Shown here piece by piece: positions 1 through 64,000 of a stretch of 64,000 bases of DNA. How positions within the stretch are numbered: position 1 is the stretch's first letter; each line of letters opens with the position of its first letter. Source of the DNA: Desarmillaria ectypa (lineage: Eukaryota; Basidiomycota; Agaricomycetes; Agaricales; Physalacriaceae); NCBI GenBank assembly GCA_030407005.1, contig JAUDYN010000003.1, positions 868,001 to 932,000 of the forward strand, given 5' to 3'. A model generated the notes under the pieces. The model did no database searches, was not told the DNA's origin, and worked only from the letters and a program-made list of their open reading frames with translations. A program made the translations under genes and the position numbers.

Positions 1-206
1 GGTTGCTCTTGACCGACATAGCCGAGTCCGAGCCAGCCGAGCCGAGCCAAACCGGAATTGCTATGACCACGAATCCCTTTACTGAGACTCCTTTCTCTCG
101 TTCACTCTTATCCATTCTTTTCTTTTCCCCAATCTTCTTCGTCTGGCTGGCCCCGGACTTTCTTCGACTTTCTTTCATTTTATTATCACTTTCATTCGAC
201 TTAATC

Positions 207-2287
207 ATGGGAGAAAGCTGTTTTCGCAGGGAGTTTCTCAACCCAAAGAGGCTGGCCTTCAATGTCGTTTTCTATGGAATTCATTTTGCGCTCTTTGGTT
301 ACGGCTGGCATAGCCAGGTGCGTGTACTTACCCTCTATTTATTCCATAATCTTATTCCTGCAGGCCACCAGCACCAAACTCGCTGCCCTCAACGCCCTGA
401 CTTGGTCCGTGTGGACTTCTCGCGGTGCTGGCCTCGTTCTGGCATTCGATGGTGGCATGATTCTCGTTCCCATGCTAAGAAACGTCATTCGCTTTGTTCG
501 CCCAAAGCTTACTTGGCTCTTACCCGCCGACGAGAATATCTGGTTCCACAGACAAGTCGCTTATTCTATGGCATTTTGGGCCATGGTCCACACAACGGCG
601 CACTATGTCAACTTTTTCAATGTCGAGCGCTCTCGTACGTTCTCTCATGCCACCTGATTGCTAGTTGCTAAATCCTGGTACAGAGGTTCGAAAGCAGACT
701 GCTCTGGACATACACTATACCCAGGCGGGTGGTATCACCGGTCACTTCATGCTCCTCATCATGGTCTTGATGTATGGGACCGCTCACCAGAAAATCCGCA
801 AGCAATGCTTTGAGGCATTCTGGTACACCCACCACCTTGCCTTCTTCTTCATGATCGGTCTCTACACTCACGCTACGGGATGTTTTGTCCGTGACTCAGT
901 CAATCCCGATTATATCGGTACATTCCCGTTCTACTCCACTGAACATTGTCTGGGGTATAATAGCTGGAGGTTTACAATTTGGCCCGGAATCATCTACTTT
1001 GGTGAACGTGTGTTTCGTGAATGGCGTGCTAGACGTGCCACTCGGTTGTCCAAAGTTCTTGTACACCCAAGCGGTACGTAGGACATTCTTCTTCGATCTT
1101 GTCATGTGCTTATACTCTTCCAGGCGCCATGGAGCTGCGTATCATCAAGCCTAGTTTCAAGTATACACCTGGACAGTGGTTGTTCCTTCAGGTTCCAGAA
1201 CTTTCACGCTTTCAATGGCATCCTGTGAGTTCCGGACATCATGGTGCCATCCCACGGCTTATCTAAACGTGAACTAGTTCACCATCACATCAGCACCAGG
1301 AGATCCTTATGTGTCTGTCCACGTACGGCAAGTGGGTGATTTCACGATGGGGCTAGGGGAGCGTCTTGGTGTTGGTCCGTCTGTGGTCAGTACGATGACC
1401 CAGGCGGCCATGAAGGGCTCATATAAAGACGAAAAGTCCGACTTGGGGTCCCGAGGTGATTACCTCGAATTAGATGGATCCGACTCTCTCCCCGCTGTCC
1501 GGATTGATGGGCCATATGGTGCTCCAGCGGAGGATGTATTCAATGCCGAGGTAGCCGTACTCGTTGGTGCTGGTATCGGTATGTGACTCTCTTTTTAACA
1601 AGAAGAGCTTTTCTAACTCCCATCGACCAGGCGTAACACCGTTTGCTTCAATTTTAAAGCACATATGGTATAAACAGAGAAGCGGCAACCTCGGCGCCCT
1701 GCGTCGAGTCGAATTCTTCTGGGTTTGCCGCGATGCGCCGTCATTTGGGTGGTTCCAAAGCTTACTGCAGGAAGTTGAAGCTGCTCAAGCGGATCGTGAG
1801 TTAAGCTGCTCTTGACATTGAGCATCAATTCATATTCATTTCTAGCCAACTTCCTTCGCATCAATATCTATCTTACTCAGAAAATTGGGGAAGATATGCT
1901 TTGGAATATCGCGGTCAACGATGCCGGTGCTGCCTACGATCCCCTGACACTCCTCAGGACCCGGACCATGTTCGGTCGTCCCGATTGGATGTCTATCTAT
2001 GGACAGATGAAGCAGGCTATTGAAGCAGGACAATACATTCCCGGTTCAAAGTCGCAATTGAAGACCAAGGTCGCTGTAAGTAATCGTCTTTCTATCATCA
2101 CCTTGTGCCTTGCTTAGACAAGTGTAGACTTACTTCTGTGGACCGGGTGCCATCGCGAAAGTGCTCAAGGAGGCAACGATGCACCACAGTTCATCCTCCG
2201 TCAACTTCACCTTTGCAAAGGTTTGCAGCTTTCAATGTTGGTCATACCTTACTCTGATTGTTCTCTTCATGACAGGAACATTTCTAA
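207..2287 (+). CDS. noxA: NADPH oxidase catalytic subunit, NoxA/Nox1 class
   Basis: Membrane flavocytochrome that passes electrons from NADPH via FAD and two haems to oxygen, making superoxide; in fungi this class supports differentiation and fruiting (family knowledge). Nine exons read cleanly: 207-317, 364-634, 684-1073, 1124-1224, 1278-1578, 1631-1795, 1846-2075, 2128-2220, 2276-2287, giving 557 residues, the normal NoxA length. Seen in order: a first membrane segment, haem-region histidines (WFHRQVAYSM, HTTAHYVNFF, FWYTHH), the FAD motif HPFTIT, NADPH-site motifs DGPYGAP, GAGIGVTPF, FFWVCRD and FCGPG, and the typical end FTFAKEHF. There is no EF-hand extension, so it is not the NoxC type. 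ATG 207 is preferred because homologues begin shortly before the RLAFNVVFYG segment. An in-frame ATG at 63 would add 48 residues from pyrimidine-rich, leader-like DNA. It converges on the MAPKKK gene that ends at 2506. Confidence 0.96.
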
Positions 2288-2505
2288 TCTTTGGCTAGAT
2301 TTACATGATGGAGTCCTCGTTTGTTATCTATTTAATGGTAGTCGTAGCCCGATTGTCCATATGATTACTGCAAGAATGCAACTGGATATTTTGCATTAAA
2401 TAAATCTTAAGAGCAGTCCGGGTTTCAGTCCGAAATAAACAAGATGGTAATATACGACATTATGCGATAAATGTATGATAATTGAATGGCCCTTTCGTTT
2501 CTACC

Positions 2506-4879
2506 TTACCTAATCACGAGCTCTTCTATGCGACCTCCCCAAAGTGTGGTACTCCTCTTCAGCCGACATTCTGGGTCAGACAAATTGCGATTCAGCTGCT
2601 CCTGAGCAACCATTCGCATCGACTTCCTTATATGGCGGTCTTTAGGTTGGCTCGCAACCGTATCTGCCTTAACGACGGGTCGATCGACATCATGCCTCGG
2701 GAAATAGTAGTCTAGATGCTGGTAAACGTCCTCAAGGTGTGGCCGGTGCCAGCTTTCGATTCGGCTCAGCGGTACAGAAGCCTTTTTGTCTGAATGAGAG
2801 AGAGGTGAAGGTGGGGATGGGAGAGGCCGGGCACCAATCGGCGGCTTTTGCCAGAGCGAGCTACCAAAGTCGCTAGTATCACCGGACGATAATGTGCTAT
2901 AACTGGTTGAGGCAGATGTTAGTGCTGATGCAGGCGAGATAGATGGGGAGTGCTGTGGATAATGTGTGTTGAGGTGGAGCGGATTTGGAGCTGTGAGAGT
3001 TGAGGAAAAGGGAGGCTCGATGTCTGCGCTCGGGAGGGGCGGTGGGCGGTAAATGTAAGGCGACTTTGAAGATTGGCGCCGCCGAATGCTTCTTTCGTCG
3101 TTTGAATCGTCTGAATCAGGATTGACGACGTGGAACATTTTTCGGCGTTGATATGACGATTTCGATGAATCGGATGTTGCTGCCCAGTTGAATACTTGAT
3201 CATCGTCTTCAGGAGTAGAGCCGAATGCCGATTTCATAGGTGAACCTGGAGGAGTGATAAACACAAGCGGAGGCGGTCTGCTAGAATCAGGGTTAGCGGG
3301 AAGCACAGCTTCGGATGCATTTCTGAAGTGCGTATGCTGATGGTTGGTAGGTCTCCGACCCGGTGCAGATGAGCTGGAAGGTCTCCGTAACATTCGTGAA
3401 GTAGATCGTCGCGACGACGTTTTCTCTTCTGGAACAGCAAGTCGAGCAGCGTCTTGCTTTTGAGAGGAAAGGAGCTTTTCTGGGGGGCGCTTGATCTCAG
3501 CTTGAGTGAACGACCAGCCGGACACTGGAGTCAGATAGGGATGCTTCCGGAGTTCTGCGGCCATGGGACGCTCAGCCGGATTACTAGACCGTAGTACAGT
3601 TAACCGAATGTTGAAAGAATATAGGGTTACGTACGTAGCAAAGCAGCTATCCCTAAAGGATAACGCTAGCTTTGATAGATGTAAATCCTTTGGGATGGGG
3701 GGCGGAAGCTTGTCTTTATGAAGCTACAATTGGTCATGAGCGTGCCAAAATGACAACCAGTGTGACAGAACTAACTTTGAGCATTACTGCAATAGTCTCT
3801 TGGCCAGCCCAAGGTCGCTTGCCAGACCACATTTCCAGCACGATACACCCGACACTCCAGATGTCGACCTTCACGTCATATCCACCATTCTTAGGAGACA
3901 CGACTTCCGGAGCCATCCAGAACACAGTGCCCTTCAAGCTCGTATTTGCACGCGCTTCCAACTGGTCGACGCGCTTGGATATTCCAAAGTCAGAGATCTT
4001 GCAAATCCCTGAGTGATCAACCAGAATATTGGCTGTGATATAACCATGAGCTTAGTACATAGCTTGAAACGCGAAGGAGGCGCACCTGCTTTGAGATCCT
4101 GGTTGTGTGGCTGTTAGTATATAGTATCGCGCTCAAAGAAATGACAACCCACTCGATGTATAATTCCTCTACAGTGGAGATACTCCAAACCTTCCAAGAT
4201 CTGACTTGTGAATGACTTTGTCAGACCTTCACTAAACCTGCCGTGCTGGAAAAGACAGCTTTCTATTGTTCCTCCAGGGACATATTCCAAGAAACTTGAA
4301 TTAGTCAGCAGAAGCTACGACTGAAAGTTGGTGACTCACATGTTAAGAGACTCAGGGCTCTCTTCGTAACCCAGATAACGGACGATGTAGGGATGGTCCA
4401 AGTCTTGGAGAGTTTTGCTCTCAAACTTGAGGGCTCTAGCCATTTCTATCTGCTGGTTCGTTGGTGCAAACTGCGTCTTGGGCAATTCGACTTGCTTGAC
4501 AGCTATTATTTCTCCAGTATTGGCATTGCATCCCAAGTACACACAACCATAACTTCCTCTCCCGATTGGCTCCCCCCGTATCCATCGGAATATGGCTGCT
4601 GTAAATAAGGGCAAGGGTTCAGCCCAGCACCGATGAAACATGTCAGGACGCACGTTTCGGTGGGGGAGAGTTTTGAGGCGTGCGTGCTGCTTGTCGTTGG
4701 GGCTTGCTGGGGTTGGCATTGCCTACAAAATTCTTCGCATGAAGAGCTAACCTTCAAAGGAAAAGGAAAGACGACGTACACCCTAGACCTCTATTCGTAA
4801 GATAAGCAGAAACCCGTGTCGCTGGCGAGGAGGAAGACCTGCATGCTTCAGTCCTGCTTGGAGTAGATTGAGGATTCAT
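2506..4879 (-). CDS. Bck1-like MAPKKK with permuted domain order (kinase first)
   Basis: Protein serine/threonine kinase of the Bck1/cell-wall-integrity MAPKKK type. The kinase domain lies at the N-terminal side: glycine loop GRGSYGCV, lysine motif AVKQVE, HRDLKAANIL, DFG, MAPE, and it ends at NPAERP..ELRKHPYL. It is followed, in one frame with no stop, by a Ser/Pro-rich linker and then by blocks FHVVNPDSDD, EDVYQHLDYYFPRHD, KSMRMVAQEQ and RSTTLWGGRIEE just before the stop. In the canonical paralogue at 39351-43831 these same blocks precede the kinase. Kinase introns match the paralogue in position, including HR|DLKA and the phase-2 intron before NP.ERP. All catalytic residues are present, so an active enzyme is likely. 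The RA-like domain of the paralogue is absent. The first exons are uncertain: ATG 4879 is a candidate, with a join into a frame ending PNSPPPK before the kinase. More 5' sequence toward 5030 could belong. Confidence 0.85.
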
Positions 4880-5237
4880 GACCGGTGACTACAGTGACCA
4901 GTAGCAGATCAACAGGCAAGAATCGTTACCGCATGAAACACGGAGAAGGTGCTTAGGTCCTGATGGAAATCTGTTTCGAACTCTGATGGATTTGGCCACG
5001 TCGCGACGAGATCCATCATCCTATTGGCGTACAAGAAATTCGGATCACGTCGAAGGTGTCCACGCCGACTGCGGGATGCTGGCAGTCTCAGCCTGGGATT
5101 GCTGATGATGCGTATCATGGAAGCCAGAAAGGAAGAAAGAAGGGACCGAAAATCAGTGTAAACAGTCAGAGCCCTTCGCCAAACAGTTCCAAATCCAGAC
5201 GCGTTCAACCTCCCTTGCCACTGGCTCCCCGCGTCAA
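4880..5237. promoter_or_regulatory. Divergent promoter region, permuted MAPKKK / Nup170
   Basis: About 358 bases between the likely start of the leftward kinase gene and ATG 5238 of the rightward nucleoporin gene. An open frame on the minus strand runs from 5283 to 4909 and could splice (donor near 4933, acceptor near 4891) into the kinase reading frame, so part of this stretch may be extra 5' coding sequence of the kinase. I see no clear TATA element. Confidence 0.4.
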
Positions 5238-8200
5238 ATGGCTGCTGCCTTTGCCAGCTCGTCCTCCTCTTCTTCCCTTCCAACGGGGCCCGGTTTGTTT
5301 ACTTATAAGATCTATTACAACTCGCTTACAAACCTCTCTAGTTGATCTTACCGTTCTGCAAAGTGCGAGCCGTGTTTTACATGAACAATTCGCCACAGAT
5401 GTTCAAATTATTCCCGACCTCAGCGACACACTGAATACCCGTAAAGTGATATCTTCCATATTTCTAGGCCTCTTGTAACGTTCCTATCCAGAGGCTGGGC
5501 CAGCACTGTATAGCACCTTCGATGACGATTTTCGTGTTCCTTTTCAAAAGAGAAAACTTGTGGGAATCCCTGATGCGTTGTTCCAGCATTATAGCAGTAT
5601 GTCTCTAGGATCCTTACCAGTCCACCGCTAACTTTCCAACCAGATACAAATGTCAACACTCGCATGGGCTTGATGCCTGAAATTGAACGGACATGGATCT
5701 CGGTTGAAAATAAGTTGCTGCTGTGGGATTACGTAGAGGGGTGCGTGTGCTTCTTGATCTATAGTGCTCACAATTCAAACTTCTTGCCAGTAATGAAATA
5801 AGTTCATTTGAGGACCAGCCCTACGTGATCTCCAATGTCGCACTTGTCAAACCCAAAAAGGGATTGTTCATCGACGAAATATCCTACCTGTTGGTGATAT
5901 GCACGCCAATGACTGTCGTTCTAATTGGGGTTGCTCTGTCTCCAGGAGTGAAACGGAAAACACTCCAGTTGTATGCCACTGACTTGATCGTGAATACCGA
6001 CACCCAAATGTCATCAGTCATAGGCACTCCCGACGGACGAATATTCATGGCTGGGTCTCACGATGGGAGCCTATACGAGCTTCATTATCAAGCCACAGAA
6101 TCGTGGTTTGGAAAACGCGTTCAACTAATAAATCATTCCGTTGGTGGAATGCAAAGTCTTATTCCCCGTTTTGTGTCATCAAATGTGGAAGGCACGTATA
6201 TTTTGTTATGATCTGCAACCGTGATTATAATGGTGTTCAGATCGTATCGTTTCCCTCGTCTCTGACGACGCCCGACGCTGTTTCTACACTCTCACTGAGA
6301 AAAACGCAATAGCTGTTTACAAGCCAACTTCCGACAAATCTGTGGAACATGTTCAGACATTATCAGGCCTGTATAAATCTATTCAAGATAAAGTACCTGG
6401 CGCTCCTTCCGTCACACCTCAGAATTTCCGAATCATTTCCATTCATCCTGTCGATGTTTCAGAATCTCGTTCGGGTATCCAACTTGTCGCAGTAACATCT
6501 ACGGGTGTACGCCTATATTTTGCCCCAGCAATTGCTTATTCGTCTTCGTTTGGGGGTTATTCATCCACCAGCAGCGGCGTTCGTCCCCTTCAGCTCTTCC
6601 ATGTGCGAACACCTCCAACCACTATATCACATCCTGACGAGCAAGAGCCAACTTTCCGACAACCGGTGGCAGCGTATGGTACGGTACCGACACCTACCCG
6701 ACAACAGGGACGCACGTTTACCTTCACGGGTCTTGACGTCAGCTGCTATATTGATGGGTTGACAGTGGCCGCTCAGGAAACAGATGTCGATGGAAAAGAC
6801 TTTCTTCTATGCATGTCACCAGACTTGACGCGAATTGGGAATCTGGACCAGATAGTTACGAATACCCAATCTGCGCAGCGATACGGTGCTGTGGGTGCTC
6901 CAAGTGGCAGTAACAGGGCGCCTTTGATCGAATATGCCGCGCTGTTAGCTATTCCAGGGAGGACTTGGGCCATGGCACCCGTTCCCCGGAATTTACCAAA
7001 TTGGGAGACAGGTTTGCCTGCACCGGTGGTTACGAACGAATTGGCGTCACAGTTTGTCGAAAGCCCTCCAGAAATCATGATTCTTACCAATGTCGGGCTG
7101 ACTTTCCTCATGAAGAGACGGGCGCTAGACTACCTCAAGGCTGTTATCGAGGAGGTACAGTCAGAGGGTAACGTTCAACCCCTCATCGAGTTCAGGGACA
7201 GGTAAGATGCAAGTGAATCTTCCCGTCTGCCAGGCTTAACAGACTCTCTAGTTTTGGGCGCAATCAGACATGTACTATGCTCCTTGGTCTCGCAAGCGGC
7301 AACTCGTTTTTGGACACGACAGAGAGCGCCTCTCTTGCCGTCTCCCCTCCTGACATTGCTGCTGTGGCCAAGCAAGCGTTTTATGACTTTGGAGAGCGGC
7401 CTATATGGTCGGAGCGGATGGTTTATGGCAGTATGCTTCATCTTTTTTCCCTTTTGCGTTCATTTCTCACCAGCTGTTAGACGAGGCTCAAGGGAAAGCT
7501 CTTTACAGCGGTCGTAGGGAAGGGTTTGCTCTCTACTTCGCCCGCCTCGTCAGGCGAATATGGAAGTCGAAACTGACGCGTACAAGGTAGATCAATACTC
7601 TTTGAATGATGCTGTCGCTCATAACGTTTTTCTTAGTGCCTCTGGTGTTCACGAACCGACTGTATCAGAAGCCGTACTAGTCACTGTCCAGAAGAACCTA
7701 TACTCATTGAAAGACCTTTTGGATAGAAATCCTCATTTATTCCATTCATCGCCGGGTGATACGGCGGTCCGTGCTTCTGCAGCAGAACAGCAGGCTTGGA
7801 AGGTGAATGATACTTACTCTTTGTCTTTCTGCCGTTACCGACATGTGACAGGCCGAACAAAGTTCCGTAGTTGAGCTTATGTCGTTGTTGACACGGACTA
7901 TTGAAGCTCTCTCGTTCATCCTTCTATTGACCGACTACCGTATCGGCGATCTCATTACAAGGTATGTCTTCCCTAGAGCTGCCGATTATCAGACTTAAGT
8001 TGTACCAGATGCGAAGCCGATGTCCAGAACATGTTCAAAGCGCTAACATTTGAAGACCTGATAACCACCCAAAATGGAATGACAGTGTCAAGAGCTTTAG
8101 TTAATGTTGTTATCGATCAGCAAATTGGTCAACAACTGAGCGTGAGCATTATCAGCGATCTTTTATCTCCCCTGCGTAGCTGATACATACTTAGGTTGAT

Positions 8201-10219
8201 ACTATAAGCGAGGTTCTGCAACAAAGATGCGGCTCGTTTTGCAGTTCCGATGACGTCATGCTGTATAAAGTGCCTGTTGCTTTTTTCGGTGCATCGTTTA
8301 CTTGCTGACGCTTCTATCAGGCGAAGGAAAACATCCGGAAAGCCGTCGAAACCAAGAATCCCGTAGAGAAGGACAACTGGCTGTCGGAATCATTACGGTA
8401 TGTCTTGGTTCCACTCTTTTGCCCTTATATTTCAATGAGACCATATAGGTTATACATTAAAGGTGTTCGTATTTTGGACCTTCAGAAATTGAGGGAAATT
8501 TGCGGTGATTTCCAGCAATTGACATACGCGAAAGGTACGCTTACCGAGCTATATCCTTTTTGGACAATCGTACTATAATAAACTCAGGAGCTGTTGATCT
8601 TCCACTCGTGTGCGCAAACGTCTTTGATGCGGAGAATATCGGATTGGAATATTGGGCTGCCGGTATGCCCGCGAACGACGTGCGCAAGGAATTCTATGAA
8701 CGGCGGCTCCATTGCTATGAGCTTGTCTTGGATTCCTTAAACGTCTTCGAAGGAAGTTCGCAAACTGCCAACTCGCTTTCCCGCGACGATCAGGACACAG
8801 TAAGAAGCCATGCATACGAATATGCCTTTGCCAGTCAAGACGAAATGTTCCACTCGACATTGTATGATTGGCTGATAGATCGCGGTCTGGCGGATGACCT
8901 GTTAGAGGTCAGTTATTGTAAGTTAAAGCTTCTAATTTCCTTACTCACCAACTGCTTAGATCAGGCCCACCTTCCTTGAATCCCATCTAAGACGGGAGCC
9001 AGCAACTGTCAAGAAATACCAACTTCTGTGGCAATATTACGTCAAAGACGGTCAACCACTGCGTGCTGCAGAAGTGCTCAGCGCGCTTGCCGAATCCACA
9101 GAGTCAGTCATCCATTTGGACAACCCTCACTGTCCGTTTTGCTCATTATATACTAGCTTCGATCTCCATCTGACCGACAGACTGGAATGCTTGACGCTTG
9201 CTGCTGGCAATGCCAAGTCACATCCCGTTTCTTCGGGAGGACGTCATGAGACTGCCATTGCGTTCCTGACCGGTCTCGAGGAGCGACTAGACGTCGCCCA
9301 GGTGCAACTGGATCTTTACAATCATCTATACCCGCATATTGGGGACGCAGAGGAGGTGGGGCAGAGAATTAAGCAGCTCGATCAGCGTCTTTTTACGATA
9401 TCTGAGGTATGTTTTTCCAAGACTTTTACGGATATCGTTTGTCTCATGCTTTGTGTCCGCAAGCTGTATCAAGACTACGCGATACCATTCGACCTCGCCG
9501 ACTTCAAACTACTTTGTATACATGTCTCAGAACATCGCGACGAGAGCATCGTACGCCCAATATGGACACAAATTTTCGATGAAAGTGTGTTACTGTCATC
9601 AATTCATATACTTATTTGGCTGAAATCATTTGTGAAGTAATCCAAGGAGTCAAGGATGAAAGCACTCAAGCTGATAGGGTTATGGCTAAAGTTGTACAAC
9701 TGGGACGTCGTTTCTTTCCCTCGGAAGCCGCATTCCCTCTTCGTGAGTGTCATGCCCATGTTGAAAGTCTTGGTGCTTATGCCTGTGTGTAGGACTCATG
9801 GCAGACTGTCTCGTGCGATTCTCCTTGGAACGAAAGGGCGTCCTTCCTTATGGTTGGGCGCCTCGAGTATTGGTTCAATGTGGCGTTCCGTTTGTCGAAA
9901 TATGGGAGATACTAAACGGGATGTATGAGTCTCATGCAAGTATCCTTTCTCTCTATTTTGGACTCTTTCTAAATCGACACAGATACCTCCTTTCAATTCC
10001 CAAGCAAACGTCCAAGCGATATCCTCTGACATTGCCGTACTACTGGTCGATTGGCTCGAAGAGGCCCGACGACCTAACTCGACAATTGGCCGGGAAGAAG
10101 TCCCCGTTGGACGTGTAGACGCCGCCGTTGACCAATACTTGAAGGAGTTGAATGTTGACAGAAAAGATACCAGAAGTACATATGAAAACGCCAAGCGTTT
10201 ACTCAGACGGAATTGGTGA
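5238..10219 (+). CDS. NUP170: Nucleoporin Nup155/Nup170
   Basis: Large scaffold nucleoporin of the inner ring of the nuclear pore complex. The reading starts at ATG 5238 (MAAAFASSSSSS), with a first intron at about 5290-5340, then V-DLTVLQSASRVLHEQF and PDLSDTL, the conserved opening of the Nup155/170 N-terminal beta-propeller. Later exons carry RMGLMPEIERTWISVE, LLLWDY, FNPxxI-type propeller strands and the helical C-terminal half (WQYYVKDGQPLRAAEVLSALAE, LDVAQVQLDLYNHL, GWAPRVLVQCGVPF). It ends YENAKRLLRRNW at the stop 10217-10219. At least a dozen introns of 45-65 bases break it; I did not place every boundary. The overall span fits the family size of roughly 1,300-1,400 residues. It converges on the RING-CH gene with only 85 bases between stop codons. 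Confidence 0.93.
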
Positions 10220-10304
10220 AGAGCCGTGATTTAGTAATAATGATAACGTCGTCGTTACTTTTTAGTAAATATATACATATGCATTATTAGAGCTAGCTTG
10301 CATA

Positions 10305-11320
10305 TCAGTTGACTTCAAGTATTGCATCTTCAGCACGCAAAAGTAAGCGTTTCGTGACTTTCTGGGTCAACTGGTAGACTTTGTACAAAGCGCTGTGTGC
10401 ATACGATCAGCTAGCTAGACGCGGAAACGGAGAGATGCGGACTAACCGAGCGGCGCCTACGACAATGAGGATAATAATGATCAGCGCTGTTATATCTCGC
10501 GAGTTGTTATTCCTCCTTCGATTACCCCGGTAGCGGGCGAGCCAGTGGACTGGGCCAAGGAAAGGGAGGGACAAAAGCATGTGTATCAACGAGCCCGCTC
10601 CAATCAGTGGCAGACCAAGCAAAAAGCGCTGCACCACGCTTCTTAGCATACCCGGAGCTCGAGTAGCACCCATCATCGTTTCGCCGCTATACTCACCCCG
10701 GATTCTGGGCAGAGCCTCATCAAAGACGGTGACGAGGTCTTCGTCTTGGATGATGCGGAGAGCAGCGCGAACGAGATCATGGAAAACTTCAAATGGTGAT
10801 ACGTAGAAGAATGACGAGGAATAATAGACTGTGGGCTCCTGAAAAAAGGAAATGAGGTAGGTCGTCACGGAAGAGGATATGAACGCAAGGATTGTGAAGA
10901 GAAGGGTAGAGATGGCACCAAGTATCACTAACAGAAGACGTTGAGAGACGTCTGTTAGCCTTCAAGGATATCGCGACTTGCCTGGGTTCGTCGCAATACC
11001 GACGACACGGGTGCGTGAGAATCGATACTTGTAATGGCACTGTGGGCACGAGAAGAACGTGCTCTGCGACGTGGACGTATTCCTCCATCGCTGCAGACAC
11101 TTTATGTGAACATACTGCGCATACAGCGAGCTCAGCAATGGCTTAACAAAAAAACGACGTAAAAACTCACGCTAATCGAGCCTTTGCAGAGGCACGGTCT
11201 AATCAGGCGACCAAGCTCCCGTTCTGCATCGGCGCCGTCCAAGCATATCCTGCACTGCCTTTCGTCCGTCTTCACATGCTCCCCGTCGGCTCGAGCGTCA
11301 TACTGTTCTCTTCCGTCCAT
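10305..11320 (-). CDS. RING-CH (MARCH-type) membrane E3 ubiquitin ligase
   Basis: Membrane-anchored ubiquitin ligase, probably in an endomembrane. ATG 11320 opens MDGREQYDARADGE, then the RING-CH zinc ligands CRICLDG, CLCKGSI, YVHIKCLQRW and CPQCHYKY, spaced as a C4HC3 domain. After this come hydrophobic segments (LGAISTLLFTILAFISS and LIIIILIVVGAA) and a conserved fungal tail LYKVYQLTQKV..LLLRAEDAILEVN. Four exons: the last begins after an intron that follows GAAR near 10430. The intron at 10928-10981 starts with GC (CAG|GCAAGT) rather than GT. Using it keeps GIATNP, which the family conserves. An in-frame upstream GT donor would remove those six residues. It starts 137 bases from the mitochondrial carrier gene, divergently. 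Confidence 0.9.
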
Positions 11321-11457
11321 TGCTGCACAATATGGATCGACCGGATGGCGGCGTTAACTTGAGAGTTCCACGTTACCCTCCGGCCATCTTGAAGGACACC
11401 GGGAAGATTCGGCATTTGTCATGGCCGGCAATTGTATATTGTGCTTGAACTCTAAGC

Positions 11458-13038
11458 ATGAGTGAAAATGCTTCTCAAAGTAGTCATATAAGATTCGTAG
11501 GCGCATTTGCCGGCATTGGAAGCGGTTGGACTTAGCTTCTTATTGTATACCATGTCTAGGCCTAGCTGACCAGAAAATTGCAGGCTTAACCAAGGTAACT
11601 GCGATATCACAGTTTGGCTCAGATTTGGTCTCATCTCGGATTTTGTTCAAAAGGTTGCTGTGGGACATGGGTCAGTTGGTACGTTTTCTTTGATACTCCA
11701 CTTATTTCGTAACTCTGAAGACCTGTTGCGGATAGATGGATCTGCTAATTGAATGTCGGAAAGCTCAAAGGGTCTTCCAGTTTTGATACCGTCAAAACAC
11801 GAATGCAATGTTCTGCGCCTGGAACGTACCATGGGGCCTTTGATGTCTTTCGCCAAACGATCAGAAATGAGGTATGATAGTCTTCTGGACTAGACTTCGG
11901 CGTTATAATTGCACTTTTTTTTTTTTTTCTTATCAAGGGTATCCTCGCAATTTACAAAGGTGCAACTCCTCCGGCGGTGATGTGGGCTGCCATTGATTCG
12001 CTGCTCCTGGGTTCGCTTCATAATTACCGCCTGTTTCTATTTCGAAACGGCATGACTGAGCTCAATCCCGCGACGCAACTTCCCCGCCTGACAATTACCG
12101 CACATGGACTGGCCGGTCTTCTTGCCGGCTGGACCAGGTTTGGTTACGATTCGGATGCGATCCTTGGCTGACCTTGGATGTTTTAGTACGGTCCTTGCTA
12201 CCCCGATGGAGCTTTTAAAAGGCTTGTTCCCCGTATTCTGGCATCGAGCGCTGATTGATCACATCGACGCTTTTCTCCCGCAGTGAAATTACAACTTCAA
12301 ATACAAAGAAACCCTTCTGGCCGCCAATTTAGAGGAGCTATAGATTGCGCCCGAAAGATCGTCCGCACTCAAGGAATCTTTGGATTGTACAGTGGGTTCA
12401 CAGGATGTGTTGTGTGTCGGACTAACTTTTGCTGGTTATTCCTATCTTTTGAGGTAAGTTCGTTCCAGTCACTTGCTTTACACTCCAGTGACAAAAGGTA
12501 TACTGCCTTAGGCATTCATGCGGGGTTTTGCCAAGCTGCGGGGCACAGCCTTTGAGGTAGTACTTTCCTACGTTCATAAAGGGTTCACGTCCCTAACTTC
12601 GTTGAGAGTAGATAGCAACAGGCCCTGCGAACTTTTTAGCGGGCGGCTTTAGTTCTTTCACGTTCTGGATCATGGCCATTCCCGCGGATAACGTGAAAAA
12701 GTAAAATTTTCGTTCATTCCTTCGAGAAGTAAACTAAAGATCGGTCAAGTCGTATGATGGCATATCCTTATCCCAAGCCTTACCCCATGGCGCCTTCTGA
12801 TGTCTTGATGAAAAAACCATCATTTTTGCTTGTTACGAAGAAAATACTGGCCACGGAGGGATATCGCGGATTTTTCCGTGGTCTTGGACCTTGTCTCTTG
12901 AGATCTTTTCCGGTCAATGCTAGCGCTCTCTTCGTATATGAGTCATTGCTTCGGATATTCGGGGCGGAGAAAGTACGATCTCGACGTGGCTTTTCCATCA
13001 ATTTCCCTGCTCACCCTGGTGTTTAGACAAGGCAATAG
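11458..13038 (+). CDS. Mitochondrial carrier (SLC25 family)
   Basis: Six-helix inner-membrane metabolite carrier with three homologous repeats. Reading from ATG 11458: MSENASQSSHIRFVGAFAG, introns, GLTKVAVGH, then FDTVKTRMQC, GILAIYKGATPPAVMWAAIDS, HGLAGLLAGWTS, TPMELLKVKLQLQ, GIFGLYSGFTG, then IPADNVKNRMM, GYRGFFRGLGPCLLRSFP and VNASALFVYE. The sequence around ATPPAV and ATPMELLKVKLQLQ resembles the carnitine/ornithine-like group of fungal carriers, but the substrate cannot be named. The intron at 12222-12283 begins GC instead of GT. The first signature motif reads GFDTVK where the family has PFDTVK, because the only splice join I can make puts a glycine there. The last intron (12973-13026) gives the ending EKTRQ and stop 13036-13038; without it the protein would stop at 13026. 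Confidence 0.88.
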
Positions 13039-13435
13039 CCGTGGCGCATCAATATCTTGAAACAAATAGAATCTTTGGAATCTCTCGAAAATCTCGCGCT
13101 ACTAGAGACTCGTAATCCCATCTCAGTCAAATTTCCGATTTTATTCCTTCACACACATGAAGATTTGTTTTTCGGTATCTTTACGGAAAGAAAAGAGTGC
13201 CTGCAACCCTGTCCAACGTTAATCCGCTTCTCCATTAATTCTGTCACCACGGCTTAGCTCTAAACATAGCCAGTTCTAAAATTACCGAAAGAACATGCAG
13301 ATCGATCACAGAACATTAGAAGGGTGTATTAGGAGAACGGTAAGATACAACAAGTTAAAACACAAGTACAATAATGCGGCGGTATTAGATTCCGAATCAA
13401 TCAAGAGAGCGGAGGGCCGTTAAGGCCTGTAATAT
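13039..13435. other. Intergenic, no gene seen
   Basis: About 400 bases between the convergent ends of the mitochondrial carrier and the REXO4-like gene. I find no convincing coding frame, tRNA or repeat. It probably holds both 3' untranslated regions. Confidence 0.5.
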
Positions 13436-14430
13436 CTAGAGGTAACAACGTGAAAATGTGCTAGGCGGAAGCGCGCACGGCCAGTTGCCATTGGAGATTG
13501 CATTCTCCCAACCTTGGGCATGAGTACGGTAAAGATCAAGAGCAGCCCTGGCATTTTCAGACTTTACCAGAAATTCATATCAATTCCGGAAGATCGGCAC
13601 GTGGAATGAAGACGTACAGGATTAAGATGACCTTCCTGGCACCGCCGACGCATTAATTGCCACGAAAGTGTTTGAAGGCCGATTAAGTGGTTTGGAGACC
13701 GCAGCGTGTTTCTGAATGGCTGTCCAATGGAAAAAGAGACCGTTGAATGTTTTATTTCGGAAACGAAGAGAGAGTTACCGTCGTACCTGGTAGAGGGCTA
13801 CGTCGCGGGTATCCACTGCGGGGTGAGGGATGCCCAAAACTGTATGGAATGGACTGGGGATCAGTATACCAAGGCGATTTATGTGGCAGGACACGAGGAG
13901 ATGGGTACCTGAGAGATCATTCCATATACTATGTCCGACAAGCACATGGCCTTTGATTATGCTAGCAACGAGCTGCTGAACACTATTGAACGGCATAGCA
14001 TTCTCTGTATACAAACAAGTAAGTAAAGTTATAACCAAAACTGGTATTTGACAGACGACGCACTTGAAGATAGATGTGCGGCTTCAATGCCGGTGGTCGT
14101 AGTACGGTACTCGGTGATCTAGACGGAACGCGTTAACGCGATCGAACATTTCGAGCGGGGAACTACTTACTCGCATTGTCGGTGCGACATACGTGTCGAG
14201 AACGACCTGGCCTTGGTAGTCGACGATAGCCTTGGGGGGAATACGTTGGTAAAGGAAAAGACGGTAAAAGGTAATACAGCGACATACGATCCGTCTGTAT
14301 GTTGAAAAAAGTGAGATGACAGCGAGTGACATGGGGAAGTAACGAGAACATACGCTAGCATGGAAGTGGTTCCACCTGGACCAACACCGACGTTGATGCA
14401 GGAAATACCGTATACGTGCTTGGAAGACAT
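13436..14430 (-). CDS. REXO4-like DEDDh exonuclease-fold protein with altered catalytic residues
   Basis: Related to RNA exonuclease 4 (3'-5' DEDDh family, rRNA processing). From ATG 14430 exons join as MSSKHVYGISC..VGVGPGGTTSMLA, RIAIVDYQGQVVLDTYVAPTMR, ITEYRTTTTGIEAAHLSSK, NAMPFNSVQQLVASIIKGH, VLVGHSIWNDLS, VLGIPHPAVDTRDVALYQ, PFRNTLRSPNHLIGLQTLSW and ENARAALDLYRTHAQGWENA, ending FSRCYL. All introns have GT-AG ends and 45-130 bases. The fold core is complete, but motif I, normally IDCEMVG, is ISCINVG, so both catalytic acids are replaced. In motif III the usual E-D-A reads E-N-A and the histidine is shifted or lost. The aspartate of VGHSIWNDL remains. Either an inactive relative with a new role or an early pseudogene with an intact frame. 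Confidence 0.78.
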
Positions 14431-15470
14431 GATGAGAGGATGCAATGGGGTGAGAATTGATAAAACATGGGTGAGCAAGAGTCGCAGCCTTTATGCGCAT
14501 TCGGATGTTAAGCTATTTGAAAAACAGGATATTAAACTGAATAATTACGCGTCCGCATCCTTGGAAAAAAATAGGTCGTACGTATCATGCATGACAGCAC
14601 CAGATATTCGGACATACTATCGCCGTTGTTCGTTCTCGGACGCGTTGACTGGATTGTGACATCTTGTGCACTACGTAGCTGTGTCCACGATGACGAGCAG
14701 GCCCAGCAAGAGTATTCGTCATTTAAATTGCACCCGTAGAAACCGTGCGAACAAGTCGCGAAGCGATGATGGAGGAACAGAACTTTGGCAACCATATTCC
14801 TTCGCTGCTGTATCTCAGATCTTGTTTGCGATCGTCCTTTTGTCGAGGTCCAGATCCGTTTGAAAATCTTTTTTTCTATTCGAGTCATTCTGCGCCTATT
14901 GTTTTTATCCAAGCGAGGGGCGGTACCACGACTACTGGGCTTGCTGGGCCAAAACGGATCAGGCCATTTTTGGACAAGGATAACGAAAGGAACGGGGGGG
15001 GAAGCGTCTTCATTGGTCTTCATTGAGTGTGGATAGAGTAACGAGTGACGCCTGACGGACGCAGATCTACTTCGTCCTTCGAATTCTTTGTTTGACAATG
15101 GACAGTTTGTTGAATATATGATACTGAGTCGACGATGCTATCCCAGAGATCTGCCTCTCTGCTCCGTGTCTGACGCTCCGCCGGTCTTCATAATACTCGT
15201 CGATCATCTATTGGCCTTCTTTCCGAATTGTCGGCATCCAAGGTTGCTCGTTGACGCCGTCGTCTGTTTGAGCTAGCATTCAATCGGAATGATACTCATC
15301 TTTTCCAGAGACTTCGCGCAACCGCAGGGAGGAACATCGTGCATCGTGGTTGCATAGCCAACGCTATGCCATTTAGACTGTATGGAGACGATAATTGTCA
15401 GTTTTCAACTTGATTGTTTCACGTGGCATTGAATTTCTTCATCGATTACCTACATCATTCCATTACAAAA
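14431..15470. other. Intergenic, no supported gene
   Basis: About 1 kb without a convincing gene. A minus-strand open frame of 188 codons (14532-15098) has no recognisable domain, begins at a non-ATG codon in part of its reading, and has an irregular composition; I leave it out. Short open frames exist on both strands. A perfect 12-base palindrome CGCGTTAACGCG lies nearby at about 14129-14140, inside an intron of the neighbouring gene. Confidence 0.4.
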
Positions 15471-15840
15471 ATGAACGCCGTTATTAGTTACTCTTATAGC
15501 CCACGCGACTCTACCTTCGGAAACAATTCTTTACTTCAAAGTACAGAGAATGTGTCTGGATTTATTACCGTTGTCGATTCGACACCTCCAGTGCATGTAG
15601 GTAAATACTAGTCCAAACCCAGCATTCGATCGTCACCACCTCCACCAAGAATCGTTGTTTGAGCTTCAGACTCCATTTCGTACGTCCCAGTCCCGTGAAC
15701 TTGACGATCCATGCTTTTCTTTTGACGCCAGTCTAGTTGCACTTGGCTCCCGAAAGTGTCACTCCGAAGATCCCCGCTTGAATGTTCCAATCCTTTCCAC
15801 GCAACCAACTCTTCCGCAGCCCAACTTGGCGATTCACTGA
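15471..15840 (+). CDS. Possible small two-exon gene, unknown protein of 106 residues
   Basis: Not recognised. ATG 15471 sits in a good context (AAAATG). Exon 1 (15471-15600) reads MNAVISYSYSPRDSTFGNN and ENVSGFITVVDSTPPVHV. A 49-base intron, 15601-15649 (GTAAAT..CAAG), restores the frame to exon 2 (15650-15840), reading ESLFELQTPFRTSQSRELDD, then FSFDASLVALGSRK and DPRLNVPILSTQP, stopping at 15838-15840. The joined length is exactly 107 codons including the stop. The composition is Ser/Pro-rich with no signal peptide, membrane segment or known domain. An open frame on the opposite strand (15608-15850) overlaps it, so the strand is not certain. Confidence 0.42.
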
Positions 15841-15907
15841 CTAACACCATGAGCTTGGGGACCCGCTCAGACCGTTATCGAGCTCTAAGTTGGGATTTAG
15901 ACTCGAA

Positions 15908-17595
15908 TTAAAACACCAGTCTCTTCTCATCCTGATTCTGTTTGGAGACTTGCAGGTCTCGTTTCACTGTGGCGCTTTGATTCTTTGTGCGTCGGCGGTA
16001 AAGACGGTGCAGTCGTCTCCACCGCCTTCGTTCCTCGACACCTGAAAGTGGCCAAAAATGGGGCACGTATCGGAATCCGGTAGACTCATAGCCGGCACTC
16101 TGCAAGCCAGACGACGCGGATTCTTCGATAGTTTGTAATATCTTCGGAGAAATTCCACGTAACCGCACATCCTTGAGCGCAAGGTTAGCAACCCTCTGTC
16201 TGACTTCGGCATTCTCAACCTCACAGCCCCAACGGTCTTTGAATTCCTCCACCATTTGAGACGCTATGCTCCCAGCTCGCTTACACCGCGATAGTTGGCT
16301 AAGAAGGATCAACAACGTGGCCGGTGTAGGGCGGAGAGCCGGATGAAGTGCTAAGAGTGATTGCAATGTTTGTCGGCTCTGGAAAAATCTCGATATGCCT
16401 TTCTCCGTTGACCCGTAACAGACAACCAGGTGGACGAGCTTGAGGTTCTGACGCATGAGAACCGCATCGACTTTTCGAGGCATGGCGCTCAAGTAAGTCG
16501 TCACAAGTTGAAGAGCATATGACGGCTTCCCCAAACGGAGGATGGCCCGTATTACAACGGACAGCACCCGTGGTGTTGTCGTTTCGGTAAACTTGACTGA
16601 ACTGATTTTCATCAAATGTAGGAACTCGGTGTTGGAGAGGGGAATGCGACGAGAGGAATGGAAAAACTCCACCCAGTAGTCCACAGGCAGGGGAGCAGAC
16701 CCTGATGAGGCTGTAGTTTCTTCCAACAGCCGCCATGCCTCCGAACGTCGGTCAGTATGGATTAACCAGCGCAGCAGCAGCTTCGTGGTAATATGGTTGT
16801 GGTCGATATTTTCAGTACTCATGGCTCGTAGCAGCGATGGAACGATGCCGAATGATTTGTGACGGATGGAGAGATCAATAAGGAGGTTGTAGGACCGTGT
16901 TGAGTGGACCTCTCTGTGGAGGGCGTGATAGTCAATGAGGGCAGGGAGGCCTGGGTTAGGTCGCCTCTGCGCCAAGTTTATAAGATTGTTCAAGAGGGCT
17001 TTCCGGGTGGAGGATGGTGGGAGACGATGAACAGGTGTCGTTGGCTGGTCCCTAGAAACAATCGTAGAGTACAGTGACATGTCCAAGTCATACCATGGTG
17101 GGTTCGTCTCGTTCTTGGTTTCATCGGGAACAGTAGGCAGTACTCGACCAGGCTCAAGTGTACTACTGTCATATTCAGACAGATGCTCAGGACTCATATA
17201 CGAGACTGAATAGTTTGGGGTGAATTCCTTGGGAAGGCTGGGAATCACCCGCTTACTAGGCCGTTCATACTGCCGAGATTTAGATGCCAAGGAGGCGACA
17301 CGAGTGTTACGATGCGCGCGCCTAGCAAAAAAAACAAAACACATAAATATGCTTAGACAGCCAGAAAAAGCGAGAGAGCGTACTTTACATCCAATGACGA
17401 GGCATTGGCAGCAGAAAATGGGCATTTTTTTGACTGGGATTTCTTCGAGTCCGGAGAACGTCGGGGAATCGAGGAAGAGTGACGCGCCCAAGCCCGCCCT
17501 GCGGCGATCTGCGGCATCAGCAGAAAATGGATACCAACGATATTTCCGGTCACTTGGACAACGGAACGACGAGGGACCCATGCTGCGTATTGCAT
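15908..17595 (-). CDS. Mitochondrially targeted helical-repeat-like protein, unknown function
   Basis: Not assigned to a named family. ATG 17595 opens MQYAAWVPRRSVVQ and an Arg/Ser-rich stretch including RAWARHSSSIPRRSP, typical of a mitochondrial presequence. A 62-base intron (about 17329-17390) then joins into one long exon. The body has repeated helical stretches (LLNNLINLAQRRPNPGLP, YNLLIDLSIRHKSFGIVPSL, EAWRLLEETT, LSVVIRAILRLGKPSYALQL, LQSLLALHPALRP), reminiscent of PPR or similar repeats without a clear 35-residue consensus. The C-terminus is basic (RRWRRLHRLYRRR). A second ATG at 17599 lies in another frame that needs no intron but carries an unlikely hydrophobic insert. Likely role, by inference only: mitochondrial RNA or translation factor. 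Confidence 0.7.
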
Positions 17596-17852
17596 GCATG
17601 GGAACCTAAAAGCAGAGGCAAATTTTGGTGGACGTCGACGCGACAAACTTTATTGGGAGGCTGTTGCCAAGCACGAACAACTAATGGTTCGGATTTACCG
17701 GACCTGTTGTACTTATTATCCTCCCATCGTGAAATGTTGCAGTGTTCGTGAGTAAGTACGTATGCTATATAAGTGACTATGAGTGAGAAGCGAGAAAAGG
17801 TATACAGTAAAAGAAAAATGATAAAATCAAGGAAAGGGTCATCCATCGTAAA

Positions 17853-19139
17853 TTACGTCTCCATGGCATGCTGCATCGTTCTACCGACCAGCCATCCAAC
17901 CTTTGTCACCCATATGTCCCGTACCGACCGCATTGCTGCTGCACACCGTTCGTCCTTGCTGCTAGCAAAATCATCTAAGCTTCGTGCCCAAGTTGTCACA
18001 GTCTCGTTGCCAAACATTCCACCTTCTCGATTGACAACAGTATCTACCCTGTCCACCCATGCATTCCACTCCTTTATCAGTCGGTCTAGGAGTAGAAGAA
18101 CCAGCGACGCCAGCGCTAGGGGTGGCTGCGACAAGAGATGGGTGGTGAGAGCGGAAAGAAACAAAAATGTTTCGGCTGGCTGCGATTTGTCCATATGTAG
18201 GGCCCGCAATGTCGTGGAATGTGGTCCGTTAGATATCTCCGCGGGCGCCGGTACGTACGAAAAATAGGGCAAGTAAGACATGCAGGCGGCAGCAAATTCT
18301 GTAATGTGGGGGCGCAACCTGGAGATGATATAATCATCACGCATGCCGCCGCCGCTTGATGGTGCAAAGCTTGTTAGGCCTTGACCGTGCTGACTATGGC
18401 CGAACACCGACTTCCCAAAAGTAGCCCCGCTGCCTCCGAATACGCTGACCTTATTGGTGGACGATCCGACACCAAAAGACGAGGCAGAGAATGAAGAGCT
18501 ATTGGAATATGGATAAGCATCCTTGAGCTTCTTGGCGGAAGCAGATAGAGCATGGAGGGCAACTTCAACAGTTGGACGAGGGATGAGAGGAAGGATGATT
18601 GATTTGAGTGTCGGTTGGGCCTTGATAAGGGAATTTAGCAGAGGAAGAAGGGATTGAGGAGGAAGGCTGGCTGTAAAGAAGAAGAAAAATATAGTAAATA
18701 AACATTCACAGATTCCGGATGTGTTTGACTCACCTAATAAAACACCAAGGTCAACATCATTATCCTCCTGACCTGGCGCCTTGTTTTCCTTCGCGTTCTT
18801 CTCATCTTTCGGTGCTTCAGCTGGCGCAACCCGTGCCCGCTTTGGTGGAGCACGTTTTATCCGCCGCTCAGGCCCAGGGCTCTGGTCCATCGACTCGTCC
18901 GACGCTTCCTCCGGCTCATGTCTCCTTTTTGCCGAACGAAGTGGCACTGGCTGCGGATAGTTTGAGATGTGGTTTTGGAATGGGGAAAACTGGTTGGCTG
19001 TGGGTGCTGCCTGCTGCCAGCCGGGTGAGAATATGGCGGAAGATGGTGAACTCAAACCAAATCCGAAACCAAAAGGAGAGGGGGCGTGATTGACTGGTCT
19101 AGGTTGGAAACCAATGGGTGATTGAAGAACGTTCGCCAT
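17853..19139 (-). CDS. STS1: Nuclear proteasome tethering factor Sts1/Cut8
   Basis: Sts1/Cut8 brings the 26S proteasome into the nucleus (family knowledge). ATG 19139 opens MANVLQSPIGFQPRP, followed by a low-complexity Pro/Phe region, a nuclear-localisation-like basic stretch (SAKRRHEP, ERRIKRAPPKRAR) and an acidic patch. After a 63-base intron (GTGAGT..TTTACAG, roughly 18671-18733) comes the conserved helical core: LPPQSLLPLLNSLIKAQPTL, LIPRPTVEVALHALSASAKK, YIISRLRPHITEFAAACMSY and LNFLS-like helices, ending WLVGRTMQHAMET. Intron length is a multiple of three and holds no stop, so intron retention would add 21 residues. Its core motif PRPTVE..ALxAxSAKKL is diagnostic for me. Confidence 0.88.
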   Translation of the reverse strand: MANVLQSPIGFQPRPVNHAPSPFGFGFGLSSPSSAIFSPGWQQAAPTANQFSPFQNHISNYPQPVPLRSAKRRHEPEEASDESMDQSPGPERRIKRAPPKRARVAPAEAPKDEKNAKENKAPGQEDNDVDLGVLLGESNTSGICECLFTIFFFFFTASLPPQSLLPLLNSLIKAQPTLKSIILPLIPRPTVEVALHALSASAKKLKDAYPYSNSSSFSASSFGVGSSTNKVSVFGGSGATFGKSVFGHSQHGQGLTSFAPSSGGGMRDDYIISRLRPHITEFAAACMSYLPYFSYVPAPAEISNGPHSTTLRALHMDKSQPAETFLFLSALTTHLLSQPPLALASLVLLLLDRLIKEWNAWVDRVDTVVNREGGMFGNETVTTWARSLDDFASSKDERCAAAMRSVRDIWVTKVGWLVGRTMQHAMET

Positions 19140-19976
19140 GATGGATGTAAAAGAAAGGCCAGAGCCTTTGAAGGGAAGAAAGAACAACGAGTCGTGGTCC
19201 AAGATCAGGACCCGTCTAAGCCACAAGCCGTGTAAGCCGTGGTAATATTGTGACAGTCACATGAGCGTCACTTCGGCTCCGCAGCCGGCCCTCAATACTC
19301 AGAATAAAAAGTTTTCTTCGTCTCTTTTCCCTTCTTCGGCGCGTACATCCATGCAAGGTGCGGACCACTTTCCTTCCATCTTAGGATGAGATCAATGAAT
19401 CGCTACTTCGAAGCCAAGGCTCATGAACTATTTTCATATACCCAAATTTCTGATTCGCATCCTTTTCTGCTTTGCTTCGACTTTTACTCACGCACTTCCC
19501 TTTAGGCCTGTGATGATTCTCAAGACCGCCAATGTGAGTATTCTCCCATTCTCTTGACATGATAGAACAAATAGAAGTCAAGCCCTGATCTCGTCTAAAG
19601 GACGAGCGTAGATGAGATACCATGCTAATACTGATCTTTTCTTCGTTGCCTGTTATCGAGCTTCATTCTGACTTTCTTCTTTCTTCAGGTCGTCTTTACT
19701 ACTGTTTCTAACTGTTAGGTGTGTATCTTACTTCCTTGATGTTGTCTAGGATTAGCAACGCTGTCCGATGTTCTGTGACGACGCAAACGAGTAGTACAAT
19801 GTCTTCAACCAAATGATTCACCTTTTTCTGCCAATCCACAGACTCTTTTCTGACAAATTATCCCTCTAGTTATGTTGGTGTATTAGGAGGATATAGATAT
19901 GTGCCATCCAAGGTATTATACATATACTAGGTATGACGGTAAGGACGGAGATATTTTAGGTGTAATAGATTTCTTC
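19140..19976. other. Long intergenic stretch with splice-like signals and a possible small RNA
   Basis: About 840 bases between STS1 start and the CAS1-like stop, larger than most gaps here. It holds pyrimidine-rich tracts and a strong intron end (CTGACTTTCTTCTTTCTTCAG, ending 19689) with branch-like CTAATAC and CTGAC, and a donor GTGAGT at about 19534. This suggests a spliced transcript on the plus strand, but joined exons give only a very short frame, so it would be noncoding or encode a 16-residue peptide. See the box C/D-like candidate inside it. Confidence 0.35.
19499..19601 (+). ncRNA. Candidate box C/D snoRNA
   Basis: Box C GTGATGA at 19510-19516 and box D CTGA at 19585-19588, flanked by a perfect 7-base terminal stem (CCTTTAG at 19499-19505 with CTAAAGG at 19595-19601). 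A weaker C'-like ATGATAG lies at 19559-19565 and a D'-like TTGA at 19555-19558. Size and spacing fit a C/D RNA guiding rRNA methylation. The guide just upstream of box D would be AATAGAAGTCAAGCC; I cannot name its target. A GTGAGT donor-like site overlaps the element, so chance remains possible. Confidence 0.3.
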
Positions 19977-22792
19977 TCAAGTACGCCTCCACAAAATGTT
20001 TGTCAACCACATGAGAATAAGTATCAAGGCTGTCCTTGCCTTGATACCCGTTGACCAGTGAGCAGCAGATTTCCAGCCCTCGAATCTGGGAGAGGGCTGC
20101 GGAGAGCCCTCAGCAAGCCGATCTAACCACCTCGGCGGTTGTCGCATTGCGTCGGTCTTATTTGCCTGATCCGTGTGTATTGGCATGAGAGGTACATCCT
20201 GACCGCCATTCGAGGGCGTCTCAGTTTCACGAGACAGAGAAGGCGTGTGGTGATGGTGCGACGCGGCTGGGGCTGGTAGCATCTTCGGTTGATCGTTACA
20301 TATCCACGCAGTAATGTCCCCTGTGGCTTTAGCGAACCAGTGCGATATGAAGATGAACAGGAATGTTGTCACAACGAAGTTGACGGGTCGCCATCTTGTC
20401 CCTGGTATGACAAGTAAAACACCCTTTGTATCGCCCGCTAGCCAAAAATGATATTGGATGATGAACGTTTCGAGCGAGCATTTTCCGATAAAGGCGAATG
20501 CACGCGAGGAAGCGGACCGGAGCACGACGCTGCAATTTCGTAGCACCACGAAGGATAAGACGGGAAGAAATGACACGTAGGGATGCCACGTGTTGTATGT
20601 AAACTTGGACTCTTGTGTCAGTTCAAATGCGAAATACCAGGACATTACAAACACCGCGAGTACGATAGTCGCCTTGACTGCAAGTGACCAGTGAGGGTGT
20701 TCGGTTAATCTGTGCTCACGGGCCTTGATGACCCCGATGGCTGTAAACATTCCAACATACACGATCCACAGGTCGAGGTTTACGCGGAACGCCCACTCCC
20801 GTGCTGACCACCGAATACCGAATACCTGATCAAGCAACTGAAAAAGACCGTCTAATAGCCAATCTTGTTTCATGAACCAGGTAACGATCGCAGCCGATAG
20901 TACAAGTTTGCCGACAAGAATTGGGGCTCGGTCATTGAATTGGGAAGCAACGGCGAGAGTCGCATAAATGATGATGAACCACATAGAAACCAGAGGCGCG
21001 AAGTAGTAGAATAGGTAGTCCGCATCCATAGTGTATGCTAGAACAAGCGTTAGCATGTTCAAGCGGATCATGACCTGTAAGGGCCATCGAATATGTTTGT
21101 CAATTAAAACACGGAAAGAATGTAGGATAATAACCTGGGAAACCCGAAGAAAGCCGAAATCGGCCTTTCGAATATAATACATTGTGTGTCCGTAACCCGT
21201 CATGAACAAGTATGCAGCGACAAGTACGCGGATAGGGTTGTATATTCCAGATATTTTCGACGCCCCAAGGTAATGGTAGATCAATATGGCGACTAAATAA
21301 CAGTTTAGTAGGATAATTAACGGACAACTTGGCGGCTTACTTTGCATCCACCCTTTCCATTCATCTGTTTGGTCGCGATTGAGGAACCCCAGATCCTTAT
21401 CGGCTCGTTTAACGGTAAAAAATCCGATTGCAAGGCTGCAGATGCTCAAAAAGCCGAATGACCATGGATTATAGGATTTCTGCTCTTTCAACCACAAACC
21501 TGTTCGGTCTGCGCCGTATATGAGTGCGACAGCAGCACTAAAAACAAGGAGAGGCAGCTTTTCGCCTTTCACAACAGGTACGCGTGCTAACCGATTGCCT
21601 AGAAAGAAGCTATATCAGCGCCAAGGTTTAGAATTTGAGGCGATGCTTCCTACCCGGTGGCTGAGAGAAGAACACAGCCAATGGACCCCACGAAATCGCC
21701 CCAATAAGGATGACAAAATGCATCGGCACTGGCCATGGGTATTTTCGACAACAGGTTTTGTCAAAAGGAAAACGTTTGGGTAATGCGTCATTACAACGAA
21801 GATTGAGGAGGATATTGGCTTGCTGCTTGACTATAGCTGGGGAAAAATGCAGACCGTCCTGTGTTTGCGCAGGATCCAGAACATTGTTGAAGACAAGCGG
21901 AAGCGAAACAGGCATAAAAGGAGGCATTCTTCCCGGCAAATGCGCGTATTCTGGGGATGGCTGGTTTATGCGATGAAAAAGATCTGAGTTCATGGCATCT
22001 ATCTCCGCTAAACGTATTGTTCGTCCACGCTCGCGAGAAAGTTTCGAAGGCACCACCTCCTCAACAGGAAGAATCACTACTTCGTCTGCCGGCTTTGATC
22101 TACCACGACTTATGGCATCCAAGACGCGTTCCGTATTAGCCTCCCACGAGGGTATACCCCCTGTGGTATCAGCGTACCGCAAATTCCAAAGGCCGGAGCC
22201 CAAGACAAGAAGAGCAGGCCGCTGAAAACTCCGAGAGAGTGATACATCGGCGGAGATGACATTAAGAGTCCGAGAGCTGTTAAGGTAGGGATCCCAATGA
22301 AAGGACACGGTGATGCCAGACTTGGCCGCCTTGAAGTTGTAATCCGTGTGTTTCTGGTCATCGTCTGGGGGACCTGTAGGGAGTTCCGGATCGACGATAT
22401 TTGCGAACTGGAAAAAAAGGGTGCGCGTTACGGAATCTCCGATGAAGGCAAATTCTCGCGAGTGGGCGCATGCAGCGACGTCCTGGGCGGTATACATATG
22501 TAGCATGCAGCCTGAAGACGAAGGTCATTAATCCGCTTTTTTTCGAGTGCTGCCTGCGCACCGTCAGGTTGCCATGTTTTCTGGTCTAACCAAGTTCCAC
22601 TATTGAGCAGGGCCTGGCAGTGCGTCGGGTCCCACCAATCTATAACATGAATACTGGACTCATAAATCACGACCATAGAGTAACCTCACCAAGTAGCGCA
22701 TATCTACCAACACCCAAAACGACGGCAAGTAATGTTCCGATGACTCCCACGTAGTTGGGCCATAATGGATTTAGAGAAGTTGAATACGGCAT
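19977..22792 (-). CDS. CAS1: Cas1-type polysaccharide O-acetyltransferase
   Basis: Integral Golgi-type enzyme family (Cryptococcus Cas1, animal CASD1) that O-acetylates glycans. ATG 22792 opens MPYSTSLNPLWPNYVGVIGT, with an N-terminal membrane anchor. Introns then lead to DWWDPTHC and WLDQKTWQPDGC, and a luminal SGNH/PC-esterase domain with catalytic serine in FIGDSVTR and the Asp-His pair in DGLHFSP. The C-terminal half has a dozen membrane helices of the acyltransferase type (FMTGYGHTMYYIRKADFGF, YLFYYFAPLVSMWF, FIGKCSLETFIIQYHFWLA). A His/Ser-rich cytosolic tail follows, then a final hydrophobic segment ending WRRT. About five introns, including a 60-base one after FLRVSQ that is a multiple of three without stops. 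In a mushroom the substrate is likely a cell-wall or secreted polysaccharide (inference). Confidence 0.92.
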
Positions 22793-23057
22793 TGGAGATG
22801 TAAAGCCGATGGGCGAGAGAAAAAGTCAAGACATTCAACGTGATGCCGGATATTACAGAACGATGCTGTTTCCTAGTGACGACTGTGGACAGAATATTGC
22901 AGGCAGATGGCAGGCGGTGGTCAGAAGTCAAGAATTATTTAATTCAGGATCTTACGTAAATTCTACGTGCATATAGGAGATTTGTCCGTGATAAATTGGT
23001 GTCAAAGGTATGTTCAGGATCATGGTATCGGTATTTACAGTACTACTAAGATCGTAT

Positions 23058-25285
23058 TCATATGCTGGTGGAATTAGTTGTGACAATGCCTGAAAATACA
23101 AATCAACTTTAACTCCAAATATGCATTCATAAACACCTTACCAGTTCTGAAAAGAGAACAGATCGCACTCATCAGAAGTTTGACGCGGCAAAAGGACAAT
23201 CAGAACATACCCCTTGCAGTGATCATTCGATGATGTGGGCCAGCAAGAAAGGTAGCGACACCAGGAGCAAGCTTGGGCAGACTGAGTGATGTACGTCTAG
23301 TACTTAAACAGGATATTCACCAGCATAAGGATCCGATTTGTAGAAATTCCTCGTTAGAACCACGAAGAGAACAATCGCTATTGGAATGGCGATGATACGG
23401 AAAGACCACATTATTAGTTTATGGCGCCTAGTGACACTTATGACGGGATAGAATGTGGTTCCGACCAGCAGTCCCATCAAAAATCCTCCAAGGTGAGCTA
23501 TATTCGATTTCAGTCATTATCCCCGACCAAGTTGATCCAATCCTTACCGAAGTTATCGACATCTAAGATTTAGAGTGAGTTACTAGACATCCTTTTGACA
23601 TTGTTGGACGTACAGGGAATGAATCCAATAGCAACACCAATAAGCAATTCAATGATCATGAGTATCAGCTGAACTGTCCGTCAGCGAGATCGTTTATCAG
23701 GCAACCATTGTCTCTACTCGCCTTCCTGACTGGTCTATATTGATATTTCCAGTGGGCTAAAAGATCAACCCATGTCACCTGGAGAAAACAATTAACGCAG
23801 TTTAGTGCTAGCCGCTAACCCTTGGCTCACCGCTACTGTACCAAAAATTGCTCCGCTAGCGCCTATTGAGGGTATTCCGACGAGCGCGAAATTGCCTCCT
23901 AATATATTACTGGGTAAGAGCATATCAGCTGTCTCCCAATTACTCTAGACGATCCTCGTACCCAAAGATGCCCGCGCTCATGTAAGTGAAGAAAAAGCCA
24001 CCAGTCCCCATTTCCCTTTCAATCTGAACCTCTATATCAGGTGTAATATATCAACAAAAACCACTTGCACGTACTTGAGCGGAAAGGCTGAGCTGAGCAA
24101 ACATATTCAGAAGAATATGTATAAATCCAGCATGGAAAAATATTGCTGTTATGAATCTAAGGGCGGAACATTACGATGCGGCGTGATAGAAGGGGGTAGG
24201 CCATACCGGAACCACTGATTTGGGTCTTCGTTGTGGAATCCTATGCGTTTTAAGTGCCCTCAGTGCATATTAAAGCGAGACGTGACATACCTCCGAATCC
24301 GCAGAGGTCCTCAATCGTACACAATGTAGTGGCAGGATTAGCAGTATTATTCATGCCTTGAGAAGGGTATATGTTTATGAACGACACCTATTCAAAGGAT
24401 AGATAATGCTTACAGCCCATTTCCAGTGTAGGGGGGACACTGTCAATATATTTCATACATGGTGGAAACCTGGCGCCGACATGTATGATCGCTGCTGAAG
24501 AAGGTCCCAGCATGTAGTTCACAGTAGGCTATTCCAATCGTCTATTTCAGTCTCCTGTGAGAGAGGAGAATAGACGTACGTGGAAAGAAACGGGAGTGCC
24601 TTGCTGCTTCCAGTTCAAGATGAGCTCGTAGATGAATGTGCAGGTCATTATGAGTGTAAGGAGCCATACTAAAATCTATGATTACCTTCAAGAAGATAAA
24701 GACGATGTTAATGACACACCAAAGAAGGGGTATTTCTGTCGTCCGATCCCGCGTTTCTTGTCTTCTATTCTCTGTTCTATTGGGTATCGAGCATCACCCA
24801 GGAATTTAGCTAATGGCCCAGCTTTCTCTGTCACAGGCTTTGCTCTTTCAGCATTATAAGGATCCGCATATTCTTGTAAGACGTTAGCTGAGATGATTTT
24901 GAACGCGCAAATGCTCACCCAAGTCTTGGAAGTTGCCTGAACGCCCAATGTCGGCTGCATTATGCACAAGAAAATCCTGGCTTTCTTCCTGCGGATGTCG
25001 ATAGAGATTATAATCTTCGTCGACGTACGTGTAGCGCTTCGAATCAGTGTATGAGACCTTACTCCTCGTGCTCGCCCCGCGAACTAAATTTGGCTGGTCG
25101 TTTTCGTCTAATTTCGTGTGGTCGAATGCCTCGTCCTTATATCCGTCAGAATTTCTTCTCGTCGTTGTGGACATGAAGGTGCCGTTGCGATCCAGCGTCG
25201 AGGATGAAATACCTCGCGCTGTGGGGGTAGTGGTGGTAGGAGATTGATCTGCGTAGTGGACATGGGCGCCTGTCGCCTCAGCCAT
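23058..25285 (-). CDS. Rhomboid family intramembrane serine protease
   Basis: Polytopic protease that cuts membrane helices. ATG 25285 opens a cytosolic Ser/Thr-rich N-terminus (MAEATGAHVHYADQSP), then EYADPYNAERAKPV and the membrane core in many short exons. Seen: NEDPNQWFRFITAIF and FFHAGFIHILLNMF, with the conserved His/Asn helix, EREMG, YMSAGIFGY, catalytic serine in IGASGAIFG, and catalytic histidine in AHLGGFLMG (joined across the intron before the AHLGG exon). The cysteine-rich segment YKSDPYA..CSWCRYLSC follows, then the end TGIVTTNSTSI, stop 23058-23060. At least ten introns break the last 1.7 kb. The large luminal loop with CGFGGF is typical of fungal and plant-like rhomboids. Both catalytic residues are kept, so it should be active; substrate unknown. 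Confidence 0.9.
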
Positions 25286-25574
25286 TCTGGAACAATGTGG
25301 AGGTTGGCTGGCAAATAATGAGAGAAACGTTGAACTGTGGTTGCGGCTGCCTTATAACAAGGCCGGATGCGCAGTTCGAAGCAGTACTGCGTCAACTGGG
25401 GCAGTGCAACCAAGCGCGATGCTGTAACCGTTGCTAAGTTGCTTGGCGGCCTCTTTATGTAAATTGCAGAAAAGAAAATTAGAGTCCGAGCACACGACAC
25501 AAAATGTGGTACTTTACTGTACACTAGTGAAATACTAAATCCCGCTGGTATAGTACTGATGGTGTTAATTCTAA

Positions 25575-28500
25575 CTAACGATCTATCGGAGTAGTATCTC
25601 CTCCATGGCTTGCTCTTCCCTTCGTTCTGCCAGAAGGTTTGCGGGTCAGTGGTGCTACATGCGTCTCCGCTTTCAGTTCCGTCTCCTCCTCAGATGAGTC
25701 GATATCCTCGTCGTCAGGTATCAGTCGACCCCAACGCGAAGCTGACCTTACCCCGTCTACCCATTTCAATGTCTTTATCCCGACTTGTCGAACCTTTCGG
25801 TGTCTAGCCCGCCACATACAGCGGCTTTCCACAGTAACGTTGCTGTCGCTCCTAGAATCGGAAGTGAGAACTGAGCTCGGGAGTTTCATTTTGCTGTTAT
25901 CTGGAAAGGACAGAGGTCTCGATATTGCAGCCAACATACGGGGATCTGAAGGGAATAGTAGAGGAAGCATGTGTCGCGAGTCCAACAGCTCTCCTAGCAC
26001 TCGTGGAGGCTTGGGAGGCTCCCATGAAGCGGTCCTGTCCTCCTTGTCAAACAAGACGTCTATGTTTTGATTTGATGGCAAGTCCGAAGAGTCGGATGAA
26101 AAGGAGACCGATTGGATGGACTGATCCATGGAATCATTGAGCGAAAGACTTTCCTCGCGTTCCCGATCCTTTTCTCGCTCGCCCATCTACAACCCAGTGT
26201 CAGTCGCACGTATACCAGCAGCGTGACGAAGGGAAAAACCTCTTTGCGCAGAGCCTCTACGCCCAACTTCACACGATGTCTCTCCCAATCCTTCTGTAAC
26301 TGTGTAAGGTATTGAACACACTCATCGGTCATCCGACCCTCATTGACCTCATATTTGTAGTCACGAACAGCCCTCTTCATCTAAAAGAAACACTCGTCCG
26401 AATCACCGTAAAGATCCTGTACTCTAACGCTCACCTGGAGGGGATTCAAACACTTCATGGTTTGAATGGTGGCAACGAGGTTAGAGAATTCGGTAATCGA
26501 TGACAGACACTACAATAAGGTTAGAATGACTTGCGCGCAAAGACAATTAGAGAGTGCAGACACACTTGAAGCCAGTTGAGAAGCTCCCTCACAGGAGTGA
26601 AATGGGTCTGAACTCCCCGAGGAAGGCCCATTTGGCCCACCCATTCTTCGATGCTGCCTAGATTCATACCAATTTGAACGGCTTTGGATCTACGTGACTA
26701 AAGTCAATATTAGCGTCCATGCTACACTGCATCGCATTACCTGCAAAGGTATTTCTTCCGTGTGAGTATACGGTTGAACATTTCACCTAGATAAATGTTA
26801 GACGAAAAGCACGGAAAGCATATATACGGACATACATGACGTCCAGTACATCACTTGCGACCACAATTGCGTTGTTAATGCCGGATTGATATCGGATAGT
26901 GTTAATAGGGTATGCAGAGCCGTTAAAAATGAAATAAGGGCGGCGGGAGAGGGCGGCGGGGGTGCATCCGAAAACAATGACTGTAAAGGGGTGGTCGATG
27001 TTGGATTTCGAGCCCGAGCGAAGCTCTGCCGCAATGATGAAAGGCCACCTTTAGACGTTGAAGACGACATCGCCCCATACGATGTCGGAGAAGAAGGACG
27101 ATGGGGACTAGGGCTCGGTGGAGAAGAAGGCGAACTCCGTGACGTAGATACATTCATGACAGGCTGGGATTTTTTCATCCCAAGAGCACGAAAGACTGAC
27201 CACTCCGACTCAAACTGTATTGAATCAAACTCGGAACCCAAGGAGGAGTAGTCAAGTAGAGCAGAATCGAGCAACTGGTCTACACGTCGCTCAGCAAATC
27301 GAATGATGAATACTGTAGGAGAGCCTTTAATAGACAAGATAAATAAATAGAGACACCCCTACCGAATACCGAGTTGATGACTTCTTCGATGATTTCAAAA
27401 GATCCCAGCATCTCGCAAGCTTCGTTAATGGAATTATCACACTGCATAAGATGTAGCCATAGAGTCGTGTTGTACAACCAAAAGACAAGACAGGTGACGT
27501 CTTCGGGCTTGTTCTGACCAATGGAGTGAGCCAAGTGACATCAGGGCAAGAAGTCGACCTACGAAGAAGGTCTCTTCTATGCAGTCCGTGGCACCGATAA
27601 TTAAATCTTCAAGCCAAGTATGATCACAAGTCAAACACGCAAAACGTGCCAGCATGTATAGCGTGTTTGCAGGTGTTGAATCTCTGAAAGACGGCTGAAA
27701 GTTGGTTATAAGGGAGTCGAGAATTAGTGGCAGGGCTAAAGGAGAGAATACGAGCATGGAAGAATAATCTACGGGCGGCGTCTGTGTGTTTCATAAGAGT
27801 CAAGATTTTGGTTTCGTGACATGCATTGTTACTCACAAATAGCGTCTCGTCCTCAATGTCTTCATCGCCATCGTCGTCAGAGTCTGACGAAGAATCATCC
27901 GAGTCGCATGCCCACCACTTTGAATGAACACCAAGAACTCTTCCGACGTCTTCCTGGACATGTTTCTGCTTGCCTTTACGCTTGGCCCGCTCGTCAAACA
28001 AGTGCCTCTTTTCTTCCATTCTCCCTCCTGTCCAGCCCTCGCCGCGCATAGCTTCTTCCAGGAGCAACGCAACGCCGTCCCTTCCAGGTATAACGGAATG
28101 GGCTGTGACGATGTCTAGAGGAGTAAGACTGCGACGCGTAACGTCAAAAGGTGAACAGCCATGGGTCATTAAGTGGGATACGAGTGTCGGAGGCGATAGA
28201 AGAACCGCATGATGCAGCGGTGTCCAGCCACCTTGGAATATCATTAGATATAACCTAGACTTGTAGCAGAATTGAATTCACTTTTGTCAGGACTCATGTC
28301 AGCTCCTTGTGCAATGAGTAGACGGACACATTCCTCCCTTTCCACGTCTCGTTCTGACTCGGCGCCAAAGCCGTGTATAGCTAGACTGATTAGGCCCTGG
28401 CCATCTTCATCGCATATGCCCAAATCGACGTAGCTCTGCGCATGCGGGTCCGACAATAAATACTGAAGGACTGATAGCTCTCCGAAAACACAAGACCGAG

Positions 28501-28660
28501 CAAGACAGTGGGCAACAAGCTCTGCTTTCTGATCTGGGGTGAGGCCGGAATGCGATGAAAGGAGAACGGCGATATAGGCAGTCGACGGGTACAGCGGATG
28601 AAGATCAGGCTCGGGGGAAAGGTCGAGAGATTGAAGCGACGACGAAGGTATGGATTGCAT
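25575..28660 (-). CDS. Ankyrin-repeat protein with dilute (DIL) domain
   Basis: Two-module protein with no motor domain: N-terminal ankyrin repeats (GQGLISLAIHGFG.., GGWTPLHHAVLLSPP.., LTPLDIVTAHS..) and a C-terminal DIL domain like the cargo-binding tail of class V myosins. Seen: TLYMLARFACLTCDHTWL, NKPEDVTCLVFWLYNTTLWL, INEACEMLGSFEIIEEVINS, VFIIRFAERRVDQLLDSALL, CEMFNRILTRKKYLCR, SKAVQIGMNLGSIEEWVGQM and CLSSITEFSNLVATIQTMK, followed by YEVNEGRMTDECVQYLTQLQ. A low-complexity Ser/Pro insert splits the DIL region. The tail is charged and ends DTTPIDR, stop 25575-25577. The first ATG I can support in frame is 28660; open frame continues upstream without an ATG, so a further 5' exon may exist. 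Likely an adaptor in membrane traffic or polarity (inference). Confidence 0.87.
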
Positions 28661-28912
28661 CGATTGCACGCGTTGCAGAGATGGTAACACGCTTGATGGG
28701 CAACAGTGGATGAGCCGGGACCAATCTGAGCGACCTATCTCGACGTCGAACAAGGTTAGCTACCGGGCACGGACGTGACGAGCGACGTGCTCGACGACGA
28801 CGACGCTGAGAGTTGGTGTGTGTAACGGTGTCCGTATGGTATTTGGGTGACTAGCGTCGGCCAGGGCAGCCAGCCGACAATATCAATCAACGTGACTTAA
28901 TTTCCTTCCACC

Positions 28913-29718
28913 ATGTCGGCATCTTTGCTCCCTCGAAAACGCCAACGGCTTTCAGATGACGAGCATGCCAATGACTCCGCCGTATCTGGCGACGACGAGC
29001 TCGCTGACGAGTCGGGCTCAGACGACTTTGCTAGTGCATCCGATGAAAATTCCGACGATGATGATATTCAAAATCTCAAGCCACAGAAATCTCGCCAAAC
29101 GAAGAAACGGAAAATCAGAGCGACGGCACCTTCAACCTTTGGATCTGCTCTGCAGTCGCTCCTAAGCACTGATGCCCCATCGGCCCTTCCATTGTCATTA
29201 AAGCCCTCAGTCGCAAGAAAACGAAATGATGAAAAGCTGGAATCCAAGGCCAAGAAGGTTTTACAAGTGGAAAAGAAGGAAAAGGAAGATAAAGGAAGGA
29301 TCAGAGATATCTACGGTGGCTGGGGTGCTGAAAGCGAGCGCGCCTTGCGCAAAGTTGCTCAGCGAGGTGGTACGTCTGTCCAAGTTATTCCTCTCATCCA
29401 ACGTACTTAGTTGTCACAGTCGTCAAATTGTTTAATGTCATACAACAAGCTCAGGCAGACGCAGCCAATGTCCAGCAAGAGAAAAAGGCCGCGAGGGGTA
29501 GCGGCAAACCATCCTTACCTGCGCCGGCTGCGGACAAGTCAAAAAAATCAAAGGGTAAAAATCGAGACAACATCATAGGGAGAGGGAAAGAAGGTTTGAC
29601 ACATTTCTTTTTTCGTGCTTGAAGTATTTCTGACGGGAGTGCCTCATGTTCAGCTACAGTTGAGAAGGACGATTTCTTCGACATGATTAGGTCCGGCGGT
29701 CTGGTGTCCAAGGCATGA
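28913..29718 (+). CDS. RRP15: Ribosome biogenesis factor Rrp15
   Basis: Nucleolar protein needed for early 60S pre-rRNA processing. ATG 28913 (CACCATGTCG context) opens MSASLLPRKRQRLSDDE, then a long acidic Ser/Asp/Glu region and a basic stretch, then the family core TFGSALQSLLSTDAPSALPL, ESERALRKVAQRG, VVKLFNVIQQAQ and ATVEKDDFFDMIRSGG, ending LVSKA at 29716-29718. Three exons: the introns follow AQRG (donor GTACGT) and GRGKE (donor GTTTGA). It starts 252 bases from the leftward ankyrin-DIL gene and ends 47 bases before the stop of the convergent mS35 gene. Confidence 0.92.
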
Positions 29719-29765
29719 TGCATGCACGACACCCTCGGAACGGTGATGAAGTGTTTATTAGGTGG

Positions 29766-30703
29766 TCAGTTGCTATCGCTACTGGCAGTTGGTGGTAGCC
29801 ATTCCTTCGGGAAATCGTGGACAGTCGGTCGGGAATAGATACGACCTCGTAGATGCTCTCCTTTTTTGGCCTTGCGGGCCTTAGCGAATATATGTCGGAG
29901 GTCAAGGGGTACATCATCGAGTTTGCTCTTTCCTGGACGCTGAGAAATATTAACTACGTTCCTTTGGAAACAAGAGATAATGGACGCCTACATTGGCCTC
30001 CTGGATTAATCTATCCAATGCATCACTGGCCCAAGACAGGTTCATCTCTGGCCGAGGAAAGTTTTCGCATGAGATTTTGATGTATCCATTGCCCCAATTA
30101 TCAAGGTTGCTGATACCACCGTCCAACGGTGGTCTGGGTGCCCATCTTGGCCCTGCAAGCAGTTTTATTCTGTGTATGGCCGCTTCGTCTTTCAACGGGA
30201 GGTCGTCCACGGCCACCACCACTACACGTTTCTTCGTAGCAAGATGCGGCTCCCCTCCGTAGCCAAGAGTCCTGACTACAAGCGGGGTAGCTGACGTTGG
30301 GGGAATGAATGGTTTCCGGTAGGCTGGAAAGATGTCAGAAAAATGAAAGGCAGCAAAATGACATGCACGACGGACCGACAAGCTTGGGCATTTCATGTTC
30401 GATGAGACGGAGATAGTGAAGGGTTTCTCTTTGTTGCTGGAGCATCATGTGTCCCGCAGACACAGTGTCGTCTCCGTCATATGGATCTTCCAAAATATCC
30501 TCCAGGAGGTCTTCCGTAATTAGCTCGTCATCTTCCTCCTTCTTTTTGGCTGCCAATTTCTCTCCTCTGGACCCGTCTGCTCCTTTTGACGTTGGTGGTG
30601 ATGTTGATGTCACCAAATAGCGGCGCAAACCAGGTGATATAACGGGTCGTGGCTGATAGCAATGTACTGGACGAGTGAACAAACGAGCGACACGAAACGC
30701 CAT
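29766..30703 (-). CDS. RSM24: Mitochondrial small ribosomal subunit protein mS35 (Rsm24)
   Basis: Mitoribosome small-subunit protein. ATG 30703 opens MAFRVARLFTRPVHCY and an Arg-rich presequence (LRRYLVTSTSPP), then an acidic linker and LHYLRLIEHEMPKLV. After an intron with donor GTCCGT come AYRKPFIPPTSATPLVVRTL, KRVVVVAVDDLPL, AAIHRIKLLAGPRW, NGYIKISCENFPRPEMNLSW and ASDALDRLIQEAN. After a second intron of about 50 bases, DDVPLDLRHIFAKARKAKKG and HDFPKEWLPP follow, ending SSDSN at 29766. The block AIHxxKLLAGPRW with ISCExFP is diagnostic of the mS35 family. Only 164 bases separate its start from the stop of the PRP16 gene upstream. Confidence 0.93.
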
Positions 30704-30866
30704 CCCGGACGCGGTCAAAATCGCAAGTCTCACACAAACTTTTGCCTTGAATGCCCTCAAACAACAACCGTCAACAACCGCCCATCTTCGTACATACAAA
30801 ATAACTGCCAAAAACTAGTCGTTAATAATAATAAGAACCTGAAATACATCCGAGATATGCTACAAT

Positions 30867-35797
<4,931 letters not shown>

Positions 35798-35895
35798 AGC
35801 AAATGGAGGCAATGAAGGAGGTCGGAGTTAGATAGTGAGCGTAGCCACGTGGGGCCATCGATCACAACTTGAACTTGAATTCGCGAATCGCCACC
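35798..35895. promoter_or_regulatory. 98-base divergent promoter, PRP16 / CxxC zinc-binding gene
   Basis: The two start codons are only 98 bases apart on opposite strands, so the 5' leaders must be very short or overlap. The stretch is rich in CACGTGG-like sequence: GCCACGTGGGGCC at about 35847 contains an E-box core CACGTG. No TATA box is seen. A shared bidirectional promoter is the simplest reading. Confidence 0.6.
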
Positions 35896-36691
35896 ATGGT
35901 CGTAAGTAAATATTCCTTTGCTACTAACATATTCTAAACATATGTAGCTCCTCCTCCTTTCCATCAAAGCCGAACTGGAAAATGTAACGGATCTTGTACC
36001 AGCATCAGAGTATTTCGAGTATTTCTTCCAGGTTCATCAATTTAAAGGTCTCTCCTTGCAAGAACTAATGTACTGCCTTGTATGTAGGTCAAATGTACCA
36101 GCTGCAATGAAGTTCACCCAAAGCTTGTGTCTGTGAATCGTAAGGTAGACATCTAGCGTCTTTGCAAGGGAACCGTTTGTCTTCACACAGAGCTTCTAGG
36201 AAGAACGAGAGGTGTCGGGAGGGAAAGGTGCTACCGCTAATTTTGTCTGGCGGTGTGGACTATGTCTGTCGTCCACTTCCTGTTCATTAGGCTATTTCTG
36301 ATGCTTAAGCTACCTAGGCAAACGAGAGAGTTCTGCAAAGTTCGATTCGAGTTATCCGCCACAGCCTTACAGTGCAGAGAACGGTCAATTTGCACCATTG
36401 CTAAAGGTCGAGTGCAGGGGTCTCGAATTTATAGGGTTCGATCCTAGCGTCAGTCTCTGTGTTTTCTTACGGCCGTCTCTATTTATTTTATGTCTTTCAG
36501 GGTATTTGGAAAAGTGTCGGAATGACAGGACAATCGTTTCCTGAGGTAGACCTCAGCGAAGGAGAGTGGAATGATTACGACGAGAAGGTGTGCCCTTTGT
36601 TTCGTTATCGACGAACCTCGCTTATCTTACTTTCCAGGCGGCTCTACCTGTAGGCGTGTCTGAAATAGACAGCAAGTGGACGAGGGCGTGA
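35896..36691 (+). CDS. CxxC-motif zinc-binding protein (UPF0587 / CZIB family)
   Basis: Small conserved eukaryotic zinc protein (human C1orf123/CZIB); function poorly known. ATG 35896 is followed after two codons by an intron, then LLLLSIKAELENVTDLVPAS, EYFEYFFQVKCTSCNEVHPK, LVSVNRK, EVSGGKGATANFVWRCGLCK, RESSAKFDSSYPPQPYS, FAPLLKVECRGLEFIGFDP, and GIWKSVGMTGQSFPEVDL, ending SKWTRA at 36691. The two zinc knuckles CTSC and CGLC are intact. The second is split by an intron with donor GTCTGT (TGGACTAT|GTCTGT). Seven short exons in all. Usual family length of about 160 residues is met. Confidence 0.92.
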
Positions 36692-36997
36692 TGTACACGT
36701 TAATGAAGCAACAAATTGTATTAAGTTCAATCAAGTCAATCATCTATTCTATTATCCTCCTTTGCCACGGCTTGAGTGATGGAACCGCCACCTTTCTTTG
36801 TTGACGACAGGTCTAGTTTCTGTATGTGATGTCCTCTGAATAGATCTCTTTTCCAATGTGTACTCAGGTCGCTTTTGACAGTGTTTGGCGCAGTAGGTAT
36901 TCTTTCTGTGGCTCCCTTAGCACGTTGCTTTCCTTTCTCCACCATACGGGATTGAGTCTTTAGCTTTCACGATATACTCGACCCTATTTTACTCTGT
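36692..36997. other. Convergent intergenic, leftover open frame
   Basis: Between the CxxC-protein stop and the stop assigned to the IQ-motif gene. An ATG-started minus-strand frame of 69 codons (36736-36945, basic, MVEKGKQRAKGA) lies directly downstream of the IQ gene and could be a 3' exon of it. I could not find a splice join that keeps frame, so it is not added. Confidence 0.35.
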
Positions 36998-39071
36998 TCA
37001 GTATCTGTTCTTCGACGATAGCTTGTGGTAAGCATACCCCCAGAGCGCCATTTCAGCTTTGCTGGTCTTGACCTTACGCATGTCGGCACCACGTTCTATT
37101 AGTACATCAATGAATTGATGACAATGCTACGTAGGATGAGAATGAAGTCGCTGAACATATACGTGACAAGAACGTACTTCGATTGTCGTCCTACCGGATG
37201 CATTAGCGTCCAGGCACCTACGACTCACCACGAAAATATTACCTGTAATGACCGGACAGAGGCGACAGTGAATGGATAATGCCATCTCTGACGGTTATAA
37301 GGCCAGCTGACGTAACTAGTCCTCCGGCAAGAAACGACGAGTGCTGGAACGTTCCTGTGTCTATGATGCAAAAGACTGAGTGTTCATAACAGTTAGTTGC
37401 AAATGGACAACCTTTGGTTCCAATAAAGATGTTGTGAAGAGATGAGCGTTTTCCCTCATTCTCAATAGACGGAAAATTTGCTAACAATGCTTGTCCTGAG
37501 ATGAAGATAAATTTTAAAAACAGAAGACGTGATGTTAAGGTACTGCACCAAAACAAAAATCTAGGTCTTTCGTTTAACTAACGATCGATAATCCCTTTGA
37601 TGGTAAAATACCGACAGAACGCCCTGGTGACTTTATTTTTTCCCTTTCTCATTTCCTGTATAATGGTAGACTTCGTCGCTCTCTTCGTTGAATGTCAAGG
37701 ATGAAGATATTGAGGATGTAAAGCTTCCACGATGGCCGGCCACTGGGGGATGACCTCCGAGTCGGGTATGATACCTTGCTCATTACCAGAATCCTTCCAG
37801 TGACTAGCACTAGTGTCGACGAGCTCGTCGCTCCTATCCCAGCGCAATCTGCCTTGCGCGTCGATCTTGACGAAATAATTTAGTTCTACCAAGCGGATGC
37901 GCGACACTGCACTAAAATATAAGTATTTTTGCCCCCAAATATGCAGAAAGTATTCAAAGTTTTTTCTCGGCATTTTTGTAGAAACAACGTTATAAATATT
38001 TATATCCTTTTACTGTATTTGGAAAATTTTGCAGAAAATAGTGAAAAATTCAAAATACTTTTAGTACTTTTTTCAGTGAAAAAATGGTGAAAAAATTTTG
38101 CATATTTTCTATGTATTCATAGGTAAAAATACATTGTTTTTCATCCAGTGTGAGCAAGAAATAAAGATGAAATGGCGTGAATATACTTTGTTCTGCAGAT
38201 ATGTATCTGGTCATTTCAGTAGATCATTGTATGTACCAAGGAAGACCAGGCTGACTCACTGTATTCTCTAAGGGGGTATATGGATTATGAGAAGCATAAG
38301 TAACTGGATAAAGGCCAGGTTTGTCTACCTCTTGTTCAAACTGGGAGCGAAGACACTCATCGAGTGACAGTGATTTTCCGTTCCCGACGTCGAGCCTATA
38401 GCATAAGATTAAATAAACAGGGTGATCCATGCGCTAGAACACGCACCATCGAAAGAAGTTGTCCTCCGTGCTTTCTTGCTGCCAATGCTTATGATACCAC
38501 TACAGGCCAATGAGTGCCTCATATACTGAACAATGGCGTGGCAAAGCAGATACCTTCTGTTATTTCACGTTAAATGGTGAAAGGCACAATATTCAAGAGA
38601 CTCAACGATTAGAACTGGTGTTTACTACGATCACTTTCACTCTCAGTGTTCGACTGACTCCCTGTGTTGTTTGAGACGCACCCATCGATGAGCTCGAGCC
38701 AATGTTGAGCTTCAAGTTCTTTGTTCTTCGTTTGAGGCTTATCCACGCCTGATTGTTGTAGAGGATTATTGGCGTCTTGTAACCGGCTCGCGAAGAAGAT
38801 GCTACGTTTCCACCGTTCTGAAGGCGTGTTATTATTACGGTAGGCAGCTATTCTTCCCATCTAGGTTAGATGTGTCAGAGAAATAGAAAAAAGTCAGAGA
38901 ACCCAAGTATACCTTCAATCGAGCATGCATTGCAGCGTCCTTACAGCGGATGTCTGGATTCATTAATCCCGGCTTTGCTTCGTTATTCCTTGATCTCCAG
39001 AATCTCTGTAAGACTTCTGCGGCGGCTTGTCGCCTTTTCTCATCTTCCTCGCTGTCGATGTAGGTACTCAT
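36998..39071 (-). CDS. IQ-motif protein of a fungal family of unknown function
   Basis: No established function; a family I recognise from mushroom-type fungi, with an N-terminal IQ-like calmodulin-binding motif. ATG 39071 opens [20 protein letters not shown], then LQRFWRSR (IQ-like), [76 protein letters not shown] and [16 protein letters not shown], then [67 protein letters not shown] and [10 protein letters not shown]. Stop 36998-37000. The intron between SAEQ and KLNYFV (37886-38186) is 301 bases because a MITE-like element sits in it. Some middle exon limits (37240-37690) are approximate. Probably calcium/calmodulin-linked (inference). Confidence 0.75.
37905..38150. mobile_element. MITE-like element with long imperfect terminal inverted repeats
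   Basis: A 246-base, very AT-rich insert. The outer 62 bases at each end (37905-37966 and 38089-38150) are inverted copies without gaps, agreeing at about 44 of 62 positions by hand count. Both ends begin CACTG; the best-kept inner block is GTATTTTT.CC and AGAAA.TAT.CAAA.TTTTTTC. It has no coding frame, so it would be non-autonomous. No clear target-site duplication remains, so it is old. It lies wholly inside one intron of the IQ-motif gene, and removing it leaves 55 bases, a usual intron length here. Confidence 0.6.
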
Positions 39072-39350
39072 TGGGGTCGGTGGTAACTGTGTGGTGTAAA
39101 GTAGTAGAATGACGTCACAGCGTAATTACTAGGACATTAATAGATGGCTACAAATGGTTACCGATGGGACTATACTAAACAAATGACATGAACGACAACG
39201 AAGAGATGTGTAGGAGTAGCAAGAAGGATGAACAGATGAATGTGCGAATGGATGAGCGATAGATGCGCAGTGGAGAGAGAACGTGGAGATGAGAGTGAAA
39301 AGACAATGTTCAGAGGCGAAGGAAACCAGTAATGGATATCCTAGTTAAAT

Positions 39351-42300
39351 CCAGTAAACTGCCAGTCAGGATCAAGTGCTAAATATTTATGTTTCCGCAG
39401 TTCCTGTGAGGATGGACGTTCCTCGGGATTTCTAGTTGTGTATTGTTAGCAAATACAGTAAAAATCAAAAATGGGCCTACATTGCGAAGCATTTCTTGCG
39501 GAAATCATCAGCAAGGTCTGACAGGATGATGCCTTCAGGTACGGGAGGTGGCTGCTTCAACTGATAAAGCTGATCGGAAACATCAATCGAGTGCCACTGA
39601 AAAGGATCCATGAAATACTACCTTAAACATAACAGCGACCATCTCATCTCCCTGCCACGGTCTTGTTCCCGCCCACATCTCCAGAACGACACAGCCGACA
39701 CTCCAGATGTCAACTTTGAAGTTGTATCCCTTGCCTTGCGGATTGACGACCTCAGGAGCCATCCAAAATACGGTTCCCTGCATGGCAGTTTCCGCGCCGC
39801 CACTTCTATCGTCCGTCCGCTTTGAAATCCCGAAATCCGAAATCTTACAAACGCCCGACATCTCTACGAGAATATTGTCAGCCTTTAGATCCTGTAATGA
39901 TGTTAGTAGCGCTCTTCGACTGTCGAAACATGAGTGACTGACCCGATGAAGAATCCCTTTTGAGTGAAGGTACTCTAAACCACCAAGGATCTGTCTAGTG
40001 AAAGATCTCGTAACCTCTTCGCTAAATCTGCCGTGCTTCAAAAGACAGCTTCCAATAGAGCCACCAGGAACGTATTCCAAAAAGCTGTTGAGAAGTGATC
40101 AGCTAGGTGCAGAGAACGCAAAAATTTTCGCTGACGCACATGCTTAGATTTGAGGGTGTTTCCTCGAATCCCAAGTACTGCACTATGTTTGGATGATCCA
40201 AGTCTTTCAACGTTTCGCTCTCAAGCTTCAACGCTTGAACTACAGTAACTTGTCGGGAATCATTCTTGTCACTCGTGGTCCTCGGGATTTCGACTTGTTT
40301 AACGGCAATCATCTCCCCCGTCGTGGCATTAAGAGCAAGATAAACGCGTCCGTACGTCCCTCTACCGATCAATTCTCCTCGGACCCATTTGAAAGTAGCT
40401 GTAAAGGAATCAGTTTAGCTATGTAAAATAGGTGTTGTTGAATACTAACTCGGACCGCCAGAGGGTGATTCGGGAGAAGGTCCACCCATATTTGCTCGGG
40501 CTTGTGCTGTAGTAACCTCTTCCAGCCGACTGCCCCACAGTTTTGTGCTTCTTTTGCGTAATACACTCGAAGCGAAGGAAGAGTCTGCTTTGGAGGTGCG
40601 ATTGATCCGCCGTTTGTGCTCCTCAGCTACATGCCGAATTGACTTCTTTCCTTTGACACGCGACTTCTCAGTCATTAATGGAATAGGAGGCACAGCAATA
40701 GATGCCGGTTCGGGACTGATTTCCACAATTTGTTCTACAGTTGTAGGTGAGGTACCACCAGAGTTCGCCTCGATAACAGGCTTATCCAAGTCATGTTCCG
40801 GGAAGAAATCCTCCAGGCGCTCATAGACATCCTCCGGAGGTGGGCGAGTGTCAGTAAAAGTGCTTCCTCTTCCTCTTGTCTTTAGCTTCGCTGTCTGTGA
40901 TGAAGACACAGGAGTTGACTGCGAGCCACTGGACTGAGAGGACTGGACTGTTACGCTGGGAATAGGAATAGTACTTGGCGTAGTATCCAACGTCAAGAAG
41001 GGCTTCTTCCATGTACCGGAGTCCGCGTGGTCACTGTCCGAGTCGTCACCACTGGAGCTGTTATAAAACTCCATAGATGACATCTCCAACGATGGCTTGG
41101 AATTAGGAAGGAAAGATGATGTTTTATCTCGGCGAAGAGGTGGTACAACTGTACTTTCCGCTTGATCCGGATCTACTTGGAGAAGCCATGCACGTTTGTC
41201 TGTCCCCAGGGTAGATTCTGAAGATGCATCACAGGGCATGCCTACTGCCGTCCCCGATGAAGTCTCAGCACTGCTCGTCAGCATTCTTTGGCGTGTTGAT
41301 CTTGGGCTATGCGGACTGATGGGACTTTGCGGTGGAGACTTTGTGGCGGTATCAGTGTGAACATCCCGAGAGCTATTATAGAACCGCGTAGGACCAGAGA
41401 GGGGCAGGGAAGGCGCGGGAGGAGAACGTGCTGAGTCTGGATATTCCATCGTGTTAGAATATGATGGCGTTGGCCGCTGGTACTTGTTTGTCGGAGACGT
41501 CATAGGAGTCCTGACATCGCTGAGAGCCGAAACCGGTCTTGGGAATGGGTCTTGGCTGGGTGACATGTAACCTCCCGGATATCCAGTTGTTCTGCCATTA
41601 TACTGCGAAGAGCGCTGGGATGGACCTTGGACCGGCAGGGGTTTAACAGGTGTCCGCGACTCATAAGGCTTAGCTCCGGACATGAAAGGAATATTTCCGT
41701 TTGTTCTATTCATAGAGGTCTGTCCATTATGACGTCGAGGCATGCCAGGCTGCAACGTAGCAGGATGTCCGCCATTGAAGGCGGCAGCCCGAAGGTTATC
41801 CATGCTCTTGGCACCTGTTCTGATGGGTCTCCAAGGGTCGGTGGATGAGGTAGGGGTACCAGTCGACTTTTGGTCAGCCTTCTCTTCACCTTTCCAAGTT
41901 ACGACGTAGGTTGAAGGTACAGGTTGACCGGCCGCACGACTCGTTCCGGGACTACGAATCTCGGGAGATGCATGAGGTACAGGCGGCGGAGGATGACGCG
42001 GAGGAGCCGGCACTACTATAGGGCGACCTGATTGCGTAGCTTTGTATCGTGAGGGATACAATGGATTTTTGACTCGGCACTGCTTTGGCGACTGGCGGGG
42101 AGGCGGGGAGGTCGGGATCTCCTGATCACGGGGAACGACGACCCAAGATTCTGGGCGGGCCAGATTTTCATCTAGGTCCCGTCGTTGTGGTTCGAGCCTT
42201 CCCCTTACACGGCGTTCTTTTGATTGGAGATTATCTCGAGATGGCTGATGGTCAAGGCTGCCTTGTTGACTTTGCCACTGCCGACCTGCCGTCTCGAAAA

Positions 42301-43831
42301 TTTGTTCTGCCGCTCTCAATGCTTGCTCTCTTTCGGCAGCAGCATCAGATCCAGAACGCCCATGAGTTCGTGTGGCGGGAGGGATCAGGCTATTGTCATC
42401 AAAGGTGGTGCTGAGAGGGGATAGAGGTGGTGGTGCGGATGATAGAGGCGGAGGAGGGGGTGGAGCTGGGACAAGGTTTCCGTACCAATTGACAAATTGT
42501 TTTGCCTCACTTTGTCCGCCGGTTGGAGGAGAGGGTGTAGTTGAGCGGGGAGGTATGAGGGGAGAAGAAGGTCGGGCAGGAGCACTCGGGCGACGTCCGG
42601 AGGAGGGCGGAACGGCAACAGCGCTGGTTATAGTATTGAGATGTGGGTGGGGAGGTGGGCGCATGGTTGTTCTATGATTATCGGCGTCAACGTCAGCATC
42701 ATAAGCAGCGGCTTGTTCTGTAGGTATCTGCTCGCTAGCTGAGGACAGACTTCCATGGCGCGAACGAGATCGTCGTCGCGGCCTTAGAGGTGCACAAGAT
42801 GGTAGGACAGGAGGAGGTACAGTGTTGACACTGGGAGAAAGTGAGCTCGGTAATGAGGGTGTAGCTTCATGTACAGGCGCAGACGAATGCGAGACAAGAA
42901 GCTTCAGCGTCCCTTTGGAATCGCCAAACTCTCGACAGAGTTCAAACAACTTTGCATCTGTCAGCGCGTCGCCAATAGCAAAGGCACCTATTTCGGTGCG
43001 ATAAATAGAAAAGCGAGACTGCTCATCATCGTCAATGTGTAACTATATAGAGCTAAGTATTCGTGTAGACATCAGAGTTAACGGATCACACACCTTGGAG
43101 AAGACACACTCTCGAATGACCGCTGCACTCTGTACCCCACTTATGTCAACATTGACATAGGTATCAGAGTCTGCTGTAGCAAGAATAGAGACTTTATCCG
43201 AAACTGTGGTGGTAGAGCTATGGCTAGAAGTGGAAGTATAAGAGTCGGGAGTAGAAACAGTAGGCGACTATGAGTAGATCATCAGTGTTATGAGGGAAAC
43301 TAAAACAAGGCCACGCACTGTATTGACTGGTGGTGGGGCAGGCGGTACAGGCTGAGGTCGAGTATGAAGAGATCTGTGTTGAAAAGGTGACTTGAGCTGC
43401 TGAAAGATCTTGCCGGTGACGTTACGAGAAGTGGAGATATGGATATCGTTCCGCCCACTTCGGTCATTATTATACGATACGATAGTGGGATCCTGCTGAG
43501 GTAAAAAATCGGTAGAAAGATCCACAGGAGGTATTGGAAGGCCTGGGGTGCTTGGGGGCGGGGTCGACTCATCGGCGGCTGGGGAACTGGTACTGGACGG
43601 CGATGAAAGAGACTGGTGAGATGCCTGGGAACGAGGAATACGGGGTGCCATGTTTGTCGTCAAAGGAGAAGGCGCCGGTGGAGGAGACTTGGGAACATTA
43701 GGAAGTGGCGCGCGGCGATGGTAGGGATTGACATTAGTGGGCCTATCTTCTTCACTGCTCTCCGAATCAGAGCCGGGATTGACGACATGGAAAGTAAGGC
43801 GCGGCTTGGGAAACCTAGGTAGCTCTGACAT
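39351..43831 (-). CDS. BCK1: Bck1-type MAP kinase kinase kinase, canonical order
   Basis: MAPKKK of the cell-wall-integrity pathway (Pkc1 to Bck1 to Mkk to Slt2 in yeast). ATG 43831 opens MSELPRFPKPRLTFHVVNPG. An RA-like region follows (LHIDDDEQSRFSIYRTEIGA, AKLFELCREFGDSKGTLKLL), then a long Pro/Ser-rich stretch with many proline runs, and blocks EDVYERLEDFFPEHDLDKPV, KSIRHVAEEHKRR and RSTKLWGSRLEEV. The kinase then reads FKWVRGELIGRGTYGRVYLA, AVKQVE, HRDLKADNIL, KISDFGISKR, TVFWMAPEV and DIWSVGCVVLEMWAGTRPW, ending NPEERPSSQELRKHKYL and WQFTGFN (stop 39351). The huge exon 40445-42949 has no intron. It is the paralogue of the permuted gene at 2506-4879. Open frame continues upstream of 43831 with other in-frame starts, but MSEL is the best match to the block order. 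Confidence 0.92.
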
Positions 43832-44307
43832 CGGAGGCAGAGCCTTGTATGCACAGTGCGCCAGTGGGAATATGATGAACTGTTGAAATGAGGCAAAAGG
43901 TCGTCGAACGTGGTCGTCACCAGCAGCGATGAGTAAACAGACGTGCTCAGCGAGCGATCCAGCAGCGAGCACAGCGGTGAAAAGGATGAAGGAAGGGAAG
44001 GAAAGGCTCCAGCGCCGACTTGAAGGAGGTCGTCGAGTCCAGGTACTCAGGATCTCACTCTGCTGATGTAAGACAAGTGCGCTGCCGCCTGCTTTCTAGA
44101 AAACTTTCATAGAAACACTCAGGCGGCTACCTGCGGCTGGACCTTTCCAAGAAAATTTCGTCGCATTCCTTTTGATTCTCGCCAGTTCTTGATGATAAAT
44201 GTATCCGAAAAAACTATACATTCTAGAAATACAGCCAACACGGTCTTCACAGTAATGGGTAATAAAAACACTGGTGCTCCTCAATGTCCGATATTCGTAT
44301 ATACGTA
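43832..44307. other. Intergenic: MAPKKK promoter side and Gid8 3' end
   Basis: About 476 bases between the MAPKKK start and the Gid8 stop, both genes leftward. It includes CAG-rich sequence (about 43925-43975) that is open in the MAPKKK frame and is probably 5' leader. No separate gene seen. Confidence 0.5.
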
Positions 44308-45359
44308 TCATTCCGTGTTCCCCACCTTGGGAAATTCTGCTCTTGGCTCCAGCATCGTCTCACCCCAGCTGAGTAACTTCAAGAGACCCACTAGCTTCAC
44401 TTCCTTGCCTTGACTCAGGCTCTCCAAAATCGCTGCATTCACCTCCCCAGCTGTTTTCAGACGCTGCGCGGGTGATAAAAGATCCGAAATTGACGTGGGC
44501 GTTGACGACGTCGACTCGAATGCCAAGAGTGCCATAGTTCGTTCCAACTCAGTTAGAAATTCGGGGCTCTCCTCACCACGAGGAGCTAATTCCTCCTGCG
44601 CAAATCGAAGAGCATCGGCAATCCGCCCATGTCTTATAAACTCTATCAGTTTCTGTTGTTGTAAATGAAAGTATAGCGCTGGATTGGTATCCAGTATCTG
44701 TAGAGCGCATCAATGATTGCCCGTCTAATACAAGTATGCAGAAAATGAAAAAGCTCATATTGAAGACTGAAGTTTTTGGTTGAGTCTCCTCACTGACCCG
44801 AAGGTCTGAGAGTGGTGCATGAAAAGTTTAATCTTGTGATCCCTGCCGAGGGGAACTTGACAGAAAAAAACACACACCTCCGGATTGAGATCGTTGACGC
44901 GAGTGATAGCATCTTCCACGTCACCACGTTGTAGAGCTTCACGAATACTCATTCGGCTCTCAATGCTTTCAAAGTCTACGGGCGGCGTCAGATTGGCCTC
45001 TTGGCTAAATTCCTCGGCAGCGGATTTGTAGCCTTCAATAACGAGGTAATCCATGATGAGGCGGTTAAGGTCCCTGCCAAGTAAAATCGTCAATTCTCCA
45101 GTAACGAAAGGAGAAACCGTAGAATTAATCAGATAATAAAAGTAATTCTTTGCGCTCATCAAAGAAGTCAGAGAGATTCCCATTGATTTTATCATCATAG
45201 AAGAGATACAGAGAATAAGGACTCACGTTTTGGATACCTGAACCTCGTGCATACGGCGGTCCCATTCTTCCTCGCGTATTCGTAGCTTCGATGTGGACGT
45301 AGGTGCAGACTGCTGGATCAAGTCAATGCTGGTCACGAATGTGCCCACTAACTCACCAT
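44308..45359 (-). CDS. GID8: GID/CTLH ubiquitin ligase subunit Gid8 (LisH-CTLH-CRA)
   Basis: Core scaffold subunit of the GID/CTLH E3 ligase, which in yeast degrades gluconeogenic enzymes. Domains: REEEWDRRMHEVQVSK, LisH (DLNRLIMDYLVIEGYKSAAE), CTLH (MSIREALQRGDVEDAITRVN), and CRA (ALYFHLQQQKLIEFIRHGRI, ADALRFAQEELAPRG, LERTMALLAFE), ending PRAEFPKVGNTE at 44308. The likely start is an unusual three-base exon: ATG 45357-45359 is followed at once by an intron (GTGAGT, ending GATCCAG) and then QSAPTSTSKLRIREEEW, the family N-terminus. No other in-frame ATG exists before MHEVQV. Length, about 235 residues, matches the family. It is divergent from the nitrilase gene with 207 bases between starts. 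Confidence 0.9.
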
Positions 45360-45566
45360 GGAGAAAACGAGGGAATGAAAAATTTCGTCCTTTTATGGCT
45401 ATCCAACTCGGTTGGTTTAGGGCAGGTCAAGCGACATTGGTCCGGACCGGTATTTGATCCGGTTACCTGCCTGAGGGTGTCACGACATTATCTCGCTATC
45501 CCGCCGGCAAAAGGCACATACTGCAGTCCCAATGCCCGGATTCTTTCTTTGTCACCCTCAGCTTCA

Positions 45567-46774
45567 ATGGTGCAACACACAGTACGCGCCTCGGTAGTGC
45601 AAACTTGTAGTCAGGCGTACAACTTGGACGCCACACTTCAGAAACTGGAAGAACTTACTCGTTTAGCTAAGGATCGCGATGGCTCGCAGCTTGCCGTATT
45701 TCCAGAGGCCTTGTAAGATTTCACTAGTGGTTGCGAACTATGCTGATGTTCCGTTCGCAGCATTGGAGGTGTTACAAATTCTTTCGGATGCATGTATGTG
45801 TTAGCTGATCGACTTCAGGATATCCCAAAATGTCCACCTTTGGTGCTGTCGTAGGCCTTAGAGCAGCCCAAGGACGAGACGAATTTTTACGTTACCATTC
45901 TGCGGCCATCGAAATCCCTTCTGTTGCGATCTCTCGGATAGAAGCTATCAGCAAAGAAACAGGTGTTTTCCTTGTTGTTGGCGTAATCGAACGAGACGGT
46001 GGAACGCTGTATTGCACTGCTGTTTTCATAGACCCAGAACAGGGTTATATCGCCAAGCACCGGAAGCTTGCGCCCACTGCATCTGAACGGCTGATTTGGG
46101 GCCAGGGAAATGGTTCCACTCTTTCCGTAGTCGACAAAGATTTCGGATCTTCTGGAGGAGCTGCGGTTCCAACCAAGATCTCGGCGACAATATGCTGGTA
46201 CGCTACAATGTTTCAAATTGAACTATCTGACACCTCTGACCTCACGCTTCTTAAGGGAGAATTACATGCCCTTACGTTCGTCCTACAACATGGTGAATCT
46301 TAGCCAGTCAATTAACTCAATGTGCCTTCTTAGTGCGTTATTTTTACTACTCAAAAGGAGTCCAGATCTATTGCGCACCCACCGTGGATTCCCGACCCGT
46401 TTGGCAGAATTCCATGATTCACATCGCTCTTGAGGGGCGTTGTTTCGTTCTTGCGGCCTGTCAATATGCAGAAGAGAAGGATTACCCTGTTGATCACGCG
46501 GTTGCAGATGTTTCAACACGTAACCCTCAGAATGTTATGATTGCCGGAGGGAGCGTCATTGTCAACCCTTTGGGTGAGGTGTTAGCTGGACCATTACTCA
46601 AAGGGGAGGGTGTCTTGACTGCCACTTTGGACTTGGATGATTGTGTCCGTGGCAAATTTGACTTGGACGTCGTTGGACATTATGCTCGTTCCGACGGTAA
46701 GTTGCTGGAATGTAGGTGAATCTTGACTGATGTCCACATTCATAGTCTTTAGTTTCTCAGCGAACTTGCAATGA
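45567..46774 (+). CDS. Nitrilase (carbon-nitrogen hydrolase)
   Basis: Hydrolyses nitriles to carboxylic acids and ammonia. ATG 45567 opens [20 protein letters not shown]. The catalytic triad is intact: Glu in VFPEAFIGGYP (joined across two introns), Lys in KHRKLAPT, and Cys in ISATICWENYMPLLR (joined across an intron with donor GTACGC). Then come [47 protein letters not shown] and [14 protein letters not shown], ending FSFSANLQ at 46772-46774. The WENYMPLLR form and the FIGGYP segment place it in the true nitrilase branch rather than among amidases. The C-terminal tail is short and the last exon weakly conserved, so the end may differ slightly. Confidence 0.92.
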
Positions 46775-47030
46775 TTTGCAGGGTACCTACGATCAAGACA
46801 AGGCCTGTATTGATTTGAAGAATACAAGTATCATGACTTTGCTCCCATTGTGACTGAAATGTTCTTTGTTTTGTCGATGCCACAACAAATTTTGAACAAT
46901 GAATGTTTCCAGGTGGCACTTGAAGCAAGCCAAAGGCACTATAAGAAGGCTAGCTAAGGGATAAAGCCTCTAACAGTCAACGCTAAGTGTTGGACGACTA
47001 ACTATACCGAACCTCATCATTCTCGACATC

Positions 47031-47597
47031 ATGGAATCCGCAAACGCATACGCCGCGGTATTTTCTACAGTACTTGCGCGTTGCGCCACGGCAAGCTTGC
47101 CCCAGGGACCATCAAAACATCATCGAGCTAAACCGGATGCATCCGGGGAAAACTACAACCCCATGTGCCGAAAGACGTTAGGAAAAGGTGCATTCCTGAA
47201 GGACGAGACTCTGCGTCGGGCGAAAGACGGCAAAATCATTCGGTCACCGGAGACAGAATCGCATTCAATGACAAGCCTCGCTCAGAACGGGAATATGCAC
47301 CATGGCGTTCCACGTCATGACTGCCCTGACTTCGGCGGAGATGCAACAAGGATGGAGGAGGTCGGAGCACCATTTCAGGCCATGTGCGGCTACATCCATG
47401 TCGATGCGCCCTCAATACACCTGGCTGTGATGAATGGAACATTGGCCCTTTCCCAGGATTGCCAGGAAGGGTACGGAACGATGCACAGTTATACGGGGAA
47501 CGGACCAAACGTGGAGATTGACGTCGATCCATGGCAACTATCCGAGGAGAACAGAATATTCGACATGTTCATCAACGTGGAGGAATGCGCTGCATAA
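47031..47597 (+). CDS. Orphan single-exon protein, 188 residues
   Basis: Not recognised. ATG 47031 (context GACATCATGG) opens an uninterrupted frame beginning MESANAYAAVFSTVLARCAT, with an early weakly hydrophobic stretch that could be a poor signal sequence. The C-terminal half looks more ordered: GYIHVDAPSIHLAVMNGTLA, then EIDVDPWQLSEENRIFDMFI. The middle is rich in His, Gly and charged residues. Unlike its neighbours it has no intron. A 98-codon frame on the opposite strand overlaps it. A real lineage-specific gene is plausible but unproven. Confidence 0.4.
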   Translation: MESANAYAAVFSTVLARCATASLPQGPSKHHRAKPDASGENYNPMCRKTLGKGAFLKDETLRRAKDGKIIRSPETESHSMTSLAQNGNMHHGVPRHDCPDFGGDATRMEEVGAPFQAMCGYIHVDAPSIHLAVMNGTLALSQDCQEGYGTMHSYTGNGPNVEIDVDPWQLSEENRIFDMFINVEECAA

Positions 47598-48062
47598 GGG
47601 GAAAGAAGGGTCTATGATTAGACGCCCCATGATGACACAACCGTACCGTACTAATGCCTTTAAAATTTTAATACTAGATAGCAATTGTATTTTGCTGGAA
47701 TTCGAGAGGATACCTCAAGGCGGGAGATCATGACCGCACGAAGAACACGTGTGAGCTAAAATTAAAAAAATACGACGGCGAAAATGGTTAGCAATGACGA
47801 GCAAGAAGAGACCTATAACATGGGTAAGCACTTTCTAGATGGGAGTAGAAACGGCTCACTTACATACGTCGTAACCGAGGCGCTGTTCCTGCCCAAGCCT
47901 AAACTGGGATTAGTCGCCGAGCTCAGTTGCCGACGCCACCTTAGCCAAACAGCGCACAACTTCTTTCCTCCCATCGTGCCAGTCGTCTCTACTGTAATTT
48001 TTTTTACCTCCCTTGCCGCTCTTTCCTTCTTCCTCTTACCCCCCTTTCTTTATTTCTCACAG
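47598..48062. other. Septin 5' region with likely leader intron
   Basis: Upstream of the septin start. Just before ATG 48063 there is a long pyrimidine tract ending TTTATTTCTCACAG, an almost perfect intron end that abuts the start codon. This suggests an intron in the 5' leader, with the donor upstream (for example GTAAGC at about 47823). The septin frame is also open upstream to 47784, so a longer N-terminus is a second option. Confidence 0.45.
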
Positions 48063-49782
48063 ATGGCCGATTCATATACTTCTTCTCGCAATGGCGACAT
48101 TTCTCCCAACGGGCTAGGAAACGGCTCAAGTCCATCACTCGTTCCAACTCAGGCTACTGCGCCTCTATCGAGCGTCATTCGCAAAAAGCTGATGGGCTAC
48201 GTCGGTTTCGCCAATCTTCCCAATCAAGTACACAGGAAGAGCGTGAGGAAAGGGTTCCAGTTTACTGCAATGGTTGTTGGTATGCTCCCGTTTTTCTTGG
48301 ATATCTCAATTATGTCCTCGGCTTTTCTCATCGCGTCATTCTCTATTTTCTAGGCGAGTCAGGTTTGGGAAAGTCGACTCTTATCAATACTTTGTTCAAC
48401 ACGCCATTATACCCCCCCAAAGAGCCTCTGCCCCCTTCAGCAGAGCGACCGAAAACCGTCGCTATCGAGAGCATTGGGGCCGGTTAGTTGGCTGCTTATC
48501 GCTTTCCCTTCTTTTAAACTCTTTTTACATGTAGACATTGAGGAGAACGGCGTGCGGCTACACTTGACTGTTGTCGACACCCCTGGGTTTGGCGACTTTG
48601 TCAACAATGATGAGAGGTCTGTCGCTTCCACCTTCTCTTATCTCTATCTACTCACAGATCATCGCAGCTGGAAGCCCATCGTTGAGAATATCGAATCACG
48701 GTTTGACTCGTATCTCGAGCAAGAGAATCGTGTCAACCGGATGAAGATCGTCGACAATCGAGTACACGCTTGTCTCTACTTCATCCAACCTACAGGTCAC
48801 TCGTGAGCGGCATCTTGTTTTTGTTCCATAATTTTTTTCTGACCTGGCGTATAGATTGAAGCAGATTGATGTCGAATTCATGCGTCGCCTGCACACTAAA
48901 GTCAATTTGATTCCTGTCATTGCCAAGGCAGACACCATGACTGATGAAGAGATTGCGGAGTTTAAGGAGCGGGTCAGATACGTTTTCAATGTCTTTGTTT
49001 TCTGCTCGTCTGACGCCACTCCGTCATAGATTCTCGCTGATATCGCTCACAATAACATCCACATCTTCCAGGCACCTACATACGACAACGAAGATGAGGA
49101 AACGATTGCTGAGGCAGAGGAAATTGCCGGCAAGATTCCTTTCGCCGTTGTAGGCTCTGACAAGATCGTGAACACACCCGATGGTCGCCAAGTACGTGGA
49201 CGTGCATACCCGTGGGGGGTGGTTGAAGTCGACAACGAAGATCATTGCGACTTTGTCAAGCTAAGACAAATGCTTGTTCGCACATACATGGAGGAGCTGA
49301 GGGAGTACACTAACGATGTGTTGTATGAGAACTGGCGAACAGAAAAGCTTCTCAGCATGGGTGTTGCTCAAGATTCTACTGTCTTCAAGGAGATCAAGTG
49401 AGTTTCTCACGGGGATCATACTTTATCCGTCTAATTCGTGCATTCTAGCCCTGCTGCAAGACTACAGGAAGAACGTGTCATGCACGAGGCGAAGTTGGCC
49501 AAGATGGAGGCCGAGATGAAGATGGTCTTCCAGCAAAAGGTCCAGGAGAAGGAGTCCAAGCTCAAGCAATCCGAGGAGGAGCTCTACGCCCGTCACAAGG
49601 AGATGAAGGATGCTCTGGAGAAACAGCGCGCCGATCTCGAGGAGAAGAAGAAGCGAATCGAGACCGGCCGACCGCTGACTCCCGAAAAGAATGCAGTATG
49701 TCCTTTGGATGGCTTGCGAGATCTACCGAACTGACCACTTCTCCCACAGACGGGCCGCAGGAAGGGATTCCTCCGCACTTAA
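48063..49782 (+). CDS. CDC3: Septin of the Cdc3/AspB class
   Basis: GTP-binding filament protein for septum and hyphal shape. ATG 48063 opens [20 protein letters not shown], then the polybasic segment and [20 protein letters not shown]. GTPase motifs: G1 [10 protein letters not shown]3 DTPGFGDF, G4 AKAD. The septin unique element region carries [19 protein letters not shown] and [16 protein letters not shown] heptad-like coiled coil ([20 protein letters not shown] and onward) precedes the tail RRKGFLRT, stop 49780-49782. Seven exons. The [18 protein letters not shown] signature is that of the Cdc3/AspB group. It is followed by the MTR10 gene on the same strand after 346 bases. Confidence 0.93.
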
Positions 49783-50128
49783 GATCGCGAAATCCATACC
49801 ATCTCTTTAATACATCACCGGTTTTGTGCCATGGACATTTTTCTTCCTTGTTACATATATGTACGACACACACATTTTTCTATGGTGCCTTTAGTATTAA
49901 CGCTTTTACTTGGTCTTTGTGAATTCGCACACTCTTTTACACGGATATCCTCTTTACTGCTATTCTTTAGTACGCTTTTCGACGAGTTCTTGTGTATGCA
50001 TGGAGGTTCCCGTTGGCCAGAGAATATACCACTGTTTTCGCTCTGCCACTGAAGTCAACAAAGCTAAACTTTGACGTGATGCCGGTGAATTATTCTCAGC
50101 CACTGTATTGTACTTCACTCTCTCTGCG
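49783..50128. other. Intergenic, septin 3' end and MTR10 promoter
   Basis: AT- and pyrimidine-rich. No gene, repeat or RNA signal seen beyond likely 3' and 5' untranslated sequence. Confidence 0.5.
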
Positions 50129-53100
50129 ATGGACAACATCCAGCCGTTATTGTCTGTACTAGACGTATTCACTCGAGCACCAGACAAAATATCACTGGAG
50201 AATGCCAACATATGGCTTCAAGATTTCCAACATTCTGTTTGTCTTTCGTTGTGGACGTCCTTCGACAATTCCCTGACTCTCCATCCGCCATTGTCGTAGT
50301 CAGAAGCCTGGGCAACCTCTAATGTCCTTCTCCTTTCTCCCGATGCGCCCCCGGCAGCAAAGCTTTTCGCTGCACAGACCTTCAGATCCAAGGTCTGCTC
50401 TTTCCGTTCACTTTGTTCTTTGCTAAGGCTGCTACTCAAGGTCACCTACGATCTCCATCAAGTCGACCTAGCTAACCTGTCATCATTACGGGACACGTTA
50501 TTGTCAGCTCTGCGGAGTTACCAGGCTGGGCCAAAGACCATCATCGTTCAACTATGTCTAGCACTGGTCGGTCTAGCCGTGCAGTATCCAGCCTGGGATA
50601 ACGCTGTGGAAACCATGATTAATATCTTTGGGAGAGATCCATCATCTGTTCCCGTTTTATTACAGTTTCTTACGCTCCTACCTGAAGAGCTGAGCAATAG
50701 CACAAGATATCCGATTTCGGTGCGTATCTTCTTGCGATCTTACGAGACGCTGTCTATATGAATGATCCGCTAGAATGAGGACCTACGTCAACGGTCAAAT
50801 GCCCTCCTTACTTCCCACTCCAAGGAAGTCATCGAGTTGTTAGCAATGTATTTGCAGGCTCCTGGTGCGTTCTATTATTCCCGGTCTCACCGATGTATGT
50901 CATCTGGCACCCCACAGGCGTAACGATTGCCGTTCAGGAACAGGTGTTCAATTGTCTTCGAAGTTGGCTGGTCGCGGGGGAAATCAGTCCAGCCGTTTTG
51001 GCCAAGACAGCTTTACTCTCGTTCGCTTTCGATGCACTTGCGTCCGACCAGCTTTTCGAATCAGCTGTGAACGTCATATGCGATCTTATTCATGAAACAC
51101 AAGAGGTCGATGCCAATATGCCTATCATCGAGCTCATTGTCCCCAGGGTTATCGCGCTCAGACCCCAGTTAACAAAAGAAAACGAAGATCCGGAGAAAAT
51201 AAGAGGCTACGCTCGCATCTTCTCAGAGGCAGGAGACACATACCGGCTGCTTCTGATACAACACACAGAGGCATTCTTTCCCATTGTGGAGGCGATCGGA
51301 GAATGTTCAGCCTACCACGACCTTGACATTGTGCCTATCACTTTCCCTTTCTGGATGCGTCTGGCAAATAATTTGTCAAAAAAGCCATCCATCCCCCCTC
51401 TCTTCTTGAATGCATATCAAGCACTTGTAGGCGTAATCATCGGTCATTTACACTTTCCTCCAGATTCCACGCCTTTATCGGGACAGGAAGCGGATGACTT
51501 CCGGTCCTTCAGACATGTCATGGGTGATACGTTGAAGGACTGTTGCATTGTCCTTCGCCCTGATACATGTATACTCGCGGCATATGATCGAATTGCTGCA
51601 GCACTCAGTCGCGGAAACAATGTATCATGGCAGGAAATTGAAGCGCCTTTGTTTGCGCTCCGTTCTATGGGTGCTGAGGCCGTCCCTACCGACGATGTGG
51701 CTGTTCCAAAAATCATGGATCTCATACCAACGCTACCAGATCATCCGAGAGTTCGATACGCTGCGCTGCTCATCATATCTCGGTATACAGAGTGGATTGG
51801 CATGCATCCGAATTATATTTCCTTCCAGCTACAATATATATCGGCCGGTTTTGATATCCCAGATCCCGAAGTTAGTGCTGCTGCCGGTGTAGCTCTAAAA
51901 TACATGTGCCAGGACTGTAGGCAGGTGTGTTGCTTCTCTTTTTCTCGTGAAATAGTCAAGTCTCATATTTGCCATAGCATCTTACTGAATTTTTACCCAC
52001 CCTTCATACGTTCCTCAACTCTTCGGGGGCGAAATTGTCGCAGGATGACAAACGTCAAGTATACGAGGCCATCGCATACGTCATTTCCGCAATGTCCATG
52101 GAGAGAGCTGCTGAATCATTGCGCACATTTTCTGTCGACATACTATCGCGGGTTCACGATGTGACGAATCAAGCTACTGTTACCAAAGACGAAATGCAGA
52201 GTGCTTGTGGTAAGTTACAGCGTTGCTTTTACTCCTGAGATTATTCATGCTATTCTTTCAGACAGTCTTGAAAATCTGGAAGCCATGCTGTATGTTATTC
52301 AGAGTTTCGGCGAGGAGTTGCCTATCGCCTGTCAAAACACGTGTGAACAAACCTGGGCAGTCTTCGACAACTTCTTGACAAAGTATGGTAAGGAATACGA
52401 AGTTGCGGAAAGAACAAATCGAGTTCTGCGGCATGGCGTCACCTTTTACGGACAGGCGGCGCGGCCTGTGGCAGTTTCTGTGCTGAGGAAGATGTCATAC
52501 ATGTTCGATACCAGCCAAGTATCAAGCTACCTGTGGATTGGTGGCAAGATCGTGGAGGGATTCGGCGCTAGCGGGGATAATGCAATTGAGGCCGCCTGCC
52601 GAGAGATTTATGAGCGATCTACGCAAAGAATGATAACTCTTCTTCAGACGAAGCAGGCTACAGAGATTCCTGATGGTAAGTTTTATTTCTTTGATCGGGC
52701 ACACTTCCGATATTCACATCTTACATCCAGTCCTGGAGGATTATGTCCATCTCATGAGACATATACTACTACACACCCCAGATATTTTCTTCCAATCACC
52801 CGCGTTTCCAATGGTGCTGGAGGCTTCTATGGCCGCTCTGACAGTAGTCTACGACTCTATTGTCGATGTCGGGTTGGACCTTTTCCATGACATCCTAACA
52901 CACAAATGCCTATCTCCCTCACCCTCCGCTCCTTCTTCCCCCCAACACGCTGTATATGCCGCAGCCATTCAAAGTGTTTTACGGAAAGAGGGTTATCAGC
53001 TGGTAGGGCATCTGCTTGATGGTCTTGTGGGTGATTTCTACGAGGAAATGACCAACTCGGTGGTGTCGATTTTCCGATCAACGGCGTACCTTCTTCCGTC

Positions 53101-53361
53101 CGAGCTTTTATCGTGGCTGACCCCCATACTACAACAAATACCCACAACGAAGGTCCCTGCGGAGATAAAAACTGAATTTCTTTCCGAAATAACACGGTGC
53201 GTCGTAATACTTCCTGATTTTTGAGTGGCCTAATGTGTGTGGGCTTCAGGGCGATTAACGAGGGGCAATTTGATAAGATCAAGTATGCTATGCTGGCGTT
53301 ACGACGCGGGTCGAGGAAAGCACGGGAGAGGCGGCGGGATGGAGCAGCGTCTTTCCGATGA
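50129..53361 (+). CDS. MTR10: Karyopherin Mtr10 / transportin-3 (importin beta family)
   Basis: Nuclear import receptor for SR-type RNA-binding proteins; in yeast also linked to tRNA traffic. ATG 50129 opens MDNIQPLLSVLDVF. The HEAT-repeat superhelix follows: ANIWLQDFQHS, EAWATSNVLL, LFAAQTFRSKVTYDL, SLRDTLLSALRSY, IIVQLCLALVGLAVQYPAW, VLLQFLTLLPEEL, a long exon at 50923-51924 (VFNCLRSWLVAGEI, PFWMRLANNLSKKP), then QVYEAIAYVISAMSMERAAE, VLRHGVTFYGQAARP and EFLSEITRAINEGQFDKIKY, ending RERRRDGAASFR at 53359-53361. The N-terminal exon pattern and the LPEELSN segment are typical. About nine introns. The last codons lie inside the first unit of a tandem repeat that fills the 3' region. Confidence 0.93.
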
Positions 53362-53592
53362 TGGTGGGAAAGAATTTCATGTACTCTGTATTATTTTGCT
53401 TGATACAATACGTTAATTAGGTAGGTAGGTAAAGAGTAGGTAAGTGAATATAAAGTGTACGAAGCGGTACTCCAGACTTATAGCATCCCTTTCCGATGAT
53501 GATTCATGTGCTCTGTATTGCTTCACTTGATACAATATGTTAACAAGTAGGTAAGTGAGTATACAACGTACGAAGCCGTACCCCAGACTCGG
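53351..53592. repeat. Imperfect tandem duplication at the MTR10 3' end
   Basis: Two diverged units, 53351-53488 and 53489-about 53592. Shared in order: CTTTCCGATGATG, TCATGT.CTCTGTATT, CTTGATACAATA.GTTAA, GTAGGTAAGTGA and TACGAAGC.GTAC.CCAGACT. The first unit begins in the last MTR10 codons and includes its stop. It also has extra TAGG repeats (about 53420-53444). Unit lengths differ (138 against about 104 bases) by small deletions. Confidence 0.8.
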
Positions 53593-53756
53593 CACGAAAT
53601 TGCGGGGGCGGATTAACTTTGTGCAATCGTGGACCAGAGTCGTCCAGGCCAAAAATAAAGCCAAACACTCGAGGGTGAGCGGAAGTCCGTGTGCAATCCG
53701 TGTCACTTGGCGGAAGCTATATCTTGCTCTATCTCTCTTTTTTTCTTCGCGACGCA

Positions 53757-55242
53757 ATGTTTCGACGTTTTGGACAGTCTGTCCTGCTAAGCAGTGAGCT
53801 CAGGGTGTCCTAGCTGACCGTATCTGCTTATTTACTTGATTGTTGTTGCCAGATGGACGCCGGACGTTCTCCCAGTCGACGGCTCGTAGAAGTTACGAAG
53901 ACACCGCGAAGAACCTCCTCATCAACAAGGATACCAAGGTCCTGTGTCAAGGCTTCACCGGAAAGACCGTTAGTACTCTTTCTTCTGCGATTTTTTAACC
54001 TTACCGACAGCCAGTGGTGACACAGGGTACTTTCCACGTAAGGGAAGCGTTGGCGTACGGTACCAAAATGGTGGGAGGTGTGTCCCCAAAGAAGGCTGGC
54101 CAAACCCATCTCGGCTTGCCTGTCTTTGGCAGCGTGAAGGAGGTGTGTTGCCTCATATTTTGCTGGTGGTCAAGTCTGACGGCTTTGCGTGTATAGGCAG
54201 TCAGAGAGACTCAACCGGACGCCACCGTCCTCTACGTTCCCCCGCCCACCGCTGCCGACGCTATCATTGAGGCTATCGAGAACGAAATTGGCTTAATTGT
54301 CTGTATCACGGAGGGTATCCCTCAGGCTGATGAAATCCGGGTTCGTCCTTTATCCCGCCTTTTTTTCGTGTAACATGGAATGACCATTGTACAGGTCATG
54401 AATGCGCTCAAAAGTCAATCAAAATCCCGTCTTGTGGGTCCCAATTGCCCTGGAGGTGCGTTCCAGAGCAGCTGTTACGTGGTGATAAAAAACTTATACG
54501 GTCTGGTCCAGTTATCAACCCTCTTGGGTGCAAGATGGGTATACAGCCTGGCCACATTCACACACCTGGAAAAATTGGTGAGTGCATTACTTGGCCCTAT
54601 ATGCGTGTGTTTGACGCGTCTGGTAGGTATCGTCTCCCGCTCCGGAACGCTGACGTACGAAGCCGTCGCGCAAACCACTGATGTTGGCTTGGGACAAACA
54701 TTATGTGTTGGTATTGGTGGTGATCCATTCCCTGGCACACAGCACGTCGACGTGATCAAGGTCTTCCTCGATGACCCTCTAACAGAAGGTGATAAACGTT
54801 CGACGGTGTGTTCTTGCACTTCTCATGTTTGTTATACAGGTATTGTCATCATTGGTGAGATTGGCGGTTCCATGGAGGAGGAAGCCGCAGAATATCTCGA
54901 GAAATACAACAAGACCCGGGCAGTTCCTAAACCAGTCGTGGGCTTCATTGCGGGACGTACTGCTCCTCCCGGTCGTCGCATGGGCCACGCTGGTGCCATC
55001 ATTTCGGGCGGAAAAGGTTTTTCCTCTTCCGTCCCTTCTACTGTCCTCAAATTAATCACCTAATTATGACAGGTGCCGCATCCGACAAGGTCGCTGCTCT
55101 CACTAGGGCAGGCGCGGTTGTTACCGACAGCCCCGCTAAAATTGGAGCAGAAATGTTGAAGGTCAGTGGCCCCCTTCACGGCTATATTTAATCTTTGATC
55201 TGATACGTGTTACAGGCCATGAAAGATGCAGGATTGGTGTAG
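53757..55242 (+). CDS. LSC1: Succinyl-CoA ligase alpha subunit, mitochondrial
   Basis: TCA-cycle enzyme subunit; with the beta subunit it converts succinyl-CoA to succinate while making ATP or GTP. ATG 53757 opens [12 protein letters not shown], then across the first intron the presequence continues [15 protein letters not shown]. Mature core: [117 protein letters not shown], the active-site histidine region [15 protein letters not shown], and the end AMKDAGLV at 55240-55242. Nine or so exons with short introns. The phospho-histidine is present. The ACBP-ankyrin gene starts only 57 bases downstream on the same strand. Confidence 0.95.
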
Positions 55243-55299
55243 ATTGTTGAAATCTAGATATTCCCTTACATAATTGTATCATCTTAAACTTGAACTTTG

Positions 55300-56126
55300 A
55301 TGTTGCCATCTAAGAAATTCGACGATGCAGCATCGTATCTGTCGAATGCGCCGTCGCTGGCAGGTATTTCGTCGACAACAAGGCTCGAGGTTGCGTGACC
55401 CATACTACAGCAGCCGTCGAATCCTGATTGTTTGATAGCTCTACGGATTGTTCAAATATGTCACCGTAGGAGCAAGCCCTAGCAGCAGTCGACCCTCGAT
55501 ATTTGATATGACCGGGCGGGCGAAATGGGATGCATGGAACGCGAGCGGAAAGAAGTGGTCCACTGCCGAACATGCGGAAGCCCGATACTTGGAACTGGCC
55601 CAAAGTTTAGGCTGGGCGGAAGGCAGCCAGCTTGAAGCGCCCAAGGCTGAACAAAAGTCCGATGACGATGATATCTGGGACGACGACAACACCGCACCGA
55701 AATTGGGACAAGGCTTGGGCATCACCGTCAGCAGCATGGCGGGCCCTGTCGAGGTCGTTGGCAACGACCTACACGGGCTGGCGGTGTCTAATCAGATAGC
55801 CAAGCTGGATGCCCTTGTGAACGAGGAACCCAGGCTGGATCTGGATGCTCAGGATGAATACGTACGTTGCAGAGGGCTTCTTGGAATATGACATCAACAT
55901 TATTGCAGGGATACACGGCTCTCCATCTTGCAGCAGACCGCGGAAATATAGCCATTGTCAAGATTTTACTCGACCACGGCGCGAATGCAGTAATGAAAGT
56001 GAATCCGTTGCTATATCTGCAGGTATCCTTATTGATACATGTACTCAGGACTCGGACGGGTTCTCTGCATCTGAACTCGCTCGTATAGCCGGTCATAGCG
56101 ACATTGTCCAACTACTGTCCTCTTGA
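55300..56126 (+). CDS. Acyl-CoA-binding protein with ankyrin repeats (ACBD6-like)
   Basis: Binds long-chain acyl-CoA via an N-terminal ACBP domain, with ankyrin repeats for partner binding. ATG 55300 opens MLPSKKFDDAASYLSNAPSL, then after an intron (55391-55439) LYGLFKYVTVG, FDMTGRAKWDAWNASGKKWS and AEARYLELAQSLGW. The ACBP hallmark LYGLFKYVTVG and the KWDAW segment are intact. An acidic linker leads to ankyrin sequence GYTALHLAADRGNIAIVKIL, LDHGANAV, and after a further intron DSDGFSASELARIAGHSDIV, stop 56124-56126. Architecture matches human ACBD6. Its stop is only 20 bases from the stop of the convergent bS16m gene. Confidence 0.9.
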
Positions 56127-56146
56127 CGTCTACGGATGGGTAGCCG

Positions 56147-56564
56147 TTACGAAGTCGCCTCTGCTGCAGCCGGCGTTGTCTCCTCGGATGGCATGGGTGC
56201 CTCTGCTGTAACGGGATATTTGGGCTGCAGACGGGCAGCTGTCGAGTATGGCGAGTCTGGTGACAATATCTTTCCCTAGCTACAAATTGAGAATAGACAA
56301 CAAATGAACCGAAAATGAACACACTGCTTCCAACATCTTGACTACTGATTTGCTGGGCACTGCGCCTACACTGAGCCAATACCGTATCCTATCCACGCTC
56401 CATTCAATCTTTTTCTCGTTCTGCCCCGGACGTAAATTTGGGTCGTAGATGCCCAGTAGCTCTGCAGGCTTGGCATTTCGCGCCTTGCGTTGATTTATCG
56501 CGACGAGATGGAGGATGCGGTGGTTACGAACTCCATGCATCGCAAACCGAAGTCGCATCGGCAT
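56147..56564 (-). CDS. MRPS16: Mitochondrial ribosomal protein bS16m
   Basis: Mitoribosome small-subunit protein of the bacterial S16 family. ATG 56564 opens MPMRLRFAMHGVRNHRILHL, then VAINQRKARNAKPAELLGIY, DPNLRPGQNEKKIEWSVDRI and RYWLSVGAVPSKSVVKMLEA: the complete S16 fold. After a short intron (donor GTGTGT; the acceptor that keeps frame is CTAG) the tail reads GKILSPDSPYSTAARLQPKY and TAEAPMPSEETTPAAAEATS, stop 56147-56149. The Pro/Ala/Glu-rich tail is usual for fungal bS16m. An acceptor 4 bases upstream gives another frame, so the exact tail could differ. Confidence 0.92.
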
Positions 56565-56691
56565 GGTGGTAGCGCGAAATGGTTGTCACAGTTGTGACTT
56601 TTCGGTCACGCTATGTAACTAAACACGGACAAGTATGCACGTCGCTATGTTACAAATGAGATACATCTTAGAAGAGTGATTCTACGTATCC

Positions 56692-57137
56692 TCTGGACCA
56701 GAGCTACCAGGAATCAACTGCAATGACTCAGTGCATGAACACCAGGAAACAGCACATCGCGCTCACCATACAGATATTATTCCCATTCAAAAGCGTCTGC
56801 GCGAGATGCGTCTTCTTTTTTCCCTTGGGCGTCATTTCACTAATTCCAGTCAGCCTGAAAGTGTTAAATACTCATCAAATTACACGCACTACTCTGTAAC
56901 ATCCTCGAGGACCATATCTAAATGACGAGAATTAGCTGGTGTTTGCTGCAGAATTCAAGATACTCACTGACGAAATCATCGAATCCCAACAGAATCCCTG
57001 AAAATTCACGGTCGCTCTTCATGATGACCCATATCCGCGACCCGATGCATCTATCGATTAACTCTTTTATACGGTCAGATGGAAGCGTTGCCATAAGGAG
57101 CATACGACGGACCTAGAGGAAGGATCTGGGAGGCCAT
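56692..57137 (-). CDS. LSM5: U6 snRNA-associated Sm-like protein LSm5
   Basis: Part of the Lsm2-8 ring on U6 snRNA and the Lsm1-7 ring in mRNA decay. ATG 57137 opens MASQILPL, then an intron (GTCCGT..AAAAG) to ELIDRCIGSRIWVIMKSDRE, the Sm1 motif FSGILLGFDDFV, then NMVLEDVTEY, MTPKGKKKTHLAQTLLNGNN, the Sm2-type strand NICM, and LIPGSSGPEDT, stop 56692-56694. Five exons with short introns join with no frame break. The family start MxxxxLPLELID is matched only when the first intron is removed; an uninterrupted frame from 57103 gives a non-homologous N-terminus. Confidence 0.93.
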
Positions 57138-57587
57138 TGCCAGAGATGATGGAGGTCAACAGTAACAGTGGTTAGGCCCGGGCCGGACTACCGGAGACTA
57201 AACTTCTGTAAAGTACATGTCAATGATTTGGTTCAGAAACGATCATGTGCGTTGAATGAGAGACAAACAACGCAACCGTATAAGATCCTAAGAACGTTCA
57301 TGTTCCCATCATGATGCACAACACTGAGCTCAGCATTCATACATTCATACTTCGGTACATACATTGTAACACGCTCTGAACAAAGCATACATGTGGTCGA
57401 TACTCCATATCATCGGTGCACCTATAATGAGCGCTTTGATTCCATTGTTGCAGTCTAAAATCTCTAAGAAACTCTTATCAAAAACTCTAGTCATGTTGTT
57501 ACAGCAAAGTAGTATAAATCGGTCAGTAGTGCAGCGAGAATTTTGTATTTTATTTTGAACTTTCCGTTTCCAACCCTCTAAGCACCC
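57138..57587. other. Intergenic: LSM5 promoter and pyruvate kinase 3' region
   Basis: About 450 bases. The part near 57330-57370 has short repeats of ATACATTCAT / GTACATACATTG type. No gene, tRNA or other RNA was found. Confidence 0.5.
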
Positions 57588-59719
57588 AGAGGCTGCATCT
57601 CCAAATCAGCCGCATCAGTGGGGACGTTGATGATCCTCAACGTGTTGGTGTGGCCTAAACCACCCTTCCAGCCCTGGACGGCGACAACGGCCGAGCCTGG
57701 TGTGATGATCTTCAAGGCCAAGGCATTGCGCAGACCAAAGCGGATACGATTGTCGACCTACGGCAGACCATGTCAGGGAGAGATGAAAATGTGAAAAGAA
57801 GCAAAGGGCCATACATCCGTCTGCCACTGGTGGTCCTGAATACCTCTTGGCTCAGGATACCAGAATGGGTAGCATCCACGGTGCAAGTGGATCTGGCGCG
57901 AAGTTTGCTGGTTTCGGGTTACTGCAAGCAAACACTCATGAGTTCTCCGCAGGCCACAGTAAAGTGTTAACGAACCGGTGAGAATGGGAACCCTAGGCCT
58001 GTATTTGGAGATCAACCTTGCGGTTTCTCCACTTGTCGACAACACCAAGAGCGCACTTGCGTTTTGCTCTTGTGCGGCAGCAACAGCAGCAATGGCAACC
58101 GTCTCCGCTGTTTGCGTTGGGCGGGGCTGGATGGTCCGGAGGTCGTCATATAAAGGAGGGTAGCAAATAGCTGCCTCAGCCAACAGACATGTCTCCGCCA
58201 TCATTAGCACCGACTGGACAGGGTATGACCCTTTGGCTGTCTCTCCGGAAAGCATGACACAGTCCGCACCGTCCAAAACAGCATTAGCCACATCGCTGAC
58301 TTCGGCACGCGTGGGGCGAGGGTTGTACTAATACCGCCACCAATCAATCAAAGCTAAGGAATAACAGAAAGCGAGTAAAAGCTCACCGTCATGGACTCCA
58401 ACATCTGTGTGGCCACAATGACAGGCTTACCCGCAATGTTACACTTGGCGATCATCATCTTCTGCGCCAAGAATACCTGACTAGCCGGAATCTCAATACC
58501 TAAGTCACCGCGTGCGACCATGACACCGTCCGTCTCCTTTAAGATCTCGTCAAAGTTCGCCACACCTTGCTCGTTCTCGATCTTCACGATGATCTTGATG
58601 TTGACGCCATCAGGACCAAGAACCTCACGGATATCCTTGACATCTTGTGCGCGGCGGATGAAGGAGGCGAAGATCATGTCGACACCGTTCTTAACACCGA
58701 ACTTGAGATCAGCCTTGTCCTTCTCAGAAAGAGCAGGAAGATCAACTTCCGTCTTGGGAAGGTTAACTCCCTTGCGAGACGAAAGGGTACCGTTGTTGAG
58801 CGTGCGGACATGCACGTTCGTTCCATTGATGCTAGTGACAAGAAGGGATAGAATACCTACACGTGTCAAGATTAGTTATGATGATATTGTGGGTAAATGA
58901 AGGGTTGCACCGTCATCAACGTAAATCAGTTTCCCCGGAGCGGTGACCTTGGGAAGATTTTTCTAGCCCCAAAAGAAATATCAATGATTTGATCCCCATA
59001 GTCAAGGCGTAAAATGCGCACGTAGTCAACCCACATAACCTTATCGTCACAAATCTCGCTGTACTTGTTGTCCGTAGAGACGATAAATTCGTGTCCGGCA
59101 GAGATGGCGATCTGAATGTCATGAGAACGAATACTAGCAGAGAATGAAACGAAGAGGACCCACATCCATGCCATCCCTCATCAACCCCGTACGGATTTCA
59201 GGACCTTTCTGCGAGATAAGAGCCACTATGAATGCCGAGCCTGGGTATATGCGTGCGAATACGACTCACCGTGTCGAGCGCGATAGCCACAGGCCTGCCC
59301 GTGGGATCAGCTACAGGATAAATGGTCAAAGGCGTCAAGGTTGAGAACGAAAGAACAAAGCATACATGCGACCATCTTCCTGGTGTTGTCAATGACACTC
59401 TGGTGGTACTCATACGAGCCATGGGAAAAGTTCATTCGGACGACATTGACACCAGCTTTGCGGAGCTCGCCGAGTTTCTCGACAGTGTTGACCTTGGGAC
59501 CTAAACCAGCGTTAGCGATAGGAACTCGCATCAACAAGCGATTTGCATACCGATGGTCGCGATAATGGAGGTCTGTGCCCGTGTCAGTGACGATCCCACC
59601 AACTGAAGAGAGCAGCATACCTTCCTCATGAACTTGGTCTCCTCCGTGGGCACTGGGGCCTTCATCGTGGAGAGCTGGGAGCTCCATACAAGGGGAGAGC
59701 GAATACTATCAATGGACAT
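57588..59719 (-). CDS. PYK1: Pyruvate kinase
   Basis: Last enzyme of glycolysis: phosphoenolpyruvate and ADP to pyruvate and ATP, cytosolic. ATG 59719 opens [20 protein letters not shown]. Conserved parts: [85 protein letters not shown], the catalytic [59 protein letters not shown] and [12 protein letters not shown]. The C-terminal regulatory domain has [25 protein letters not shown], and [11 protein letters not shown], ending EMQPLGA at 57588. About seven introns. Catalytic lysine, magnesium ligands and the TATKGP-type loop are present. A palindrome with an ACGCGT core lies about 250 bases upstream. Confidence 0.96.
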
Positions 59720-60441
59720 TGTGGATGAGATGGTGGTGGTAAGATAATAGGATGTGAATCGCGGTCGGTTGTCGGTACGGCCGAATTTTATGCGGAGCTA
59801 GAGTGCCGATAACGTTACTTGGGCTTGGATGGGCTTCTGCCAGCCAATACCAGAACGTATTCTATAGGATCTGGACGAGTACCTGGGCAGATGAATGGGG
59901 ATCTAGATAACGACAAACGTGCCACAATGAGCTGGCAGAAATAACCTGTGTATTTATTTGCCCTCGTGACATGACGCGTCGCGTCACTACATCATAAATG
60001 CCTACTTAATTATTGGATTTCCTTTCCTTTCCTTGGATGATGTTGCACACCGCCGAACTGCTGTCGCTGCAGTATTCTCAATATTGGCATACGTGGCAGG
60101 GGCGGAATCCTGCAGCACGCGGACCGACTGTTCTAGCCCGCTCTATTAAAACTGAATTCTAAGCAGTCCTTCAGCGCCAAGTCGGGACCGTCGGACAATA
60201 ACATATGTAGGTCCAAGTAAAACCCTCCGATAGACATCATTCTCCCCGGGTTCAATGCGTCATATCCCTGCAACAGAATACGTCTTCATTCTGGTACAAA
60301 TAATAAGCAAAATAAAATTATTGATCCGGCACTGATAAAACATTCGATAATAATAGGAGATATCACTCGTGGGAAAAAATAAACTTTCTACCGTAACGAC
60401 CTCGATAAGACCTGATATACGTCCGGCTGGACGCCAGCTTC
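59720..60441. promoter_or_regulatory. Divergent promoter region, pyruvate kinase / GT32
   Basis: About 720 bases between divergent genes. At 59972-59986 is a perfect palindrome, TGACGCG-T-CGCGTCA, containing the MluI-cell-cycle-box core ACGCGT. Pyrimidine-rich tracts (CCTTTCCTTTCC, about 60020) follow. No coding frame is supported here. Confidence 0.5.
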
Positions 60442-62933
60442 ATGAATAGAAGAATGGCGACGTCCATGTATTTCCCAGTACCGCCCCGGCACAACATGAA
60501 CCTTCCCCATTACTCATCGACCCTCCCATCCGCAGTCCAGGAAAAAATGAGTCGTCGGGCACAGTCTCGTGCATGGTTTATTCCTGTAGCTATGCCTATT
60601 CCAGGTGTCCGTACTCGGAATCTAAGGCTATGGATCTTAAACCCTCACCGTCTTCACCAGTCGAGTATATCCAAGTTTGGCAGCAAACGCAGCTCGCTCG
60701 TCCTTCTCTTTGCATTTGCAACCCTCGTGTTCGTCACTTTCGCTCTCGCAAAGAGGTTTGGGACAGAGGAGAAAAAGTGGCCTGCCCCATTTATGGATCC
60801 ACCGTCATTGGTATACAAAAGGGAGGACCTACAGAGGATTTGGCTCTGGGAGATAGAGAGTGGTCACTATCCGAGCAGAAGGAAACGTGCGTGTCGCATC
60901 GGATGTCGCTTTTCCTACTGTTTCTAATAATTCTATAGTGCCAGAAGGCTTAGAGCTGCGTTCGACACCATTAAATCCTGCCTTACCACCGCGGAGAACA
61001 TCAATACCTCCTCCAAGATTTCGGGCACCACCTAGTCTGATTTCAACTACAACAAAAGGTGTAGGGCCCAAGAGAGTGTATCTTGACATTCAAAGTCATC
61101 CCCCCGATGTTGCATATCCTCCCCGTCCTGTTCCAGGAAGCGTCGCCGACTTGGATATCGTTATGGAACACTGCGACTTTTCTGAGAAGAAGGTGCCGGT
61201 TACGCGTCGCTTACATCCATGTATCCACTTACCAATCCCTAGTACGTTCGTGACTGCTTGGAAGTGCTTAGGGTAGGCGCCGGATTGGATAATTCGAAGC
61301 GTGTACGCAGGGGTCGGATGGACGACTGGAAATACATTTATCTCGAGCAGGCCGACACGAACACGACAGAGATGGAACCAACAATATCATACATGGACTT
61401 GCCCCCAGGGGTCACCTCTGTTCATGAGCCAGCCGACCCGGACAGTGGTCTAACGAAAAAGCGCGGCGTCGAGTGGGAGACCCCACCGGTCCTGCTTCCA
61501 CCCCCTGTTGAGCACCGTCCGTATGTGACGCTTGACTCTCCGTGCGATCCAGAGAGCCCTCGGATATTTCATATGTTCTGGACCGGCCCCTTCACTGACA
61601 AACCCTATCTTGCCCTCCTCTCCTTCCTTTTCACCCAGAATACTGGCTTGTACACCAAGGACTATTCAATCACTTCTGCGGCATGCCGACCACAATTTTG
61701 GTTATGGATCAACCCAGGCCCAGCAGCTTCAGTTCCTAATCCCACTGCCCTTCGTGACATGTTTGACCAGCTAAAAGCGAACCCGTGGGCAGCACCATTT
61801 TTGCATCCCCGTTTCAAAGATGTCGTCAAGTTCAAACTATGGAATACCACGGAACAGTTGGACGGTGTTCCCGAGCTGAAGGACGAATGGCGGACACGGG
61901 AGACTTTGTTCAACTCTGGAGGACATGTCATCAATGTTCCCAAGGAGGAAAAACCAAGTGGAAGCGAAGCTAGGGCCAATGACACGATCGCAGATAAGGG
62001 TCCCGCAACTCCAAAAAGGGACGAAGACGACATGCTGAATAGGACGGGCAGTAAATCCTCATCGTCGTACGACCGCTTGTCTGTAATCCTGTCGGACATG
62101 GCGCGGTTCATTTTATGTCATCGCTTTGGCGGTATCTATCTTGACGCGGATACGATTTTCCTCCGCGACTGGGAAGAACTATGGGGATGGAAGGGCGCAT
62201 TCGCCTACAGGTGGTCGCGGTTAGAAAAGTACAACACCGCGGTTCTCCATCTAAACAAAGGCTCAGCGCTGGGAACGTTCCTGTTTCGGACGGCACTGAA
62301 AAACGATCTTGATTTCCATCCTATGACGGTGTCAAGATACACAAAGGAGGCGCATTTGGAAGGACTTCTATTGCGGCTTCCGGACGCACTATTTGATTCG
62401 GCCTGGCTGAATACAGAATACTATCAGCGCGAGCGACCACCGCAACCCTATTTCACAGAGTAAGTGTAGGCTTCCGAGTCTCTGAAGAAGTATGCTGATA
62501 TTCTACAGCTTCGGAGACTTTTTTGATACGCCATCCGTCAGCAATGCGGCGCCAGAGGCTCTTGGCTTTGATGGTTTCTTCAAGGGCGCGTTCTCGTACC
62601 ACTTCCATAACTACTGGTTCGTATTGCAATTTCTGTGCTCGTCGTGTATTTGTAACTCGGTTGATTAGGTGGAAACCGTTTGACCCTGCCCGAAATTGGC
62701 CAGATTTGGGACCAAGGTTTATTGCTGGTGAGCGGATAGCGAGGACAGTGCTTAAGCGGGAAACGGCTGTAAATCAGGAGGTGCTTGAAATGGATACAAC
62801 GATGAAGTTTGATGAGGACAGGTTGTCTGATGACCAACGAGATTTGGACTGGGCAACTGTGCTGAAACGGACGTTTGAGTCGTACATACGAGGCGAACGA
62901 CCGAACATGTATGGGGAATGGCTGGTGTGGTAG
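60442..62933 (+). CDS. GT32-type glycosyltransferase with DXD motif
   Basis: Type II Golgi glycosyltransferase resembling Och1/Sur1-like mannosyltransferases. ATG 60442 opens a basic cytosolic tail (MNRRMATSMYFPVPPRHN), then a single membrane anchor SSLVLLFAFATLVFVTFALA, followed by a Pro-rich stem. The luminal domain reads DFSEKKYVRDCLEVLRVGAG (across an intron), IFHMFWTGPFTDKPYLALLS, FWLWINPGPAAS, then LSVILSDMARFILCHRFGGI and YLDADTIFLRDWEELWGWKG with the metal-binding DXD. FFKGAFSYHFHNYWWKPFD follows after more introns, ending MYGEWLVW at 62931-62933. Donor and acceptor sugars cannot be told. The insertion between 61920 and 62050 (Lys/Asp/Ser-rich) is low-complexity and unusual within the catalytic region. 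Confidence 0.88.
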
Positions 62934-62944
62934 AGAAGACTGAT

Positions 62945-62957
62945 GGGGGGGGGGGGG
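62945..62957. repeat. Poly-G run of 13
   Basis: Thirteen G in a row, 12 bases after the GT32 stop codon, in the likely 3' untranslated region. Such runs slip easily in replication and sequencing. Confidence 0.8.
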
Positions 62958-63064
62958 CGATATAGATACCAGGACCTCTACGGGACGATATACCCTTATC
63001 TCACGATTATATTCTACATATATTTGTGTAATTTATTCTTCACGATCATGAATACATATTATTA

Positions 63065-64000
63065 TTACGATCTTACTGCTGCCTGTGCTGTATTGACCGC
63101 AGCCTTGAGCTGTGCGATGACGCCCTCAGGATCGGAAGCACCGAAAATGGCAGTCCCGGCGACGATGACGTTACTGCCTATATGCAAATCGAAAAGTTGG
63201 AAGCTGGGATAAAAATACGAGATACTGACCTGCATGTGCACAGACGCCGACTGTCGACGGCCCGACACCGCCATCGACCTCGATATCTTTCTCAGGGAAC
63301 CGAGCGCGAAGGTCAGCAACCTTGGGGACACAGCGGTCGAGGAATTTCTGTCCACCACGGCCTACAACCCAATTAGTTAAGAACAAGAACATCGTAGTCC
63401 ACGGGCGGCAAGCTAACCTGGGTAGACAGTCATTACGAGGAGCATGTCAGCCGCATTTGCAATCTCATCTGTAATGGCGGTAGATGGGGTATCCGGGGAG
63501 ATCGCAACGCCCGCTTTCATGCTGCGGCTACGGATGGATCTGATAAGCGAAAGGGGATCGGCTGGACTCGAGTTATGAATGTCCGTTAAGCAACCGCGGG
63601 ATTACGCACTCGTTGCCTCGAGGTGGAAACAATACAGTGCACCCCCAGCGTCCGCAATGTCGTCGACCCACTGATAACCTCAATACCAAGGTTGCAAAGA
63701 ATAGAAACGAGTTGTTTACCTTTTCTGGTTGTGCAACCATCATATGGCAGTCCATGAAGATTCCTGGGATACCCTTGGACACACACGAGAGAATCGGCGC
63801 GCCTATGCTGCAGCATTGAGGTCCGGACGCGGTATACAGCAGACACAGCAATTACCCATCGTGATATTTGGCACAAAATGGCTATGAAACACGTATGAGT
63901 GAAAATCTGGTTGATTCGAGACCTTACCCGTCCATGACGTCTGTGAATATTTTTAAGTAGAAAAATAAGGGTCAGCGTCGAGGATACGAACCCATGTGTA
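63065..64000 (-). CDS. RPE1: Ribulose-phosphate 3-epimerase (5' part beyond window)
   Basis: Pentose phosphate pathway enzyme that interconverts ribulose 5-phosphate and xylulose 5-phosphate. Seen from the window edge inward: DVMDG, HFVPNITMG, APILSCVSKGIPGIFMDCHM, then VAQPEK, WVDDIADAGGALYCFHLEAT, DPLSLIRSIRSRSMKAGVAI, SPDTPS, ADMLLVMTVYPG, GGQKFL, DIEVDGGVGPSTV and GSNVIVAGTAIFGASDPEGV, ending QAAVRS at 63065. The metal-binding residues of DVMDGHF, DCHMM and EVDGGV are present. Exons are very short (some 15-30 bases). The start codon and first exon lie beyond position 64000. Confidence 0.92.

What the first reader, a model, noticed from the sequence alone, without database searches (positions are those of the whole stretch)
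2506..4879. A MAPKKK with circularly permuted domain order beside its canonical paralogue
In the canonical Bck1-type gene at 39351-43831 the order is FHVVNP block, RA-like domain, EDVYERL..FFPEHD block, RSTKLWG block, then kinase. In this gene the kinase comes first and is followed in the same open frame by FHVVNP, EDVYQHL..YFPRHD, KSMRMVAQEQ and RSTTLWGG blocks, then a stop. The kinase C-lobe joins the tail across a clean GT-AG phase-2 intron. At least four kinase intron positions match the paralogue, so the copy arose at DNA level, not by retroposition. All kinase motifs are intact and no frame is broken. The N-terminal regulatory blocks have become a C-terminal tail, and the RA-like domain is gone. 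That would change how autoinhibition and upstream activation work. A tandem duplication followed by loss of the first N-terminus and last kinase would explain it. I do not know of a described MAPKKK with this arrangement.
Basis: partly seen in the sequence, partly recalled or inferred. Interest (0 to 1): 0.88.

Follow-up and report, generated by a model that had tools for sequence, protein, structure and literature searches.

The report
Mushroom stress kinase with swapped halves
A signalling kinase of the honey-mushroom relative Desarmillaria ectypa carries the control region that normally sits in front of the kinase behind it instead, and the same swapped protein turns up in many gilled mushrooms, so it is an old second version of a known fungal stress kinase and a natural test of how such kinases are switched off.

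Summary
The window is from Desarmillaria ectypa (exact protein match). At 4879-2506 (-) a Bck1-type MAPKKK has its kinase first, then, in the exon that also encodes the end of the kinase, the blocks FHVVNP, WxKP, EDVY..FP.HDxD, KSxR and LWG, in the order they have in the N-terminal half of the canonical paralogue at 43831-39341 (-). The RA-like domain is absent. It is not a local accident: of 126 sequences examined 63 are kinase-first, 58 canonical, 1 partial, 4 tail fragments. The 60 kinase-first proteins with an organism name are from Agaricales genera (Armillaria, Mycena, Amanita, Schizophyllum, Coprinopsis and others); the 33 named from other orders are canonical, but only the best 120 of 5083 matches were listed. 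One tree branch (100/99) separates the two orders, so one origin is likely. Unbroken kinase-plus-tail frames on short contigs suggest one spliced transcript. Most likely: a second cell-wall-integrity MAPKKK without RA input whose tail still folds back on the kinase. Architecture shown; mechanism inferred. No description seen in ten literature searches.

The parts
2506..4879 (-). Permuted Bck1-type MAPKKK gene: exons 4879-4780, 4722-4654, 4598-4340, 4294-4153, 4098-4086, 4032-3776, 3723-3635, 3583-2509, stop 2508-2506
   Evidence: Exon chain reproducing public protein P0001; the split of 3723-2509 by a 51-nt intron inferred from relatives
3499..4593 (-). Protein kinase domain (P0001 residues 59-355)
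   Evidence: Profile match; A.K, HRD, K, N and DFG columns invariant in the 59 permuted proteins aligned, of 63
3584..3634 (-). 51-nt in-frame GT-AG intron, phase 2, inside the kinase C-lobe; kept as coding in public protein P0001
   Evidence: 17 residues absent in 9 of 9 aligned relatives; same position and phase as the canonical last intron
3238..3264 (-). VFITPPGSP motif with two proline-directed S/T sites, seen only in the permuted family
   Evidence: I[TS]PP.SP in 45 of 63 permuted, a relaxed form in 48 of 63, relaxed form in 0 of 58 canonical sequences
3118..3135 (-). FHVVNP block (N-terminal block of the canonical protein)
2839..2853 (-). WQKPP block (canonical TWKKP)
2671..2733 (-). 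EDVY..YFPRHDVDRPVV block
   Evidence: 51.5 bits against the canonical N-terminal half, 0 of 1000 shuffles as high; ordered in the model of relative P0003
2596..2625 (-). KSMRMVAQEQ block
2509..2556 (-). RSTTLWGGRIEELVIR block at the C-terminus
39341..43831 (-). Canonical Bck1-type MAPKKK, 8 exons, 1376 aa
43775..43792 (-). FHVVNP block of the canonical protein
42881..43198 (-). RA-like domain of the canonical protein, split by an intron; no counterpart in the permuted gene
   Evidence: Profile of canonical proteins finds it here and in 0 of 63 permuted proteins; weak PF14847 match in two canonical relatives, below cut-off
41000..41047 (-). TWKKP block of the canonical protein
40766..40846 (-). 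EDVYERL..FFPEHDLDKP block of the canonical protein
40607..40654 (-). KKSIRHVAEEH block of the canonical protein
40511..40555 (-). RSTKLWGSRLEEV block of the canonical protein
39353..40396 (-). Kinase domain of the canonical protein (residues 1095-1373)

Best explanation
A naturally circularly permuted paralogue of the cell-wall-integrity MAPKKK Bck1/Mkh1, probably formed once, near the base of Agaricales, by a duplication that put the kinase of one copy in front of the N-terminal regulatory half of another (tandem copies, or a circular intermediate), with loss of the RA-like domain. Shown here: order of the parts, homology of the blocks, wide conservation, intact catalytic residues, linkage in this genome. 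Inferred: it is an active MAPKKK; the relocated EDVY-KSxR-LWG module folds back on the kinase from the C-terminal side and restrains it, as an N-terminal region is thought to do in Bck1 (recalled); input through the RA-like domain is lost; the tail gained a conserved TPPxSP site that a proline-directed kinase such as the downstream MAPK could phosphorylate. It probably feeds the same MAPKK-MAPK pair (Mkk1-Slt2 type) from a different input.
For: Order and homology. Introns. 63 kinase-first and 58 canonical among 126 sequences examined; sources name two of the kinase-first proteins mkh1 (P0022) and BCK1/SLK1/SSP31 (P0085). One branch between the two orders: 99 in a quick tree of 121 rows, 100/99 in a careful tree of 99 rows, 100/99 in a reduced tree of 77 rows. 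Catalytic columns invariant in 59 aligned of 63 permuted. Unbroken kinase-plus-tail frames on short contigs: P0003 675 aa/3045 nt, P0028 642 aa/2318 nt, P0016 714 aa/4913 nt. Identical listed contig lengths for both genes in 6 of 8 species. AlphaFold2 model of P0003: mean pLDDT 93 and 87 for residues 601-620 (EDVY), 70-89 for 631-675, while 21 of 23 ten-residue blocks between 361 and 590 are under 50; canonical P0103: 80 and 83 over EDVY.
Against: No expression or activity data seen. Docking on the kinase is inferred from confidence values; no coordinates or error matrix were available, and in the canonical model KSIR has 62-79 and LWG only 34-40. Three of 63 kinase-first proteins lack the EDVY-LWG match (P0052, P0057, P0086). 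A loose pattern for the FVVN motif fits 32 of 63, although the profile of that region matches all 63. My simple patterns for AVK and HRD fit 47 and 60 of 63; the alignment shows the key residues conserved, but it left out 4 of the 63. The permuted kinase evolves faster: mean identity 63.5% against 83.4% over the same 45 pairs of 10 species picked for having both forms, lower in 45 of 45, so relaxed constraint or another substrate is possible. Linkage outside this genome rests on equal contig lengths only; M. floridula and M. olivaceomarginata differ.
Confidence: 0.7

Rival explanations
1. The tail has kept its blocks but no longer regulates the kinase: an unrestrained or scaffold-bound MAPKKK in which the blocks only bind partners (MAPKK, MAPK, scaffold).
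For: No RA-like match in 63 permuted proteins; faster kinase evolution; the KSxR block resembles a basic-hydrophobic MAPK docking site (recalled consensus, not tested).
Against: The EDVY block is modelled as ordered and keeps near-invariant residues.
Confidence: 0.25
2. The permuted gene is older than Agaricales and was lost, or not listed, in other orders.
For: All canonical proteins, from several orders, form one side of a branch, 100/99; only the best 120 of 5083 matches were listed.
Against: In a reduced tree (long, unplaced and redundant rows dropped by me) permuted and Agaricales canonical rows together stand opposite 13 non-Agaricales canonical rows, 97/90; none of 33 named non-Agaricales proteins listed is kinase-first. 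The single Ste11-type outgroup is too distant to root the tree.
Confidence: 0.2
3. Convergent fusion: a kinase gene fused with a separate gene that carried the tail blocks, not a permutation of one ancestor.
For: Four tail-only database entries exist (P0006, P0010, P0011, P0013).
Against: P0006 and P0011 begin inside the kinase C-lobe, so they look like last-exon fragments; P0010 and P0013 were not traced. The five blocks stand in canonical order, and the kinases are sisters of canonical Bck1.
Confidence: 0.04
4. Assembly or annotation artefact joining two genes.
For: Public model P0001 does contain an apparent error, a retained 51-nt intron.
Against: Kinase end and tail share one open exon here and one open frame in P0006 and P0011; same order in 63 proteins.
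Confidence: 0.01

Closest known systems
Bck1/Mkh1-type MAPKKK (canonical cell-wall-integrity MAPKKK)
   Same: Kinase domain (181 of 290 aligned residues identical in this genome), intron positions, EDVY, KSxR, LWG, WxKP and FVVN blocks
   Different: Blocks follow the kinase instead of preceding it; RA-like domain and most of the long linker gone; TPPxSP motif added; about half as long
Lineage-specific BCK1 copies of the Fusarium oxysporum complex (PMC6001611, passages seen)
   Same: Extra BCK1 copies that have lost part of the N-terminus
   Different: Described there as about 800 aa shorter, missing part of the N-terminus; the passages seen mention no moved blocks
Ste11/Byr2-type MAPKKK
   Same: Related kinase; a weak EDVY-like stretch before the kinase in this genome's Ste11-type gene (7.9 bits, E 0.27; best of 1000 shuffles 5.9, 844 gave a score)
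   Different: Kinase comes last; distant in the tree. The name Ste11 for this gene is by eye
MAPKKKs with an N-terminal kinase such as plant NPK1/ANP1 and animal TAK1 (recalled, from no call)
   Same: Kinase first, regulatory tail after it
   Different: Their tails are not known to me as the relocated N-terminal half of a paralogue

Membership tests
Bck1-type MAPKKK | Kinase domain groups with Bck1 and not with Ste11 | tested here: met
   with one Ste11-type row as outgroup; best non-self match in the own genome is the canonical paralogue
Bck1-type MAPKKK | Catalytic residues intact | tested here: met
   Invariant columns in the 59 of 63 permuted proteins aligned
Bck1-type MAPKKK | EDVY, KSxR and LWG regulatory blocks present | tested here: met
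   for this gene; profile match in 60 of 63 permuted proteins
Bck1-type MAPKKK | Regulatory half in front of a C-terminal kinase | tested here: not met
Bck1-type MAPKKK | RA-like domain | tested here: not met
   0 of 63 permuted proteins match; the profile matches 5 of 58 canonical sequences, the five it was built from, most other canonical entries being short at the N-terminus
Bck1-type MAPKKK | Phosphorylates Mkk1/2-type MAPKK downstream of Pkc1 | not testable with these tools
   Needs biochemistry or genetics
Circularly permuted protein | Same parts in rotated order in one chain | tested here: met
   Five blocks in canonical order after the kinase; incomplete, as the RA-like domain is missing
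Circularly permuted protein | One transcript joins the parts | tested here: inconclusive
   Unbroken frames on short contigs suggest cDNA; reads not seen

The most novel reading that the evidence does not exclude
Gilled mushrooms have kept, since near the origin of Agaricales, a second cell-wall-integrity MAPKKK whose autoinhibitory module works from the opposite end of the kinase and which, having lost the RA-like domain, is wired to a new input with phosphorylation feedback through the TPPxSP site. It would show that MAPKKK autoinhibition depends on the docking module and not on its place in the chain.
Probability: 0.35. Interest if true: 0.82.

Novelty: new variant of a known kind. Interest (0 to 1): 0.72.

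Why it matters
MAPKKKs such as Bck1 and Ste11 are commonly described as kinases held off by an N-terminal regulatory half (recalled). Here evolution has carried out the rotation experiment and kept the result in many mushroom genera, including two laboratory models (Coprinopsis cinerea P0056, Schizophyllum commune P0122). That makes the question whether the regulatory module works regardless of position directly testable, and it means that mushroom stress-pathway annotations that expect one Bck1 may miss a second, RA-less one.

Tried and rejected
A profile-profile comparison of the two alignments reported only the kinase, as expected for a permutation. The PDB fold search gave ordinary kinases, best ASK1. 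A tree holding the permuted rows together with six canonical rows near the window's own (CANON, P0089, P0103, P0107, P0119, P0120) was not rejected (p-AU 0.142), so the exact branch of origin is open. Considered and rejected: two genes, assembly error, retroposition (introns kept), chance similarity of the blocks.

Rows dropped: one search dropped 4 tail-only fragments before classification, and the partial kinase P0015 before the tree. Alignment A2 left out 4 of the 63 kinase-first proteins (P0008, P0052, P0057, P0086). One search dropped 23 of 121 rows chosen by me, mostly near-duplicates, and added one outgroup. One search dropped 44 of 121 rows, among them long permuted rows such as Coprinopsis, Psilocybe, Schizophyllum and Hymenopellis, and had no outgroup; its Agaricales canonical set of 16 holds one unnamed row (P0089).

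Full report
Identity and gene models. A search with the tail frame returned a 100% match, P0001, a 685-aa 'kinase-like domain-containing protein' of Desarmillaria ectypa, family Physalacriaceae, order Agaricales. P0001 maps onto 4879-2506 (-) as seven exons with GT-AG introns. It keeps 17 residues of a 51-nt in-frame intron (3634-3584) that are absent in the 9 other aligned relatives. The canonical paralogue at 43831-39341 (-) splices to 1376 aa. A search of the own genome with P0001 gave 66 matches; only the gene itself covers the tail, and the best other kinase matches are the canonical paralogue and a gene that I call Ste11-type by eye.

Is the permutation real? Profiles built from permuted tails were run against the canonical N-terminal 1090 residues and 1000 shuffles of them. 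EDVY to LWG as one profile: 53.7 bits, best shuffle 8.1 (393 gave a score). Single blocks: EDVY 51.5, LWG 20.2, KSIR 12.1, WKKP 10.9 and a short FVVN profile 6.4 bits, each above all shuffles (241 to 608 of 1000 gave a score). Two longer FVVN profiles did not separate from shuffles (1 and 73 of 1000 as high), so that block rests mainly on the canonical Mycena protein P0095, which matches it at residues 4-44 with E 8e-7. The blocks lie in canonical order. The TPPxSP motif of the tail has no counterpart in the canonical protein here (480 of 1000 shuffles as high); its relaxed pattern occurs in 48 of 63 permuted and 0 of 58 canonical sequences.

Introns. The canonical kinase region has five introns. 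The permuted gene has all five in the same phase, four at the identical residue and one a residue away, plus one extra after DLKA and one in the N-terminal leader. The copy was therefore made at DNA level.

How widespread? A profile of ten permuted proteins gave 5083 matches at E <= 1e-10, of which the best 120 were listed. With the earlier hits and the canonical window protein, 126 sequences were examined for the positions of kinase and EDVY-LWG matches: 60 kinase-first with the block, 3 kinase-first with only the TPPxSP/FVVN region, 58 canonical, 1 partial kinase, 4 tail fragments. Of the 63 kinase-first proteins 60 carry an organism name, from genera that I know as Agaricales; ten species were looked up and are Agaricales.

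One origin. The canonical rows are one side of a branch in a quick tree of 121 rows (58 canonical, support 99) and in a careful tree of 99 rows (41 canonical, 57 kinase-first, one outgroup; 100/99). In a reduced tree of 77 rows, 48 permuted plus 16 Agaricales canonical rows stand opposite 13 non-Agaricales canonical rows, 97/90. This fits an origin near the base of Agaricales. It is not settled: grouping the permuted rows with only six canonical rows near the window's own is not rejected (p-AU 0.142), and the outgroup is too distant to root the tree.

Linkage. In this genome the genes lie 34.5 kb apart on the same strand. In the listing both genes have the same longest-contig length in 6 of the 8 other species with contig data for both (M. 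alexandri, M. galopus, M. maculata, M. citricolor, Dendrothele bispora, Schizophyllum amplum; not M. floridula or M. olivaceomarginata). S. commune was not counted because the two entries do not name the same strain. No remnant of a further copy was found between the genes by profiles of kinase, tail blocks and RA-like domain in six frames of the window.

Transcript. P0003, P0028 and P0016 are unbroken frames of 642 to 714 aa joining kinase and tail on contigs of 2.3 to 4.9 kb. An entry that shares their source tag but lies on a 369-kb contig, P0011, begins in what looks like an intron, so I take these frames to be called without splicing and the three to be cDNA contigs. The reads were not seen.

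Mechanism. Key catalytic columns are invariant in the 59 permuted proteins aligned, of 63, so activity is likely. An RA-like profile matches 0 of 63 permuted proteins; it matches 5 of 58 canonical sequences, those it was built from, because most canonical entries are short at the N-terminus. In the AlphaFold2 model of P0003 (59 sequences) residues 601-620 (EDVY) have mean pLDDT 93 and 87 and residues 631-675 (KSxR, LWG) 70-89, while 21 of 23 ten-residue blocks from 361 to 590 are under 50. In the canonical P0103 model EDVY has 80 and 83, KSIR 62-79, LWG 34-40. pTM is 0.61 in both; for the 675-residue permuted model with 274 residues under pLDDT 50 that seems high for a kinase alone, by my own rough estimate. 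This is consistent with docking in cis and does not prove it. Between species the permuted kinase is less conserved than the canonical one in 45 of 45 pairs of 10 species picked for having both forms (means 63.5% and 83.4%; pairs not independent).

Literature. Ten searches of the held library listed no title or abstract start that describes a permuted MAPKKK or a second Bck1 in mushrooms; several listings showed only the best 12 to 25 of many papers. Beyond listings I saw passages of PMC9031059, PMC6001611 and PMC13117471 (a Flammulina study with one transcript annotated BCK1). Most subscription journals are not held, so absence from print is not shown.

Noticed in passing
window 3584-3634: Public D. 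ectypa protein P0001 keeps a 51-nt in-frame intron as 17 coding residues inside the kinase C-lobe, apparently an annotation error.
   Followed up: yes
window 205-2280 (+): Gene with ferric-reductase-like transmembrane and FAD-binding matches (NADPH-oxidase-like by eye) converging on the permuted kinase gene.
   Followed up: partly
window 5237-8000 (+): Nucleoporin gene (Nucleoporin_N match at 6231-7205) divergent from the permuted kinase gene; its outer limits are by eye.
   Followed up: partly
window 44308-45380 (-): LisH and CTLH matches, GID8-like by eye, just upstream of the canonical kinase.
   Followed up: partly
L013 288-1439: The Ste11-type gene of the same genome has a stretch RPPSELITNHLTEYFPF resembling the EDVY block (7.9 bits, E 0.27), perhaps an older shared MAPKKK regulatory motif.
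   Followed up: partly
P0052, P0057, P0086: Three Mycena kinase-first proteins match the TPPxSP/FVVN region but not the EDVY-LWG block: real loss or truncated gene models.
   Followed up: no
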